A stretch of DNA of 64,000 nucleotides, from assembly GCF_003171675.1 (NCBI RefSeq), contig NZ_QFZQ01000007.1, positions 62,001 through 126,000 of the forward strand, in the 5' to 3' direction. Every line of letters starts with the position of its first letter. Position 1 is the stretch's first letter. The translations under genes and the position numbers were made by a program. Source of the stretch: Reichenbachiella versicolor. GTDB lineage: Bacteria; Bacteroidota; Bacteroidia; Cytophagales; Cyclobacteriaceae. Below are positions 1-64,000 of the stretch, in pieces. A model generated the notes under the pieces. That model was not told where the DNA came from, searched no databases, and saw only the letters and a list, made by a program, of their open reading frames with translations.

Positions 1-92
1 TGCCCTCTTTTGATCAACTCATGTGCTCCCCCAGGTGTGAGCGCTACCCTACTCTCATTGTTCTTAATCTCCTTTGGAATTCCAATTATCAT
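1..92 (-). CDS. ald: Alanine dehydrogenase, N-terminal part (cut by window edge)
   Basis: Reading the minus strand from an ATG at 92 gives 30 residues beginning [20 protein letters not shown], the characteristic N-terminus of alanine dehydrogenase, which interconverts L-alanine and pyruvate plus ammonia with NAD. The related transhydrogenase alpha subunit (PntA) starts similarly, but the [15 protein letters not shown] wording fits Ald better. The gene continues beyond the left edge, so catalytic and NAD-binding residues cannot be checked. An imperfect promoter -7 box (TATCTTTT, complement of 113-120) and a perfect inverted repeat (137-156) lie just upstream and may control it. Confidence 0.85.
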
Positions 93-136
93 TTTTGTCT
101 CTGTTGTTTAATAAAAGATAATGTTGTTGTCATTCT

Positions 137-156
137 CATTTCAGAAATCTGAAATG
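137..156. promoter_or_regulatory. Perfect inverted repeat upstream of ald (candidate operator)
   Basis: CATTTCAGA, two bases, TCTGAAATG: a perfect 9-base inverted repeat about 45 bases upstream of the ald ATG and just upstream of its probable -7 box. The size and position suit a dimeric regulator. In other bacteria ald is often controlled by Lrp/AsnC-family proteins, but no regulator gene is visible here, so the identity of the binder is unknown. Confidence 0.5.
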
Positions 157-435
157 ACTATATAGGGCTAAAATTAATGGGTACTATTCTAATTGACAGT
201 GCTGATTGAGACGTTTCTATGAGTCTTCAAAGAGCTTCAGTCTTTTATTTCCTCTCAGCTAATTAATCCCATAAAACAAGCTGCGAAATATTGGTTCTAT
301 ATACGTTTCGACTTTGCTTTTTAATTTGAAGTAGTGACGTATTGATGGATCACTAGAGAGGGGGGATTGATTTTTCTAACCTTGCCCGTAAGACTGAAAT
401 AAGTAGCATAGTACCCTATTTCACAAAAAAGTAAG

Positions 436-466
436 TTTCACTTTAGTACAACTTACAATATCTTTG
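436..466 (+). promoter_or_regulatory. Promoter of toxin-antitoxin operon
   Basis: TTTC at 436-439, 19 bases, then TATCTTTG at 459-466 matches the Bacteroidota TTTG-N19-TAnnTTTG promoter with one mismatch in the -33 part. The predicted transcription start (about 470-473) practically coincides with the GTG start codon at 471, suggesting a leaderless or nearly leaderless mRNA. Confidence 0.65.
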
Positions 467-470
467 TTAT

Positions 471-812
471 GTGAATAACAAAATAAGGACTGCCGTCTTC
501 TTTAAAGATTACTTTGAATCCTTTTTCGTTAAACAATCCGAAAAAGTACAGAGAAAAATTATTTGGACTATTAGCTTAATTGAGGAAATCCAGAATGTTC
601 CAGAGAAATATCTTAAACATATCAAGGGAACGGATGGGCTTTATGAACTAAGAGTTCAGGTAGGCAGTAACATTTATCGAATATTTTGCTGTTTCGATGA
701 AGGTAAATTGGTAATTCTAATGAATGCTTTTCAAAAGAAAACTCAAAAAACGCCTAAAACTGAAATCGAAAAAGCTTTGAAAATAATGAAAGAGTATGAA
801 CAAGAAAAGTAA
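471..812 (+). CDS. RelE/HigB-family toxin of a type II toxin-antitoxin pair
   Basis: 113 residues resembling the phage Gp49-like/HigB branch of RelE toxins, ribosome-dependent mRNA endonucleases. Features include an N-terminal FFKDYFESFF segment, a basic stretch KYLKHIKGTDGLYELRV and the core strand SNIYRIFCCF typical of the RelE fold, then a Lys-rich helical tail. The start is GTG; the ATG two bases earlier runs straight into a stop. The family N-terminus fits the GTG. The gene overlaps the downstream antitoxin by 17 bases, the toxin-first order usual for HigBA. The promoter box lies five bases upstream, so translation may be leaderless and weak. The toxin assignment is from family resemblance; activity is inferred. 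Confidence 0.85.
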   Translation: MNNKIRTAVFFKDYFESFFVKQSEKVQRKIIWTISLIEEIQNVPEKYLKHIKGTDGLYELRVQVGSNIYRIFCCFDEGKLVILMNAFQKKTQKTPKTEIEKALKIMKEYEQEK

Positions 813-1098
813 CGTAGTCACCCTTGATGAATTCAAAAACAAACATTTTGGAGAAATTGGAACTTCAACGCGCAATGAGCTGGAAGAAGGATATGATAAC
901 TTTAAAATTGGAGCACTTATTCATGATGCTAGAATAGAAAAGGGTTTGACTCAGGAAGAACTGGCTATCAAGATAGGAACTACTAAATCTTACATATCTA
1001 AAATTGAAAACAATATCAAAGAAGTCAGGCTTTCTACTCTGAAGAAAATCGTTGAACTTGGTCTTGGAGGCCGACTTGATTTATCGATAAAACTATAA
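796..1098 (+). CDS. XRE-type HTH antitoxin
   Basis: 100 residues. The N-terminal ~35 residues (TLDEFKNKHFGEIGTSTRNELE) resemble the toxin-binding region of Bacteroidota HigA-like antitoxins. Residues ~38-95 form a helix-turn-helix of the XRE/Cro type, with the recognition region GLTQEELAIKIGTTKSYISKIEN. It should neutralise the overlapping toxin and, by family precedent, repress its own promoter at 436-466. Overlap with the toxin gene implies translational coupling. Confidence 0.85.
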   Translation: MNKKSNVVTLDEFKNKHFGEIGTSTRNELEEGYDNFKIGALIHDARIEKGLTQEELAIKIGTTKSYISKIENNIKEVRLSTLKKIVELGLGGRLDLSIKL

Positions 1099-1123
1099 AC
1101 ACTAATAAGAAGGGTGTACATAG

Positions 1124-1154
1124 CTTTTTTCAACTAAAGCAATAAGCATCTTTG
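1124..1154 (+). promoter_or_regulatory. Possible promoter of the small secreted protein gene
   Basis: CATCTTTG at 1147-1154 differs from TAnnTTTG at one position, and a T-rich element (CTTTTTT) lies 19 bases upstream. The ATG of the next gene is 20 bases downstream. Confidence 0.4.
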
Positions 1155-1173
1155 TGAATTCAAAAATAGAACC

Positions 1174-1671
1174 ATGAAATACCTGATATTTCTATCAACC
1201 ATACTTTATACGAGTTTTATTCAAGCTCAAACTGCTAGAGAACCTATTTATTTCATTAATTCTATACAAATACCTAGCATTTCAAAAGAGACTTATATTA
1301 ATCCAGATAACATCAAGGATCTAAGGGTAACTCATGAAACGACTAATGGGGAAATTCGAATAACATCGAAAACTGACTATTCTGACTATTTAACCATTGA
1401 AGAAATACTTCAAAAACACTTTAACTCTGATGTATTAAATAAGGATCATTTCATCAAAATCAATGGAGAAGGTTTGTTTAAACTTGATAAAATCAGAATA
1501 GACCCAACTTTCTACATTTACACTAAAACAACTGACATATCCCAAGCCATATACCTTGGAGAAAACTATAACAACCTAACAATTATTGATATTCAACTCG
1601 AAAGGAAAAAGAGAAAACCTGAAGTTTATATTAGAGGTATTGACGAAATCACTGAAGCACTAAAACCTTAG
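1174..1671 (+). CDS. Secreted protein of unknown function
   Basis: 165 residues with an N-terminal signal peptide (MKYLIFLSTILYTSFIQAQ, probable cut after AQ). The mature part is about 145 residues, charged and beta-rich by appearance, with repeated short strands such as LRVTHETTNGEIRITS and FYIYTKTTDI and no cysteines. I do not recognise the family. It stands alone between the toxin-antitoxin pair and the Asp-box protein, with its own probable promoter. Location in the periplasm or envelope is inferred from the signal peptide only. Confidence 0.75.
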   Translation: MKYLIFLSTILYTSFIQAQTAREPIYFINSIQIPSISKETYINPDNIKDLRVTHETTNGEIRITSKTDYSDYLTIEEILQKHFNSDVLNKDHFIKINGEGLFKLDKIRIDPTFYIYTKTTDISQAIYLGENYNNLTIIDIQLERKKRKPEVYIRGIDEITEALKP

Positions 1672-1822
1672 AATAACCAAATCGCCCCCCTCAAATACCT
1701 AATAATTTACCGCCCTTAGCTGACTCATTTCATACTCAACAGCTATTGTCTTTATAGCCCTAGGATTCGTTATTTGTATAATTCGGTATCACACCGATTA
1801 GCAGAAACAGATACGAGAATTA

Positions 1823-4624
1823 ATGAAGACTAAAATTACAATCATGCTGTGCTTGCTTGCATTGACTGCAAGTGCACAAAAGAGCTTTGTCAAAAGACTC
1901 CAAACTGAAAGAGTAGAATCTACGGGGCCCATTACATGGACGCAAACATCACCTGGTAATGCTGGTTTCGCGAATATGATGCGCTACCACCCTACTATTC
2001 CACAGTTCGTGACGCAGTGCCCAGATATGTGGAATATCTATCAGTCCGAAAACAATGGGGATAGCTGGTATAGCATCAAAGACTACGATGGTAATGGTGA
2101 CTTTTACCACATAAGAGAGTTGTTGTATTCTCATGCAGACCCAGATTTTGGGGTAGCGATAGAATCTTCGAGACACTGGTATACTGAAGACAGAGGAAAG
2201 GCATGGAATTTCATCCCAAACTGCCCTTGGTACAAAGCCAAGCCTGACGGTACGGATCAACAGGGTTGGTTCAAGAAAGTAGCGTCATTGGGTCTTGACC
2301 CTAATGATAAAATGACTTGGTATGTAGGAGGTGGTGCGAATGTCCGTCAACAAGAATGGCTCTCCTGCTACAAAGACATTACCATTAACAATCCTCACGG
2401 TAAAGAAGAGCGCTTTACGGGTAAACTTTGGAAAACAACCAATGGAGGAAAAAGCTGGAAGGAAGTAACAAAAGGACTTCACGACAAAGCACAAGTTGGT
2501 GTCATCATAGTCAATCCTGCTAATTCTGATGAAGTCTATGCGGCTTCTAACTACGGACTTTTCAAGTCCACAAATGGTGGAGGAAGCTGGAAAAATATCT
2601 CCGAAGGCAAGTTGGATAACAATATCATCATGGATATGGACTACTACTATGATAAGGAGTCCAAAGAACTTACCCTATACTTGATCGATCAGGTACAGTA
2701 TCTACCAGATGGTCAAACTACAAAATGCAATGGAGGTATTTACATGACTAGCAATGGAGGTAAATCTTTCACCAAGATGAATGGAGATCTCGCGCTTGAT
2801 ATTAATCGTCTTTCTGGTGGGGTACCTAAGAACTACTACCAATACATTGGCATCTGGTTTGAGATGGAAGGCAAGAACAATTACTTCAAAGGGCAAGCGG
2901 CTAAGAAAAAATATCCAAAACTACCTACTGCTGCGCTTCAGTGTTTTAGTATGATCAGTGCTGACCCTAGTAGAAAAGGTGCGGTATATATCGGCTTTGC
3001 TGACCCACAAATTGGAAACTCAATCATGCCGGGTCGTCTTTGGGTAACAGAGAATGATGGTAAGAAATGGATCAATACTGCTAGACTTTACCAAGACGCT
3101 TGGGAGCGCGACAAGGAATATTGGATAGAACGCGGTAATCCATATAATGAAAACATGGAGGTAGGACACTACTCTCCTCACATGAGGTTTGGTACTAACT
3201 ATGCTTTGAGATCGATGAGAGGTTTGGACGTAGGTGTGGATGGTAGCGTAATGATCGTATCTGATCACAGTACTATGCTAAGTACCGATCATGGTAAGAC
3301 TTGGAAACAGAAAGACGAAGTTTACACAGAAAGTGGAGCTATCATCGGTACTGGAAACAGTAATCTTCCAGGTTTAATAATTCATCAAGACAAGAGATTG
3401 GAATCAGCAGTATTAGGTTCGGGAGAGCACAGAGTTTGGATTCCTACGGATGACAGTCCAGACGACAGAATCGCTCTTAAGTATATTGAAAGTCCCCCCG
3501 CTAGTGTTATTTCAATAGCTTCTGATCCTTATGATGGTCAAACAGTCTACGGTACGTCTAGCCGTCAGGAGGATAAGCAGTTCATCTTCAAAAGCACAGA
3601 TGGTGGGCACAACTGGGCTAAGCATGGTACAGCTACCCCAGCAACCAACAAATGGCTGGATGACATGTACACTAATGGACTTTGTGTAGACCCGATCAAC
3701 AGCCAATATATGTATCACGGTATCACCAAGATTGTAAATAAGAACAAGGGGCATTTGGCTGGCTTCTACAGATCAGAGGACGGTGGTAAGACTTTCCAAC
3801 AAAGCAATAAAGGTTTGCCAGCCCCTGTCAGAATCAGTGATATCAAGTTTGACCCGAGAGATGAATCTAGAAAGTCTCTCTTTGCAGCGGCTCAGAAAAG
3901 TGCGTTTGTACAAGAACGTCCTAATGCTGAGGGTGGCCTATACTATTCTTCGGATCGAGGACTTTCTTGGAAAAAAGTAAAAACTCCTGCTCAGATAGAT
4001 TGTGTCATGAAAATGGCTTTTGATCATTCTGGTAGATTGTATATCACAACTGGCTATCGTCAAAATGGTCAAGGACTTTGGTATACCGATGACTTTGGTA
4101 AAACTTGGGTACAGGCCTTTGCTTATGCAGGTACTCGATCAATTGATATATCACCATTTGACAGAAACCTTGTAGTGGTGACTACTGAGTATATGGCTGA
4201 AAATCCTGGTGTATTCATCAGTAGAGATAGAGGTAAGACATGGGCTAAAAGTAACAAAGGACTTGGCACTCCACACAAAATCGAAGACATCAAATTCGAC
4301 ATCTATGACCCAAAAGAAATCTGGAGTGCGACCAAAGGCTGTGGATTCTACAAGGGTAAAATGGATATCAACGACCCTATTCAGGTAGTAAAAGTTGAGA
4401 AAGGATCAATTGAACTTTCACCGGGAGCTACTTCATCACTGAGTGCCCAAATCATAGCTAAACAATATGCTAGCCAAAAAATTACTTGGAAGTCTGAAAA
4501 CGAGACTGTGGTCAAATTCAACAAAAAAGGTGAGCTAGTAGCAATCGGCAAAGGAAATACGAAAGTATGGGCAACTACTGCTGATGGTAGATTCGCAGAT
4601 CATACAGTAGTGACTGTGAAGTAA
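1823..4624 (+). CDS. Large secreted Asp-box (BNR/sortilin-like) repeat protein with bacterial Ig-like tail
   Basis: 933 residues with a clear signal peptide (first ~18 residues, cut after SAQ). I count about twelve Asp-box motifs (S/T-x-D/N-x-G-x-x-W/F), for example SENNGDSW, TEDRGKAW, TTNGGKSW, STDHGKTW, STDGGHNW, SEDGGKTF, TDDFGKTW and SRDRGKTW, spread from about residue 75 to 810. This is the pattern of stacked beta-propellers seen in VPS10/sortilin and GH74 xyloglucanase-like proteins. The last ~75 residues (from VVKVEKGSIELSPGA) look like a Big_2 immunoglobulin-like domain. There is no T9SS sorting domain or lipobox. A glycan-hydrolase role is possible but I see no catalytic assignment; a binding or scaffold role fits equally well. 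Confidence 0.8.
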   Translation: MKTKITIMLCLLALTASAQKSFVKRLQTERVESTGPITWTQTSPGNAGFANMMRYHPTIPQFVTQCPDMWNIYQSENNGDSWYSIKDYDGNGDFYHIRELLYSHADPDFGVAIESSRHWYTEDRGKAWNFIPNCPWYKAKPDGTDQQGWFKKVASLGLDPNDKMTWYVGGGANVRQQEWLSCYKDITINNPHGKEERFTGKLWKTTNGGKSWKEVTKGLHDKAQVGVIIVNPANSDEVYAASNYGLFKSTNGGGSWKNISEGKLDNNIIMDMDYYYDKESKELTLYLIDQVQYLPDGQTTKCNGGIYMTSNGGKSFTKMNGDLALDINRLSGGVPKNYYQYIGIWFEMEGKNNYFKGQAAKKKYPKLPTAALQCFSMISADPSRKGAVYIGFADPQIGNSIMPGRLWVTENDGKKWINTARLYQDAWERDKEYWIERGNPYNENMEVGHYSPHMRFGTNYALRSMRGLDVGVDGSVMIVSDHSTMLSTDHGKTWKQKDEVYTESGAIIGTGNSNLPGLIIHQDKRLESAVLGSGEHRVWIPTDDSPDDRIALKYIESPPASVISIASDPYDGQTVYGTSSRQEDKQFIFKSTDGGHNWAKHGTATPATNKWLDDMYTNGLCVDPINSQYMYHGITKIVNKNKGHLAGFYRSEDGGKTFQQSNKGLPAPVRISDIKFDPRDESRKSLFAAAQKSAFVQERPNAEGGLYYSSDRGLSWKKVKTPAQIDCVMKMAFDHSGRLYITTGYRQNGQGLWYTDDFGKTWVQAFAYAGTRSIDISPFDRNLVVVTTEYMAENPGVFISRDRGKTWAKSNKGLGTPHKIEDIKFDIYDPKEIWSATKGCGFYKGKMDINDPIQVVKVEKGSIELSPGATSSLSAQIIAKQYASQKITWKSENETVVKFNKKGELVAIGKGNTKVWATTADGRFADHTVVTVK

Positions 4625-4635
4625 AATATAAAAAT

Positions 4636-4720
4636 GGTTATTGCGAGGAACAAGGATGTGGCAAGCTGGTCCGCTATGAGAAAATCAGGAACAGATCGCT
4701 TCGTTCCTCGCTATTGACGT
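4636..4720. repeat. Palindromic REP/MITE-like element
   Basis: GCGAGGAAC (4643-4651) is inverted as GTTCCTCGC (4703-4711), flanked by TATTGCGAGG on the left and CGCTATTGACG on the right. The wording (ATTGCGAGGAAC...GCTTCGTTCCTCGC.ATTGACG) is that of the dispersed extragenic palindromes found in many Bacteroidota and other bacteria. The left inner arm is degenerate (CAAGGATGTGGCAAGCT). It lies in the gap before the TonB receptor gene. Confidence 0.6.
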
Positions 4721-4867
4721 TTTATTAGATTCTTCTTCTTACTTAATAATAATTAACCTTTTTAACCCCAACCCACAACTCATCCTACCTATTCGACGGT
4801 TCGTCAGACTTAAATTCTGATCGCCACACCAGTTCTTCATGTTTGTATCATCAAAACAAACAAAAAC

Positions 4868-7018
4868 ATGAAAGGACTAGCGTTCATCTTACTTATTCTC
4901 AATCTAGCTACTCAAGCATCCGCCATCACCATCAGTGGTATAGTTACATCTAGCGGAGAAGCTCTTCCCGGTGTCAATGTTTATATCCAAGACAGCTACG
5001 ATGGTGCTACTTCTAATATGGATGGTCTATTCTCTTTCGAAACTAGTGAATCTGGTAGCCACACATTGATAGTGAGTATGATCGGATACCAACCGATCCA
5101 ACAGGAAATAACAATCAACAACTCTCCTATTCAGCTCAACTTCAATCTAAAAGAGGAGATCAACCAACTTAATGGCGTCACTATTACAGCAGGAGCTTTT
5201 GAAGCTAGTGACGAAAAAAAGTCTACTATACTGAAACCATTAGATGTAGCCATGACTGCTGGAGCACTAGCAGATATCCCTGCTGCTATGAATACGCTAC
5301 CTGGAACTTCTCGGAATGCTGAAAGTGGTAGACTCTTCGTCAGAGGAGGTACTGCTGATGAAACACAGGCATTCATTGATGGTCTCTGGGTGAATAGCTT
5401 CTACAACCAGACTCCAAATAATATCCCCACAAGGAGTAGATTCAGTCCTTTCCTATTCAAAGGCACCTTCTTCAGTACTGGGGGCTACAGTGCAGAATTT
5501 GGTCAGGCATTGTCTTCGGTACTGTCACTCAACTCTGTAGACGTCGCTCCTGAGACACAAACTGAGCTAGGACTAATGACTGTAGGAGGTCAAGTGGCTC
5601 ATACTCAAGCTTGGGAAAACGCATCGGTATATGGACAAGTGGGATATATGAATTTGGACCCTTATATGAATCTTGTCGAACAAGCATACGACTGGAAAGA
5701 CGGTATTACTTCGTATGATGGCACATTCATGTACAGTCAAAAGATAACTGGAGATGATATGCTGAAAGTTTATGTCACCGGCAATCAATCTGACTATGGA
5801 GTGGTCATACCAAGTCCCAATAATACCACAGGTGACTATGTACAAAGTGATAATCACAACTTCTATTTAAATACCAGCTACAAAAGAGCGATCAATGAGA
5901 ACACCTCTGCTTACTTAGGGTTAGCCTATGGAGAGCTTGAAGATATGACTCAGTTCAATGAAGTCAGCATCAACACCAATGAAACCTCTACTCATGCTAA
6001 GACTTATGTCGCTACGGACTATAGAAATGTAACCATCAAAACCGGTGCAGAATGGATATTCAAAAGTTCAACTCAACTCACCGATGTAGATACAGCAGTC
6101 TTTAAACCATCATTCAAAAACTCTCAGCTAGGTGCGTTTTCAGAAGCAGACTACTATATCACCAAAAGCTGGACAGTGAGAGCCGGACTGAGATACGAAC
6201 ACTATGGATTGACTGACCAGCATGTCTTTTCACCTCGTCTATCCACGGCATACAAAACCAGTGAAAACAGCCAAGTGTCTTTTGCTTATGGCAAATTCCA
6301 TCAACTGGCTCCCAACGACCTGCTATATATCAATGATCAGCTTTCATATGAAGAAGCTGACCACTACATGCTGAGCTATCAATTGACTAAAAATGATTTT
6401 ACCCTCAGAGGAGAAATTTATCAAAAGAACTATGATGAATTGATCAAGTTTGACCCTAGCCAACAGTTCAACCCTACGCTGTACGACAACAGTGGATCTG
6501 GCTACGCTAGAGGCTTTGACTTCTTCTTTAGAGATGGCAAGACGATCAAGAATGCTGACTATTGGATTACCTATTCTTTCATAGATACCAAAAGAGATTT
6601 CAGAAACTATCCCTACGAAGTAAGACCTCAGTTCGCTGCAATGCACAATATCTCGGTGGTCTACAAACACTTTGTACCTGAACTCAAGACACAGTTTGGA
6701 GCCAGTTGGAGCTTCAACTCTGGACGACCTTACAACAATCCCAACGAAGAGGAATTCAACGGAAGCATGTCTCCGAATTATGCAGACCTGAGTTTCAATG
6801 CTGCATACCTGCACCGATCAAATGTCATCTTCTATGTGTCGGTATCTAATCTGACAGGTCGAGACAATGTATTTGGATATCAATATGCCAATGCTCCAGA
6901 TGATCAAGGCGTCTACAAGGGAATGCCAGTTGGCCAACCAGCACCAAGGTTTTATTTACTGGGTGTGTTCATCACACTCTCCAAAGACAAACAGAAAAAT
7001 CAATTAGAATATTTATAA
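4868..7018 (+). CDS. TonB-dependent receptor with carboxypeptidase-regulatory-like N-terminal domain
   Basis: 716 residues: signal peptide (~1-18), a CarboxypepD_reg-like beta-sandwich (~20-100, GIVTSSGEALPGVNVYIQ and SMIGYQP), a plug domain (~115-230 with TSRNAESGRLFVRGG and DGLWV), then an outer-membrane beta-barrel with alternating aromatic strands. It should import a ligand with TonB/ExbBD energy. Two secreted partners follow within 11 and 9 bases (DUF2141 and TPR-like), then a LytS/LytTR pair, a neighbourhood suggesting a regulated uptake or sensing unit. There is no SusD partner, which argues against a classical polysaccharide SusCD pair. Ligand unknown. Confidence 0.85.
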   Translation: MKGLAFILLILNLATQASAITISGIVTSSGEALPGVNVYIQDSYDGATSNMDGLFSFETSESGSHTLIVSMIGYQPIQQEITINNSPIQLNFNLKEEINQLNGVTITAGAFEASDEKKSTILKPLDVAMTAGALADIPAAMNTLPGTSRNAESGRLFVRGGTADETQAFIDGLWVNSFYNQTPNNIPTRSRFSPFLFKGTFFSTGGYSAEFGQALSSVLSLNSVDVAPETQTELGLMTVGGQVAHTQAWENASVYGQVGYMNLDPYMNLVEQAYDWKDGITSYDGTFMYSQKITGDDMLKVYVTGNQSDYGVVIPSPNNTTGDYVQSDNHNFYLNTSYKRAINENTSAYLGLAYGELEDMTQFNEVSINTNETSTHAKTYVATDYRNVTIKTGAEWIFKSSTQLTDVDTAVFKPSFKNSQLGAFSEADYYITKSWTVRAGLRYEHYGLTDQHVFSPRLSTAYKTSENSQVSFAYGKFHQLAPNDLLYINDQLSYEEADHYMLSYQLTKNDFTLRGEIYQKNYDELIKFDPSQQFNPTLYDNSGSGYARGFDFFFRDGKTIKNADYWITYSFIDTKRDFRNYPYEVRPQFAAMHNISVVYKHFVPELKTQFGASWSFNSGRPYNNPNEEEFNGSMSPNYADLSFNAAYLHRSNVIFYVSVSNLTGRDNVFGYQYANAPDDQGVYKGMPVGQPAPRFYLLGVFITLSKDKQKNQLEYL

Positions 7019-7029
7019 ACATAACAACT

Positions 7030-7437
7030 ATGAGAACTAAACTAATCACAGCGGTAATTATGCTAGGCATGATTGCCACTACTCAGGCTGAAGACTTGAA
7101 AGTAGTCATCAAAAACATCAACGGAAAAGGCAACGTGAAGGCAAGTCTTTTTGATTCAGAAGAGAACTTTTTGAGAAAAGGTAAGCGAATAAGTAAAGCT
7201 GTCAACGAGGAAGGCGACATGACAATCATCTTCAAAGATGTGACGCCAGGTACCTATGCAGTCAGCATCCTTCATGACCAAAATGCTAACGGTAAAATGG
7301 ACAAAACCAACTATGGTAAGCCTACGGAGCCCTATGGATTTTCTAACAATGCCAAAGGCTTTTTTGGACCTCCATCATTCGAAGATTCAGCATTTGAATT
7401 GAATACGAACAAAACAATTGAAATCACCCTTAAATAA
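7030..7437 (+). CDS. DUF2141 secreted protein
   Basis: 135 residues with a signal peptide (~1-20, TTQAE cut). The mature part matches DUF2141: a beta-sandwich with GNVKASLFDSEENFLRKG, the PGTYAVSILHDQNANGKMD turn and the GFSNNAKGFFGPPSFEDSAF terminal stretch. It starts 11 bases after the TonB receptor and precedes the TPR-like gene by 9 bases, so the three form an operon. DUF2141 proteins frequently accompany TonB receptors in Bacteroidota, but no biochemical role is established. Confidence 0.85.
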   Translation: MRTKLITAVIMLGMIATTQAEDLKVVIKNINGKGNVKASLFDSEENFLRKGKRISKAVNEEGDMTIIFKDVTPGTYAVSILHDQNANGKMDKTNYGKPTEPYGFSNNAKGFFGPPSFEDSAFELNTNKTIEITLK

Positions 7438-7446
7438 TATAAGAAC

Positions 7447-8079
7447 ATGAGAACGCTATCAATAATTCTATTCACTATCCTTTCTTTAACAGCTTGGGCT
7501 GGCAACAAATATGAAGATCAAATGACTTCATCTATTCAGTCCCTCTATCGCGCCTCCCCTAATGAGCTTGATCAACTGACTAATAAGTTTAATAGAATCG
7601 GACAAGCTGAAAAAGACAAATGGGAACCATACTACTATGCTTCTTTGAGCCAAGTATTCAAGTTTTTCCAAACTACTGACAATACCGATCGAGATCTCGT
7701 CATCGACCGATCATTGGAGATCTTGTCATCAGCTGAGTCTATTGCTCCAGCCAACTCTGAGGTGGTGGCTTTGAAAGGATTTGCTCTCATGATGAAGATG
7801 ACTGTAGATCCAGCTACTCGTGGAAAATCAATGGGTGCTAAAATAGGTGCGACACTTGGCAAGGCTGTTCAGCTCAACCCCAATAATCCTAGGGCAGTAC
7901 TTTTTCTAGGGCAGATGCAAATGGGAACGGCTGAGTTCTTCGGAGAGTCGACTGACGACGCATGCCAAATGGTACTGAAAGCTGATCAATTATTCAAAGA
8001 ACAAGAAGTTTCAGATCCTATAGCGCCAAGCTGGGGAAACTACGGAATAGAAGAATGGCTAGGAAAGTGTAGCAAATAA
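7447..8079 (+). CDS. Secreted TPR-like helical protein
   Basis: 210 residues with a signal peptide (~1-18, LTAWAG). The mature part is all-helical, with TPR-like pairs (YYYASLSQVFKFF, SLEILSSAESIAPANSEVVALKGFALMMKM, KAVQLNPNNPRAVLFLGQMQ). Such repeats normally mediate protein contacts. It closes the TonB receptor-DUF2141 operon and is followed by a 530-base gap holding the 40-41-bp array. A periplasmic partner role for the receptor is inference. Confidence 0.8.
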   Translation: MRTLSIILFTILSLTAWAGNKYEDQMTSSIQSLYRASPNELDQLTNKFNRIGQAEKDKWEPYYYASLSQVFKFFQTTDNTDRDLVIDRSLEILSSAESIAPANSEVVALKGFALMMKMTVDPATRGKSMGAKIGATLGKAVQLNPNNPRAVLFLGQMQMGTAEFFGESTDDACQMVLKADQLFKEQEVSDPIAPSWGNYGIEEWLGKCSK

Positions 8080-8091
8080 TACTTATAAATT

Positions 8092-8147
8092 GGGACGAGG
8101 TCTGACACCATATTCAGTGTCTGTAAAAAAAATTAGCTCCTCGTCCC
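8092..8147. terminator. Nested inverted repeat after the TonB operon
   Basis: GGGACGAGG (8092-8100) pairs with CCTCGTCCC (8139-8147), and inside it GACAC (8104-8108) pairs with GTGTC (8117-8121). It begins 13 bases after the TPR gene stop. No clean T-tract follows, so this may be an RNA-processing or stability structure rather than a simple terminator. It overlaps the start of the periodic array. Confidence 0.4.
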
Positions 8148-8580
8148 TCGTCTGAGTACGCCAATTATTTTTCTTTCTCCAAGTACAGTGACTTGGAGCT
8201 CGTAGATTTTTCAGATTGAGTAATCCAACTGGCGAGAACGAAAAAAAAAGTTTTTTTTGAAAAATCAGCCCGCGAGAAGCTCGTAGATTTTTTTTATCGA
8301 AAAATCCACCCTGAATAAAGAGAAAAAAAAATTTATGAGGAGTAATCAGTACAGAGTAGACCAAAAAATAATTTTTTCGCATTAATCCACACTGCGCAGA
8401 GCTCATGGATTTTTTACGCGCTTCAAGTCAGTAGATGTCGTCAAAAGAAATTTTTTTGGATAAAAAATACGACAGGAATGCTACAAAAAAACTCAAAAAG
8501 GAGACTCGAAAGAGAGAAATAGCTTGATGAAAAGCTTAAATCTTTATCTCAGAGTGAAATAGAAAGAAATTTAATTTCAA
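8110..8580. repeat. Degenerate 40-41-bp periodic array with phased A/T tracts
   Basis: The element AGCTCGTAGATTTTT occurs at 8197, 8278 and (as AGCTCATGGATTTTTT) 8400, i.e. 2 and 5 periods of ~40.6 bases from the first. AATC(C/A) cores lie at 8222, 8263, 8303, 8344 and 8384, spacings 41, 40, 41, 40. Every unit carries a long A or T tract. Weaker units can be traced out to about 8116 and 8561 at the same phase. No spacers or conserved full repeats exist, so it is not CRISPR; alternating 40/41 spacing breaks any reading frame. A perfect 8-base inverted repeat (CTCCAAGT/ACTTGGAG, 8177-8198) lies within. The stretch fills almost the whole gap before the LytS-type kinase. Confidence 0.7.
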
Positions 8581-8612
8581 GCTGACACTGGTAGCGATTA
8601 TTCTGATTAACA

Positions 8613-9719
8613 ATGAATAAACAACAAACCTTAGATTTGTCAAGGATGAAAAATACAGAATATCACATGTACAAAGGGGGGAAGAAGATGCTCTTCAAAG
8701 TAGTAGCCTTACCATTGGTTGGTAGCATTATTATTGCCTTTGGCTTCTGTCCCAACTGTCTCCAAACCGGACACTATGAAGAGTATATTGTCAATGTCTT
8801 CTTTTCATTTGTGCTATGGAATGCAATAAGCATGGGTAGCTATGTTTTTGTCGTCAAGCCATTGGACAAATATTTACCATGGCTTGAGTACCCTGTAGCA
8901 AGAACAATCATGAGTATAGTCATGAGCATATCTTATGTCACCATCATTCTACTTGTACTTTACTACATATTGTTAGAGGTATACTACGGCTTTGACTTCT
9001 TTCATTTACTCAATAATGGGAAGCTTACTAAACCCATCATCTACTCTACTTTGATTGCAATATTTATTTCTCTCTTCTTTCATGCTAGAGGTTTCTTCTT
9101 TGCATTTAGAGAGGCGGCAGTTCAAAACGAAAAACTTAAAACTGAAAGTATCAACGCTAAGTTTGAGTCTCTCAAAACTCAGGTAAATCCACACTTTTTA
9201 TTCAATAGCTTAAATGCACTGACCATGCTAGTAGAAGATAAAAGCGACGGTGCTGTTGACTTTATTCAGAAACTATCAGGCGTATATCGTTATGTCTTAC
9301 AGCAATCTGACCAAGAATTGGTTTCATTGGTCGAAGAACTAGACTTTGTTCATTCTTATGTTGACTTACACGAAATACGTTTTGGTGAAAACTTCAAAGT
9401 AGATTTTATCCAAAATGAGTCAATCAACGATACTCAAATGATACCTCCGCTTGCTCTGCAGCTATTGATTGAAAACAGTATCAAACACAATGAAATCTCT
9501 TCAGACCGACCATTGAACGTCCAAGTAACTATAGAGAACAATGCAATCATTGTCACTAATAATATCAACCCGATCCGAGTAGAAAAGAGAGATTCTACTC
9601 AACTAGGCTTGAAAAATCTACAACTGCGATACAGTTTCCTGACCAATGAATCTGTTGAAATCAATCAAACCGAAAAGGAATTCTCTGTTAAACTACCAAT
9701 ACTTAATCCAAAATCATGA
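8613..9719 (+). CDS. LytS-type membrane sensor histidine kinase
   Basis: 368 residues. Four hydrophobic segments (~residues 27-160) precede a short coiled coil and the His_kinase domain with the phospho-acceptor motif NPHFLFNSLN (His194), then the ATPase region with IENSIKHNE and LGLKNLQLRY. This is the short, PAS-less LytS/YehU class. It overlaps the LytTR regulator by four bases (ATGA), so the pair is co-translated. Because it sits directly downstream of the TonB receptor operon it may sense envelope or uptake state, but the ligand is unknown. Upstream lies the 40-41-bp array, and no standard promoter is evident in it. Confidence 0.88.
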   Translation: MNKQQTLDLSRMKNTEYHMYKGGKKMLFKVVALPLVGSIIIAFGFCPNCLQTGHYEEYIVNVFFSFVLWNAISMGSYVFVVKPLDKYLPWLEYPVARTIMSIVMSISYVTIILLVLYYILLEVYYGFDFFHLLNNGKLTKPIIYSTLIAIFISLFFHARGFFFAFREAAVQNEKLKTESINAKFESLKTQVNPHFLFNSLNALTMLVEDKSDGAVDFIQKLSGVYRYVLQQSDQELVSLVEELDFVHSYVDLHEIRFGENFKVDFIQNESINDTQMIPPLALQLLIENSIKHNEISSDRPLNVQVTIENNAIIVTNNINPIRVEKRDSTQLGLKNLQLRYSFLTNESVEINQTEKEFSVKLPILNPKS

Positions 9720-10456
9720 ATGCACTCATCGTAGAAGACGAAGTACTAGCAGCCAATAGACTAAAAAGAATGCTAGGTGAGGAAAAAGTAGACGTAATAG
9801 CTACTAAGGATACTGTCCGAAACACTGTTTCTTGGCTAGAAGAAAACCAATCAAGCATAGACCTCGCTCTGTTTGATATTCAACTGGCAGATGGATTGAG
9901 TTTTGAAGTATTCGAAAAAATGAATGTGAAATGCCCTGTAATCTTCACAACGGCGTATGATCAATATGCCATCAAAGCTTTTGAAGTCAATGGAATAGAC
10001 TACCTACTGAAACCGGTAAAAAAGGAAGACTTAGTACGTGCCATCAGTAAAGTAAAACCACAAGCTCCAACACTTAGTCCAGAACTAATCAATAGCCTCA
10101 TCAACACACAAAAAGACTACAAAAAGCAATTCGTCGTCAAAGTCGGTGAGCATATCAAAATGATCAAAACATCTGAAATATCTGCATTCACCAGTGAAGA
10201 CAAGGCCAATTACTTGATCAAAGAAGATGGGTCAAGAGTTTTGATAGATCAAACGCTAGACAAGGTAGAGAGCTTAATTGACCCAAAGGAATATTATAGA
10301 ATCAATCGAAAATTTATTATCAAGATGGATGCTATTCAGGATATTATCGCTTTCTCTGGAAGTAGACTGAAATTGACCTTGACGAATTTTGAATCACAAG
10401 ATCTACTTGTGGCAAGAGAAAGGGTCAAAGACTTTAAAAGCTGGTTGGAGACGTAA
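9716..10456 (+). CDS. LytTR-family response regulator
   Basis: 246 residues: receiver domain (~1-115) with the phospho-acceptor Asp54 in LALFDIQL, acidic pocket VEDE, and TTAYDQYAIKAFEVNGIDYLLKP at the 4-5-5 face; then a LytTR DNA-binding domain (~135-240) with the YRINRKFIIKMDAI strand region. LytTR proteins bind direct repeats with 10-helix-turn geometry upstream of targets. The gene is translationally coupled to the LytS-type kinase. Targets cannot be read from the sequence; the adjacent TonB receptor operon is the obvious candidate. Confidence 0.9.
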   Translation: MNALIVEDEVLAANRLKRMLGEEKVDVIATKDTVRNTVSWLEENQSSIDLALFDIQLADGLSFEVFEKMNVKCPVIFTTAYDQYAIKAFEVNGIDYLLKPVKKEDLVRAISKVKPQAPTLSPELINSLINTQKDYKKQFVVKVGEHIKMIKTSEISAFTSEDKANYLIKEDGSRVLIDQTLDKVESLIDPKEYYRINRKFIIKMDAIQDIIAFSGSRLKLTLTNFESQDLLVARERVKDFKSWLET

Positions 10457-10589
10457 ATCATTAATTCGAGCTTTTCAGTTAATTCCGATAATTCTCGTAA
10501 AGTCCCGATATCTGCACCCATTTTTCATCCAGTTTGCACTATAGTCAAGGCAATTTTGAATCTATTGTTTCCATAGTTCAATACACTCC

Positions 10590-12146
10590 ATGTACAAAGC
10601 TCTACATATATTTATAAGCGTCAGCCTTATCTCAATTATAAGCTGCCAAACAAAATCAGATTCCAATAAAAGATACTTCAGTACATCGGATTCCTCGCTA
10701 GTCCAATACCAAGTTCCAGAATGGTATATAGATGCTAAGCTAGGCTATTGGGTCACATGGGGAATATATTCCGTGCCAGCCTACGCTGGAGACCATGCTG
10801 CTGAATGGTATGGTAGATGGATGTACAATGTCTATGACAGTTCAGGAAATGACAAAGGGTACTCTTTTGACTCAAGAGGTCTGAAGACTGCGATGCATCA
10901 TCGTGAAAAGTATGGTGACCCTTCAGAGTTTGGTTACAAAGACTTCATTCCAATGTTTAAAGCCGAAAAATTCGATGCAGACGAATGGGCAGATTTGTTC
11001 CAACAAGGTGGTGCAAAATTCTTTACGATGATGGCCATGCATCATGATAACTTTTGTCTCTGGGACTCAGAAGAGCAGCACTTCAACTCTGTGAATATGG
11101 GGCCTCAAAAAGACTTTGTTAAAGCCATGAAAGAAGCTACCCAAGCTAGAGGTATGAAATTCGGAGTATCCAATCACTCTGCCTGGAACGGACATTTTTT
11201 TGAGTATAATCATAGAAATGGTTTCGATGGCTTGAAAAATGAAACTCAAAACCTCTATGGAAACGGCACTGTAGACTCAGCAGCGATCTGTCGCTGGTGG
11301 CGTATCACGACAGAGCTCGTCAATAAATATCAGCCAGACTTATATTACTTTGACTGGGGATGGAATATCAAACCATTTGCAGAAGAGCATAGAAGAAACT
11401 TTTTAGAATACTACTACAACAAAGCTATTGACTGGAACCGTGAAAGTTTCCCCTCTCCGGATGTAGTTATAAATTATAAAAACAGAAAAAAACTACCCGC
11501 AGGCTCTGCCGTACTAGATCTAGAACGAGGAGGAATGATAGAAAAAGAAGAACGAGTTTGGCAAAACGATACTTCATTAGGTCTACATAGCTGGAGTTAT
11601 TCACCTGATGAAGAATACCGATCCGCCAATCAAGTGATAGATATGCTAATGGACATCATTTCTAAAAACGGTATTTTATTGCTAAACATTGGTCCAAAAG
11701 CAGACGGCACTATTCCTCTTGAAGCTAAAATCCCAATCTTAGAAATTGGACAATGGTTAAATATAAACGGAGAAGCTGTATATGCTACCAGACCATGGGA
11801 AGTATTTGGTGACGGACCTACTACTCCAAGTGAAAAAATGCACGGTGATCAGGTTGAGTATTCTTCGGCAGATGTTCGATTTACTCAAAACAAGTCTGGA
11901 AATATTCTATACGCTACTTTTCTAGGTTACCCAGGTAAAGAAGCCATTTTAAAACAGTTAAATTCAATCGCGTTTGATATGTCTGAATTAAATAAAATCA
12001 CACTTTTAGGACTGAACCAAACCATTGACTTCACCCAAACTAAAAAGGGGTTGACACTTCATATTCCAACATCAGTTCAAAATTCTTCATTCGCATATTC
12101 ATTCAAATTAGAATTTATTAATAGTATTCCTCAATTGAACGACTAG
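10590..12146 (+). CDS. Alpha-L-fucosidase (GH29) lipoprotein
   Basis: 518 residues. The N-terminus carries a lipoprotein signal with lipobox SIISC, so the mature enzyme is anchored from about Cys19-20. The GH29 barrel is evident from KLGYWVTWGIYSVPAYAG, FFTMMAMHHDNFCLWDS, the nucleophile region LYYFDWGW (Asp255) and LLLNIGPKADGTIP. It releases terminal L-fucose from glycans by a retaining mechanism. Next comes a T9SS-exported beta-helix protein and then a convergent propeller sensor kinase, suggesting a small glycan-use locus for fucosylated (perhaps algal) polymers; that substrate is inference. Confidence 0.9.
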   Translation: MYKALHIFISVSLISIISCQTKSDSNKRYFSTSDSSLVQYQVPEWYIDAKLGYWVTWGIYSVPAYAGDHAAEWYGRWMYNVYDSSGNDKGYSFDSRGLKTAMHHREKYGDPSEFGYKDFIPMFKAEKFDADEWADLFQQGGAKFFTMMAMHHDNFCLWDSEEQHFNSVNMGPQKDFVKAMKEATQARGMKFGVSNHSAWNGHFFEYNHRNGFDGLKNETQNLYGNGTVDSAAICRWWRITTELVNKYQPDLYYFDWGWNIKPFAEEHRRNFLEYYYNKAIDWNRESFPSPDVVINYKNRKKLPAGSAVLDLERGGMIEKEERVWQNDTSLGLHSWSYSPDEEYRSANQVIDMLMDIISKNGILLLNIGPKADGTIPLEAKIPILEIGQWLNINGEAVYATRPWEVFGDGPTTPSEKMHGDQVEYSSADVRFTQNKSGNILYATFLGYPGKEAILKQLNSIAFDMSELNKITLLGLNQTIDFTQTKKGLTLHIPTSVQNSSFAYSFKLEFINSIPQLND

Positions 12147-12259
12147 AGAAAACCTAGTAAAAAGAATCGAAGTTTTCAGGGGGAAAATGGATTGGCTTAT
12201 TCATCTATTTGCTTCTATTATCATTTGAAGTTTATTAGTCAAGCACAAAAGATAAGACT

Positions 12260-14524
12260 ATGAAATTCATAACAGCCCTCGTACTGTCTTTGATAGTATT
12301 CTCTACGCAAGCGTCAGTAGTAGAAGTGTACGTTTCTGTCAATGGTAATGACGATACTGGAGATGGTACCTTAGCAAACCCTTACCGAACTATCCAAAAA
12401 GGTTCCAACATCCTATCCACTGGTGGCACTTGCTATATCATGGAAGGAACATATCGTGAAACAATTACAGTTAAGTACCCTAATCAAACCTTCACCAATT
12501 ACAATAATGAACAAGTAATAGTCACAGGGCTAGATATACTCCCTCCTACCCAATGGACTCTTTATAAAGATGGTATCTATCAAAACTCCTTCAGCGGATT
12601 TGAAACTCAATTCACAGAAGTATTCGCAGAAGGAGCGTACATGCATATGGCTCGCTATCCAAGCAAAACCAACGGAGATATGATGGACGTTCATTCCAAA
12701 GAAGGTGGATATGGGTACTGCATAGCTCACAATGCTATAGCTGATGAACCTACAAGAAAAGTAGAATTCCCTGATATGCCCTCTTTTCCTGCCAATCACT
12801 GGGAAGGAGGCTATTTCAAAGGAATCACAGGTTATACATGGATGAATCCACACGGAATTATCGCTGCCAGCTCTGGCACGCAACTCAGTGTCACCCCCAA
12901 ATTTAAACAGTGGATTCAAAATGAAAAACAAGTCCCCGGACATGGATGGGGCTATATATTTCACCTCAATGCTCTTGATATTGAAGGTGAATGGTACTGG
13001 AAAGATGACAAAATATACTTCAAACCACCATCTCAAGACATCTCAAAAATGATAATCGAAGCCAAAAAACGACAATGGGCATTCAAAACCTCAAAAAACA
13101 ATACGACCATAAAAGGATTGCACATCAAATCAGCAAGCATAGAAATCAAAGCCAACAACTGCCTAGTTGAGAATACAACCATTCGTTACCTATTTCCATA
13201 TTTCTATCGAAAAAGCTACAGTCACACATTCAAAGAACAAGGGGGGCTTTATATCAATGGAAACGATAACACCTACAAAGGGTGCTATGTTGCACACTCC
13301 TGGGGTAATGGGTTTTCCATCGAGTCTGGATCTGGAAATACCATTGAAAATTGCTTCATTGATCATATAGGATGGAATGCACAATTCACTTCCAGTATTC
13401 TAACTCATGCACGCAATACAACTATCACTCGATGTACAATGGGTGCCACTGGCAGGTTTCACATTAGATTTCAAAACAAAACAGACATTACCTATAGTGA
13501 CTTCTACGACTGTATGAAAATGGGACAAGATGCAGGATCTATTGAAGCTACTAGCGGTGGAGCATATGCTACCGTATTGGACATCGATGGTTCTGAAATT
13601 GCATATAATCATATCCATGATAGCAACACTCTTCCAAAACATCGAGAAGTAGAAGATGATAAACAGTTTGTTGTTGCACTATACATTGAAGATGTCGCTA
13701 ATTACACAGCACATCACAACCTCATCTGGAATTTCAAAACTAAACCTCGACACGATGGTGCTTTCGTATACCTTGGTCCTAGAAGAACCGAAATCTACGA
13801 CGTACATTATTACAACAATACAGTCTGGAACTGCGACTGGCGAATAAGAATCTGGAATCGTGACAAAATGGGAAACATTAGAGATACGAAATTCTATAAC
13901 AACCTGATGGACTCTAGAATGATAGACGATGATGGAAATGGAGTAGATACTGATCTAATCCCTAAAATTGAGTTTAAGAATAATATAGATTTTTCAACTG
14001 CGGATGATCACTTTGTAGACAAGGAGTCAGATAAATTCTTCCTCACTTCTACTTCTTCAGCTATAGATGCAGGAATCGAAATTGCAGGTATCACAGATGG
14101 ATATAAAGGAGCTGCACCAGATATCGGAGCATTTGAGCATGGTGTTACTCCTTGGAGTGCTGGATCTGAAGTGACTATACCCGAATTCATTCAAAAAGAA
14201 GATGAAGATTTTGGTACTATTATGTCAACAGATGAAGAAGAAACAGACCCTGTAGAATTATCTATAGAGACTTCTCTCGTGAGCGGAGTTAATATCTATC
14301 CAAACCCTGTTACTGGAAATATTCTCCATGTCCAAAGCGACTATGTTAAAATTGATAAAATTGAAATTCTAGGACTAAATGGAAATGTGATTTTCTCTCA
14401 ATCAACACAAGGTACCTCTTTGGTAATTCCTCTTAACAATTACCTATCCAAAGGAATGTATCTAATGAGAATATCAACTAAAGATTTTACCCAAACATCT
14501 AAGTTGATTCTATCTCATCCATAG
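12260..14524 (+). CDS. Secreted right-handed beta-helix protein with type IX secretion sorting domain
   Basis: 754 residues: signal peptide (~1-18), a DUF1565-like entry (YVSVNGNDDTGDGTLANPYRTIQKG), a long parallel beta-helix (~270-560, repeats such as GLHIKSASIEIKANNCLVEN and NTIENCFIDHIG), a linker, and a C-terminal T9SS type A sorting domain (~680-754, VNIYPNPVTGNILHVQS ... SKGMYLMRIS). Beta-helix proteins of this kind include polysaccharide lyases and other glycan-acting enzymes, but catalytic residues cannot be assigned. The sorting domain shows export to the cell surface or medium. Its neighbours (fucosidase, propeller kinase) support a glycan role. Confidence 0.85.
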   Translation: MKFITALVLSLIVFSTQASVVEVYVSVNGNDDTGDGTLANPYRTIQKGSNILSTGGTCYIMEGTYRETITVKYPNQTFTNYNNEQVIVTGLDILPPTQWTLYKDGIYQNSFSGFETQFTEVFAEGAYMHMARYPSKTNGDMMDVHSKEGGYGYCIAHNAIADEPTRKVEFPDMPSFPANHWEGGYFKGITGYTWMNPHGIIAASSGTQLSVTPKFKQWIQNEKQVPGHGWGYIFHLNALDIEGEWYWKDDKIYFKPPSQDISKMIIEAKKRQWAFKTSKNNTTIKGLHIKSASIEIKANNCLVENTTIRYLFPYFYRKSYSHTFKEQGGLYINGNDNTYKGCYVAHSWGNGFSIESGSGNTIENCFIDHIGWNAQFTSSILTHARNTTITRCTMGATGRFHIRFQNKTDITYSDFYDCMKMGQDAGSIEATSGGAYATVLDIDGSEIAYNHIHDSNTLPKHREVEDDKQFVVALYIEDVANYTAHHNLIWNFKTKPRHDGAFVYLGPRRTEIYDVHYYNNTVWNCDWRIRIWNRDKMGNIRDTKFYNNLMDSRMIDDDGNGVDTDLIPKIEFKNNIDFSTADDHFVDKESDKFFLTSTSSAIDAGIEIAGITDGYKGAAPDIGAFEHGVTPWSAGSEVTIPEFIQKEDEDFGTIMSTDEEETDPVELSIETSLVSGVNIYPNPVTGNILHVQSDYVKIDKIEILGLNGNVIFSQSTQGTSLVIPLNNYLSKGMYLMRISTKDFTQTSKLILSHP

Positions 14525-14541
14525 CGACTCATTTGGATTGA

Positions 14542-14570
14542 AATAAGGCATGTATTAAGAATGCCTTATT
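14542..14570. terminator. Bidirectional terminator hairpin between convergent genes
   Basis: AATAAGGCAT (14542-14551) and ATGCCTTATT (14561-14570) form a perfect 10-base stem with a 9-base loop. It lies exactly between the beta-helix gene (plus) and the propeller kinase (minus). T-tracts on either side are short. Confidence 0.6.
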
Positions 14571-14573
14571 ATT

Positions 14574-17500
14574 CTAAGCTCTATCTATAGGCAAAACAAC
14601 AACAAAAGTAGTTCCTTGCCCTTCTTCAGACTCTAATTCAATTTTTCCCTGTAGAAGGTCAATTGCCTCTTTCACAATGTAAAGTCCTAAACCTGTTCCC
14701 TTAGAAGAAGAGGAGCCTCTGTAGAACATTTCAAATATTCGTGGCAAAACTACTTTTGAAATACCCCTTCCGTTATCAGAAATGAAGAGGAAATGATTTT
14801 CATTCTTTTGTTCATAGCTAATACTAACCCAACTGTTTTCTTTGCTCAAGTCACTATACTTGACAGCATTATTGATCAAATTGTTAATGATTATCTGAAT
14901 CCTAATCAAGTCAGAATTAATTTCTAGAGAGTCATCCAAATCTATCTGAAAATCAATCAAGGAAGCATTTTCCATATATTTAATACTCTCAACATGGTCG
15001 CTAACTATTCGATTCAAATTAATTTCCTCAAACTTTAGTTCAGTTCTAGAATTTCTACTGAATACTACAAACGTATCAATAACATTCTCCAGCTGCAGAA
15101 CACTTTTTTGTATGTAGTCAAAGTACTGTTTTGGATTCTTATATTTTTCATTAGCTACAATTCCAATTAGTCCTCTAATCGACTTTAGAGGAGCACTCAA
15201 CTCATGAGCAGTACTATATATAAACCTGTCTAACTGTGAGACAATAACATTGAGACGTTTAATAGTTTTCTTTAGCTCAGCAGTTTTATCATCTATCTTT
15301 TGCTCTAGATTATGATTAAGGTCATCAAGAAGTTGGTTTTGCTCTTTGATTTTTTTAGTTCGATCATCTACAGCCGTTTGCAATTTAAAGTTGGTTAAAA
15401 CCAATTGTCTTTCGCGAATTCTAGCGTATTGATAAATTGCAAAAATCATGAATATGATCATTCCAATATAGAACCAAGAAGTTCTCCAAAAAGGTGGTTG
15501 AATGGTAATTTTCAATTGTGCTCCCTCTTCATTCCATAGTCCCGTGTTATTCGAAGCCTTGACGTGAAACACATAATCTCCCGGTGGAAGATTAGTATAG
15601 GTTGCCTTCCTATTTCTAGAACTGGTAAAAACCCAATCCTCATCAAACCCATTTAATTTATAGGCATATTGATTTTTCCCTGGTCCAGTAAAATTAATCC
15701 CCACAAAGTCAAGAGTCAGCATATTTGACCTCCAATCCAGTACCAAAGTCCTGATACTATCACTATCAACAATTATGGATTTATCCCTTCTAATATTAAT
15801 ATCCTCACCAACGACATTGACATTGGTTATATACACAGGAGGCTCATTAGGGTTTTCTACGATTTTGGATGGAGCGAATCTACAATACCCATTAATTCCT
15901 CCAAAAAACAACTCCCCTTGATTAGTTCGAATCGAGGACTGAGGAAAAAATTCATCATGTACCAAACCATCCTCTTCATTATAGGTTGCAAACAACCCTG
16001 TTCTTTCATTATATCTTAAAATACCATCTACATATGATATCCAAATATTGTCGTGTACATCTACTTCCATCGATTGCAAATACATGGAAGGGAGTCCATT
16101 TTCACCTGTGTAATGCTTGAGTTGTTCAAAGTGTTCATCAAAAATAAAAAGTCCTTGATTATATGATAACACGTATATCTTACCAAAAACTGAGAATTTG
16201 ATGGTTAAAATTTCAGTCTCGTCTCCGCCTGCTATAGTTACTTGATCAAAGACTAATGTCTCCTCATTGAACTTATAAATAGTATTGAATCGAGTCGTAT
16301 AAACTTCCTCTCCATGAAAAAAAAACAACGTGGACAATCCTCTTAGAGGCATATCCTTATCAAAATTGACCGCCAATAGTTCCCCCTGCGTATCCAAGGT
16401 TAGAATTGTCCCAAATTGTGTAGCTATCCATAATCTACCTCTCGAGTCAAATTTCAAACTCCACAGAGCACCTTTATTCAACCATTCTTCTATCTCTTCT
16501 GAAAATTTTGCCTTTTGCAATTGCCCTTTATCTTTATCAAAGACATAAATTCCCTTGTCCCAAGTCATAATCCAGTAAAGACCATTTTGATCTCTATCTA
16601 TAGACCTAACTACCTCCGGTAATTCTACATTTGAAGACTTTATCATGCTCTGAAGTGAGGTAAAATCACCTGTCTTTAGATTAAAAGTTGTCACACCTCC
16701 TCCATCAGAGCCAATCCAGATATCATCATTATCATCTTCAAAAAAACAGCCGACAATCGTAGAGCAAAGGGCATCACTTTCCGAATTCCCCAATCTTTTA
16801 TATATCTGAAATTGTTCCTTCTTTGGATTATAATAATAGACTCCTGATCTTGAGGTTCCGACCCACAGAATTCCCTCATCATCTTTCGAAAAACAAAACA
16901 CACCTTCGGTTTCTAATTCTGGAATAGTTACTTTGTTTGTTTTTTTATCATACATATTCACTCCACCTTGGTCTACTGCGATCAACACATACTGATCATC
17001 TAACTCGACCATATTTCGTATGATACTCCCATTTGTCCCTCCTTCAGATAAGGTGGTAGGAACTTGATAAAACCGTTCTTTTTCAGGATCAAAATGAATA
17101 ACTCCCTGAGCTAAAGAACCAATCCAAACCAAATTGTTTTGGTCTACCATCAGTTTTTTATGATTAAAAAAACCAGGATCATGCTTTTCATCAGGTATAA
17201 ACCTTGACCTCTTCTTATTTGGCATTACTTCCCAAATACCATAATGATCTGAAACCAACCAATACCTACCCGTCAGATCTTCAGTAAAGCCTGTAAATTT
17301 CACGTTCGACATACCCGATGGAATAGATATAGGTACTCTTACAAATTTGTCATTGGCTTCGTCGTAGTAACAAATGCCCTCTCCACAGATTACCCATAGT
17401 CTATTTTGACTGTCTTCATAAAGTGTCATCACAAAGTTTCCTGGAAGTGACGAAGAATCCGTAGGATCATGATAATATCTTGTAAAAGTCTCTGTAGAGG

Positions 17501-17828
17501 CATCATACCTATTGACACCGTGCATGGTAGCTACCCAAAGTCTATCTTTATAATCTTCCCCTACCCATGTGATGAAATTGTTACTAAGTGATAGAGAATC
17601 ATATTGATGATAACCAAAGACCTTTACAGAATAGCTATCGTGACGAATCAAACCATGTCTACGCATACCTATCCACAGGTACCCCTCACTATCTCGGTGT
17701 ACTACTCGTACTTGATTATCAAAAGGTACTTCTGTCTTCAAAGGAGAAAAGCTCAACTTTGAGCCTCCAAACGCATCAATTGTAATTAAAAACGTAACAA
17801 TAAATATCCTTAGAAGATTTCTTACCAT
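14574..17828 (-). CDS. Two-component sensor with extracytoplasmic propellers (Reg_prop/Y_Y_Y histidine kinase)
   Basis: 1084 residues: signal peptide/anchor at the N-terminus, about 14 Reg_prop blades (~30-690; LWIGMRRHGLIRHD, LWVATMHGVNRYD, LWIGSLAQGVIHFD), a Y_Y_Y domain (~715-785, YAYKLNGFDEDWVFTSS), one membrane helix (~795-815), a coiled coil, HisKA with H-box STAHELSAPLKS (His875), and an HATPase_c domain (INNLINNAVKYSD, SDNGRGIS, GTGLGLYIVKEAI). Unlike the classical hybrid systems it lacks a receiver and an AraC-type output domain, so a separate response regulator is needed. Propellers of this family sense oligosaccharides in characterised Bacteroides proteins; neighbouring fucosidase and beta-helix genes fit that. 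Confidence 0.9.
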   Translation of the reverse strand: MVRNLLRIFIVTFLITIDAFGGSKLSFSPLKTEVPFDNQVRVVHRDSEGYLWIGMRRHGLIRHDSYSVKVFGYHQYDSLSLSNNFITWVGEDYKDRLWVATMHGVNRYDASTETFTRYYHDPTDSSSLPGNFVMTLYEDSQNRLWVICGEGICYYDEANDKFVRVPISIPSGMSNVKFTGFTEDLTGRYWLVSDHYGIWEVMPNKKRSRFIPDEKHDPGFFNHKKLMVDQNNLVWIGSLAQGVIHFDPEKERFYQVPTTLSEGGTNGSIIRNMVELDDQYVLIAVDQGGVNMYDKKTNKVTIPELETEGVFCFSKDDEGILWVGTSRSGVYYYNPKKEQFQIYKRLGNSESDALCSTIVGCFFEDDNDDIWIGSDGGGVTTFNLKTGDFTSLQSMIKSSNVELPEVVRSIDRDQNGLYWIMTWDKGIYVFDKDKGQLQKAKFSEEIEEWLNKGALWSLKFDSRGRLWIATQFGTILTLDTQGELLAVNFDKDMPLRGLSTLFFFHGEEVYTTRFNTIYKFNEETLVFDQVTIAGGDETEILTIKFSVFGKIYVLSYNQGLFIFDEHFEQLKHYTGENGLPSMYLQSMEVDVHDNIWISYVDGILRYNERTGLFATYNEEDGLVHDEFFPQSSIRTNQGELFFGGINGYCRFAPSKIVENPNEPPVYITNVNVVGEDINIRRDKSIIVDSDSIRTLVLDWRSNMLTLDFVGINFTGPGKNQYAYKLNGFDEDWVFTSSRNRKATYTNLPPGDYVFHVKASNNTGLWNEEGAQLKITIQPPFWRTSWFYIGMIIFMIFAIYQYARIRERQLVLTNFKLQTAVDDRTKKIKEQNQLLDDLNHNLEQKIDDKTAELKKTIKRLNVIVSQLDRFIYSTAHELSAPLKSIRGLIGIVANEKYKNPKQYFDYIQKSVLQLENVIDTFVVFSRNSRTELKFEEINLNRIVSDHVESIKYMENASLIDFQIDLDDSLEINSDLIRIQIIINNLINNAVKYSDLSKENSWVSISYEQKNENHFLFISDNGRGISKVVLPRIFEMFYRGSSSSKGTGLGLYIVKEAIDLLQGKIELESEEGQGTTFVVVLPIDRA

Positions 17829-17927
17829 TTAGTAACTATCCTGAGACAAAAGTTAATAAAACCGTGTCTCCTTGAAATGATTTACACTACACACTACCGT
17901 ATAAAATGAAGTTATGTATAACAAGTT

Positions 17928-17960
17928 AAAAAAAATAGGTTGACCTCTCGATCAACCTAT
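17928..17960 (-). terminator. Rho-independent terminator of the prfB-ppx-yihY-ppa cluster
   Basis: On the minus strand ATAGGTTGA, 8-base loop, TCAACCTAT is followed by a run of eight T (complement of 17928-17935). It sits 35 bases after the ppa stop. Confidence 0.85.
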
Positions 17961-17994
17961 CAATAAACTTAAGCTCTATTTTATATTTTACCTA

Positions 17995-18537
17995 CTATTT
18001 ACCTCCATATGGGTACTTCTGCTGATAATCTTTGAATGCTTGTTCTACAATCTTGATCGCAGCTTCTTTATTTTGAAATTCTTCTACATGTACTGTTTTG
18101 TTCTCTAACTTTTTGTAATCTTCGAAGAAAGACTGAAGCTCTTTGATAAAATGTGGGGCAAGCTCCGTGATATCATTAATATGATTGACGCTCATATCAT
18201 TCGCAGCCACAGCGATAATCTTATCATCAGCTTCTCCCTCATCAAGCATTCCCATCACTCCTATCACCTTTGATTCTACGATACACATAGGAACCACATC
18301 AATCTGTGATAAAACCAAAATATCCAATGGGTCACCATCATCACAAAAGGTACGAGGTATAAAACCATAATTTGCTGGGTAATTTATAGAGGAGTAAAGT
18401 ACTCTATCCATTCTCAATAGCCCACAATCTTTGTCCAACTCATACTTAGCTCTTGTATTCTTAGGGATCTCAATAATTCCCTCTACCACCTCTGGTGCGT
18501 TTTCCCCATAGGAAACGTCATGCCATGGATTCATCAT
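17995..18537 (-). CDS. ppa: Inorganic pyrophosphatase (family I)
   Basis: 180 residues, the usual size for bacterial soluble pyrophosphatase. It hydrolyses pyrophosphate to phosphate, pulling biosynthetic reactions forward. The signature [10 protein letters not shown] with its metal-binding aspartates is intact, as are [13 protein letters not shown] and the [13 protein letters not shown] strand. Two adjacent Met codons open the frame and either may be used. It is the last gene of a minus-strand cluster, nine bases after the YihY gene, and is followed by a strong terminator. Confidence 0.95.
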
Positions 18538-18546
18538 AATTCTAAA

Positions 18547-19869
18547 TTAAATTTCAGTAAGTAGTTTATTATTATCGCAATTTGCCAAAGTCTTATCCAG
18601 CTTTGACAGTAGTTTATCCACTTTTTGGAAGTCCTTGTCTTCACGTTGAAACAACTGCTTATGTCCCAACCCTTCAAACTTATTTAACACATAACTCACA
18701 GTCATATTACTTATTGCCGTAGCAGGGATATATATATGAGTTGCTTTTCCGTCAGGCTTGCTTCTAATCAATAAACCCGAGTCAACAAGTAAATTAACAG
18801 AATCTGAAACGTAGCGATGTGGTATCGATAACGCATCTGCTAGGCTCTTCTTTGTAAATGGATTATTCTCTTTTTCAAATGCTCTTGCGATAGTTAACAT
18901 TACGAGAATAGCTATTCTTTTCTTTTCGTTGATACTAAAGTCTGATTCTTTTATCTCAGGCACATATTCTTTTTCCTTTTCTAGTGCAAAAGCAAACTCT
19001 CCTCCAATACAAGTAATGGTCCAGCTCAACTGTGTAAATGTAAAAAACAATGGTAAAGCCGCTAAACTTCCATAAATCGCATTGTACTTCGTTACCCCCA
19101 CGGAAAAGTTAATAAAACCCAACTGTACCATCTGAAACACAGTACCTGTTAATATACCTGTCAAAATCCCAATTTTAGGATTGACTTTGACATTCGGCAA
19201 TATGATGTAGATAAGCGAAAACATAATCCAGATCAAAAAATAACTGGAGAAGTTAGCGAGTAGAAATTCTAAAGGACCATTAAACAGCTCAACTTGTAGC
19301 TTCTTTCCAAAATCACTGACTTGTGTCCTAAAAAAAACTGTTGCTGCACTTGATGTCAAAATAAGAATAGGTGAGAATACCACAATGGCAGTATAATCTG
19401 TAAACTTTCTTAACACCGTACGTGGCCGTTGCTTGCCCCAGATACCATTAAAAACTAACTCTATATTGTTGAGCAATCGCATTACAGTGAAAAATAGTAT
19501 CAAAATGGATACACCGGCAATGACCCCTCCTTTAGCACTATCAATCATTCTTTGAGCCATTTCATAGGTGGTAGTTACCACTATCTCCTGTGCTGGAAAT
19601 AATTCACCTATTACATCCTCCACACTGATCTCTAGACCGAAGCCTTTCAAGATACCAAACAATAAAGCCATTGACGGAACCACTGACAATATTGTCAAAT
19701 ACGTGAGAGCAGAGGACTTTAAAAATATTTGATCCTTTTTCACCTCGCGCATAACAATAATTACTATGCGTAGTACTCTAACAAGTATTCCTTTGAACCC
19801 TTTCGGATCATTTCGCAGCCAGATATCCGTTTGGATATAGCGCTTGATCTCCGAATACTTTTGTTTCAT
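18547..19869 (-). CDS. YihY/BrkB-family inner-membrane protein with a C-terminal winged-helix-like extension
   Basis: 440 residues. The N-terminal two thirds show the YihY/UPF0761 pattern: ALTYLTILSVVPSMALLFGILKGFG followed by six hydrophobic segments and the conserved INFSVGVTKYNAIYGSLAALPLFF region. The last ~130 residues are soluble; residues ~305-370 (KRIAILVMLTIARAF, TKKSLADALSIPHRYVSDSV, LVDSGLL) look like a winged helix, an arrangement seen in several YihY relatives. Function is not established (the old ribonuclease BN label is wrong for this family). Five bases separate it from ppx and nine from ppa, so it is in that operon. Confidence 0.85.
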   Translation of the reverse strand: MKQKYSEIKRYIQTDIWLRNDPKGFKGILVRVLRIVIIVMREVKKDQIFLKSSALTYLTILSVVPSMALLFGILKGFGLEISVEDVIGELFPAQEIVVTTTYEMAQRMIDSAKGGVIAGVSILILFFTVMRLLNNIELVFNGIWGKQRPRTVLRKFTDYTAIVVFSPILILTSSAATVFFRTQVSDFGKKLQVELFNGPLEFLLANFSSYFLIWIMFSLIYIILPNVKVNPKIGILTGILTGTVFQMVQLGFINFSVGVTKYNAIYGSLAALPLFFTFTQLSWTITCIGGEFAFALEKEKEYVPEIKESDFSINEKKRIAILVMLTIARAFEKENNPFTKKSLADALSIPHRYVSDSVNLLVDSGLLIRSKPDGKATHIYIPATAISNMTVSYVLNKFEGLGHKQLFQREDKDFQKVDKLLSKLDKTLANCDNNKLLTEI

Positions 19870-19874
19870 ACAAG

Positions 19875-20774
19875 TTAATTTCTAAAGCTAAATAGCCCTG
19901 CGGTGGAAATGTTTTTTTCATAAAGGTAGGCCATGATACCATCTTTAAGCCCTACATCTGGTACCAATATTTTCTGTGCTCCTGACCGCTTCATTGCATT
20001 AATATAAATACCTGATGCCGGAATAATCACATCTGCTCTATCAGCATTCATCTGAAGTTTGTGCATTCGCTCCTCATAATCCATCTTAGTTAGATCTTTG
20101 AGGCAACTTTCCATAGTCTTAATAGATAAGAATTCACCTTTTTGACCACTCGAAACTTCAAATAGCTTCTTGATATTTCCACCTGTACCAATAGCCTTAA
20201 TTTCTTTTTTAGAGTCGACATACTTATCTATCCATTCATACATTTCCTCCCAAGCTTCGTGCCTATCCTTATCGTTTAATAATCTGACTGATCCTATGGG
20301 AAAAGATTTTGCAGCTATCTTATCATACCCGTTATATAGATTCAATTCTGTACTTCCTCCTCCTACATCTATATGAATGAATTGATCTTCACCTAAGTGA
20401 TACGAGATTACCTTATTGATCAAATCAGCTTCTTGATCACCTGATATAATATTGATCTTAAGCCCTACTTCCTTCCAAACTCTATTGGCTAACTCTTGAC
20501 CGTTTTCGGCTTCACGCATAGCAGAAGTGGCACATGCGTAATACTCATCCACTTTATAGAGATCAATCAAGATTTTATAGGCTTGCATAAGCTTCACAAA
20601 ATCACTTTCTCTTTGCTCTCCTATCCTTTTCTGGGTAAATACATCTCCACCAAGACGAAGTGGAAATCTTACAAATTCAAGTTTTTTAAAAGTAGTTGAA
20701 TCACCGTACCGAATAACATTGGTGATCTGGAGACGAACGGCGTTCGACCCTATATCTATTGCTGCAAAAATCAT
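19875..20774 (-). CDS. Ppx/GppA-family exopolyphosphatase or pppGpp phosphatase (copy 1)
   Basis: 299 residues, the short two-domain form of the family (no C-terminal HD part). ASKHA-fold motifs are present: AAIDIGSNAVRLQI (phosphate 1), IHIDVGGGSTELNLY (phosphate 2), IGTGGNIKKLF and the conserved EEAxLI-like DQEADLINKVISY. It removes terminal phosphate from polyphosphate or converts pppGpp to ppGpp; which one cannot be told from sequence. It lies between prfB and the yihY-ppa pair, so polyphosphate and pyrophosphate turnover genes are adjacent. A second family member occurs at 40297-41214. Confidence 0.88.
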   Translation of the reverse strand: MIFAAIDIGSNAVRLQITNVIRYGDSTTFKKLEFVRFPLRLGGDVFTQKRIGEQRESDFVKLMQAYKILIDLYKVDEYYACATSAMREAENGQELANRVWKEVGLKINIISGDQEADLINKVISYHLGEDQFIHIDVGGGSTELNLYNGYDKIAAKSFPIGSVRLLNDKDRHEAWEEMYEWIDKYVDSKKEIKAIGTGGNIKKLFEVSSGQKGEFLSIKTMESCLKDLTKMDYEERMHKLQMNADRADVIIPASGIYINAMKRSGAQKILVPDVGLKDGIMAYLYEKNISTAGLFSFRN

Positions 20775-20787
20775 TAGTCCAAATTTT

Positions 20788-20825
20788 AACCTTAAAACTG
20801 GAGAACATTATCCAGTCTTAAGGTT
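20788..20825. terminator. Strong hairpin between prfB and ppx
   Basis: AACCTTAAAACTGGA (20788-20802) pairs with TCCAGTCTTAAGGTT (20811-20825) with one mismatch and an 8-base loop. Neither strand has a proper T-tract right after it, so it may cause partial termination or protect the prfB mRNA 3' end rather than end transcription. Confidence 0.5.
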
Positions 20826-20836
20826 TATGTAAAGCC

Positions 20837-21938
20837 TCAATTTTCTTTTTGAGAATCAGCTGATGTCCCCATCAAAAAGGCTTTTATATAGTCATTGATA
20901 TCCCCATCGAGTACGTTTTGTACATCTGTTCGTTCTACTCCAGTACGAGCATCTTTTATTAACTTATATGGGTGTAGTACATAATTTCTAATCTGACTAC
21001 CAAAATCCACTCTCATCTTACCTGCTTCTATTTCATCTCTAGCCGCGTTTCGTTTATCAACTTCTATTTGATACAACCTAGACTTCAACATCCTCATAGC
21101 ATGTTCCTTATTTGCTAATTGAGAACGCTCTATTGAACATACTATGACAATACCTGTTGGCTTGTGAGTTAACTGAACTTTAGTTTCTACCTTATTGACA
21201 TTCTGACCACCAGCACCTCCAGATCTAGAGGTTTGCCATTCTATATCTCCTTGGTTTACTTCGACTTCGATAGTATCATCAGCTACAGGATATACATAAG
21301 CTGACGCAAATGATGTGTGTCGACGACCTCCTGAATCAAATGGCGAAATTCTTACCAATCTGTGAACTCCTGTTTCCGACTTGAGGTTTCCGTATGCAAA
21401 TTGCCCTTCGAATTCAAGAGTAGCAGATTTTAATCCTGCCGTATCCCCAGGTTGATAGTTGAGTTGCTTGACTTTATAGCCATTCTTTTCTCCCCACATC
21501 ACATACATTCTCATCAAGATAGATGCCCAATCTTGAGATTCAGTACCACCAGCACCAGGATTGATTTCCAACACTGCTCCTAGTTGATCTTCTTCCCCAC
21601 TGAGCATTCTTTTGAACTCCAACTCTTCAAGCGCTTCTAAAGCCTTAGAATATTCCGCATCTACTTCAGCTACTTCTACTTCTCCTGCTTCATAGAATTC
21701 TTGCATGGTCTCGGCATCTTCCACTAGGCTATTGACCTTAGCAAAACCATCTGTCCAGACCTTCTTGGATTTGATTTGTTTTAGAATTTTTTCGGCTTCT
21801 TTAGGATCATTCCAAAAATCAGCCTGGGTAGTAATCGATTCTTCTTCTTCTACCTCTTGGACTTTGACATCATAGTCAAAGATACCCCCGCAGTGCACTC
21901 ACGCGGGCCTTTAAATCTTTTAGTTGATCTGCTGTCAT
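20837..21938 (-). CDS. prfB: Peptide chain release factor 2 (programmed +1 frameshift)
   Basis: RF2 ends translation at UGA and UAA. The gene starts at ATG 21938 with [20 protein letters not shown] and meets an in-frame TGA at 21878-21876; a +1 shift at CTT-TGA-C continues as [13 protein letters not shown]. The rest has the codon-recognition motif [13 protein letters not shown] (SPF, typical of RF2) and the catalytic GGQ in [12 protein letters not shown]. Total length (~366 residues) is normal. Reading only the long frame from 21898 would give a spurious GTG start. The shift lets scarce RF2 raise its own synthesis. A promoter box lies upstream at 22019-22026. Confidence 0.95.
21875..21890 (-). 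promoter_or_regulatory. prfB: Programmed +1 frameshift site of prfB
   Basis: Minus-strand wording is GGGGG-TAT-CTT-TGA-C: a purine-rich Shine-Dalgarno-like stimulator three bases upstream of the slippery CTT codon and the poor-context stop TGA followed by C. This is nearly identical to the well-studied Escherichia coli site. Confidence 0.95.
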
Positions 21939-22018
21939 CTATTTTTTATTGAAACTATATCGATTATCATCGATACCTCTAAATTATTCTATGCATACTG
22001 CATAATAGAAAATGGCAG

Positions 22019-22026
22019 CAAAGTTA
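22019..22026 (-). promoter_or_regulatory. -7 box of prfB promoter
   Basis: The minus strand reads TAACTTTG, a full TAnnTTTG match, 81 bases upstream of the prfB ATG. A TTG occurs 23 bases further upstream (22052-22050), slightly wider than the usual 19-base spacing. Confidence 0.6.
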
Positions 22027-22111
22027 GGTATAGAATAATTTATGATGGTCAATACATTAGATTCTTTTATCTTGCCTTTTACTATCATGTTTGAAAGAGA
22101 ATAAATTAGAT

Positions 22112-22597
22112 ATGAAGATGAGATTGATTCACGAGGCAGAAGACGGGATTTTCGAACTGGATGAGGAAAAACATATTTTCTCTATTACTTGGAAAGATAC
22201 AGTATCTGAAGCTACAGTTTCAAGAATACTTGGATTAGCTGCAAAAGCTGTCTCCGCTATGGAGGTAGTGCACTGGATACTTGATAGACGAGAGCAAGAT
22301 GGATTTACTCCTGAAGCAAGAGTATGGATCAAGACACGTTTTCTAGAAAATATGGGGATTGAAGCCATGCAAAAAACAGATAGAATGGCTGGAATCAATT
22401 CTCTTCATGAGATTACAGAAATTACTTCAGATATATTAATGGAATCAATCAAGAAAATTAATCCCGACATTGTTTACCATAAATTTGAATCTCCAATTCT
22501 AGCTCAAGAATGGGTAACTGGAAATGAAAAAAAGACCAATAGCACTGCTTCTACTTCAAAGCGTGATAGAATTAAAAATATTTTTAAGAGGAACTAA
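22112..22597 (+). CDS. SpoIIAA/STAS-like small protein, copy A
   Basis: 161 residues from the ATG at 22112. An upstream TTG start at 22091 is unlikely because it overlaps a CATGTTTG box (22086-22093, one mismatch from TAnnTTTG). The layout is strand-strand-helix (IFELDEEKHIFSITWKDTVSEATVSRILGLA), the central WILDRREQDGFTPEARVWIKTRF, then helix and KFESPILAQEWV. It strongly parallels the next gene, and the pattern resembles the SpoIIAA-like (STAS/SEC14) fold. A basic tail KRDRIKNIFKRN ends the protein. Function unknown; a signalling or anti-sigma-type role is only suggested by the fold guess. Confidence 0.7.
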   Translation: MKMRLIHEAEDGIFELDEEKHIFSITWKDTVSEATVSRILGLAAKAVSAMEVVHWILDRREQDGFTPEARVWIKTRFLENMGIEAMQKTDRMAGINSLHEITEITSDILMESIKKINPDIVYHKFESPILAQEWVTGNEKKTNSTASTSKRDRIKNIFKRN

Positions 22598-22692
22598 ATC
22601 AAAACCTAACCAACTCAAAAGAAACATTTAAGCAACTACATTAATATTATTGTTTAGTAGATTAGTAAAATAAGTTTATTTAATCTACAGAG

Positions 22693-23112
22693 ATGAAAGT
22701 ACTTAGTGAGAAAAAAGATGCTTCATTATTTCATGATGAAGTTAACGGTATCGTAAAATTTAAATGGAACGGTACTGTGACGATCGAAACACTTAGTGAG
22801 CTTGTTCAAAAAACTGCTCAACTCACACAACAAGGAAAATGTTCTTATATCATGTTTGATAGAAGAGAATTAGAATCCTATACTCCTGAGGCCAAAAGCT
22901 GGATAAAAGAATATATGAAAAACGAAGGTAAGGCAATAATCAAGAGTATATCCAAAATTGGAGCAGTGACATCAAAGTCTACTTTTGCACAGTTGGTATC
23001 TACAATTTTAGTTGAGGTATTAAAACTTTACAATCGAAACATGCAGTACAAGACTTTTGAAACACCAGAGCTAGCCATATCATGGTTACAAGAAAAAGAA
23101 ACTGTGGCTTAA
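22693..23112 (+). CDS. SpoIIAA/STAS-like small protein, copy B
   Basis: 139 residues, a clear paralogue of the preceding gene: shared order VNGIVKFKWNGTVTIETLSELV, MFDRRELESYTPEAKSWIKEY, then helix and KTFETPELAISWLQE. The conserved (I/M)xDRRExxxxTPEAxxWIK block is the family hallmark here. It lacks the basic C-terminal tail of copy A. The gap of 95 bases suggests either co-transcription or a separate promoter (TAAGTTTA-like box near 22670). No catalytic residues are recognisable. A bidirectional hairpin follows. Confidence 0.7.
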   Translation: MKVLSEKKDASLFHDEVNGIVKFKWNGTVTIETLSELVQKTAQLTQQGKCSYIMFDRRELESYTPEAKSWIKEYMKNEGKAIIKSISKIGAVTSKSTFAQLVSTILVEVLKLYNRNMQYKTFETPELAISWLQEKETVA

Positions 23113-23123
23113 AAGTAAGATCG

Positions 23124-23160
23124 TAAAAAAAGCCATCCTAACAGTTGTTAGAATGGCTAT
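23124..23160 (-). terminator. Terminator of ilvE (shared with copy B on plus strand)
   Basis: AGCCATCCTAAC...GTTAGAATGGCT forms a stem (23131-23158); on the minus strand it runs into a T7 tract (complement of 23124-23130), making a proper Rho-independent terminator 22 bases after ilvE. On the plus strand the T-tract is weak. Confidence 0.85.
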
Positions 23161-23181
23161 TAATATCGTCACCAGTCAAAA

Positions 23182-24240
23182 TCAAATTTTACAAACCCAA
23201 CCAAATTTATCCTCGACTTGACCTGTCTTTATTTTATCCAGAGTATCAAATAATCTATCACAAAGAGGTTTCTCCTTTGGCAATTCATATTGCTTGCCCT
23301 CATATCCAATCATTCGAATTTTGGAAATAGTAGCGGCAGTACCTGCACCAAATACTTCTTGTACTTCTCCCTTTTCAATTGAATCAATCAACTCTTTTAC
23401 ACTAAGCTGTCTTTCTTCGACTTTAATTCCCCAATCTTTAGCTAGAGTTAAAACACTATCTCTTGTGATTCCATGTAATATTGAATCACTTGTAGGAGCC
23501 GTAATCAACGTATCATTTATGTAAAACAGCAAATTCATTGTACCAGCTTCCTCGATCATTTCATGATTCTGCCCATCAGTCCAAATCAATTGATGATACC
23601 CTTCTTTCTGAGCTTGTAGTGCTGGATATAGTGAGGCTGCATAATTACCCGCAGTCTTAGCTGACCCTACTCCTCCTCTAACAGCTCTTGTATAATGAGT
23701 CTCTATTTTTACATTGACTTCCTCTGAATAATATGCTCCAACAGGCCCCGTAAAAAGAAGAAATTTATAAGTATTAGACGGTCTAACCCCTACATAAGGA
23801 TCATTTGCAAAGATTAACGGCCTTATATATAAGGAAGTATCTGGCTTAGTAGGTATCCAAGCTGAATCTAACTTCAATAGTTCAGTCAAAGCAGACATGA
23901 ATAAGTCTTCAGGAATAGGCGGAATACACATACGTTCAGCACTTTCAATCAGCCTTTTCGCATTGGCTTCAGGCCTGAACACAAAAATATCACCTGCATC
24001 ATTTTTGTAAGCTTTTAATCCTTCAAATATTGATTGGGCGTAGTGTAAAGTTGCATTAGCTGGGCTAACAGATAAATCTCCGAACGGCTCGATACGTAAG
24101 TTTTTCCACTCACCATCTTCATATTCTGCCACAAACATATGATCAGAATATACTTTACCAAACTCAATGTTATCAAAGTCTACCTGACTCAATTTAGAAT
24201 CGGTGGTTTCTTTGATGTCAAAAGCAAGTGTGCTCATCAT
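23182..24240 (-). CDS. ilvE: Branched-chain amino acid aminotransferase
   Basis: 352 residues, fold-type IV PLP enzyme transferring amino groups between glutamate and the keto acids of Leu, Ile and Val. Visible are the PLP-lysine context GGVGSAKTAGNYAAS, the phosphate-cup GITRDSVLTLA, EVFGAGTAATISKI and the long-form N-terminus of BCAT class II (FGKVYSDHMFVAEYEDGEW). MM opens the frame; either Met may be used. It stands alone: upstream is a -7 box (24300-24307) and a terminator-like hairpin in the leader. Confidence 0.93.
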   Translation of the reverse strand: MMSTLAFDIKETTDSKLSQVDFDNIEFGKVYSDHMFVAEYEDGEWKNLRIEPFGDLSVSPANATLHYAQSIFEGLKAYKNDAGDIFVFRPEANAKRLIESAERMCIPPIPEDLFMSALTELLKLDSAWIPTKPDTSLYIRPLIFANDPYVGVRPSNTYKFLLFTGPVGAYYSEEVNVKIETHYTRAVRGGVGSAKTAGNYAASLYPALQAQKEGYHQLIWTDGQNHEMIEEAGTMNLLFYINDTLITAPTSDSILHGITRDSVLTLAKDWGIKVEERQLSVKELIDSIEKGEVQEVFGAGTAATISKIRMIGYEGKQYELPKEKPLCDRLFDTLDKIKTGQVEDKFGWVCKI

Positions 24241-24259
24241 ATCTGTAAAAATTGGTTAT

Positions 24260-24292
24260 AAAAAAAGACGCACTTTTAGGATACGTCATTTT
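24260..24292 (-). promoter_or_regulatory. Terminator-like hairpin in the ilvE leader
   Basis: On the minus strand GACG, 13-base loop, CGTC is followed by a T7 tract (complement of 24260-24266), with an AAAA/TTTT extension of the stem. It lies downstream of the putative ilvE -7 box and upstream of its ATG. It could be the terminator of the upstream adenosyltransferase operon or an attenuator for ilvE. The core stem is only four bases, so it is weak. Confidence 0.4.
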
Positions 24293-24299
24293 GGATTAT

Positions 24300-24307
24300 C
24301 AAAGTTA
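24300..24307 (-). promoter_or_regulatory. -7 box of ilvE promoter
   Basis: The minus strand reads TAACTTTG, an exact TAnnTTTG match, 60 bases upstream of the ilvE start. No clear TTTG is found 19 bases further upstream. Confidence 0.5.
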
Positions 24308-24358
24308 TAGTATTTAACCATTTTCCTGATGATTTACATGAATTTAGAAACAGTATTC

Positions 24359-24904
24359 TCAGGAACCCCATGGAATTTCTACAACTTTTAGTTGTTTACT
24401 CATCCATCTAGACAGGATGAATAAATAATCTGATAGACGGTTTAGAAATTTCTGTATTATTTCTAAAACATCTATTTCCTCTGCTAATGCTACTACTCTT
24501 CTTTCTGCCCGTCTACAAACTGTACGAGCAATATGAGTATGAGAAATCTCTACATGTCCTGAGGGAAGAATAAAAGTTTTTAGTTCTGACAACTCGCTGG
24601 TCATCGAGTCCATTCTATCTTCAAGTTGTGAAATGACTTTCTCATCAATATTTGGCAAATCTTTACTATCAAACTCTTCACTTTTAGCAAGATGTGAACC
24701 GATATCAAATAATACACTCTGAATCTTAGTATGAAAATCTCTATTGAATTTGTTTACTTCAAAATCTGCGACAAGTCCAAAGTGACTATTTAACTCGTCT
24801 ATAGTACCATAAGCTTCAATTTGAATATCTGACTTGGAAAGGCGATCGCCCCCAAGTAGACCTGTCGTACCATTGTCTCCCGTTTTAGTGTAAATTTTCA
24901 TCAC
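24359..24904 (-). CDS. pduO: Cob(I)alamin adenosyltransferase, PduO type
   Basis: 181 residues, normal length. It transfers the adenosyl group of ATP to corrinoid cobalt to make coenzyme B12. Hallmarks are the N-terminal ATP loop KIYTKTGDNGTTGLLGG, GTIDELNSHFG, and RTVCRRAERRVVAL followed by FLNRLSDYLFILSRW. It starts six bases after the metallophosphoesterase gene, with which it is probably co-transcribed. No cobalamin riboswitch is visible nearby. Confidence 0.93.
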   Translation of the reverse strand: MMKIYTKTGDNGTTGLLGGDRLSKSDIQIEAYGTIDELNSHFGLVADFEVNKFNRDFHTKIQSVLFDIGSHLAKSEEFDSKDLPNIDEKVISQLEDRMDSMTSELSELKTFILPSGHVEISHTHIARTVCRRAERRVVALAEEIDVLEIIQKFLNRLSDYLFILSRWMSKQLKVVEIPWGS

Positions 24905-24910
24905 TGATAA

Positions 24911-26146
24911 CTAAGCTTTCTTTAATTCAAGTATAGTTATTTCAGGAAGTATTCCAATTCGGCCAGGGTATCCTAAGAAACCGAAGCCTCTATTAACATA
25001 CAAATTCTGATTTCCTTCAGTGTACAGGTCTGCCCATTGTTTGTAAATATACTGTGATGGACTCCATCTAAAATCACCTATTTCAACCCCAAATTGCATC
25101 CCATGAGTATGACCTGATAAGGTTAAATCAATATCGGAAAAATTAGGTCTGATTTGAGCATCCCAGTGACTTGGATCATGAGACAACAATATTTTAGCAT
25201 CTGCCTCTACATTATGCATGGCTTCTTTTAATTTTCCATATTTAGCAAAACCACGATCACCCCAATTTTCAACACCTACAATAGCAAGTCGCTCACCGTC
25301 TACTTCCAAATACCTATGCTCATTCATCAAAATATCCCACCCCATATTTTTATGGGATTGAATAAGATCTTTAAGGTTTTGTTGTTTGGCTTCTAATGAA
25401 GTCCATTGTTTATAATCTCCATAATCGTGATTCCCAAGTACAGAAAAACTTCCCAAGGGTGCCTTTGCTTTTTCGAAAATCTCTAAATAATCTTTTACTT
25501 CTTTAGACTCGTTATTCACTAAATCTCCAGTAAAAAGAAAAAGATCTGGCTTTTCTGCCAACATCATCTCTACTCCTCCTTTTACAGCTGTTTTATTAAA
25601 AAAACTTCCACTATGAATATCTGAAAGCTGTGCAATCCTGACTCCGTCAAAAGCTCTGGGAAGATTTGCTATTTTCACTTCACGTTTTCTAACCCTGTAA
25701 TCATATGCTCCAGATATCACACCAAAACTTAATGTAGCAGCAGGTATGGTCCCAACAGCCAAAGCTGTTTTCGAAATAAACTCTGAACGACTCATACCTT
25801 CTGCCGATGCGCCCCCTCCATTTTGAAAGACCCCTGCATACAAATATTTACCCGCTCTATAAATATCCTCACTAAAAAGTACAATACCAGCAAAGAACTT
25901 ACCCAAGAAATTCAAAGCAACAGAACTGAACATAATTGTCTTCAGTAGTGCATTATCAGAATCTACTGATCTCCAAAAAACAATTGACAGATAAGTGATA
26001 AAGGTAAGTATCCAATATATAGAATGAACCAATGTCCGAGTGGAACTAGACCAATTTTGGGTAACTACTTTAACCGCCTGAAAGATGTAATAATCCAAAA
26101 AGGCATAAAAAATTAAAAAAAGAATAAATACGGTTGTTCTTTGCAT
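24911..26146 (-). CDS. Membrane-anchored metallophosphoesterase (YkuE-like)
   Basis: 411 residues. Four N-terminal hydrophobic segments (~5-25, 35-60, 68-92 and ~130-150) anchor a calcineurin-like phosphoesterase domain with all metal motifs: QLSDIHSGS (D-x-H), FTGDLVNN (G-D), LGNHDYGD (G-N-H-D), and SGHTHGMQFG (G-H-x-H). The family acts on phosphoesters at the membrane face; substrate unknown. It heads a two-gene unit with the adenosyltransferase and diverges from aroB. Confidence 0.85.
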   Translation of the reverse strand: MQRTTVFILFLIFYAFLDYYIFQAVKVVTQNWSSSTRTLVHSIYWILTFITYLSIVFWRSVDSDNALLKTIMFSSVALNFLGKFFAGIVLFSEDIYRAGKYLYAGVFQNGGGASAEGMSRSEFISKTALAVGTIPAATLSFGVISGAYDYRVRKREVKIANLPRAFDGVRIAQLSDIHSGSFFNKTAVKGGVEMMLAEKPDLFLFTGDLVNNESKEVKDYLEIFEKAKAPLGSFSVLGNHDYGDYKQWTSLEAKQQNLKDLIQSHKNMGWDILMNEHRYLEVDGERLAIVGVENWGDRGFAKYGKLKEAMHNVEADAKILLSHDPSHWDAQIRPNFSDIDLTLSGHTHGMQFGVEIGDFRWSPSQYIYKQWADLYTEGNQNLYVNRGFGFLGYPGRIGILPEITILELKKA

Positions 26147-26225
26147 GATCCAATACTACGCAAGCTAAAGATATGGGTTACTGAAACTTTCAAGGGCTTT
26201 ATCAACAAATTTTAAAACGCCCATA

Positions 26226-26233
26226 TACTTTTG
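26226..26233 (+). promoter_or_regulatory. -7 box of aroB promoter
   Basis: TACTTTTG matches TAnnTTTG exactly. It overlaps the upstream TTG in the aroB frame (26231), which rules that TTG out as start codon and supports the ATG at 26252, 19 bases downstream. Confidence 0.6.
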
Positions 26234-26251
26234 CATCTCAAATTGAAAACT

Positions 26252-27301
26252 ATGCAAAACCACAGTACTGAAATCACTAGAGATATAAAGCAAAGTATTA
26301 GTAACTACTTAAGCGATAAAAAATATAGTAAAATAGCGGTTTTAGTTGATGAAAACACCCAAAAGCACTGCTTACCGAAAGTGATTGACGTACTTCCTGA
26401 GCATTACTTAATTACTATTAAAAGTGGAGAAGAGAATAAACATCTAGGTACGTGCGAAGACATCTGGATGGCAATGACCGAAGCAAGTTTTGACAGAAAA
26501 GCTCTGTTGATTAATCTTGGAGGAGGTGTAATAGGTGATATGGGAGGGTTTGCAGCGAGTGCATACAAACGTGGTTTTGATTTTATTAATATACCTACCA
26601 CTCTTCTTTCCCAAGTCGATGCAAGTGTTGGAGGAAAACTAGGTGTTGACTTTCATGGTTTTAAGAATCACATTGGTTTTTTTAAAGAACCAAAGACCGT
26701 ATTAATTCACTCTGATTTTTTCGAATCTTTACCTAAAAATGAATTACGGTCTGGTTTTGCAGAGGTTATCAAACATGGTTTAATTTACGACAAACCATAT
26801 TTCGAAAAGGTAAAAACAATCAATCCGTATAATGCTGATTTGACCGAACTTGTGTCAGAGTCTATTGAGATTAAAAAGAAAGTGGTCACTGAAGATCCCT
26901 TCGAATCAGGTATAAGAAAAATACTAAACTATGGGCACACAATAGGTCACGCTGTAGAATCATATTTCCTAGAAAAGCCAAAGGAAAAATTATTACATGG
27001 AGAAGCTATAGCTGTAGGAATGATTTGTGAAGCTTATCTTTCGAAGAAACTAACAGGATTATCCAAAGAAGACTTAGAAGAAATTTCTGACTACCTAATA
27101 GAGGTTTATCAACCGAAAGTGATAGAATCTTCACTGTTTGATGATATTCTGAAATTGACACTCCAAGACAAAAAAAATGAAGGGGGAATTGTGCAGTTCA
27201 GTTTATTGAAATCAATCGGGGAATGCACTGTAAACATTCCCGTATCGACAGCTGATATGGTAGATAGCTTATTTTATTTCAATCAAAAGATATCTAAATA
27301 A
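26252..27301 (+). CDS. aroB: 3-dehydroquinate synthase
   Basis: 349 residues from ATG 26252. It converts DAHP to 3-dehydroquinate, second step of the shikimate pathway, with NAD and a divalent metal. Motifs are LVDENT near the N-terminus, INLGGGVIGDMGGFAASAYKRG (NAD loop), IPTTLLSQVDASVGGKLGVD, FAEVIKHGLIYD and the metal histidine region LNYGHTIGHAVE and LLHGEAIAVGM. The metal ligands Glu and two His are intact. The 3' end overlaps by eight bases a small convergent gene. aroA lies 0.4 kb downstream in the same direction but with a separating gap. Confidence 0.95.
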   Translation: MQNHSTEITRDIKQSISNYLSDKKYSKIAVLVDENTQKHCLPKVIDVLPEHYLITIKSGEENKHLGTCEDIWMAMTEASFDRKALLINLGGGVIGDMGGFAASAYKRGFDFINIPTTLLSQVDASVGGKLGVDFHGFKNHIGFFKEPKTVLIHSDFFESLPKNELRSGFAEVIKHGLIYDKPYFEKVKTINPYNADLTELVSESIEIKKKVVTEDPFESGIRKILNYGHTIGHAVESYFLEKPKEKLLHGEAIAVGMICEAYLSKKLTGLSKEDLEEISDYLIEVYQPKVIESSLFDDILKLTLQDKKNEGGIVQFSLLKSIGECTVNIPVSTADMVDSLFYFNQKISK

Positions 27302-27467
27302 ACATCTTTTCCTTTTGAATTTTAATAGCCTGTTGCTTGCTATTTTTAGCATTGGGTCTATCGCTTTTCAAAAACAGGAAAGCAGCCGTACCTAGCGCTG
27401 CACCCACTGTTAATTTTGTAATTAAACTACTTCTCTTTTTTCTTTTTCCTTGAATCATATCTTTCAT
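27294..27467 (-). CDS. Small single-span membrane protein (57 residues)
   Basis: Minus-strand ATG at 27467 opens a 57-residue frame: a basic start MKDMIQGKRKKRSS, one hydrophobic span LITKLTVGAALGTAAFLFL rich in Gly/Ala (glycine-zipper-like), then a polar basic tail ending QKEKMFI and TAG. The positive-inside N-terminus plus clean span makes it credible despite its size; it resembles YtxH-type small membrane proteins in layout only. It overlaps the aroB 3' end by eight bases, convergent. Function unknown. Confidence 0.65.
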   Translation of the reverse strand: MKDMIQGKRKKRSSLITKLTVGAALGTAAFLFLKSDRPNAKNSKQQAIKIQKEKMFI

Positions 27468-27698
27468 AGTTAATGTAGATTACTTTACGACGTATCATAA
27501 ATTCAGTTGAAACATTAGGAACCAAATTCCATACCGAAATTCAAAATTGACGATATAAGACTTTCGAATCCTGCCAAAAAACTTCCGAATTCTGCATAAT
27601 CTAGATTTCTTCCATCAACTCAAACTGAACAAACACCATTATCTCAAGGAATCCTTTTAATATTGCCGTCCAATTAGACTTTACAAGATTATTAGATC
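27468..27698. other. Gap before aroA with a 21-bp direct repeat
   Basis: Two near-identical units, ACTTTCGAATCCTGCC (27560) and ACTTCCGAATTCTGCA (27581), lie 21 bases apart. They may be a paired regulator site for aroA or the divergent small gene. No convincing TAnnTTTG box is visible for aroA. Confidence 0.3.
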
Positions 27699-28922
27699 AT
27701 GAGTACATCGATTTCACTTGCAAAAACCAACTCTGTTTCGCTAGAAGTACCATTAACCTCATCAAAAAGTGAGAGTAACCGAGCCCTACTAATTAAAATC
27801 TTGGGAGGTAATAAAGCAGAATTAAGTAATCTATCTTCTGCCAGAGACACTCAAACCATGACTACTCTTCTCAATTCTGATGATTATGAATTAGATGTTT
27901 TGGATGCAGGTACGGTAATGAGATTTATGACTGCGTATCTAGCCACTAGTAACAAAGAAAGAAGAATTACCGGTACTCCAAGAATGTGTCAAAGACCTAT
28001 AAAAATCTTAGTAGAAGCTTTGAATGAACTAGGCGCAAACGTAAAGTATGTAGGAGAAGAAGGTTATCCCCCTCTTGAATTCAAACCTTTTAGTGAGCAG
28101 AAAGTTGACGAACTCACAATTCCTGGTAATATTAGTAGTCAGTATATATCTGCTTTATTAATGATTGCCCCTACTTTACCCAAAGGGCTAAAAATTAATT
28201 TAGAAGGTGAAATTTATAGTCGTCCATACATAGAGATGACATTGAATTTAATGAAACACTTCGGTGTAGAAAGCTGTTTTGAAGGCAAAATAATATCTGT
28301 AGCATCACAAGAATATGCTGCTAATAGCTATACTATTGAATCCGATTGGTCAGGAGCTAGTTATTGGTATAGTTTTGCTGCTTTAGCAAACACAGCATCA
28401 ATCAAGTTAAAAGGCTTAAGGGAAGTCTCTAATCAAGGTGATAGTGCAATTGTAAAAATCATGGAAGGATTAGGTGTCAAATCTACTTTTAATGGAGACG
28501 TAGTGACTCTCACGAAATGTGATCAAAAATCTCATTTGGATATAGATTTCAAGTCATGTCCTGATCTAGCTCAAACAGTCTTCGCATGTGCCGCAGCCAA
28601 AGGTGTATCTCTTAAAATGACAGGACTTGAAAGTTTAAGAATTAAAGAGTCTGATCGTACTGCTGCTATGGCTACAGAACTTGGTAAAATAGGAGCTAAA
28701 TTAGAAGAAACGACTAAAGGTGTATGGGAATTGACTCCAGCTCCATCAATAGACCAAACTATGGGTGTGACATTTGACACTTATGATGACCATAGAATGG
28801 CAATGGCTTTAGCACCACTTTGCACTCAATTGCCAGTAATTATCAATGAACCTGAAGTAGTTGTAAAATCTTATCCCGAATATTGGGATCATTTAAGATA
28901 TGCTGGAATTTCTACTGAATAA
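27699..28922 (+). CDS. aroA: 3-phosphoshikimate 1-carboxyvinyltransferase (EPSP synthase)
   Basis: 407 residues. It joins phosphoenolpyruvate to shikimate-3-phosphate, the sixth shikimate step. Visible are the N-terminal substrate lysine-serine region TSSKSESNRALLI, LDAGTVMRFMTAYLA (normally DAGTAMRFLT), PMCQRPIK-like RMCQRPIKILVEAL, GNISSQYISALL, ESDRTAAMATELGKIGA, and the C-terminal DTYDDHRMAMALAPL. All catalytic regions appear intact. Length is slightly short of 420-430, as in other Bacteroidota homologues. Confidence 0.93.
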   Translation: MSTSISLAKTNSVSLEVPLTSSKSESNRALLIKILGGNKAELSNLSSARDTQTMTTLLNSDDYELDVLDAGTVMRFMTAYLATSNKERRITGTPRMCQRPIKILVEALNELGANVKYVGEEGYPPLEFKPFSEQKVDELTIPGNISSQYISALLMIAPTLPKGLKINLEGEIYSRPYIEMTLNLMKHFGVESCFEGKIISVASQEYAANSYTIESDWSGASYWYSFAALANTASIKLKGLREVSNQGDSAIVKIMEGLGVKSTFNGDVVTLTKCDQKSHLDIDFKSCPDLAQTVFACAAAKGVSLKMTGLESLRIKESDRTAAMATELGKIGAKLEETTKGVWELTPAPSIDQTMGVTFDTYDDHRMAMALAPLCTQLPVIINEPEVVVKSYPEYWDHLRYAGISTE

Positions 28923-29593
28923 AGGTTAGAATAAATTACAATCAGAACAATCAATAAACTGGAAGCCCTAATAGATTTTCCAGATTAGTTATGAATTCAT
29001 TATTTGAACCACAATTCCTTTAATTTAAAAGTTAACATTACTTGTTTCAAGAAAGTATTATTTGAATCCACTACACCTATAAAAAATAGCATAATTAGTT
29101 AATTATCAATTCGAGTCACTAGAATCAATAGTCCTACTGTTTAGCAATTTATATTGACTTCTAATACTCAAACAAAGTAACTGTGCTGTACAAAAAATGT
29201 ATATTTCACTATTAATAAAAACGAAAGAAAATCTGTTTTTTTAGGCCAATAGTTAGCAACTATATGCTCTTTCTAGATTAACTTCAACATTGATGATTAT
29301 GAATGATTCTAAGTATGATATTGAATACAGCAATACAAAGCAAAAGCTTCTGGACGTTCGAGTATATTTATTATATTGACATCTAAATTGAGACAACAAG
29401 CAGCATTTTAACAAAAGCACATCAAGGCTTACCTTAGACTTTATTGTGAATTCGTCTATCGGATAAAAACTACGTAGTCTTTAGGAATAAACCCTATTGA
29501 ATTTTTCGGTGAGATGCTTATTGTTTCCCAACTTAAAGGATAGAAACTTTGCACTAGTGATATATCTGGCCCATTAAAGAGTTCGGGTCGATA
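28923..29593. other. Long gene-free stretch upstream of the chemoreceptor operon
   Basis: 671 AT-rich bases without an ORF above 30 codons, without tRNA-like structure and without the periodicity seen in the two arrays elsewhere. The only supported element is the promoter at 29521-29551. Its length suggests either a decayed gene or an unrecognised small RNA. Confidence 0.5.
29521..29551 (+). promoter_or_regulatory. Candidate promoter of the chemoreceptor-YfiR-TonB operon
   Basis: TTG at 29521-29523, about 20 bases, then AAACTTTG (29544-29551), one mismatch from TAnnTTTG. The ATG of the chemoreceptor is 43 bases downstream of the box. Confidence 0.5.
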
Positions 29594-31771
29594 ATGTTTA
29601 CATCAAAAACCAAAAACATGGATTTTAAAAAATTCATTGCAACTGATAAGATTAGCCTTTCAATTAGTAAGAAAATTTTCTTAAGCTTCTCATTGTTAAT
29701 TGCAGTAACAGTAATTATCGGAATTATTACAATATATAGACTATTTGATAGCTCTGATAAGCTCAATGTAATTTCGGAACAGGTTAATCCTACCCTGAGT
29801 AATTTAGATGAGTTTAAAACATTAGTAAAAGATGCTAAAACCTATGCTACTAACTGGGTATATGTAAGTAGATACGAGAAAGATAAAGAAAAGCTAAAAG
29901 CTATCCACGAAAAAAAATTCCCTCAAATCAGAGACTCATTGATGGCAATTGGAGACTCTCTAAATGCTTCAGTGGAGAAATACGCAAATATTCAAAGTCT
30001 TGTTCTTTCGTTCGAATCCGTATTGAATGATCAACAAACAATAATGACGAGTCTCAATAATGGACTTGCTTATGAGGATGCAATGACACTTTTCATATGT
30101 GAGGACTTAATTGAAAGTAGTATTATTCCCACATCTGATGAAATCATTATAAAACTGGATGCTGAAATTGAGAAAAAGAATATACTTTCTGAAGAGTTAA
30201 AAGAAGGCCTCGTAGGTTCCTTTGACACAGTTTGGAAAACTGTTTTGTTTTTAACTCTAATCGCCGTAGCAATTGCCGTTCTAATATCAATTTTCCTCTC
30301 TAGTAGTATAACAGCACCAATCAATGTAATTAGAGAGAAAATAGCTGAAATTAGTATAGGTAAGATTCCTGAAAAACTCGAAACCAGAGCTAAAGATGAA
30401 ATTGGTCAGATGAGTAATGGTATCAATACATTAATTAATGCATTTAGTGCTTCTTCACAATTTGCAAGTGATATCGAAAAAGGTAACCTAGATAGTATCT
30501 TCAAAGCATTGAGTGATGATGACGTTCTTGGACATTCCCTTTTATCAATGAGAAATAACATGAAAGGTGTTATAGATGAGACTAATGAGGTGGTAAGAAT
30601 GGCTAGTGATGAAGGTAACCTTGATGCTAGAATCAATATTGAGAATAAAGAAGGAGCATGGAAAGGTCTAAGTATTACAATCAATGAAATGCTTGAATCT
30701 ATTGCTGTTCCAATTCTAGAAGTCAATGACATTGTAACGGCTATGGCTGATGGGGATCTTAGTAAAAAATACGACGGTAGTGCAAAAGGTCAAATTGGCG
30801 AGTTGGTAAACAACTTGAATATCGCTACGAATAATCTAAGTCAACTATTAACACAGATTGCACGAAGTGCTGACTCAGTTGATGACTCCTCAGTCGCTAT
30901 GTTAAATGCAAGTGAAGAAATGAATTCTACAACTAGCGAAATTGCTTCCGCTATTAGTCAGATGAGTTCAGGAGCTCAAAATCAAGTAAATAAAGTAGAA
31001 GAGTCTTCTTCCCTAGTAGAAAAAATATTGAAGTCTTCAGCTGACATGGGTGATAAGGCTAAAAATATTCAGAATGCTGCTCAGGTAGGTGTGGAAAATA
31101 GTGAAAAAGGTAAGCAGATGGTTGACAACCTTGCAGTAAGCATGGAAGAAATATCTGACTACACAGACAAGACTACTGAGTCTATCAAAGTTTTAGCATT
31201 GCGTTCTGCTGAAATAACTAGAGTACTGAGTGTAATTACTGAAATAGCATCTCAAACAAACCTTCTAGCATTGAATGCAGCTATAGAAGCAGCACAAGCT
31301 GGTGATGCAGGTAGAGGATTTGCAGTCGTAGCGGAAGAAATTAGAAAACTAGCTGAGGATTCTAAACATTCAGCGCAAGAGATTGAGAAATTAGTAGATA
31401 GTGTAAAATCAGATACTGATCAAGCTACTCAAATGATGCAAAGCATGAATAAGAGTGTCCAAGACGGAGACAACGCATCCAAGTCTGCTTCTGCCACTTT
31501 CAATGAAATTGCTCTATCTAATAAGACTACACTTGAATTAAGTGAAGGAATAGTTTCAGCTACCCAGTCACAGACCTCTGATATGAATCAAGTTGTTTCT
31601 ATTACCGAAAGTGTGGTAGTGATTGCTGAGCAAACTGCTGCCGGTACTGAAGAAATAGCTAGTTCGGCTAGTGAATTATCCGCAGGTATGGAAAATTACA
31701 ATCAGAAGTCTGAGCAGCTAACGGGTATAGCAGCTTCTTTACGTACAGAAGTTCAAAACTTTAAATTGTAG
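29594..31771 (+). CDS. Methyl-accepting chemotaxis-type receptor with several HAMP domains
   Basis: 725 residues: TM1 (~28-50), a ~165-residue periplasmic helical sensor resembling the four-helix-bundle type, TM2 (~215-237), then HAMP (~238-290) and at least one further HAMP-like unit (~340-410, including [19 protein letters not shown]), then the MCP signalling domain. The hairpin tip [20 protein letters not shown] and [18 protein letters not shown] is canonical. Normally such a protein controls CheA through CheW; no che gene is in the window. It is the first gene of a likely operon with a YfiR-like protein (43-base gap) and a TonB receptor. Coupling to those is inference. Confidence 0.88.
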
Positions 31772-31814
31772 TTATACTGATTTTTAAAAGAATACGTTCT
31801 TAGATAAGAGAATT

Positions 31815-32306
31815 ATGAAAACAAGAAAGACTTTATTTATTATATGCTTTCTTTCAATCGTTAGCCTTTCGGCTTCTGCACAAGAAAGTAAATTCAAAGC
31901 GCTATTCATATACAAATTTGCAGAGTATATCGAATGGCCTTCAAGTCCATCAAAAATAGTAGTTGGAGTAGCGGGTAAATCTGATGTCTTCAATCAGTTG
32001 TCAACGTTTGCAGCTAGTAAGGATAATCTAGAAGTGAAAAATATTAGTAGTGCCAGTGATTCAAAAAGCTGTAACATTATCTTCTTACCCAATGCACAAA
32101 GTGGCCAATTAAATAGTTATGTATCAACTATTAATGGCAATAGCATACTTCTAGTAACTGAAAATAGTAAGCTAGTACCACAAGGAGCAGACATCGGGTT
32201 CTATTTAGAGCAAGGAAAATTGAGATTCCTTATCAATAAAGGTAGTATAGAGTCTAAAAAAATGGTTCCTAGTTCAAAACTACTAGCATTAGGAAAAGCA
32301 ATATGA
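31815..32306 (+). CDS. YfiR/HmsC-like periplasmic protein (DUF4154)
   Basis: 163 residues with a signal peptide (~1-22, SASAQ). The mature part has the DUF4154 pattern: KFKALFIYKFAEYIEWP near the start, IVVGVAGKSDVFNQL, CNIIFLPNAQSGQLN, NSILLVTENSKLVPQGADIGFYLEQGKLRFLIN and the terminal SSKLLALGKAI. In Pseudomonas, YfiR binds the periplasmic part of a membrane diguanylate cyclase and holds it off. Here the adjacent membrane sensor is a chemoreceptor, which suggests a similar periplasmic brake on it. It lies 32 bases upstream of the TonB receptor gene. Confidence 0.85.
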   Translation: MKTRKTLFIICFLSIVSLSASAQESKFKALFIYKFAEYIEWPSSPSKIVVGVAGKSDVFNQLSTFAASKDNLEVKNISSASDSKSCNIIFLPNAQSGQLNSYVSTINGNSILLVTENSKLVPQGADIGFYLEQGKLRFLINKGSIESKKMVPSSKLLALGKAI

Positions 32307-32338
32307 TAAAATAATAGCAACACAAAAAACCAACTACC

Positions 32339-34858
32339 ATGAACCCAATAAGATCATTAAAAGTAATGGTCTTGGCTTTTTGCTACTTAGTATTACCCCC
32401 ACAAGCAATAGCTCAAGAGCTTTTTCCTCAAGATGACATACTCAGTATGTCTCTTGAGGATCTTATGAATATAGAGGTCACTTCTGTATCGAAAAAAGCA
32501 GAAAGACTCCAAGATGTAGCTTCCGCTATATATGTAGTAAATTCAGATGACATTAGACAGTCTGGTGCTACTACTCTTCATGAAATACTTCGAGATGTAC
32601 CCGGATATTGGGGTACCCAAGATGAATACAATAGTGTTTATTCAGGAATCCGAGTATCTCAGCCTTATAATGCAGACCCCCAAACTGTTCTATACCTTTT
32701 AGATGGAACCCCGTTACAAGAGTTGATGGGACAGACTTTTTCTTTCATCAATTTTGATATCCCTTTAGATGAAATAGAAAGAATTGAAGTTATAAGTGGT
32801 TCTGGGGGAACAATTTACGGTGCCAATTCAGCTACGGGAGTGATAAGCATTTTCACTAAAGATCCCGATAAATATGATGGTATAAATGTAAGAGCTGAGG
32901 GAGCCACTCCAGGTTATGCCAATGCAACTATCAGGGCTGGAGGTAAAATCAATGATAAACTTGCAATATCTGGATATACAAAATACAGATACTTTTCAGG
33001 TTGGGAATCTTTGGCCGGTAAGTTCGAAGACGGTGCTAACAATGAAACATTAGGTGAGAATGGAACTGCTTTTACCAAGGACTTTAATAAGTCTATGTAT
33101 TACAGTCTTGGATTGAAGGCAAACTACAACATTTCGTCCAAGGATAAGATTTCGTTTCGCTCTCATTTTAACGGACGTCAGAAAACGACTTACACTAATT
33201 CTCTAGGTAAAGAATTTTTATTTGAAAGAACAGATATTAAACATGAAAATGATATCAACGCCTCAAGATTTGTAGGAAATATAAGGTACGATCATAATTT
33301 CTCAGATAAGCATTCTTTCTTTTTAAGAGCTTCTACCAATATTGAAAATGACTTTTACAGATTGGCTGGAGGCATGGATATTTCTAATGCGATATATGAC
33401 TTTGAAATTCAAGATAATATTTCTATTGGAGCTTTTAATGATCTGAGTTTTGGAGCGAATTATAGATTGGTCAACTTTGATATTCACAATATTGTAGCGC
33501 CAAATCAAATTCAATATTTAGACCCTAAAGCAAATGAGTCTTTGAAAGGAGCATTCATTCAGGACAAACTAAAACTTCTGGATGGTAAATTAAATTTTAC
33601 GGCTGGGATAAAAGCAGAAAACTACTCTCTAGTCAATGATAAATATTACATCTCCCCAATGGCTAAAGTAGCTGGAATAGTTAATGAAAGATTTACGGTT
33701 TGGGGCGGATTCACACAATCATACACGACTCCAGGGTTTAATAATACTAATATTGACTGGTTCTTATTTCAATCAGCGTCTGACGAAACGTATGACTTAG
33801 TAATATATGATCAAATCTACAATCAAACCGCTACACAGGTTGCTGACCTAGTATTTTTAGATGCGTATAATACTGCAAGAAATGGAGGAGCATCTCAAGA
33901 AGAAGCAGTCAACTCAGCAAATGATTTTATTTCGAGTGATCTTGGTCAAAGCACAATAAAATCAAATACTGAAGCATATATTCAAAGCGAAGAAGGGCAG
34001 GCACTTTTGAATGGTACTACTCAGAATGTAAAAGATCAAACCTTGACTACGGCAGTTAAAAATGGTTCTAATACGACACCTACTCAATTTCAAACTTGGG
34101 AATTAGGATTCAAGGCTCAACTATACAGTCATTCTCAAGTAAATGCTACTCTATTTCATACCAATATTAGCGATGCAGTTTCTGCAAGTCCTGGAGATCC
34201 ATTGGCATCTCAATTGAACCAACCCTCTATTACAAGACCAAATGAACAAGTAAACTATTACTTATATGGAAATTATATGAAAGGTGTAAATAAAGGAGTT
34301 GAATTAAGCGTTCAAGCATTTCCCAGAGAGGATATCGTGTATAAATTTTCTTACACTTATCAAACAACAGAATGGGAGTTACAAGACAATCCTGATTTTA
34401 GTAGTGATATTATTGAAAACACCGAAGAAGCTCCTGCAACTCCTTTTATGCCAGAGCATATTTTCAGATTTAGGTTAACTCAAAGTTTTGGTGATCACTT
34501 GACGTTCAATATTCAAACAATATATGCTAGCAAACACTTTTCTGAGTTAAACTATTTCTACGACAGACTTGAAAGATACGAAATGGTGGCAGAAAATGAC
34601 TTGAGAGATTTAGACGCAGCTCTAGGTCTGGAAGAAAATCAAGGATATGACTTTACACCAGTAGCTGTAAATAACGATCGTTTCATTTTAAATGCTCGTG
34701 TAGAAAAACGTTTTCTAGATGGCAAACTCACGGCTTATGTTTTTGGGAATGATATTCTAAATGAGGGAAGAGTTATGAGAACCGACCAATTAAGAAATGT
34801 TACCTTAAGCCAAATAGGAGCTATGTATGGACTTGGTTTTAACTATCGTTTGAAATAA
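32339..34858 (+). CDS. TonB-dependent receptor linked to YfiR protein
   Basis: 839 residues: signal peptide (~1-25), no carboxypeptidase-like domain, a start SLEDLMNIEVTSVSKKAERLQDVASA typical of receptors paired with YfiR-like proteins, plug (~50-165, DDIRQSGATTLHEILRDVPG, LLDGTPLQ, IEVISGSGGTIYGANSATGVI), and an outer-membrane barrel ending FNYRLK with a terminal aromatic-type strand. Residues ~474-580 carry a helical, Ala/Gln/Asn-rich stretch (QVADLVFLDAYNTARNGG, EEAVNSANDF) that is odd inside a beta-barrel and is probably an extracellular-loop insertion. Ligand unknown. Likely operon with the chemoreceptor and YfiR protein. Confidence 0.88.
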   Translation: MNPIRSLKVMVLAFCYLVLPPQAIAQELFPQDDILSMSLEDLMNIEVTSVSKKAERLQDVASAIYVVNSDDIRQSGATTLHEILRDVPGYWGTQDEYNSVYSGIRVSQPYNADPQTVLYLLDGTPLQELMGQTFSFINFDIPLDEIERIEVISGSGGTIYGANSATGVISIFTKDPDKYDGINVRAEGATPGYANATIRAGGKINDKLAISGYTKYRYFSGWESLAGKFEDGANNETLGENGTAFTKDFNKSMYYSLGLKANYNISSKDKISFRSHFNGRQKTTYTNSLGKEFLFERTDIKHENDINASRFVGNIRYDHNFSDKHSFFLRASTNIENDFYRLAGGMDISNAIYDFEIQDNISIGAFNDLSFGANYRLVNFDIHNIVAPNQIQYLDPKANESLKGAFIQDKLKLLDGKLNFTAGIKAENYSLVNDKYYISPMAKVAGIVNERFTVWGGFTQSYTTPGFNNTNIDWFLFQSASDETYDLVIYDQIYNQTATQVADLVFLDAYNTARNGGASQEEAVNSANDFISSDLGQSTIKSNTEAYIQSEEGQALLNGTTQNVKDQTLTTAVKNGSNTTPTQFQTWELGFKAQLYSHSQVNATLFHTNISDAVSASPGDPLASQLNQPSITRPNEQVNYYLYGNYMKGVNKGVELSVQAFPREDIVYKFSYTYQTTEWELQDNPDFSSDIIENTEEAPATPFMPEHIFRFRLTQSFGDHLTFNIQTIYASKHFSELNYFYDRLERYEMVAENDLRDLDAALGLEENQGYDFTPVAVNNDRFILNARVEKRFLDGKLTAYVFGNDILNEGRVMRTDQLRNVTLSQIGAMYGLGFNYRLK

Positions 34859-34906
34859 CTGTGCGAACTGGTAGGGATAGTCACAAAATCCACAAAATAA
34901 TTGCTC

Positions 34907-35743
34907 TCAATACATAGAAGAGGCCACTATCAAACCTTGCTCGTCAAGAATATCTTTACCTCTATTAGATCTAATATATGACAAGAAAGCTTTTACGTAG
35001 TCATTTTTATCTGATTTAAAATATATTCTTAGCGACCTTTTTAATGGATAATGCCCTTCGGATATTGTTCGAGTAGAAGGGTAAATAAACATTGAATCAT
35101 CTATAGACTTAGTAGATGGTACTTTTACATCTTTGACATTCAAAGTCACATAGGCAAAACCAATGTAGCCTATGCTATTGGGGTCTGCATTGACTTTAGC
35201 AACTATTTCATTGTTCTTTTCCGCTACCAAAGCATAGTCAGGAATCGTATCTAGTCGAAAATGTTCCCTGAAGAACTTTTGCGTCCCTGAATTTTCGTCT
35301 CTTATAATGGGTTTAATAATACCCGGTCTACCGCCTATTTGTCCCCAATCTGTATAAGTACCGTCATATATGCCTGTTATTTGCTCATTAGTTAATTGAT
35401 CTATGGGATTACTCTCATTGTTAATAATTATAATTCCATCATAAGCCACTATCATCTCATCAACACCATGACCTTTACCAAGAATATCATTGACGTCAAA
35501 TGGATAGGAAGATAGTCCAATATCAGCTAAACCGTTTGCTACAGATGGCAATGCTGTTTTACTCCCTCCTCCTTCTAATTCTAACTTAATTGAATCTTGA
35601 ATACTCTCAAAGTCATTCTTTAAAGCCTTAAAAGAACCAAACATCGATTCACTCCCTTTTAGCTTAACAGTAAATTTTTCTGACTTATTTGATTGACACC
35701 CTATCAAAATATATAGGGTAATTAATAGATATAAAACTCTCAT
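34907..35743 (-). CDS. PstS-like phosphate-binding lipoprotein
   Basis: 278 residues with a lipobox (YILIGC, lipid at Cys16). The periplasmic-binding-protein type II domain of the PstS group is recognisable from KLKGSESMFGSFKALKNDF, GGGSKTALPSVANGLADIGLSS, the hinge ITGIYDGTYTDWGQIGG and RDENSGTQKFFREHF, and IGYIGFAYV. These regions normally line the phosphate site. No PstCAB transporter follows, so it may act as a sensor or scavenging protein, or feed a distant transporter. It converges on the TonB receptor gene 48 bases away. Confidence 0.82.
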   Translation of the reverse strand: MRVLYLLITLYILIGCQSNKSEKFTVKLKGSESMFGSFKALKNDFESIQDSIKLELEGGGSKTALPSVANGLADIGLSSYPFDVNDILGKGHGVDEMIVAYDGIIIINNESNPIDQLTNEQITGIYDGTYTDWGQIGGRPGIIKPIIRDENSGTQKFFREHFRLDTIPDYALVAEKNNEIVAKVNADPNSIGYIGFAYVTLNVKDVKVPSTKSIDDSMFIYPSTRTISEGHYPLKRSLRIYFKSDKNDYVKAFLSYIRSNRGKDILDEQGLIVASSMY

Positions 35744-35940
35744 TCTACTGACTAGTTAACTTGTATTATATGGAGTCTGAAACAGCATTCCAGTAATACA
35801 GGTAGGACAAGTTTCATAGCTTCCAATTTAACCGCAAAAGAAGACATTTAAGTAGACCGGATCGTCCCAGTACAGTTATGTATATGCTATGGATTTGTAA
35901 ATTTTAGCCTTAATAATTGATAGACTATTGGCATAGAAAC

Positions 35941-35967
35941 AAAAAAGACCACCTAATAGTGGTCTTT
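35941..35967 (-). terminator. Rho-independent terminator of the coiled-coil gene
   Basis: Minus strand AAAGACCAC, 6-base loop, GTGGTCTTT followed by a T-tract (complement of 35941-35946). It is 25 bases after the stop of the gene at 35993. Confidence 0.85.
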
Positions 35968-35992
35968 CTTTGAATAATATTTCTTGTATCAA

Positions 35993-36580
35993 TCAGAGAT
36001 TGATTCTATTTTCATGCAATGTATTAAGAGCAGTTTGAAGCTCTCTTTTGAGTTTAACTTGACTTTCCCTAGCCCTATCTCTGTGCTCGGCATATTCCGT
36101 TTCAAGACTATTATATGCTTTTTGAACTTTTTTAGTAACTACATTACTTCTCATGAACATAAGGTAAACGACTATCACAGCCACCGCTAGAGCTACTATA
36201 ATACTCCATACTATTATTGTGTAGGCAATCTTACTCATATTCATTCCTATGAAGGAAATAGAATCGTTTAGGGACATACTTTCAGTAAGCTGTGTTTCTA
36301 ATTCAGCAATTCTAGTATCTCTTGACTTCACATCTGCCTCAAGCTTAGCTACTTGCTCCAATCCACTTTTTATGCTTTGATCTTTCAATGCAAGTGTATC
36401 TGATACTACTTCCCAAAACTCCTTCAATTTCGGCATTTTCATCATGCGATACTCCTGCCACGTATTCGTTTCCTTATCGTAGAAAGTATTAAACTGATCT
36501 TGAATATTTTCCTGTCCCCAAGCAGTGGATAATGTTAAGACAAGAATGGTTGCCGCAAAAATTTTCTTAATAACTCCCAT
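35993..36580 (-). CDS. Membrane protein with signal peptide and two coiled coils, unknown function
   Basis: About 195 residues from the ATG at 36580 (an ATG at 36586 is also possible). The longer frame from 36637 is excluded because a full promoter lies at 36616-36646. Layout: signal peptide (GVIKKIFAATILVLTLSTAWGQ), periplasmic helix and coiled coil (KDQSIKSGLEQVAKLEADVKS), one membrane helix (~125-150, AYTIIVWSIIVALAVAVIVVYL), cytoplasmic coiled coil to the C-terminus (ETEYAEHRDRARESQVKLKREL). I do not recognise the family. The architecture (periplasmic helix-TM-cytoplasmic helix) suits a scaffold or mechanical link. It is monocistronic with its own promoter and terminator. Confidence 0.75.
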   Translation of the reverse strand: MGVIKKIFAATILVLTLSTAWGQENIQDQFNTFYDKETNTWQEYRMMKMPKLKEFWEVVSDTLALKDQSIKSGLEQVAKLEADVKSRDTRIAELETQLTESMSLNDSISFIGMNMSKIAYTIIVWSIIVALAVAVIVVYLMFMRSNVVTKKVQKAYNSLETEYAEHRDRARESQVKLKRELQTALNTLHENRINL

Positions 36581-36615
36581 AACCATTTGAATGAAATAAA
36601 GTCTCAAAACCTTCA

Positions 36616-36646
36616 CAAAAGTAGAACTAATTACCATGTGAACAAA
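36616..36646 (-). promoter_or_regulatory. Consensus promoter of the coiled-coil gene
   Basis: Minus strand TTTG (complement of 36643-36646), exactly 19 bases, then TACTTTTG (complement of 36616-36623): a perfect match to TTTG-N19-TAnnTTTG. The ATG at 36580 follows 36 bases after the box. Confidence 0.85.
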
Positions 36647-36671
36647 AAACTAATAACTTGATCCTTTATTG

Positions 36672-37454
36672 TTAAGTTGGAATGAATTTAGTGAATGGAA
36701 TATTTCCTTCCAAAGTCTTTCTGATAAAGAACTGATTGGCTCCATTTACTAAGTAGGTGGTCACACCCGCTTCAAAACAAATGCGTACAGCCGCTACTTT
36801 GGTAGTCATCCCTCCTGTACCTAGACCGTTATCGATTTCTTCAATATAATTAGACAAAGAATCTAGCTCGGTAATTTCAGGTATCAATTCTGCATCACTG
36901 TATTTCTTAGGGTTCTTATTGAAAAGTCCATCTATATCTGACGCTATAATTAACTTTTCGGCTCCAACTAATGCAGCGACTAATGCTGACAATTTATCAT
37001 TGTCTCCTAGTACTAATTCCTCTACCGCTGTAGTATCATTTTCATTGATAATAGGAAAGTAGCCATGAGCTATCAACTCGTTAATTGTGTTCTTTGTATT
37101 AGCTCTTGATTCAGGGTTTTCAAAATCCTTGTATGTCATCAGACATTGAGCTACTGGTAAACCAAAATCTCCAAAGACCTCATTGAATACTTGCATTAGT
37201 TTTGGCTGACCTATTGCCGATAGCGCCTGTTTAGAGTCAACCATATTTCCCCAGCGATTGATATTTACATATTGCTTAGCCAAAGCGATAGCTCCTGAGG
37301 AAACTATAGTAATATCATAATCATCTCTCAACTCGACAATTTGACGAGCAATGTCTTCTATCTTCCCGCGAGAAATTCTGTCCGTACCAGCTGTCAGTGT
37401 AGAAGTACCTATTTTGATGACCAGACCTGGTCTATGCTTATCTGATTTGACCAT
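36672..37454 (-). CDS. proB: Glutamate 5-kinase, short form without PUA domain
   Basis: 260 residues comprising the amino-acid-kinase domain only; the ~110-residue PUA domain of Escherichia coli ProB is absent, as in other Bacteroidota. It phosphorylates glutamate for proline synthesis. Motifs include LVIKIGTSTLT, TIVSSGAIALA, NENDTTAVEELVLGDNDKLSALVAAL, ASDIDGLFNKNP and GTGGMTTKVAAV. Its start overlaps the proA end by 17 bases, so translation is coupled. Feedback by proline may be weaker without PUA; that is family knowledge and not seen directly. Confidence 0.93.
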   Translation of the reverse strand: MVKSDKHRPGLVIKIGTSTLTAGTDRISRGKIEDIARQIVELRDDYDITIVSSGAIALAKQYVNINRWGNMVDSKQALSAIGQPKLMQVFNEVFGDFGLPVAQCLMTYKDFENPESRANTKNTINELIAHGYFPIINENDTTAVEELVLGDNDKLSALVAALVGAEKLIIASDIDGLFNKNPKKYSDAELIPEITELDSLSNYIEEIDNGLGTGGMTTKVAAVRICFEAGVTTYLVNGANQFFIRKTLEGNIPFTKFIPT

Positions 37455-38628
37455 CTCCTGATATGAACCATTTGTTAGTCACTAATTGACCTAAACCTAC
37501 TGGGCCTCTAAAGTGTAGTTTTTGAGTACTGATTGCTATTTCCGCCCCAAAACCAAATTGTCCTCCATCAGTAAACCTTGAAGAAGCGTTGTGATATACA
37601 GCGGCACAATCCACTTCATTTTGAAATTGTACAGCTGACTCCTTATCTGAAGAAACGATAACTCCTGAATGCCCTCCTGAGTATTGATTAATTTTAACAA
37701 TAGCTTCATCCATCGTATCCACTATTCCAAAGAGAATGTCTGCTGACAAAAACTCTTCTGCATACATCGACTTTTCTTTCATCGAAGTCACATTGTTAAA
37801 CTGAGAAAAATACTCTCCATCTCCATGTATAACCAATTCCATTGCCTGAGCCGCAGTGATCACTTTAGCCATCCATTCATCTAGCCCAGCAATATTCTTA
37901 TTGAACAACACCTTATCTATGGCATTGCAGACACTTAGGCGGCTCTTACCATTCAGAATCAAGTTCAATGCTTTGTCTAGGTCTGCATTTTCATGAACAT
38001 AGATAAAGTTGTTACCTCTACCACTGATAATCAATGGAACCGCTGTATTGGTGCGTATATAGTTAATTAAACCATCTCCTCCTCTAGGGATAATCAAGTC
38101 AAGATTATACGGATTGTCGGCAAGTAATCTTTGGGTCTCCGTTCTATCTATATCTAGATAGGTAACAAAGTCCTCTGCTATTCCATTTTTAGATAAAGCT
38201 TCTTTCCATAGCTTTACTAAGAAAAGATTAGAGTTTCTAGCCTCTTTCCCTCCTTTTAGCATGATCTTATTGCCTGCCTTGAAAGCACTAATGGCTGCCT
38301 CTATCGTCACATCTGGACGAGACTCATAGATAATGAGAATTTTACCGAATGGTACTACACGATTTTCAACCTTCATTCCATTGGGGTGATCGTACTGGCT
38401 CAATACTACGCCTTGAGGATCTTCTAAATCGATCACTTCTTCGACTGCTGATACCATACCTTGGACTTTCTTTTCGTCAACCTTCAATCTGTCGACCAGC
38501 GTCAAGTCTAAATCACCCGCTTTGTCCAAATCAAGTTTGTTTTGTGCTATAATATCATCACTGTTACCAGCGATCAAACTAGCAAGGTCTTTCAAAACCT
38601 GATTCTTCTGTTCTGTGGTCAAAATCAT
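37438..38628 (-). CDS. proA: Gamma-glutamyl phosphate reductase
   Basis: 396 residues. It reduces gamma-glutamyl phosphate to glutamate semialdehyde with NADPH. Visible are PFGKILIIYESRPDVTIEAA, KGGKEARNSN, LDLIIPRGGDGLINYI, the catalytic cysteine region SRLSVCNAIDKVL (Cys ~235), HASS-like YHNASSRFTDGGQFGFGAEIAIST and RGPVGLGQLVTNKW. It precedes proB (order proA-proB, reversed compared with Escherichia coli). A -7 box (TACCTTTG, complement of 38661-38668) sits 33 bases upstream of the ATG, and the 20-21-bp array begins less than 100 bases upstream. Confidence 0.95.
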   Translation of the reverse strand: MILTTEQKNQVLKDLASLIAGNSDDIIAQNKLDLDKAGDLDLTLVDRLKVDEKKVQGMVSAVEEVIDLEDPQGVVLSQYDHPNGMKVENRVVPFGKILIIYESRPDVTIEAAISAFKAGNKIMLKGGKEARNSNLFLVKLWKEALSKNGIAEDFVTYLDIDRTETQRLLADNPYNLDLIIPRGGDGLINYIRTNTAVPLIISGRGNNFIYVHENADLDKALNLILNGKSRLSVCNAIDKVLFNKNIAGLDEWMAKVITAAQAMELVIHGDGEYFSQFNNVTSMKEKSMYAEEFLSADILFGIVDTMDEAIVKINQYSGGHSGVIVSSDKESAVQFQNEVDCAAVYHNASSRFTDGGQFGFGAEIAISTQKLHFRGPVGLGQLVTNKWFISGDGQIR

Positions 38629-38660
38629 ATAACTATTGTATTTCTTTTAAAAGAAGTCTG

Positions 38661-38668
38661 CAAAGGTA
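38661..38668 (-). promoter_or_regulatory. -7 box of proAB promoter
   Basis: Minus strand TACCTTTG, a full TAnnTTTG match. Between it and the proA ATG the leader contains a small palindrome CTTCTTTTAAAAGAAG-like (38643-38656). The -33 element is weak. Confidence 0.55.
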
Positions 38669-38721
38669 AAACATAGATCGGAACATCTAATGACTGATAT
38701 TCTGTGCTATTGATGATTTCT

Positions 38722-39045
38722 ACCTAGAATAAATCATCAATAGGATGGTAGAATTGATTTTTTAGTGGAATAATTCATTCCTGACATGGTAGAACCGCCC
38801 CCTGGTACGGTAGAACTCATTCTGGCGTGGTAGAATTCATTGTCATCATGGTAGAACTTGTTCTTGGGTGGAATATGTTATTGTTCACACGGTAGAACCC
38901 ATTAATATACTAGTAGAATCGATTCCTCACATGGTAGATATGATTCTTGTACGGAATAGATCAGTAGTTAAATGGTAGGGTTGATTCCTGATATGGTAGA
39001 ACTAACTATTTATTTGTATAAAAAGTCATTACCTCAGTAGAAACC
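38722..39045. repeat. Degenerate tandem array with 20-21-bp period
   Basis: The core GGTAGAA(C/T)nnATTC recurs in phase: first bases of the GG at 38747, 38767, 38788, 38809, 38829, 38850, 38870, 38891, 38912, 38933, 38953, 38974 and 38995, with weaker copies at about 38723, 39016 and 39036. Spacings are strictly 20 or 21 (mean 20.7). Individual units vary at many positions; some read GGAATA. The full consensus is near TGGTAGAAyTnATTCyTgAc. There are no spacers, so it is not CRISPR; 20-base units would break any reading frame, so it is not coding. The period equals about two helical turns, placing every core on the same face. It fills the gap between proA and the M42 peptidase gene. Confidence 0.85.
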
Positions 39046-39077
39046 AACCCTATCAAGTTATTAGGATATCTAGCTAC

Positions 39078-40148
39078 CTATTTTATGTATCTAAAATCAT
39101 GTCCTGACTTTAATTGAACTAAAAAGTCATAAATCAAACTAATGACCCCTTCAATATCATCGTAGTGTGCTGTTTCTACAGTAGTATGCATGTATTTAAG
39201 AGGTAAAGAAATCAAAGCTGACGCTACACCGTCTCCAGAATATGCAAATGCGTCAGTATCTGTCCCTGTAGATCGCGAAGTGGCAGCTCTTTGATATGAA
39301 TTCTCTGTAGTATCGGCCACAACAATTAACATGTTCAGTAAATTATTTTGAACAGCTGGGCCGAAAGTCAATACTGGGCCTTTTCCTGCTTTCTGATCTC
39401 CACTTTTCTTTTTGTCGTACATTGGTGAATGTGTATCATGACAAACGTCTGTAACGATAGCCACGTCAGGTTTTATTCTAGCTGCCATCATCTCTGCTCC
39501 TCTCAGCCCTATTTCTTCCTGAACTGCATTGACCACATACAATCCAAAAGGCAACTCAACTTCATTTTCTTTCAGTCGTCTTGCCACCTCTGCGATCATA
39601 AATCCTCCTATTCTATTGTCTAACGCTCTTCCACAAAGAAACTTTTCGTTCAGATCCATCAACTCGTCATCAAAGGTGATAACGTTCCCTACTTTAATTC
39701 CTAATTCTGTTACTTCATCTTTAGACTCACACCCTACATCAATAAAAATATTGTCTAATGATGGAGACTTTTCGTTATTCGCTTTTCTGACATGAATGGC
39801 TGGCCAACCGAAAACTCCTTTAACAATACCTTTGTCGGTAAATATATTGACTCGTTTAGATGGTGCTATTTGGTGGTCTGATCCACCATTTCTGATCACG
39901 TATATGTAGCCACTATCATCTATATAATTGACAAACCACGAGATTTCATCTGCATGAGCTTCAATTACCACTTTATATTCTGCCTTTGGGTTGATCACTG
40001 CCGCCGCCGAACCATAGATGTCGGTGATATACTCGTCAGAGTATTGTTTCATATAATCCAACCAAATTTGTTGCCCACCAGATTCAAACCCTGTTGGTGA
40101 TGGGTTATTGAGGTATTCATACAAAAAGTCTTTACTCTGCTTATCCAT
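39078..40148 (-). CDS. M42-family metallopeptidase (glutamyl aminopeptidase/cellulase M type)
   Basis: 356 residues, typical length. A cytoplasmic dinuclear-metal aminopeptidase, usually forming tetrahedral dodecamers that trim peptides. Metal ligands and catalytic residues are visible: EAHADEISW (His), CGRALDNRIGG (bridging Asp), VQEEIGLRGAEM (catalytic and metal Glu), VTDVCHDTHSP (Asp) and YMHTTVETAHYDDIEG (His). A promoter box (TATCTTTG) is at 40183-40190. The gene ends just before the 20-21-bp array. Confidence 0.92.
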   Translation of the reverse strand: MDKQSKDFLYEYLNNPSPTGFESGGQQIWLDYMKQYSDEYITDIYGSAAAVINPKAEYKVVIEAHADEISWFVNYIDDSGYIYVIRNGGSDHQIAPSKRVNIFTDKGIVKGVFGWPAIHVRKANNEKSPSLDNIFIDVGCESKDEVTELGIKVGNVITFDDELMDLNEKFLCGRALDNRIGGFMIAEVARRLKENEVELPFGLYVVNAVQEEIGLRGAEMMAARIKPDVAIVTDVCHDTHSPMYDKKKSGDQKAGKGPVLTFGPAVQNNLLNMLIVVADTTENSYQRAATSRSTGTDTDAFAYSGDGVASALISLPLKYMHTTVETAHYDDIEGVISLIYDFLVQLKSGHDFRYIK

Positions 40149-40182
40149 AATTTATTGTTATATAATCTCAGAAAAATTCGTT

Positions 40183-40190
40183 CAAAGATA
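40183..40190 (-). promoter_or_regulatory. -7 box of the M42 peptidase promoter
   Basis: Minus strand TATCTTTG, a full TAnnTTTG match, 35 bases upstream of the ATG. A TTTTC element lies about 19 bases further upstream. An AT-rich hairpin (TATTTATTT/AAATAAATA, 40216-40237) follows between the divergent genes. Confidence 0.6.
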
Positions 40191-40296
40191 GTACGAGGCT
40201 TTCATACGAAAAGGCTATTTATTTCGTCAAATAAATAAGGCTTCGGAAAGCAATCATGAGAGGAGAATTGATAAATTAGCGCAATTTTAAAAGCAT

Positions 40297-41214
40297 ATGA
40301 AGGTAGGTGTCATTGATATGGGAACTAATACTTTTCACTTGCTGATTACTGAAAAGAATGATTTCAACTCGGTTTATCACAAGGAAAAGGTAGCTGTTCG
40401 AATAGGTAAAGGAGGAATCTCTGATGGAATCATAGCTGATGATGCCGTGGCTAGAGCTATCAATACGCTTTCGGACTTCAAGCAGACATTGCAAGACTTA
40501 GAGGTAGAGGAAGTTTATGTAACTGCAACTAGTGCTGTTAGAAGTGCGAAGAATCAAGCCGATTTTATAAAAATTGTAAAGGAAGAAACCGGTTTCGAAA
40601 TCAATGTTTTGTCTGGAGAAGAAGAAGCGTTTTTAATCCATCAAGGAGTGAAGCAATGTATCGACTTTGACCATGAGACGGGATTGATTGTAGATATAGG
40701 TGGTGGTAGTATTGAGTTTATTATCGCGGATGAGCTCGATGTGAAGTGGCTTAAGAGCTATGAAATCGGGGGACAGAGGTTAATCGATGAGTATCATAAG
40801 TCAGACCCAATTCTTCCAGAAGAAATATCAAACCTGCAGAAGTATCTGCATTCAGTTTTGCAGGAGGTTTTCGAAGAGTGTAAGAAACATAATGCTCAAT
40901 ACTTAATTGGTTCTTCGGGATCATTCGACACTTTCTGGGATATTCACAATAAAGGAGTTTCTACTGCAGAAGACAAGCCTATTTTAACAGGAGATGAATT
41001 TCAAAGTATCTATGATCTAATGATCACTAAGGACAAAACAAGTAGACTTGAAATCCCAGGAATGATTAGAATGCGTGTCGACATGATAGTTGGGGCAGCT
41101 ATAGTAACCAAAACTATTCTTGATGAATGTAGCTTTGACCTTATCAAAATATCTTCCTATGCTTTGAAAGAAGGTGTATTGGCCTTCGGTTTACCCAATA
41201 GGAAACAAGCATAA
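40297..41214 (+). CDS. Ppx/GppA-family phosphatase (copy 2)
   Basis: 305 residues, short two-domain form. Motifs are GVIDMGTNTFHLLI (phosphate 1), VTATSAVRSAKNQ, SGEEEAFLIHQGV, GLIVDIGGGSIEFII (phosphate 2) and IGSSGSFDTFWD. It is clearly diverged from copy 1 (19875-20774), with TFHLL rather than NAVRL after the first loop. It should act on polyphosphate or guanosine pentaphosphate. It is followed 12 bases later by the Ldh-family dehydrogenase and so is probably co-transcribed with it. Confidence 0.88.
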   Translation: MKVGVIDMGTNTFHLLITEKNDFNSVYHKEKVAVRIGKGGISDGIIADDAVARAINTLSDFKQTLQDLEVEEVYVTATSAVRSAKNQADFIKIVKEETGFEINVLSGEEEAFLIHQGVKQCIDFDHETGLIVDIGGGSIEFIIADELDVKWLKSYEIGGQRLIDEYHKSDPILPEEISNLQKYLHSVLQEVFEECKKHNAQYLIGSSGSFDTFWDIHNKGVSTAEDKPILTGDEFQSIYDLMITKDKTSRLEIPGMIRMRVDMIVGAAIVTKTILDECSFDLIKISSYALKEGVLAFGLPNRKQA

Positions 41215-41226
41215 CCCTACATTAAT

Positions 41227-42297
41227 ATGTATTCATACGATCAACTCTTCAACTTTTCGAAGGAAGTATTTATAGCTATGGGACACAGTGAAGAGATGTC
41301 TCTTTCAGCTGCTAAAGTTCTAATCAGTGCAGACCTTAGAGGTGTCGACTCTCATGGAATAGCTCGACTCAAGGGGTACGTGAGACTATGGGAGGTCGAT
41401 CGAATAAATGCTCAGCCAAAGATCAAAGTAGTTCATGAAACACCTTCTACTGCTGTGGTAGATGCTGACGGAGCTCTTGGACTAATAGCTGGTCCTGAGG
41501 CTATGAAAATCGCGATGGAAAAGGCCGAAAATGTTGGCACCGGTTGGGTGAGCGTCAAAAACTCAAATCATTATGGCATTGCTGGCTATCATTCTATGAT
41601 GGCTCTTGATAAAGATATGATTGGTATTTCGATGACGAATGCTAGTCCGCTAGTAGCTCCTACTTTTTCCAAAGAAAGAATGCTAGGTACGAACCCTATT
41701 TCTGTTGCAATTCCTGCTGACAAACAACCTCCATTCGTTGCTGATATGGCAACAACTACTGCTGCTAATGGTAAACTGGAAGTTCTTCAGAGAAAGAATG
41801 AAGAAGCTCCATTAGGTTGGGTTCAAGACAAGGAAGGTAAGCCTACAACTAACGCTAAGGGTGTACAAGAAGGAGGTGCATTATTACCACTAGGAGGCGA
41901 TAGAGATCATGCCTCTCACAAAGGTTATATCTTAGGCTCTATTGTAGATATTTTCTCTTCTGTATTGTCTGGAGCTAATTACGGGCCTTGGGTTCCTCCG
42001 TTTGTTAGTTTTATTGATCCATTACCAAACCTAGTAGGCGAAGGGCTTGGGCATTTCTTTGGCGCTATGAGAGTGGATGCCTTTAGACCTAAGGAAGAGT
42101 TTCTTGGTCATATGGACAACTGGATTGAAAGGTTTCGAAATGCTGAACCTGTTAATTCAGGAGTAAAAGTTCAAATACCTGGAGACTATGAACGTGGTAT
42201 GGAAGCTGAAAGGTCCCAAAAAGGTATTAAACTACTTGATCCAGTGATTGAAGATTTGAAAGGGCTAGGAGATAAATTTGGAATTAAATTTCTATAA
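41227..42297 (+). CDS. Malate/L-lactate/ureidoglycolate dehydrogenase family (Ldh_2) oxidoreductase
   Basis: 356 residues. The Ldh_2 fold is indicated by LISADLRGVDSHGIARLKGYV, the catalytic-histidine region VKNSNHYGIAGYHSMMAL, NPISVAIPADKQPPFVADMATTTAANGKLE, and the C-terminal FFGAMRVDAF. These NAD(P)-dependent enzymes oxidise 2-hydroxy acids such as malate, lactate or sulfolactate; substrate cannot be fixed here. A hairpin follows at 42321-42342. Neighbour ppx copy 2 gives no pathway hint. Confidence 0.88.
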   Translation: MYSYDQLFNFSKEVFIAMGHSEEMSLSAAKVLISADLRGVDSHGIARLKGYVRLWEVDRINAQPKIKVVHETPSTAVVDADGALGLIAGPEAMKIAMEKAENVGTGWVSVKNSNHYGIAGYHSMMALDKDMIGISMTNASPLVAPTFSKERMLGTNPISVAIPADKQPPFVADMATTTAANGKLEVLQRKNEEAPLGWVQDKEGKPTTNAKGVQEGGALLPLGGDRDHASHKGYILGSIVDIFSSVLSGANYGPWVPPFVSFIDPLPNLVGEGLGHFFGAMRVDAFRPKEEFLGHMDNWIERFRNAEPVNSGVKVQIPGDYERGMEAERSQKGIKLLDPVIEDLKGLGDKFGIKFL

Positions 42298-42320
42298 TAG
42301 TCGAGCTACTCAGTTACATG

Positions 42321-42342
42321 TTTGCCCTATTATCAGGGCAAA
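42321..42342 (+). terminator. Hairpin after the Ldh-family gene
   Basis: TTTGCCCT (42321-42328), 6-base loop, AGGGCAAA (42335-42342), 24 bases after the stop. It lacks a long T-tract, so termination efficiency is uncertain. Confidence 0.5.
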
Positions 42343-42462
42343 TATTAGATGAAGACCAACTAATTATACGAAACAAAATAGGCAAAAAGCAAAAAAATCT
42401 CTCACCCAAGTCTGTTGAATATCTACTGGTATTTTATAAGAATTCAAATCAAGGATCAATAA

Positions 42463-42615
42463 ATGAAGCTTAGCGACCCAGAAGCATCAGATATTTTCGA
42501 GATTTTGAAACTACTGGATCAAGGAGTAGCGAATCAAAACCAAAAGACTATAGTGACTGCCACTAAGCATACAAAAATGCTCACTATTAAAAGCCTACCA
42601 TCAAACCCGCACTAA
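42463..42615 (+). CDS. Possible 50-residue protein, low support
   Basis: An ATG at 42463 opens 50 codons (KLSDPEASDIFEILKLLDQG ... PSNPH). It overlaps the 3' end of the convergent outer-membrane gene by 29 bases. The N-terminal half would form an amphipathic helix. No family is recognised, and chance cannot be excluded. Confidence 0.25.
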   Translation: MKLSDPEASDIFEILKLLDQGVANQNQKTIVTATKHTKMLTIKSLPSNPH

Positions 42616-43168
42616 AGACATAAGGCGATGTATATGGTCCATTGTCGCGATAAGTTCCATCATCGTCATAATTAAGGTTATACAGTAGCTGAATAAACAC
42701 TCCGATATTACCCTTTTTTTGAAGAATCCCCCCTCCTAAAAGAAAAGCATCGTAATTCAATTTTTCATTAACAAAACCGGAATATTGAATACTCATAAAT
42801 TCATACTGAGCAGCTGCGAAAAGAGGTCCAATAAGGATATATCTACTAAATAAATTCCCTCCCCAAGTATCTGACCTAAGATCAGGAGTTGACGGAATAT
42901 CCGACTCTATCTTAGTATAAATATAATTTGCTCCTACGCCAGCTGATAACCTCTCCGTCACCTTATATCCTACTGTAAGTCCTACATTGACATAGGCTCC
43001 TCCAGCTCCAAAGGACAAACCTAAACCAGGTTGGACAAAGACCTTATCTAGCCAATCTCCTTGTCCAGTACTCTTTTTATTTGATTGACCCTTATAATTC
43101 TCTTTATACTGACCAAAACAAAAAGTAGAACTCAAAAAAAATAACGCAATTAATACGGGCTGTTTCAT
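42587..43168 (-). CDS. Probable outer-membrane beta-barrel protein
   Basis: About 193 residues from the ATG at 43168; the longer frame from 43213 overlaps the FtsB gene and would hide the signal peptide (KQPVLIALFFLSSTFCFG). The mature part has alternating beta strands with aromatic girdle residues (GLSFGAGGAYVNVGLTVGYKV, LSAGVGANYIYTKIES, PLFAAAQYEFMSIQYSGF, GVFIQLLYNLNYDD) and ends VFSAGLMVGF, a C-terminal Phe as in many outer-membrane barrels. It probably forms an eight-stranded barrel. It is 13 bases after FtsB, so co-transcribed. Specific function unknown. Confidence 0.75.
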   Translation of the reverse strand: MKQPVLIALFFLSSTFCFGQYKENYKGQSNKKSTGQGDWLDKVFVQPGLGLSFGAGGAYVNVGLTVGYKVTERLSAGVGANYIYTKIESDIPSTPDLRSDTWGGNLFSRYILIGPLFAAAQYEFMSIQYSGFVNEKLNYDAFLLGGGILQKKGNIGVFIQLLYNLNYDDDGTYRDNGPYTSPYVFSAGLMVGF

Positions 43169-43181
43169 ATGAATTCTTTGT

Positions 43182-43472
43182 TTATTCCTCAAGAATGACA
43201 AAAACATCTTCATTGTCTTTTTTCATGTAGTATTTTTCACGAGCAAACTTTTCGAGCTTGTCTTTATCTTTCAACAAAGCCTCTCGATCTTGTTCTACTT
43301 CCTTGACCTTATCCTGATAGTATTTTTTTTCTTGCTCCAGTTCAATCAGCTTACTTCGAAGCTGGTATTGAGAATAAAAATCATTCGAGTCAAAAAAAAG
43401 CATCCAGAATAGGAATCCAACACCAACGATCAAATAGAAATTAGTAGGTATTTTAATTTTTGGCTTGAACAT
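43182..43472 (-). CDS. ftsB: FtsB/DivIC septum formation initiator
   Basis: 96 residues: short cytoplasmic start, one membrane helix (~11-28, FYLIVGVGFLFWMLFF), then a heptad coiled coil (QLRSKLIELEQEKKYYQDKVKEVEQDREALL) and the conserved C-terminal KLEKFAREKYYMKKDNEDVFVI. It bridges FtsL and FtsQ-type proteins in the divisome. The position near enolase is the usual FtsB context across bacteria (eno-ftsB). Here two genes, a hypothetical and a terminator, separate it from eno. Confidence 0.85.
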   Translation of the reverse strand: MFKPKIKIPTNFYLIVGVGFLFWMLFFDSNDFYSQYQLRSKLIELEQEKKYYQDKVKEVEQDREALLKDKDKLEKFAREKYYMKKDNEDVFVILEE

Positions 43473-43550
43473 AGTTAGAAACCTTATTTTTATAATACAA
43501 AATCACGAATCGTTTTAATCAATCACAAAAGAGAGATGAAGAAAAACTAA

Positions 43551-44033
43551 CTAATAGTCATCCCCATTTTCCTCTTGCTCTTTCATTAAAGCATCAATGT
43601 CTAAATATTTATCCTTGACAGCAACCACTTCTTTATCAGAGAAATTCATTTCACCGTAAATAGATTTTAACTGCTGCCTAGTTACTGCCTGATACTCTTC
43701 TGGTATATTTTTAAGCTCTTCCTCCATTCTTAGAGACATATAGATATATGTAATCCGCATCATCTTGGTAATAGCTTCCGTATTATCAAAACCATACTTT
43801 TTAGCAATAGCATAAGCTTGTTGATTAGACTTTATCGATGCCAAAATATCTGTTGGTTTAGCACTCTTAAAATCACCCTGATATTCATAATCTATGTTCT
43901 TAGATTCATTCATCATACCGCGATAATTCTTCAACCAGGTGGCGACATCAGCTGAATTTACCTTAACCTCCTGAGCCTGTGTATTAATAATTACACTAAA
44001 TATTATACTAATTACAATTAGAATATTTTTCAT
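43551..44033 (-). CDS. Secreted helical protein of unknown function
   Basis: 160 residues with a signal peptide (~1-20, NTQAQ cut). The mature part is all-helical (VATWLKNYRGMMNESKNIDYEY, KMMRITYIYMSLRMEEELKNI, LDIDALMKEQEENGDDY) with an acidic C-terminus and no cysteine. No family recognised. It lies between the eno terminator and FtsB, with a TACTTTTA-like promoter box near 44070. Confidence 0.7.
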   Translation of the reverse strand: MKNILIVISIIFSVIINTQAQEVKVNSADVATWLKNYRGMMNESKNIDYEYQGDFKSAKPTDILASIKSNQQAYAIAKKYGFDNTEAITKMMRITYIYMSLRMEEELKNIPEEYQAVTRQQLKSIYGEMNFSDKEVVAVKDKYLDIDALMKEQEENGDDY

Positions 44034-44150
44034 TTTAATATTTTCAGGTGAAATAATACACTAAAAGTAACAAGATATATTTAATGATCTATTGACCTTA
44101 AAGCATTTGTCAATTGATATCAATTTCGCAATTCACTAAAACCCTATACT

Positions 44151-44183
44151 AAAAAAGCTGTCTAAATAATTAGACAGCTTTTT
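44151..44183 (-). terminator. Terminator of eno
   Basis: AGCTGTCTAA (44156-44165) pairs with TTAGACAGCT (44170-44179), 4-base loop, with A6 on one side and T5 on the other, so it works in both directions. It follows the eno stop by about 20 bases. Confidence 0.9.
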
Positions 44184-44203
44184 AACATTATTTGATTCTT
44201 GGT

Positions 44204-46584
<2,381 letters not shown>

Positions 46585-46643
46585 ACTTCTCAGTTGAGGG
46601 TGGGGTGAATTTTCCCCGCAAATTTGAATAAAAGTTACGATAT

Positions 46644-46678
46644 AAAAAAAGCCATCTCGATTACAATCGAGATGGCTT
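46644..46678 (-). terminator. Terminator of the ribosomal superoperon (after rplQ)
   Basis: AAGCCATCTCGATT and its complement form a 14-base near-perfect stem with a tiny loop (46649-46678), followed on the minus strand by a T7 tract. It lies 24 bases after the rplQ stop. Confidence 0.92.
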
Positions 46679-46701
46679 CAATATGTTACTAATCAGTATA
46701 A

Positions 46702-47268
46702 TTACTGCTTATCTTCTTTTTCAGAATCAGTACTTGCATCATTATCAGAAGATTCTTCTGATTCAATTTTAGCCTCTTCTGATTCTACTTCCTTAATAAC
46801 TTCAGCCTCTTCTACTACTGAAGAAGCTTCAACAGCTTCAGCCTTCTTTCCGCCTCTTCTACTTCTTCTCGTCTTAGTTTTAGCAGGAGCTGCTTCTTGA
46901 AGCAATAACTCATTGAAGTCAACAAGTTCCATAACAACCATTTCTGCATTATCACCTTGTCTAGTTCCAGTTTTAAATATTCTAGTATATCCACCCGGTC
47001 TAGTGGCTACTTTCTCCGCTACTTCACCAAAAAGTGTGGTTACAGATTCCTTATTCTGAAGGTATGAAAATACAACTCTCCTTGAGTGTGTAGTATCAGC
47101 CTTAGCCTTAGTTATAATTGGCTCTACGTATTTCTTCAATGCTTTTGCCTTCGCTACTGTCGTAGTGATTCTTTTATTCAAAATCAATGAAGACGCCATA
47201 TTCGATAGCATAGCACCTCTATGAGATGCAGTTCTACCTAAATGATTAAATTTCTTCCCGTGTCTCAT
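46702..47268 (-). CDS. rplQ: 50S ribosomal protein L17 with acidic C-terminal extension
   Basis: 188 residues. The first ~120 residues are standard L17 ([58 protein letters not shown]). Beyond that runs a ~65-residue tail: a short basic patch [13 protein letters not shown] and then a Glu/Ser-rich segment ending in DSEKEDKQ. Tails are common on L17 in Bacteroidota. Last gene of the operon; start is four bases after the rpoA stop. Confidence 0.96.
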
Positions 47269-47272
47269 TATT

Positions 47273-48262
47273 TTACTCCTCGTCTAGTTTGTATTTTGAC
47301 AAATCCATGCCAAAAGTCAAATTCTTATCTGCCACCAACTGCTCAAGTTCAGCTAACGATTTCTTTCCGAAATTTCTAAATTTCATCATATCTGAAATCT
47401 CTAACCTTACAAGATCACCTAAAGTAGCCACATCTGCAGCCTTCAAACAATTATAAGCTCTTACGGAAAGATCTAAATCATTTAATCCTGTTTTTAGAAG
47501 CTTTCTCATGTGCAATAATTCTTCATCTACAGCTTCTGGTTCTCCAGTATCTAATGAATCTAAAATCATTGTTTGATCAGAGAACAACATAAAGTGCTGG
47601 ATCAAAATATTAGCAGCACCTTTAAGAGCGTTTTCTGGATGAATCGACCCATCAGTTTCGATATCCAACAGTAACTGCTCATAATCCGTCTTTTGCTCAA
47701 CTCTTGTATTTTCAACAGAAAACTTCACATTTTTTATTGGAGTGAAGATGGCATCAATCGGAATAAAGCCAAAAATTTGCTCTTCTGGTTTATTTTCCTC
47801 TGCTGTCACATATCCTCTACCTTTTTCGATTGTCAATTCAATCTCAAAATTTACAGATTCATCCAAATTACATATTACATGATCTGGATTTAGAATCTCA
47901 AAAGTAGAGGTAGCACCACTGATATCCCCAGCCTTGAATTCCTTCTGACCAGAAACGCTCACTACTATTTTGCTATCTACTGTATCCGCTACCTTCTTGA
48001 AACGAACCATCTTAAGGTTCAGAATGATCTCAGACACATCTTCAACTACACCTTCAATAGTAGAAAACTCATGCAATACCCCAGGGATTTTTATACCAGT
48101 AATGGCATATCCCTCTAATGAAGACAACAATATTCTTCTTAATGCATTACCTACAGTTACACCGTAGCCCTGCTCTAATGGTTTGAAAGTAAATAAGCCA
48201 TGAAAGTCATCAGCTTTCTCCATAACCACCTTCTCAGGCATTTGAAATGCTAGTATTGACAT
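47273..48262 (-). CDS. rpoA: RNA polymerase alpha subunit
   Basis: 329 residues, normal length. The N-terminal assembly domain (~1-230) contains [23 protein letters not shown] and the beta-contact region; the C-terminal domain (~250-315) has [23 protein letters not shown] and [12 protein letters not shown], the UP-element and activator-binding helices. Start ATG follows rpsD by 30 bases. Confidence 0.98.
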
Positions 48263-48292
48263 AATAATTCCTTTATTAAAAAAATTAATTTA

Positions 48293-48898
48293 TTACTTAG
48301 AGTACAATTCGACGATTAATTGCTCCTTTATGTTTTCTGGAATCTCTTCCCTTGTAGGTAAAACCGTTATTTTTCCAGACATTGAAGATCCATCCCATTC
48401 TAACCAAGGGTATTTACTGACCGATCCTCTTGATAAACTCGTAGTTACAGCCTCTAATGATTTAGACTTTTCTCTTACTGCTACTATATCTCCTAATTTC
48501 AATGAAAACGAAGGAATATTGACTACTTCTCCATTTACCGTAATATGCTTATGAAGAACTAATTGTCTAGCTGCACTTCTAGTAGGAGCTATACCTAATC
48601 TGAAAACAGTATTGTCTAATCTTGATTCTAACATTTGCAGCAGAATAGTACCTGTGATACCACTCTTTCTAGAAGCATGATCAAAAAGATTAGAAAACTG
48701 CTTTTCTAATAATCCATAAGTATACTTAGCCTTTTGCTTTTCTGCTAACTGTATAGCATATTCAGACTGCTTTTTTCTTCTGCCTCTACCGTGTTGTCCT
48801 GGAGGGTAATTTTTCTTAGCTAATACTTTATCTGGGCCGAAAATAGGATCGTTAAATTTACGAGCTATCTTAGTTTTTGGTCCTCTATACCTTGCCAT
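48293..48898 (-). CDS. rpsD: 30S ribosomal protein S4
   Basis: 201 residues. It nucleates 30S assembly on 16S rRNA. Seen are [19 protein letters not shown] at the N-terminus, [24 protein letters not shown], and the S4 RNA-binding domain ([33 protein letters not shown]). No zinc cysteines at the N-terminus, i.e. the C-minus form. Between rpsK and rpoA as expected for the alpha operon. Confidence 0.98.
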
Positions 48899-48918
48899 TT
48901 CTTATAAATCCTTATGAA

Positions 48919-49311
48919 TTAAACTCTTCTTCTCTTAGGCGCTCTACATCCATTATGAGGTAAAGGAGTTACATCTTTGATCATAGTAACCTCTATACCT
49001 GAATTTTGAAGCGTTCTGATAGCAGATTCTCTACCAGCACCTGGTCCCTTTACAAAAACCTCTACTTTTCTAAGGCCTAGTTCGTAAGCCTTTTGAGCAC
49101 AATCCTGAGCTGCTACTTGTGCAGCATATGGCGTGTTTTTCTTAGAGCCTTTGAAACCCATTTTACCAGCAGACGCCCATGACACTACTTGTCCTGAATT
49201 ATTAGTCAAAGAGATAATAATATTGTTAAAAGAAGCCTTGATGTGAGCTTGACCAACAGGCTCTACTACTACGACTCTTTTTCTTCCTTTATCTTTTCTT
49301 TTGTCAGCCAT
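48919..49311 (-). CDS. rpsK: 30S ribosomal protein S11
   Basis: 130 residues, normal length. It lies in the 30S platform. Core motifs are [59 protein letters not shown] and the C-terminal [13 protein letters not shown]-like [12 protein letters not shown]. Nine bases from rpsM. Confidence 0.98.
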
Positions 49312-49319
49312 GTCAAAAA

Positions 49320-49697
49320 TTATTTAGTAGCTATCTTCTTGTTAGCAACTGTTTTTCTCTTTCCTTTTCTAGTTCTTGCGTTGTTTTTCGTATGCTGACC
49401 ACGAACTGGTAGACCTTTTCTATGTCTAAGTCCTCTGTAACATCCAATATCCATCAAACGCTTTATATTAAGCTGAACTTCAGATTTAAGTACTCCTTCC
49501 ACTCTAAAGTTCTCTGAAATAATGGCTCTAACTTTACCAGCTTGCTCTTCAGACCACTCATCTGCCTTTGTGTTCCAATCAATGCCGGCTTCAGTCAAAA
49601 TTCTTTGAGCTGAACTACGTCCAATTCCGAAAATATAGGTAAGAGCTATTTCACCTCTTTTATTACCTGGAATATCTACTCCTGCTATCCTAGCCAT
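49320..49697 (-). CDS. rpsM: 30S ribosomal protein S13
   Basis: 125 residues. It forms intersubunit bridges in the 30S head. Seen are [25 protein letters not shown], the central helices and [24 protein letters not shown] with a Lys-rich tail. Starts right after the short rpmJ gene (two bases). Confidence 0.98.
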
Positions 49698-49699
49698 AA

Positions 49700-49816
49700 T
49701 TATCCTTGTCTTTGCTTAAACCTTGGGTTCTTTTTATTAATCACGTAAACCTTACCGTTTCTACGGATTACTTTACAATCCGCACTACGCTTTTTAACAG
49801 ACGCTTTAACTTTCAT
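49700..49816 (-). CDS. rpmJ: 50S ribosomal protein L36
   Basis: 38 residues, too short for usual ORF cut-offs. It reads [20 protein letters not shown], then [18 protein letters not shown]. The zinc-ribbon cysteines of the Zn-binding form (CxxC...C...H) are reduced to one Cys, so this is the zinc-independent L36 form. It sits between infA and rpsM, its standard place in the alpha/spc junction. Confidence 0.95.
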
Positions 49817-49822
49817 GTCTTT

Positions 49823-50041
49823 TTACTTATAGCGATATACTATTCTACCTTTTGTCAAATCATATGGAGACATCTCCATCTTCACTTTGTCTCCAGGTAG
49901 GATTTTGATGTAATGCATTCTCATCTTACCTGAAATATGGGCTATAACCTCATGCCCATTTTCCAATTCCACTCTAAACATTGCATTCGACAATGCTTCG
50001 ATTATTGTACCGTCCTGCTCTATAGAAGCTTGCTTAGCCAT
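49823..50041 (-). CDS. infA: Translation initiation factor IF-1
   Basis: 72 residues, an OB-fold protein occupying the A site of the 30S during initiation. Typical wording: [35 protein letters not shown] and [25 protein letters not shown]. It follows secY by eight bases and precedes rpmJ by six. Confidence 0.98.
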
Positions 50042-50049
50042 ATCTTTAA

Positions 50050-51369
50050 TTACGCTACTGCGATGTTTTGTGACCTACCTCGTATTTTGCCAGACTTCAT
50101 CATTCCTTCATAATGCCTCATTAACAAATAACTTTCTATCTGCTGTAGGGTATCAAGAATTACGCCTACCATTATCAACAAAGACGTACCTCCAAAGAAC
50201 TGTGCAAAATTACCACTCACACCTGCCATTTGTGCAAAAGCTGGAAGTATTGCTACTATTGCTAAAAACAATGAACCAGGAAGTGTAACTCTAGTTAGCA
50301 CAGTATCTATAAATTCAGAAGTGGCCGCTCCTGGCTTTACACCCGGGATAAATCCACCATTTCTCTTCATATCGTCTGCAATCTGATTTGGATTAATAGA
50401 AATAGCAGTATAAAAGAAAGTAAACAATACAATCATAATTGCGAATGTCAAATTGTACTGCCAAGACTGAAAATTAGAGAACGTAGCGCCTATAAATTGA
50501 GCCACATCACTTGATTCAGCAAAATACCCAGCCACCATAGCAGGCAAAAACATTAAAGACTGTGCAAAAATTATTGGCATTACACCAGCACTATTTACTT
50601 TTATAGGAATATACTGTCTTTGCCCCCCGTAAACCTTATTACCTACGACTTGTTTTGCGTACTGTACCGGTATTCTTCTAACTGCCTGAGTCAATAAAAC
50701 AACAGCCATAACTACAAAAAACAACGCTACTATTTCTAAAAGAAAAAACAATGCTCCTCCCATGCCTCTAGTCATTGCTTCCTGAACAATACTACCAGGA
50801 AACCTCGAAATGATACCAATCATAATCAACATTGATATCCCATTTCCTATTCCTTTATCAGTTATTTTTTCACCTAACCACATGCAAAAAATAGTACCTG
50901 CAGTCAGTATAGTCAAAGCAGAGGCATTGAATAAAAACTTATTCTGAACAACAATTGCTTCAGCCGGTATTGAAGCCGCTAAATATGCACCACCTTGTGC
51001 AAAGGTGATTCCAATCGTCAACACTCTAGTAATTTGATTTATCTTCTTTCTACCGCTATCCCCTTCCTTTTGTAGTTTCTGGAAATAAGGAACAGCCATA
51101 GTTAACAATTGAATTACGATTGATGCCGATATATACGGCATAATTCCTAATCCAAATATCGAAGCATTACTAAACGCACCGCCTAGAAAAGCGTCCAAAA
51201 GACCAAAAATACCTTGAGCCTTGTCTGCTAATTTTGACGGATCAATACCAGGTAATACTACAAAAGATCCCAATCTAAAAATGATTAGGAATCCAACAGT
51301 ATTTAAAATTCTGGTTCTTAATTCTTCAATAGTGAAGATATTACGTATCGTGCTGAAAAATTTCTTCAT
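50050..51369 (-). CDS. secY: Protein translocase subunit SecY
   Basis: 439 residues with ten membrane helices. It forms the protein-conducting channel. The plug and pore region ([34 protein letters not shown]), the conserved [18 protein letters not shown], the C5 loop [22 protein letters not shown] and the C-terminal [17 protein letters not shown] are all seen. Only five bases separate it from rplO. Confidence 0.98.
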
Positions 51370-51374
51370 AGTGC

Positions 51375-51818
51375 TTAGACAGCGGTGGCAGTACCACCAG
51401 CTTTTTCTATAGCTTCAATAGCTGATTTTGAAAACAAATGAGCAGTTACTTCTACTTTAGCAGACAGCTCTCCTCTACCTAATATTTTTACTACATCATG
51501 CTTACCAGCAAGACCGTTATTTAATAATGTCTCCAAAGTAATCACAACTATACCCTTGTCAGCTAATGCCTGAATAGTATCCAAGTTAATCGGTTTAGTT
51601 TCAACTCTATTAGGACTTTTGAAACCAAATTTAGGAACTCGTCTATATAAAGGCATCTGCCCACCTTCAAATCCGGCTTTTCTAGAATATCCTGATCTAG
51701 ACTTTGCACCCTTATGACCTCTTGTAGAAGTCCCCCCTCTACCTGATCCTTGTCCTCTACCAATTCTCTTGCTAGATTTTACCGAACCTTCTGCTGGCTT
51801 TAAAGTATTTAATTTCAT
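51375..51818 (-). CDS. rplO: 50S ribosomal protein L15
   Basis: 147 residues. Gly/Arg-rich N-terminal arm (KRIGRGQGSGRGGTSTRGHKG), then FEGGQMPLYRRVPKFGF and a C-terminal domain ending in GGTATAV. Standard position before secY. Confidence 0.98.
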   Translation of the reverse strand: MKLNTLKPAEGSVKSSKRIGRGQGSGRGGTSTRGHKGAKSRSGYSRKAGFEGGQMPLYRRVPKFGFKSPNRVETKPINLDTIQALADKGIVVITLETLLNNGLAGKHDVVKILGRGELSAKVEVTAHLFSKSAIEAIEKAGGTATAV

Positions 51819-51840
51819 CTTTTTAAGAATATTCTATTTC

Positions 51841-52020
51841 TTACTTATTTTCTACAGATACTAAATGACCTACTTTATTGATCATTCCTTGAATCTGAGG
51901 TGTTAATTCCTTCTCAACAGATTTATTAATTTTTCCAAGACCTAAAGCCTGAATAGTCAACTTTTGATCTTTTGGTCTGTTGATCGTACTTCTTTTCTGT
52001 GTTATTACAACTGTAGCCAT
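51841..52020 (-). CDS. rpmD: 50S ribosomal protein L30
   Basis: 59 residues, read directly from the minus strand from ATG 52020: begins [20 protein letters not shown] and ends [30 protein letters not shown] is the L30 signature region. It fits exactly between rpsE and rplO, where L30 is expected, and has the standard length. Confidence 0.96.
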
Positions 52021-52025
52021 CTTAA

Positions 52026-52544
52026 TTACCCATTAAAAACTTTAGATAACTCTACTCCTCTTTGTGCAGCTACTGCATAAGGATCTCTCATCTTGGCTAA
52101 TGCGTCAAAAGTAGCTTTTACAACATTATGCGGATTAGAAGAACCTTTTGATTTAGCCAATACATCATGAACCCCTGCACTTTCCAACACTGCGCGCATT
52201 GCACCTCCAGCGATTACACCTGTACCAGGAGCTGCAGGTTTCAATAATACGAAACCACCCCCAAATTTTCCAAGTGCTTCATGAGGTACAGTCCCTTTGT
52301 ATACAGGCACCTTTACCAAATTTTTCTTAGCATCATCAATTCCCTTAGTAATTGAATCTGTCACTTCATTAGCCTTACCTAGACCGTAACCACAGACACC
52401 GTTGCCATCACCTACGACAACTATAGCAGAAAAACTAAATCTTCTACCTCCTTTTACAACCTTAGCTACCCTCTTGATCGCAACTACCTTTTCTTGAAGG
52501 TCTATTTCGCTTGCTTTAAGCGTTTTAATATTTTGCTTAGACAT
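52026..52544 (-). CDS. rpsE: 30S ribosomal protein S5
   Basis: 172 residues from ATG 52544; an in-frame TTG two codons earlier (52550) is adjacent to the rplR stop and unlikely. It helps decoding fidelity. Seen are [62 protein letters not shown] and [13 protein letters not shown]. Positions known for spectinomycin resistance (KVVKGGRR region) look wild-type. Confidence 0.97.
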
Positions 52545-52550
52545 AATCAA

Positions 52551-52898
52551 TTAAAATTTAAGACCTCCCTCACGCGCTCCGTCAGCTAAAGCCTTTACTT
52601 TACCATGATAAGGATAACCACCTCTATCAAATACTACTGAAGTAATACCTGCTCCAGAAGCCTTTTCAGCTAACTTCTTACCTACCTCTTTAGAAATTTC
52701 TATGTTCACAACAGACTTACCTAATTCTGCCGATGATGTAGATGCAAGAGTATGACCATTAGCATCATCAATCAACTGTACATAGATACCTTTATTGCTT
52801 TTGAAAACAGACAATCTTGGTCTCTCAACAGTACCGTTAACTTTATTACGAATTCCTCTACGAATTCTTAATCTTCTTTGCTCTTTAGTAATTGCCAT
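52551..52898 (-). CDS. rplR: 50S ribosomal protein L18
   Basis: 115 residues. It binds 5S rRNA. Motifs are [38 protein letters not shown] and [27 protein letters not shown]. Start is nine bases after rplF stop. Confidence 0.98.
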
Positions 52899-52906
52899 CT
52901 CTCGTA

Positions 52907-53458
52907 TTATTTAGCAGCAGTTTTACCAGCTTTTCTTCTAATAATCTCTCCAACGAACCTAATACCCTTACCTTTATAAGGTTCGATTTTTCTTAGAGTT
53001 CTAATCTTCGCAGCAACTTCTCCTACTAACTCTTTATCGGTAGATTCTAAAGTCACAATAGGGTTTTTACCTTTTTGAGTCTCAGCACTAACCTTAACTT
53101 CAGTAGGGATTTGCATAAAAATATTATGCGAATAGCCTAAGTTCATTTCAAGAACTTGTCCTTGAGTTGCAGCTTTATATCCTACCCCTACAAGTTCTAA
53201 TTGCTTTTTGTATCCTTCAGACACTCCTATAACCATATTATTGATTAATGATCTATAAAGACCATGAAGTGCCTTGTGTCTTTTTTGCTCAGTTGGTCTT
53301 TTGACTGTCAATTGACCCTCTTCTACCGCAACGGCAAAATCAGTATCAATATCTCTAGACAAAGTACCTTTAGCTCCTTTCACTGAAACGTTACCACCCT
53401 TAACCGTTACTTCAACACCCTGTGGTAGCGCTACTGGTTTATTTCCTATTCGTGACAT
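52907..53458 (-). CDS. rplF: 50S ribosomal protein L6
   Basis: 183 residues. Near the factor-binding site. [16 protein letters not shown] opens the protein; [19 protein letters not shown] and [24 protein letters not shown] are conserved. Spaced nine bases from rpsH. Confidence 0.98.
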
Positions 53459-53467
53459 TTCTTATAA

Positions 53468-53863
53468 TTAATAAACGTAGCACAATACTTCACCGCCAAC
53501 GTTATGCTCCTTAGCCTGCTTTCCTGTAATTACTCCTTTTGAAGTAGACATAATCGCAACCCCTAGACCATTTAATACTCTAGGAACATTCCCTGCTCCA
53601 GCGTATTTTCTTAAACCTGGCTTACTTACTCTTTCTAAATGGACAATCGCAGACTCTTTGGTCTGAGGATTGAACTTTAGCGCAATCTTAATCGTACCTT
53701 GAACACCACTATCCTCAAATCTATAATTCTTGATGAACCCTTGATCCATAAGAACCTTAGTGATTTCCTTCTTTATATTAGAAGCAGGAATTTCAACGAT
53801 TCTATGGTTCGCTTTGATGGCGTTTCTTAACCTTGTTAAATAATCTGCTATTGGATCTGTCAT
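53468..53863 (-). CDS. rpsH: 30S ribosomal protein S8
   Basis: 131 residues. Seen are [20 protein letters not shown] and the C-terminal [38 protein letters not shown]8 also acts as translational repressor of the spc operon in enteric bacteria. Unusually for this operon a 75-base gap precedes it and contains its own promoter and a hairpin (see 53881-53935), so rpsH may be transcribed separately. Confidence 0.98.
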
Positions 53864-53880
53864 TACAGTATATACTTTTA

Positions 53881-53903
53881 AGCCCCTTTAAATAAACGGG
53901 GCT
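53881..53903 (-). promoter_or_regulatory. Leader hairpin upstream of rpsH
   Basis: AGCCCC (53881-53886) and GGGGCT (53898-53903) form a GC-rich stem just after the internal promoter. It may be a mild terminator or the leader of the rpsH transcript. Confidence 0.45.
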
Positions 53904-53904
53904 G

Positions 53905-53935
53905 CAAAGTTAGTTAATATTTTTTAAACTCTAAA
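53905..53935 (-). promoter_or_regulatory. Internal spc-operon promoter for rpsH
   Basis: Minus strand GTTTA, 19 bases, TAACTTTG (complement of 53905-53912). The -7 box is exact, the -33 part has one mismatch. It lies in the only large gap between rpsN and rpsH. Confidence 0.6.
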
Positions 53936-53938
53936 CTT

Positions 53939-54208
53939 TTACCAGCTTGATTTAGTTACTCCTGGTATCTTACCTGCGCTAGCCATTTCTCGGAAAGTTA
54001 CCCTTGAAATGCCGAATTTTCTCATATAACCTTTAGGTCTCCCAGTTAACTTACATCTATTGTGTAGTCTAACTTTTGATGAATTTCTAGGGAGTTTATC
54101 AAGACCTTCATAGTCACCCGCCGCTTTCAATTCAGCTCTTTTAGCAGCATATTTAGCTACAAGCTTTTCTCTTTTTCGCTCTCTGGCTTTTATTGCTTCT
54201 CTTGCCAT
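53939..54208 (-). CDS. rpsN: 30S ribosomal protein S14
   Basis: 89 residues from ATG 54208 ([20 protein letters not shown]); a longer frame from 54244 overlaps rplE and is spurious. It has the long, zinc-independent form with single Cys in [22 protein letters not shown]. It sits one base after the rplE stop. Confidence 0.97.
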
Positions 54209-54209
54209 C

Positions 54210-54767
54210 TTAGTTGCTGTTTTTCTTTGCGAAAGGCATACCAAATGCCTTTAATAATTCATAACTTTCTTCATCTGTCTGAGCTGAAGTCACAAAAGTG
54301 ATATCCATACCAGCGATTCGATTGATTTTATCGATAGATATTTCTGGGAAGATAATTTGCTCTTTAACACCTAAAGTATAATTCCCTCTACCATCAAAAC
54401 CTTTATCCTTTACCCCTTGAAAATCTCTTACTCTTGGCAATGCAATGTTCATTAATCTATCCATGAACTCATACATCTTATCTCCTCTAAGAGTTACTCT
54501 TGCACCAATCGGCATATTTTCTCTTAGCTTAAAGTTAGAAATTGCCTTCTTAGACAAAGTAGCAACAGCCTTCTGACCAGTAATCATTGTCAACTCTTCT
54601 ACTCCAGCGTCAACCAATTTTTTGTCCGCAACAGCATCACCGATACCTCTATTGATTGAGATCTTTTCGATCTTTGGTACTTGCATAGTCGACTTGTATT
54701 GAAATTTATCTTTCAATACTCCTACAACTTCGTCTTGATATTTTGTTTTTAATCTAGGAATAGCCAT
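54210..54767 (-). CDS. rplE: 50S ribosomal protein L5
   Basis: 185 residues. It binds 5S rRNA and contacts the tRNA P-site elbow. Motifs are [45 protein letters not shown] and [18 protein letters not shown]. Confidence 0.98.
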
Positions 54768-54768
54768 C

Positions 54769-55083
54769 TTATATTACCTCTCCTGTTTTCTTTGAATATC
54801 TTACCAACTTGCCCTTGTCATCAAGTTTTCTACCAACTTTTGTAGCTTCTCCTGTTTTAGGATCAACTAGCATCAGGTTACTGATGTCAATAGACGCTTC
54901 TACTTTTTTAATTCCTCCCTCAGGGTTTTCGGCAGAAGGTTTAGTGTGCTTAGTTACCATATTCAAACCCTCAACAATAGCTCTACCCTTAGATGGGATT
55001 ACTTCTAGAACAGCTCCAGTCTTACCTTTAGAATTTCCTGAAAGTACTTTAACTGTATCTCCTTTTTTTATGTGAAGTTTCAT
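54769..55083 (-). CDS. rplX: 50S ribosomal protein L24
   Basis: 104 residues; KOW motif at the N-terminus ([23 protein letters not shown]) and [18 protein letters not shown]. Assembly initiator of the 50S. One base from rplE. Confidence 0.98.
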
Positions 55084-55113
55084 TTTCTTAATTCTTCTAA
55101 CTTGAAAAAATGA

Positions 55114-55482
55114 TTAAAGTACCTCAGGCGCTAAAGAAACGATCTTCATAAATTGCTTTTCTCTTAGCTCACGAGCAACTGGACCAAAGATCCTTGTTCC
55201 TCTAGGCTCACCACCCTCATTCAACAATACCGCAGCATTGTCTTCGAATCTGATATAAGAACCATCCTTTCTTCTTATCTCTTTCTTAGTCCTTACTACT
55301 ACTGCTTTTGAAACAGTACCTTTCTTAAGGTTACTTGATGAAATAGCCGACTTAACTGTAACAACAATCTTATCACCTACAGAAGCATATCTCTTACCAG
55401 TACCTCCTAGTACACGGATACAAAGTACTTCTTTAGCACCACTATTATCCGCTACGCTTAGTCTTGATTCTTGCTGTACCAT
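55114..55482 (-). CDS. rplN: 50S ribosomal protein L14
   Basis: 122 residues. [20 protein letters not shown] and [30 protein letters not shown] are hallmarks. Its start overlaps the rpsQ stop by one base. Confidence 0.98.
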
Positions 55483-55739
55483 TATTTAGCTCTTTCTAAA
55501 ATTTCAACCAATCTCCATCTTTTGCTTTTGCTCAATGGACGAGTTTCCATAATTTTTACTGTATCACCTTCTCCACAATCATTCTTTTCATCATGAGCAT
55601 GGAACTTTTTAGTTTGGCTCACAAATTTACCGTAGATAGGGTGTTTCATTTTACGCTCAACAGCTACAGTAATGGTCTTGTCCATTTTCGTGCTGACGAC
55701 CTTACCGATACGTTCTTTTCTTAAATTTCTAGTTTCCAT
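55482..55739 (-). CDS. rpsQ: 30S ribosomal protein S17
   Basis: 85 residues, OB fold. Seen are [41 protein letters not shown] and [18 protein letters not shown]. Confidence 0.98.
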
Positions 55740-55752
55740 CTTGTAACCTTAA

Positions 55753-55947
55753 TTATTGAGCTATCTCTTTCGCTCTTAGTTCTGTGCTAATTCTAGCGAT
55801 CAATTTCTTTGCCTCTCTCAATCTCATAGGATTTTCGATAGGCGTGATAGCATGAGCGAATTTCAACTTAGCTAAGCCTTCTTTTTCAGCAGCCAACTTG
55901 CTTTTCAACTCATCGATAGACAATCCTTTGATTTCTGAATTCTTCAT
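55753..55947 (-). CDS. rpmC: 50S ribosomal protein L29
   Basis: 64 residues, two-helix hairpin near the exit tunnel: LSIDELKSKLAAEKEGLAKLKFAHAI then IENPMRLREAKKLIARI. Between rplP and rpsQ as usual. Confidence 0.97.
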   Translation of the reverse strand: MKNSEIKGLSIDELKSKLAAEKEGLAKLKFAHAITPIENPMRLREAKKLIARISTELRAKEIAQ

Positions 55948-55965
55948 GACGCTTTATTTAAAAAC

Positions 55966-56385
55966 TTAGTCTTGATAATCTCTACTAACTACGAACTTAG
56001 TTCTGATAGGAAGCTTTTGTTCAGCTAATCTTAACGCTTCTCTAGCAAGTTCTCTGCTAATACCTGCAGACTCGAATAAGATAGTTCCAGGCTTAACAGT
56101 AGCTACCCAATATTCTGGAGCTCCCTTACCTTTACCCATTCTTACTTCAGCGGGCTTCTTAGTGATAGGTTTATCTGGAAAAATTCTAATCCAAACCTGA
56201 CCTTCTCTTTTCATAGCTCTGGTCATAGTGATCCTTGCAGCCTCTATTTGTCTACTTGTGATCCATCCTGGCTCCAAAGCCTTGATACCGAAAGTACCGA
56301 ATGCTAAAGTATGACCTCTCTGAGCCACTCCCTTAATTCTACCTTTCTGTGCTTTTCTGAACTTGGTTCTTTTCGGCTGTAACAT
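55966..56385 (-). CDS. rplP: 50S ribosomal protein L16
   Basis: 139 residues. It organises A-site tRNA contacts. [63 protein letters not shown] are characteristic. Follows rpsC by 39 bases. Confidence 0.98.
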
Positions 56386-56424
56386 ATTCTATATCTTTTA
56401 ATCCTTTCGGATATGATTCAATAT

Positions 56425-57147
56425 TTATCTTCTTGCTCTTTTTGGTGCATCACCACGACCTCCAGATCTTCTTCCTCCTCCTTGTTGGTTTTTAGCCCCA
56501 ACGTTAGGTGATAAGTCTCTCTTACCGTAGATCTCTCCTTTGAAAATCCAAACCTTAATACCAATCTTTCCATAAATAGTATCGGCTTCAGATACCGCAT
56601 AATCAATGTCAGCTCTCAAAGTATGAAGAGGAATTCTACCTTCTTTGTACTGTTCAGATCTTGCCATTTCAGCACCACCCAATCTACCAGAACATTTGAT
56701 CTTAATCCCTTCGGCGCCAACTCTCATAGTAGCAGCTATTGCTTGTTTCATAGCTCTTCTAAAAGAAATTCTAGCTTTAAGTTGCTGAGCAATCGACTGA
56801 CCTACTAAAACAGCGTCTAATTCAGGTCTTTTTATTTCGAAGATGTTAATCTGAAGATCCTTTCCGGTCAACTGTTTTAATTCTTCTTTGATCTTATCAA
56901 CTTCAGATCCACCTTTACCTATAACTACTCCTGGTCTAGCTGTATGGATAGTAAGTGTGATTCTCTTGATAGTTCTCTCAATAACCACTTTAGCAATACC
57001 GCCCTTAGGAATACGAGCACTAATGTATTTTCTAATCTTAGTATCCTCAACTAATTTGTCAGGGAATGTTTTGCCGCCGTACCAGTTAGAATCCCAACCT
57101 TTGACAACTCCTAATCTAAATCCTACCGGGTTTACCTTTTGTCCCAT
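56425..57147 (-). CDS. rpsC: 30S ribosomal protein S3
   Basis: 240 residues. N-terminal [22 protein letters not shown] domain ([18 protein letters not shown]) and the C-terminal domain ([35 protein letters not shown]). The last ~25 residues are a Gly/Arg-rich tail ([21 protein letters not shown]-like), common in the phylum. Confidence 0.97.
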
Positions 57148-57153
57148 TTCTAA

Positions 57154-57534
57154 TTAGTTTTCAGCTTTTTCAGTATTAGTTTCCTCTTGTGCATTATAGC
57201 TATCAACTACTAATGTCACGTGATTCGATCTTTTTCTAATTCGGTGAGCTCTACCCTGTGGAGCAGGTCTCAGTCTTTTCAAGATTCTACCGCTATCGAC
57301 ATAGATCGCTTTTACGTATAGATCAGCCTCTTCGAGTTTTTGATCCTCATTCTTTGCTTCCCAATTAGAGATAGCTGAAAGAAGAAGTTTTTCAATTTTA
57401 GGAGCACCAGACTTAGCTTCGAACTTCAATACGTTCAAAGCGTGGTTTACTCTTTGGCCTCTAACCAAATCAGCCACAACTCTCATTCTTCGAGGAGAAG
57501 TAGGCACGTTATTTAATTTCGCTACAGCTTCCAT
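57154..57534 (-). CDS. rplV: 50S ribosomal protein L22
   Basis: 126 residues; contains the tunnel-lining hairpin region ([21 protein letters not shown]). [20 protein letters not shown] is the N-terminal signature. A short Glu-rich tail follows. Confidence 0.98.
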
Positions 57535-57541
57535 CTATACC

Positions 57542-57817
57542 TTATTTCTTCTTGTCCTTTTTATTAATGTGGCCTCTGAAATTTCTTGTAGGAGCAAACT
57601 CTCCTAGTTTATGGCCTACCATGTTCTCGGTTACAAACACAGGAATAAATTTGTTTCCATTATGAACTGCGAATGTATGTCCCACAAAGTCTGGAGAGAT
57701 CATTGATCTTCTTGACCATGTTTTAATCACAGTCTTCTTTCCAGAATCAGTCATAGCTTGAACTTTGTTATCAAGTCTAAAGTCGATGTAAGGTCCTTTT
57801 TTAAGTGATCTTCCCAT
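57542..57817 (-). CDS. rpsS: 30S ribosomal protein S19
   Basis: 91 residues: [61 protein letters not shown]. Three bases from rplB. Confidence 0.98.
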
Positions 57818-57820
57818 TAC

Positions 57821-58645
57821 TTATTTCTTCTTTTTACCAATGATCATTTTGTTAGAATACTTCTTAGGCGTTCTAGTCTTCTGACCTTTAGCCATCACAC
57901 CAGTTCTAGACCTTGGATGACCTCCTGAAGACTTACCTTCACCACCGCCCATTGGGTGATCAACTGGGTTCATAGCAACACCTCTTACTCTTGGTCTCTT
58001 TCCTAACCATCTGTTTCTACCAGCTTTACCTAATCTCACATTCATATGATCACCATTAGATACAGTTCCGATAGTAGCTAGACAAGTAGTAAGCACCAAT
58101 CTCATTTCTCCTGAAGGAAGTTTGACAGTTGCATACTTACCTTCTCTTGCCATCAACTGAACATAAGAACCAGCACTTCTCGCCATTGCAGCACCTTTAC
58201 CAGGCTTAAGCTCGACATTGTGGATAATAGTACCAAGGGGAATTTCAGACAATAACAACGTATTACCAACCTCTGGAGCAACACCAGGACCAGACACTAG
58301 CGTCTGACCTACTTCCAACCCCGCTGGAGCGATGATATACCTTTTTTCGCCATCTGCGTAGAATACTAAAGCAATTCTAGCAGTTCTCATTGGATCGTAT
58401 TCAATTGTCTTCACAGTAGCAGGAATACCATGCTTCTCTCTTTTGAAGTCAATTGTTCTTAATTTTTTTTTGTGACCACCTCCAATATTTCTAACAGTCA
58501 TCTTACCGCTACTGTTACGTCCACCAGAACGCTTGGTAGCTTTTGTCAACGATTTCTCAGGAGTCGAAGTAGTAATCTCGTCGAAGACAGGAGCTACTCT
58601 GTACCTCGTACCTGGAGTCATCGGTTTAAGTTTTCTTACAGCCAT
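57821..58645 (-). CDS. rplB: 50S ribosomal protein L2
   Basis: 274 residues. It binds near the peptidyl-transferase centre. Seen are [38 protein letters not shown] and the conserved His loop [18 protein letters not shown]. Confidence 0.98.
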
Positions 58646-58655
58646 CTTCTATAAA

Positions 58656-58943
58656 TTATACTTCTCCGTAAAAATCAATAATATCTCCATCAGCAACCTG
58701 AACGATTGCCTTCTTGTATGCAGAAGTTCTTCCTGAAATGATCTTCGACTTTGTATACTTAGTCTTAGACTTACCAGGATAAACCATTGTATTCACACTT
58801 TCAACAGTAACGCCATACGCTTTCTCTACTGCCTTCTTTATCTCTACTTTGTTAGCAGATTTATCCACAACAAAACCATACTTACCAGCTTCGTTTAATG
58901 CAGATACCTTCTCGCTTACAATTGGTTTCTTTAATATGCTCAT
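58656..58943 (-). CDS. rplW: 50S ribosomal protein L23
   Basis: 95 residues; exit-tunnel protein and docking site for SRP and trigger factor. IVSEKVSALNEAGKYGFVVDKSANKVEIKKAVEKAYGV is the core. Confidence 0.97.
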   Translation of the reverse strand: MSILKKPIVSEKVSALNEAGKYGFVVDKSANKVEIKKAVEKAYGVTVESVNTMVYPGKSKTKYTKSKIISGRTSAYKKAIVQVADGDIIDFYGEV

Positions 58944-58947
58944 CTTC

Positions 58948-59577
58948 TTATTTCGTTAATAAGTTATGAATCTTATCTACTGAGCCTTCGCAAAGAATCA
59001 AGTTATCTGCATTTAATAGATCATATGTATTGATCTGGTCAGCAGTAACCACATTAGCTTTTTGAAGATTTCTTGATGACAAGAAAACGTTTTTGTTATC
59101 GTCACCTAACACTAAAAGGGTCTTTTTATCAGCTACCGACAGGTTAGCCAGTAGTGCCGAGTACTCTTTAGTTTTTGGAGCGTCGAACGCAAAATCCTCA
59201 ACGATCGCAATATTCTTCTCAGTAGCCTTGTAAGACAAAGCAGACTTTCTCGCTAAAGACTTTAACTTTTTATTCAGTTTCAACTCATAATTTCTTGGCT
59301 TAGGACCAAATACACGTCCTCCACCTCTAAAAACAGGAGATTTAATACTACCAGCCCTTGCTGTTCCAGTACCCTTCTGCTTTTTAATCTTCTTAGTAGA
59401 ACCAGCAATTTCGGCTCTCTCCTTTGATTTATGAGTTCCTTGTCTTTGGTGAGACAAGTATTGTTTCACATCCAAGTAAATAGCATGATCATTTGGCTCA
59501 ACACCAAAAACATCCTTATTCAACTCAACAGTTCTGCCGGTGTCAACACCGCTCTTATCTAATACGGATACCTTCAT
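58948..59577 (-). CDS. rplD: 50S ribosomal protein L4
   Basis: 209 residues. Tunnel extension region [31 protein letters not shown] and C-terminal Rossmann-like half. In enteric bacteria L4 represses its own operon by binding its leader; whether that occurs here is unknown. Confidence 0.97.
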
Positions 59578-59579
59578 GA

Positions 59580-60212
59580 CTATTTCTCTAGAATTACAAT
59601 TGAATTTTTAGGACCAGGAATTGATCCACTTACAACGATGAGGTTCTTTTCAGGAACAATTTTTAACACTTGAAGGTTAGTTACCTTCACTCTGTCTCCT
59701 CCTGTTTGACCTGCCATTCTCATTCCTTTGAATACTCTAGCTGGATAAGACGCACCACCAATAGAACCAGGAGCTCTCAATCTATTGTGCTGACCGTGTG
59801 TAGCTTGACCTACCCCCCCGAAGTTGTGTCTCTTTACTACACCCTGAAAACCTTTACCTTTAGAGGTACCAACAGCATCCACGAAGTCTTCGACTTGGAA
59901 AACATCCTCAACCTTTAGTTCTCTACCTAATTCTACTCCTCCTTCGAACTCTTCTCTAAAGTTTCGGAATTCAACAACATGTTGTTTAGGAGTAGTCTTC
60001 GCCTTTGCGAAGTGACCATTAAGAGCCTTCGTAGTACGCTTTTCTTTTCGCTCGCCATAGCCAAGCTGAATAGCTTTGTACCCGTCAGTCTCTTCATTCT
60101 TAACTTGCGTTACGACGCAAGGACCAGCTTCTATCAATGTGCATGCGACATTACGTCCATCGGCACTGTAGATACTAGTCATCCCAATTTTTTTTCCAAT
60201 GATACCTGACAT
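59580..60212 (-). CDS. rplC: 50S ribosomal protein L3
   Basis: 210 residues. [21 protein letters not shown] opens it; [32 protein letters not shown] carries the conserved methylated Gln region. First gene after a terminator and promoter, so it heads an S10-type transcript of its own. Confidence 0.98.
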
Positions 60213-60282
60213 CTCAGTTTTTACTCAATATTATTTTTCAATAAAATATACCTTTTTTGACGCTCTATGCGCAAAAGGAGTG

Positions 60283-60312
60283 CAAAGATAGTGAAAATCA
60301 GACGTTAGCAAA
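60283..60312 (-). promoter_or_regulatory. Promoter of the rplC-led ribosomal operon
   Basis: Minus strand TTTG (complement of 60309-60312), 18 bases, TATCTTTG (complement of 60283-60290). The predicted leader of about 65 bases precedes the rplC ATG. Confidence 0.8.
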
Positions 60313-60344
60313 ACTTTCACTACAAAATATCGTTGGCTAAGAGC

Positions 60345-60378
60345 CAAAAAAAGAACCCCAATCAAAATCAGGGTTCTT
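60345..60378 (-). terminator. Terminator between rpsJ and rplC
   Basis: Minus strand AAGAACCC, 12-base loop, GGGTTCTT followed by T6 (complement of 60345-60350). A second small stem TTGGCT/AGCCAA lies at 60333-60347. It begins 25 bases after the rpsJ stop. Confidence 0.85.
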
Positions 60379-60402
60379 AATATTTCTACAAAGTCTTATC
60401 TA

Positions 60403-60708
60403 TCAGACTTTAATCTCAACATCCACACCACTTGGTAACTCAAGTTTCATCAATGCATCAACTGTTTTTGCAGAGTTTGAATAGATATCTACCAATCTCT
60501 TGTAAGTACAAAGCTGATACTGATCTCTAGCCTTTTTGTTAACATGTGGAGATTTCAAAACTGTAAACTTTTCTTTAATAGTAGGAAGTGGAATAGGTCC
60601 ACTTACTACTGCTCCAGTAGTCTTTACAGCTCTTACGATCTTCTCAGAAGATTTGTCAACCAAGTTGTGATCGTATGACTTAAGTTTGATTCTTATTTTC
60701 TGATTCAT
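60403..60708 (-). CDS. rpsJ: 30S ribosomal protein S10
   Basis: 101 residues. [38 protein letters not shown] and [21 protein letters not shown] are typical. S10 is also transcription antiterminator NusE. Here it ends the rpsL-rpsG-fusA transcript rather than starting the S10 operon. Confidence 0.98.
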
Positions 60709-60720
60709 AATTCAAATATT

Positions 60721-62826
60721 TTAAGCTTCAGCTCCCTGTGATTTTTTAATCACTTCTTCAGCGATGTTTCTTGGAACTGGATCATAGTGAGAGAATGTCA
60801 GCGAGGCCGTAGCTCTACCAGATGTCATTGTTCTCAAATCAGTCACATATCCAAACATCTCTGAAAGTGGAACGTCCGCTTTCACTAGCTGTGAGTTTCC
60901 TTTAACATCCATTCCCTTCATGATACCTCTTCTTCTGTTAAGGTCTCCTGTTACTGATCCAGTATATTCATCTGGAGTAACAATCTCAACAGCCATAATT
61001 GGCTCAAGTAAAACAGGACTAGCTTTCTTTGCAGCCTCTTTAAAACCTAGTCTCGCAGCTAGTTCGAAAGATAGTGCATCTGAATCCACGTCGTGGAAAG
61101 ATCCATGATAAAGTTTAACCTTCATGCTATCTACAGGGAACCCAGCCAAAGGACCATTTTCCATTGCAGAAGTGAATCCTTTCTCAATTGCAGGGATAAA
61201 TTCTTTTGGAATTACTCCACCCACAATTTTGTTATCAAACTGAAGACCTACTTTATCAAAGTCTTCATCAACGGGAGACAATTCAAATACGATATCAGCG
61301 AATTTACCTTTACCACCCGATTGCTTCTTGTAAACCTCTTTGTGATCTACTAGTGACTGAATTGCTTCCTTATAAGCTACCTGAGGAGCACCTTGGTTGA
61401 TCTCAACCTTGAATTCTCTTTTCAATCTATCGATGATGATATCCAAGTGAAGCTCTCCCATACCTCTTAAAATAGTCTGCCCCGTATCATGGTCTGTTTC
61501 TACTTGTAGAGTTGGATCTTCCTCAACCAACTTAGCAATCGCCATACCTAATTTGTCTACATCAGCTTGAGTCTTTGGCTCAATAGCGTATCCAATTACC
61601 GGATCAGGGAAAATCATTGATTCAAGTACCACTTTACGGTCTTCACTGCAAAGTGTATCACCAGTCTTTATATCTTTAAAACCAACTACAGCTGCAATAT
61701 CCCCAGCATGAAACTGATCAATTTGATTTTGCTTGTTAGCGTGCATTTGAAAAATTCTGGAAATTCTTTCTTTTTTCAATGTTCTAGTGTTGAAAACATA
61801 AGAACCTGAATTAAGTACTCCAGAATAAGATCTAGTAAAACAAAGTCTACCTACAAATGGATCTGTTGCTATCTTAAACGCTAAAGCCGTAAACGGTTCG
61901 TCTGCAGAAGGATTGATAACTACATCTTCTTCAGTATCTACATCGGTAGCAGTCATCTCTTTTCTATCAAGCGGAGATGGAAGCAACTCCATAACATAGT
62001 CAAGCATTGTTTGAACACCTTTGTTCTTGAATGCAGATCCACAGAACATCGGAACAAATGCCATATCAATTGTTGCCTTTCTAGAAGCTTCAATAATCTC
62101 CTCTCTAGTAATAGAGTCTGGATCTTCGAAGTATTTCTCCATCAATCCTTCATCGTATTCGGCAACAGCTTCAAGCAACTCTTCTCTATATTGATCAACG
62201 TCGTCAACCATATCTGCTGGAATTTCAACTTCCTCAAAAGTCATTCCTTGGTCAGCTTCGTTCCAGATCATTGCTTTTTTCTCTACTAGATCAACGACAC
62301 CTTTAAAAGTATCTTCCGCTCCAATTGGTAATTGGAAAGGAACAGCTTTGGATCCTAATCTTTCTTTTACTTGCTTACAAACTGCAAGAAAATCAGAACC
62401 TGCACGGTCCATTTTATTTACGAAACCTAGACGTGCTACATTATAGTTATCAGCAAGTCTCCAGTTAGTCTCGGACTGAGGTTCAACACCATCAACAGCA
62501 GAAAACAAGAAAACCAAACCATCTAATACTCTCAAAGATCTATTAACCTCTACAGTGAAGTCAACGTGACCAGGAGTATCAATGATATTAATATGATAAT
62601 CTTGATTCTTATATTTCCAAAATACGGTAGTAGCAGCTGAAGTAATAGTGATACCTCTTTCTTGCTCCTGCTCCATCCAGTCCATGGTAGCAGCACCATC
62701 ATGCACTTCTCCGATCTTGTGGCTTACTCCAGTGTAATAAAGGATACGCTCTGTAGTAGTTGTCTTACCGGCATCAATGTGTGCAGCGATACCGATATTT
62801 CGCGTTAAGCTAAGGTCTCTAGCCAT
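60721..62826 (-). CDS. fusA: Elongation factor G
   Basis: 701 residues. GTPase that drives translocation. G1 [17 protein letters not shown], switch [20 protein letters not shown]3 [16 protein letters not shown]4 FVNKMDRAG are intact; domains II-V follow with the typical [13 protein letters not shown] and the C-terminal [21 protein letters not shown]. Twelve bases separate it from rpsJ. Confidence 0.98.
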
Positions 62827-62838
62827 TTTTCTTTATGA

Positions 62839-63306
62839 TTAAAATCTAAAATGTGAAAATGCTTTGTTTGCTTCAGCCATTCTGTGTGTATCATCCTTTT
62901 TCTTTACAGCTGCACCTTCACCTTTAGATGCAGCGATGATTTCACCAGCTAAACGCTCCTTCATAGTTTTTTCGCCTCTTGATCTAGAGTAGGAGATCAT
63001 CCATTTGATACCCAGTGAAGTCTTTCTAGAAGGTCTTACTTCAATAGGCACCTGGAATGTCGCTCCTCCAACTCTTCTTGACTTCACTTCAACTGAAGGC
63101 ATGATGTTGTTAAGCGCTTTTTTCCAAGTCTCAAGACCATTCTCACCTGTCTTCTCTTCTACTATTGCCACTGCATCATAGAAAATAGAATAAGCAATAC
63201 TCTTCTTACCGTCTACCATTAGGTAGTTCACGAATTTAGATACCAAGGTATCCTGGAACTTAGGATCCGGAAGAATATATCTCTTCTTTGGTTTCGCTTT
63301 TCTCAT
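62839..63306 (-). CDS. rpsG: 30S ribosomal protein S7
   Basis: 155 residues; 30S head assembly protein. Seen are [49 protein letters not shown] and the C-terminal [14 protein letters not shown]. Confidence 0.98.
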
Positions 63307-63325
63307 TATTCTTTATTGTATATAA

Positions 63326-63706
63326 TTATTTTTTATCCTTAGGCTTCTTAGCACCATACTTAGACCTTCTCTGAAGTCTACCACTTACACCAGCAGTATC
63401 CAAAGCACCTCTAATAATGTGATATCTAACACCTGGTAAATCTTTAACCCTACCTCCTCTGATCAGTACAATCGAGTGCTCTTGTAGGTTGTGGCCCTCA
63501 CCTGGGATATAAGCATTGACCTCTTTACCATTAGTCAATCTTACCCTTGCCACTTTTCTCATCGCCGAGTTCGGCTTCTTCGGAGTAGTAGTATATACTC
63601 TAGTACACACACCTCTTCGCTGCGGACACGAATCCAAAGCCGGAGACTTTGACTTCGATACCAAAGTTTTTCTACCCTTCCTTACTAATTGTTGTATAGT
63701 AGGCAT
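63326..63706 (-). CDS. rpsL: 30S ribosomal protein S12
   Basis: 126 residues. Decoding-centre protein. [44 protein letters not shown] and [20 protein letters not shown] contain the Lys positions associated with streptomycin response, both with the sensitive residues. First gene of the str operon, preceded by a perfect promoter. Confidence 0.98.
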
Positions 63707-63747
63707 TTGTTATAATTTAATTTACTACCGTTCAAATTTTGGGAACG

Positions 63748-63778
63748 CAAAAATAGGGATTGCAAAATTTCTAGCAAA
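63748..63778 (-). promoter_or_regulatory. Promoter of the str operon (rpsL)
   Basis: Minus strand TTTG (complement of 63775-63778), exactly 19 bases, TATTTTTG (complement of 63748-63755): a perfect consensus promoter, lying inside the terminator hairpin of the upstream gene. The expected start is about 35-40 bases before the rpsL ATG. Confidence 0.85.
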
Positions 63779-63797
63779 ATTTCACAACCCCTATTTT
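63749..63797 (-). terminator. Terminator after the DUF3467 gene
   Basis: Minus strand AAATAGGGGTTGTGAAATTT pairs with AAATTTTG-CAATCCCTATTT and ends in a T-tract. It lies 22 bases after the DUF3467 stop and overlaps the rpsL promoter. Confidence 0.7.
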
Positions 63798-63818
63798 AAA
63801 TATATTTATGTCAGGCAC

Positions 63819-64000
63819 TTACGCTTCGCCTACTGCACCTCCGAAATTCATTGGGAATTTTGGAGATTCTTCGACTTGCTTAATAGGTCCAAACATTTTT
63901 TCATATTTCTGAATATTCTCTTGAAGTGCCAAAAACAAACGCTTGGCATGCTCTGGAGTAACAACTACTCTTGATTTCACCTTAGCCTTTGGTACTCCTG
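63819..64000 (-). CDS. DUF3467 protein, C-terminal part (cut by window edge)
   Basis: The minus strand reads 60 codons to a TAA at 63819-63821: GVPKAKVKSRVVVTPEHAKR then LFLALQENIQKYEKMFGPIK and FPMNFGGAVGEA. This is the conserved C-terminal half of DUF3467 (family of about 100 residues). In Bacteroidota this gene commonly stands between rpoC and rpsL, so the rpoBC operon probably lies just outside the window. Function unknown. Confidence 0.85.
   Translation of the reverse strand, partial: GVPKAKVKSRVVVTPEHAKRLFLALQENIQKYEKMFGPIKQVEESPKFPMNFGGAVGEA

Follow-up and report, generated by a model that had tools for sequence, protein, structure and literature searches.

Between proA and an M42-type peptidase gene, the window (the whole stretch of 64,000 nucleotides that was analysed) carries an array of abutting 20-21-bp units, and we give about even chances to the reading that this is one of the trans ("orphan") copies of the DNA platform in a two-part module, formed by a gene of the PQLLE family and the array upstream of it, which is predicted to be bound by protein. 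Arrays of this kind keep a period near 20.9 bp, or multiples of it, whatever their letters; many PQLLE genes have one upstream, and genes of other kinds seldom lie next to one. The features of the locus are the following; the names of the two flanking genes are those of the first-pass annotation.

38726..39016, + strand: orphan phased array, 14 units of 20-21 bp; strand set by GGTAGAA/GGAATAA
38747..38994, + strand: array core, 12 units used in model R1
38717..38725, - strand: inverted half-site TTTCTACCT abutting the first unit, identified by reading
38661..38668, - strand: TACCTTTG, candidate proA promoter box, which fits TAnnTTTG, the consensus of the Bacteroidota -7 box; the locus has no more matches to this motif than chance would give
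37438..38628, - strand: proA, 396 aa; start codon ~98 bp from the array
39078..40148, - strand: M42-type peptidase gene, 356 aa; stop ~62 bp from the array

Thirteen units at 38747-39016, between the start of proA (38628) and the stop of the peptidase gene (39078), follow each other in steps of 20 or 21 bp with a mean of 20.67 (unit starts at 38747, 38767, 38788, 38809, 38829, 38850, 38870, 38891, 38912, 38933, 38953, 38974 and 38995), and an extra, weaker unit (AGAATAA) is found at 38726. The first-pass annotation had counted about 15 units, with weaker ones past both ends; the array is present where it was placed, but since the repeat fades beyond 39016 it is counted here as 14 units, the one at 38726 being the only weaker unit recovered. 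Similarly, the spacing ascribed to a GGTAGAA core holds over the 13 units, but the exact heptamer is found in only 7 of them; three (38767, 38870 and 38953) carry GGAATA, a second flavour that is a regular alternative within the array family, and the others are near variants. The self-alignment score of the intergenic region was 18 at lag 20/21 and 31 at lags 40-42, and shuffled sequences reached maxima of 12 and 13, respectively (0/1000 shuffles attained the observed score in either case), so the autocorrelation proposed earlier as a check came out in favour of the repeat; shuffles of the whole window (n = 10) gave maxima of 12 and 14, and the match fraction of the array peaked at lags 62, 41, 21, 42 and 20. 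The array contains no ORF of at least 50 aa, in agreement with the earlier remark that no reading frame survives. Tandem Repeats Finder at score 30 gave no row at the array, and the Rfam matches over 38000-39700 were all below the gathering score, with no family reached. A CRISPR array was discarded, given that the units abut and vary throughout, with no identical repeats separated by unique spacers and no Rfam family.

Pattern and model searches revealed six arrays of the window unit type in the same genome (5.25 Mb, 22 contigs), the copy number per genome being one of the checks that the first-pass annotation had asked for. Their approximate positions are:

C2:1051278-1051515, orphan
C4:18395-18580, orphan
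C11:254-456, orphan
C16:261815-262000, orphan
C18:507657-507843, PQLLE-linked
C20, the window array, orphan

None of the six overlaps a gene in the ORF lists read, and by reading an inverted half-site directly precedes the first unit in all of them; in the other five it is TATTCCT (four) or TATTCTT (one). The link of unit type between the window and C18 came first from an exact pattern match; model R1 finds both arrays, and it was built from both among others. A comparison unit by unit was carried out with five arrays (C18 plus the other four orphans), all but that of the window, which is longer and less regular and could not be brought into a common register. These five arrays share the lengths of their first eight units (21,21,20,21,21,21,21,20), and units of the same index in different loci are more alike (identity 0.706) than units at different indices (0.621; 0/2000 permutations reach the observed value), from which it follows that the five arrays descend from one ancestral array. 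Identity between the units of a single array is 0.626, and an ordinary minisatellite was rejected because the units resemble those of the same index elsewhere more than those of their own array. The flavour (TAG or AAT at positions 3-5) is also kept by index (0.761 vs 0.449), a pattern that would arise if arrays that lack their own gene are still under constraint. Identity was 0.866 at the core positions and 0.432 at the tail positions 17-20, a contrast that exists partly by construction, since the column counts were already known when the core columns were picked.

The C18 array ends 83 bp upstream of a gene of 217 aa (L050:7427-8080) whose product matches NCBIfam NF052641, "PQLLE family protein" (E 2e-73), and which would represent the protein half of the proposed module; the output for this entry gives no function, and Pfam returned no family at a meaningful E-value for the protein. 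The genome carries four clear PQLLE genes (in C18, C13, C19 and C2) and a remote homologue at C16; an array is found upstream of each of the five, and the five differ in unit sequence. No PQLLE ORF is present in the 64-kb window, so that from the proposed module the window array has the phased 20-21-bp units and the unit type common to C18, and the adjoining gene is absent. The array preceding the remote homologue (L156:8861-9169) is almost uniform, with 42-bp repeats (TGGTTGATCACATGTAATGTC/TGGTTGATGAGATGTAACGTC) and a period of 21, and it is crossed by an open frame of 118 aa.

The association between arrays and PQLLE genes was evaluated with 94 distinct genes drawn from part of the matches listed, 92 of them with at least 300 bp upstream; protein duplicates and partial profile matches, including the remote homologues L156 and L172 (both with arrays), were dropped before counting. 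A self-alignment score of at least 15 at lags 20/21 or 40-43 was observed in 50/92 upstream and 3/90 downstream regions, and in 0/92 sets of five shuffles. In an unbiased scan of periods from 10 to 130 bp, 54/92 upstream regions scored at least 19; none of 92 shuffles exceeded 17, and 5/92 downstream regions reached 19, with periods of 15, 16, 22, 42 and 126. The best period was within 1.5 bp of a multiple of 20.9 bp in 52 of these 54 strong arrays (15% expected) and near an odd half multiple in 0/54, which indicates that the quantum of the arrays is two helical turns. Given that the letters of these arrays differ, this bears out the earlier proposal of helical phasing by two turns rather than recent duplication. 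The evidence on the period comes from the lag and period scans; the unit cutter was left aside, since it allowed only 19-22 bp and the lengths derived from it are no independent proof. The PQLLE upstream arrays comprise about 8-17 units, each of two helical turns, and for 52 of them the median length was 218 bp, and the start codon lay at a median of 150 bp (range 18-412) from the array. Upstream of 38/92 PQLLE genes there was no array at score 19; by eye, these belong mostly to a divergent multi-copy clade.

When the same long loci were examined for arrays within 700 bp, these were found for 34/42 PQLLE genes and 26/401 other genes (Fisher 5.6e-27). Kinship among the sequences lowers the independence of this and the preceding counts, a concern that the differing letters lessen. 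Judged by coordinates, nine of the 26 share the array with a PQLLE gene, seven are in loci fetched for an orphan array, and 10/401 have an array of their own (in L160, L164, L170 and L188), so arrays also occur apart from PQLLE. In a test at the phylum level, done after the rule had been fixed, PQLLE was detected at E <= 1e-15 in 6/395 genomes, five of them outside the family, with 8 genes; for these outside-family genes the best upstream period was at a multiple of ~21 bp in 8/8, one of which is ambiguous (L254, AT-rich), and another (L252, GC-rich, period 21) might be coding. Protein and array similarity correlate weakly (rho 0.14; 23/2000 permutations), which may reflect joint inheritance, and two pairs of PQLLE proteins that are 86-90% identical have rather different arrays.

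The divergent clade, mostly of basic proteins, is present in G019, G119, G161, G099, G032 and G126 with at least seven copies per genome (10 matches in G019), and the periods detected upstream are of 41-42 or 84 bp, or none. Two PQLLE genes of G126 (L213 and L214, ~18 kb apart in its contig C24) are 99% alike and have near-identical arrays with a period of 41-42 bp, which looks like a recent duplication of gene plus array; the L213 array shows the palindrome AGAAGGACGTCCTTCT.

PQLLE is found in 40/390 genomes of the family at E <= 1e-8 (36 over the curated cut-off), and the number of genes in the relatives goes from 0 to 10. A match to the GGTAG pattern also occurs in 40/390 genomes; among the matches listed, 7 genomes were judged by reading to have true arrays, and the others looked like simple repeats or chance. 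All 7 fall within the 40 PQLLE-positive genomes (7e-8); three are of one genus and three of another, and G227 has only a remote PQLLE homologue. Some unit types hold GGTAG and others are without it, the units being GGTAGCTG in G007, G014 and G191, GGGAGATG in G005, GCGTTTTTGTC in G001 and GGTACAATGCGATTCC in G306; in three genomes (that of the window, G191 and G014) a unit type is common to PQLLE-linked and orphan arrays. The congeners without PQLLE (G002, G003, G004 and G006) showed no array in the R1 and GGTAG-pattern searches, and neither search found one in G001, whose PQLLE genes have arrays of other letters. The search of relatives advised by the first-pass annotation was thus fruitful in part: arrays of related letters exist in 2/7 congeners (G005 and G007), but R1, which is based on the window unit type, finds nothing in congeners because the letters differ between species. 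In 245 family genomes R1 gave one further match, in G252, which is a true array; in 59 genomes (that of the window included) its weak matches in L039-L045 hold no array on reading, a collection of genome contigs that may leave out the window's own genome gave one Sporomusa match with no array on reading, and viral contigs gave no match. No relative of PQLLE was found in plasmids, phages or viral contigs.

Between close relatives, the conservation of the arrays appears mixed. In the orthologue pair G235/G287, 219/225 of the array is kept, together with 172/181 of the leader and 589/651 of the CDS; over its first two thirds the CDS is conserved at third positions (95%) no less than the array, and one of the genomes is missing a portion of the upstream array. 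In the pair G108/G156 the 182 bp upstream are 95.1% identical, the CDS 96.6% and the downstream region 85.7%, and this pair gives no sign of stronger conservation of the array than of the gene.

Eleven mapped arrays have no PQLLE gene in the fetched surroundings (five in the genome of the window, two in G191, two in G014, one in G005 and one in G227), and a few further orphans were seen in L160, L164 and L185. Their neighbours are convergent at C4 and at the two G014 orphans (G014a and G014b), and tandem or divergent elsewhere, one side being the contig end at C11. Pfam on twenty neighbour proteins, most of them beside orphans other than those of C11, C20 and G005, showed no common function. 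PADLOC and PHROGs gave weak matches only, the best to a TPR model (4e-4, 17.8 bits). The mixed gene orientations and the lack of a common neighbour function make a common promoter role for the orphans unlikely. At the junction that has the C4 orphan, G001 and G003 (2/2) lack a 1.6-kb segment which comprises the orphan and a 401-aa gene; upstream of relA, where the genome of the window has the C11 array beyond a tRNA-Leu gene, no array is found in 7/7 congeners; and the window array joins the M42 gene to proA, which is downstream of M42 in 0/7 congeners. These absences would fit the gain of arrays, or rearrangements near them, within the genus.

The AlphaFold model of the C18 PQLLE protein (41 sequences; pLDDT 97, pTM 0.85) is all-helical and consists of two halves in tandem, each comprising helices of 17, 8 and 56 residues and a short cap, so that a duplicated long-helix fold is predicted with confidence. 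Searches with this model gave no fold match at E <= 0.001, the matches being mostly coiled coils, and the PDB sequence search gave nothing below 0.011; neither a known DNA-binding fold nor a transposase family or fold was matched. The model of the remote homologue L156 shows a similar helix layout with lower confidence (pLDDT 87, pTM 0.57), and its alignment contains PQLLE proteins. For 43 proteins the pI goes from 4.7 to 9.6 (median 5.9), and many are acidic. A 56-residue helix measures ~84 angstroms and two DNA turns ~71 angstroms; as a speculation, a match between protein length and DNA step is conceivable. PQLLE was not found in 5.39 million open papers, a set without subscription papers and preprints, and neither the NF052641 output nor the literature searched mentions arrays or orphan arrays. 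The first-pass annotation knew of no described element of this form, and our few and narrow literature searches likewise retrieved no earlier description of the array element; the protein family is already named in NCBIfam.

In the mechanism that we propose, PQLLE, or a complex of which it is part, would bind cooperatively to the cores of the units, all on one face of the DNA. Through the array next to its gene PQLLE would act on its own promoter region, and the orphan arrays would be distant sites loaded by the same paralogue. Since the paralogues of one genome have different units, the modules could operate in parallel with no crosstalk. The period, the paralogue-specific letters and the linkage favour this putative one-face binding, and a simple repressor would be at odds with the acidic charge of many members and with the absence of a known DNA-binding fold in the predicted structure. 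Against the module reading stand also the 38/92 PQLLE genes with no array at score 19, the 10/401 genes of other kinds that have an array of their own, the regular array of G227, which has no cognate gene, and the orphan positions, which follow no promoter rule. More tentatively, with chances that we place somewhat short of even, these elements could constitute a new chromosomal DNA-protein system in which independent PQLLE paralogues load as ordered, two-turn-phased assemblies on their own and trans arrays and organise or mark chromosome sites, much as plasmid partition complexes do, without a known NTPase partner. In ParR-parC, as described in the part of PMC9426499 devoted to it, direct repeats precede the operon, are family-specific and are not cross-recognised, and ParR of pSK41 binds 20-bp repeats. 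The layout of the PQLLE arrays is somewhat similar, with direct repeats before the gene that differ between paralogues; in contrast, ParR is typically a ribbon-helix-helix protein that works with ParM, and the PQLLE model is without this fold. ParR-parC resides on plasmids, whereas no PQLLE relative was found in the plasmid collection.

The main rival is a selfish element of the REP/RAYT type, in which the array would be what spreads, with PQLLE as the factor for its mobilisation or maintenance and the window array as a non-autonomous copy; we consider it unlikely, and it could be combined with binding by PQLLE. In the portions of PMC3116915 and PMC3733652 that deal with REPtrons (REPINs plus RAYT), each gene has its own repeat beside it, with copies in intergenic places of the same genome, and the PQLLE genes, with an adjoining paralogue-specific repeat and dispersed intergenic copies, follow a somewhat similar genome logic. 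The descent of five arrays from one ancestor unit by unit, the congeners without the array upstream of relA (7/7), without proA after M42 (7/7) and without the C4 array at its junction (2/2), the absence there of the whole 1.6-kb segment with its 401-aa gene, and the variable number of PQLLE genes are also as such an element would leave them. However, neither a transposase family nor a transposase fold matches PQLLE, inspection by eye showed no target duplication and no terminal repeat, no PQLLE relative was found among plasmids, phages and viral contigs, and the tails of the arrays in the window's genome are far diverged, which argues against a recent burst. REPs are hairpins tagged GTAG, single or in inverted pairs, whereas the PQLLE arrays are formed by 8-17 head-to-tail, helically phased units with no general hairpin; RAYT is a tyrosine (HUH) transposase, whereas PQLLE is all-helical and of no known enzyme class. 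Membership among REPtrons was rejected, as the PQLLE protein encoded beside the C18 array has no Pfam family and an all-helical model, unlike a tyrosine transposase, and palindromic hairpin units tagged GTAG are not seen (GGTAG in only some unit types, no fold signal in the arrays of this genome); the defining features of both ParR-parC and REPtrons fail for the PQLLE arrays. Binding of the arrays by a host protein other than PQLLE, or an effect through intrinsic curvature, with PQLLE as only one of the adjoining genes, seems to us quite improbable: the acidic charge of many PQLLE proteins, the 38/92 PQLLE genes without a strong array, the arrays of 10 genes of other kinds, that of G227, which has no cognate gene, and the T-rich tracts seen by eye in many units would agree with it, but it leaves aside the strong association with one gene family, and a single sequence-specific host protein would not fit unit letters that differ between the paralogues of one genome.

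An RNA element, whose transcribed repeats would bind and restrain PQLLE like the repeat antitoxin of a type III toxin-antitoxin system, has a very small probability in our estimation. The toxin of ToxIN is of a size similar to that of PQLLE. The passages of PMC8860590 on ToxIN describe RNA pseudoknot repeats and an endoribonuclease toxin. The likeness lies in a repeat array before a gene of ~215 aa, with repeats that belong to the gene they stand with and are different for different paralogues; besides, 10/52 PQLLE-linked arrays on each strand fold with z below -2. Nevertheless, PQLLE is all-helical and has no ToxN-type endoribonuclease family or fold match, some arrays have no gene, nothing in RNA would call for a period of two DNA turns, the mean z values of the 52 arrays (-1.09 and -0.97) are alike on both strands, and the six arrays of the window's genome gave z values from -1.34 to +0.85 on both strands, that is, no fold signal in a folding that covers structures other than pseudoknots. 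A local operator of proAB, which the first-pass annotation had put forward, is weakened to the point of being hardly credible: the array ends ~98 bp from the proA start, comparable to the 83 bp of the C18 module, and is upstream of the TACCTTTG box, a motif at chance level; yet the M42-proA neighbourhood is absent in 7/7 congeners and other orphans sit between convergent genes.

If the PQLLE module exists as proposed, a named protein family without an assigned function gains a candidate DNA partner and a testable mechanism. A helical period that is held while the letters turn over is unusually direct evidence, at the level of sequence, for assembly on one face of the DNA, and paralogues of one genome with differing unit types would provide natural DNA-protein pairs that are orthogonal to each other. 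With the orphan arrays, the question of a trans function can be tested directly.

The surroundings of some arrays deserve mention in their own right. The G227 orphan (L092:7597-7817, in its contig C20) is a very regular GGTAGCT array (GGTAGCTGTCGTTCC/GGTAGCTACGATTCC) that adjoins a sigma-70 family gene and a DinB-family gene; the remote PQLLE homologue of this genome has an array of another type. In G134, an array of the TTACAATTG type (L164:2983-3218) immediately precedes a gene for a DNA methylase that has a T5orf172 domain; a PQLLE gene ~1.6 kb away showed no array in its own upstream region. Beside the C2 orphan, reading revealed a tandem duplication of a thioredoxin-like gene together with a gene for a protein of ~395 aa (L046:7917-8543, 8866-9972 and 10343-11017, 11260-12444).
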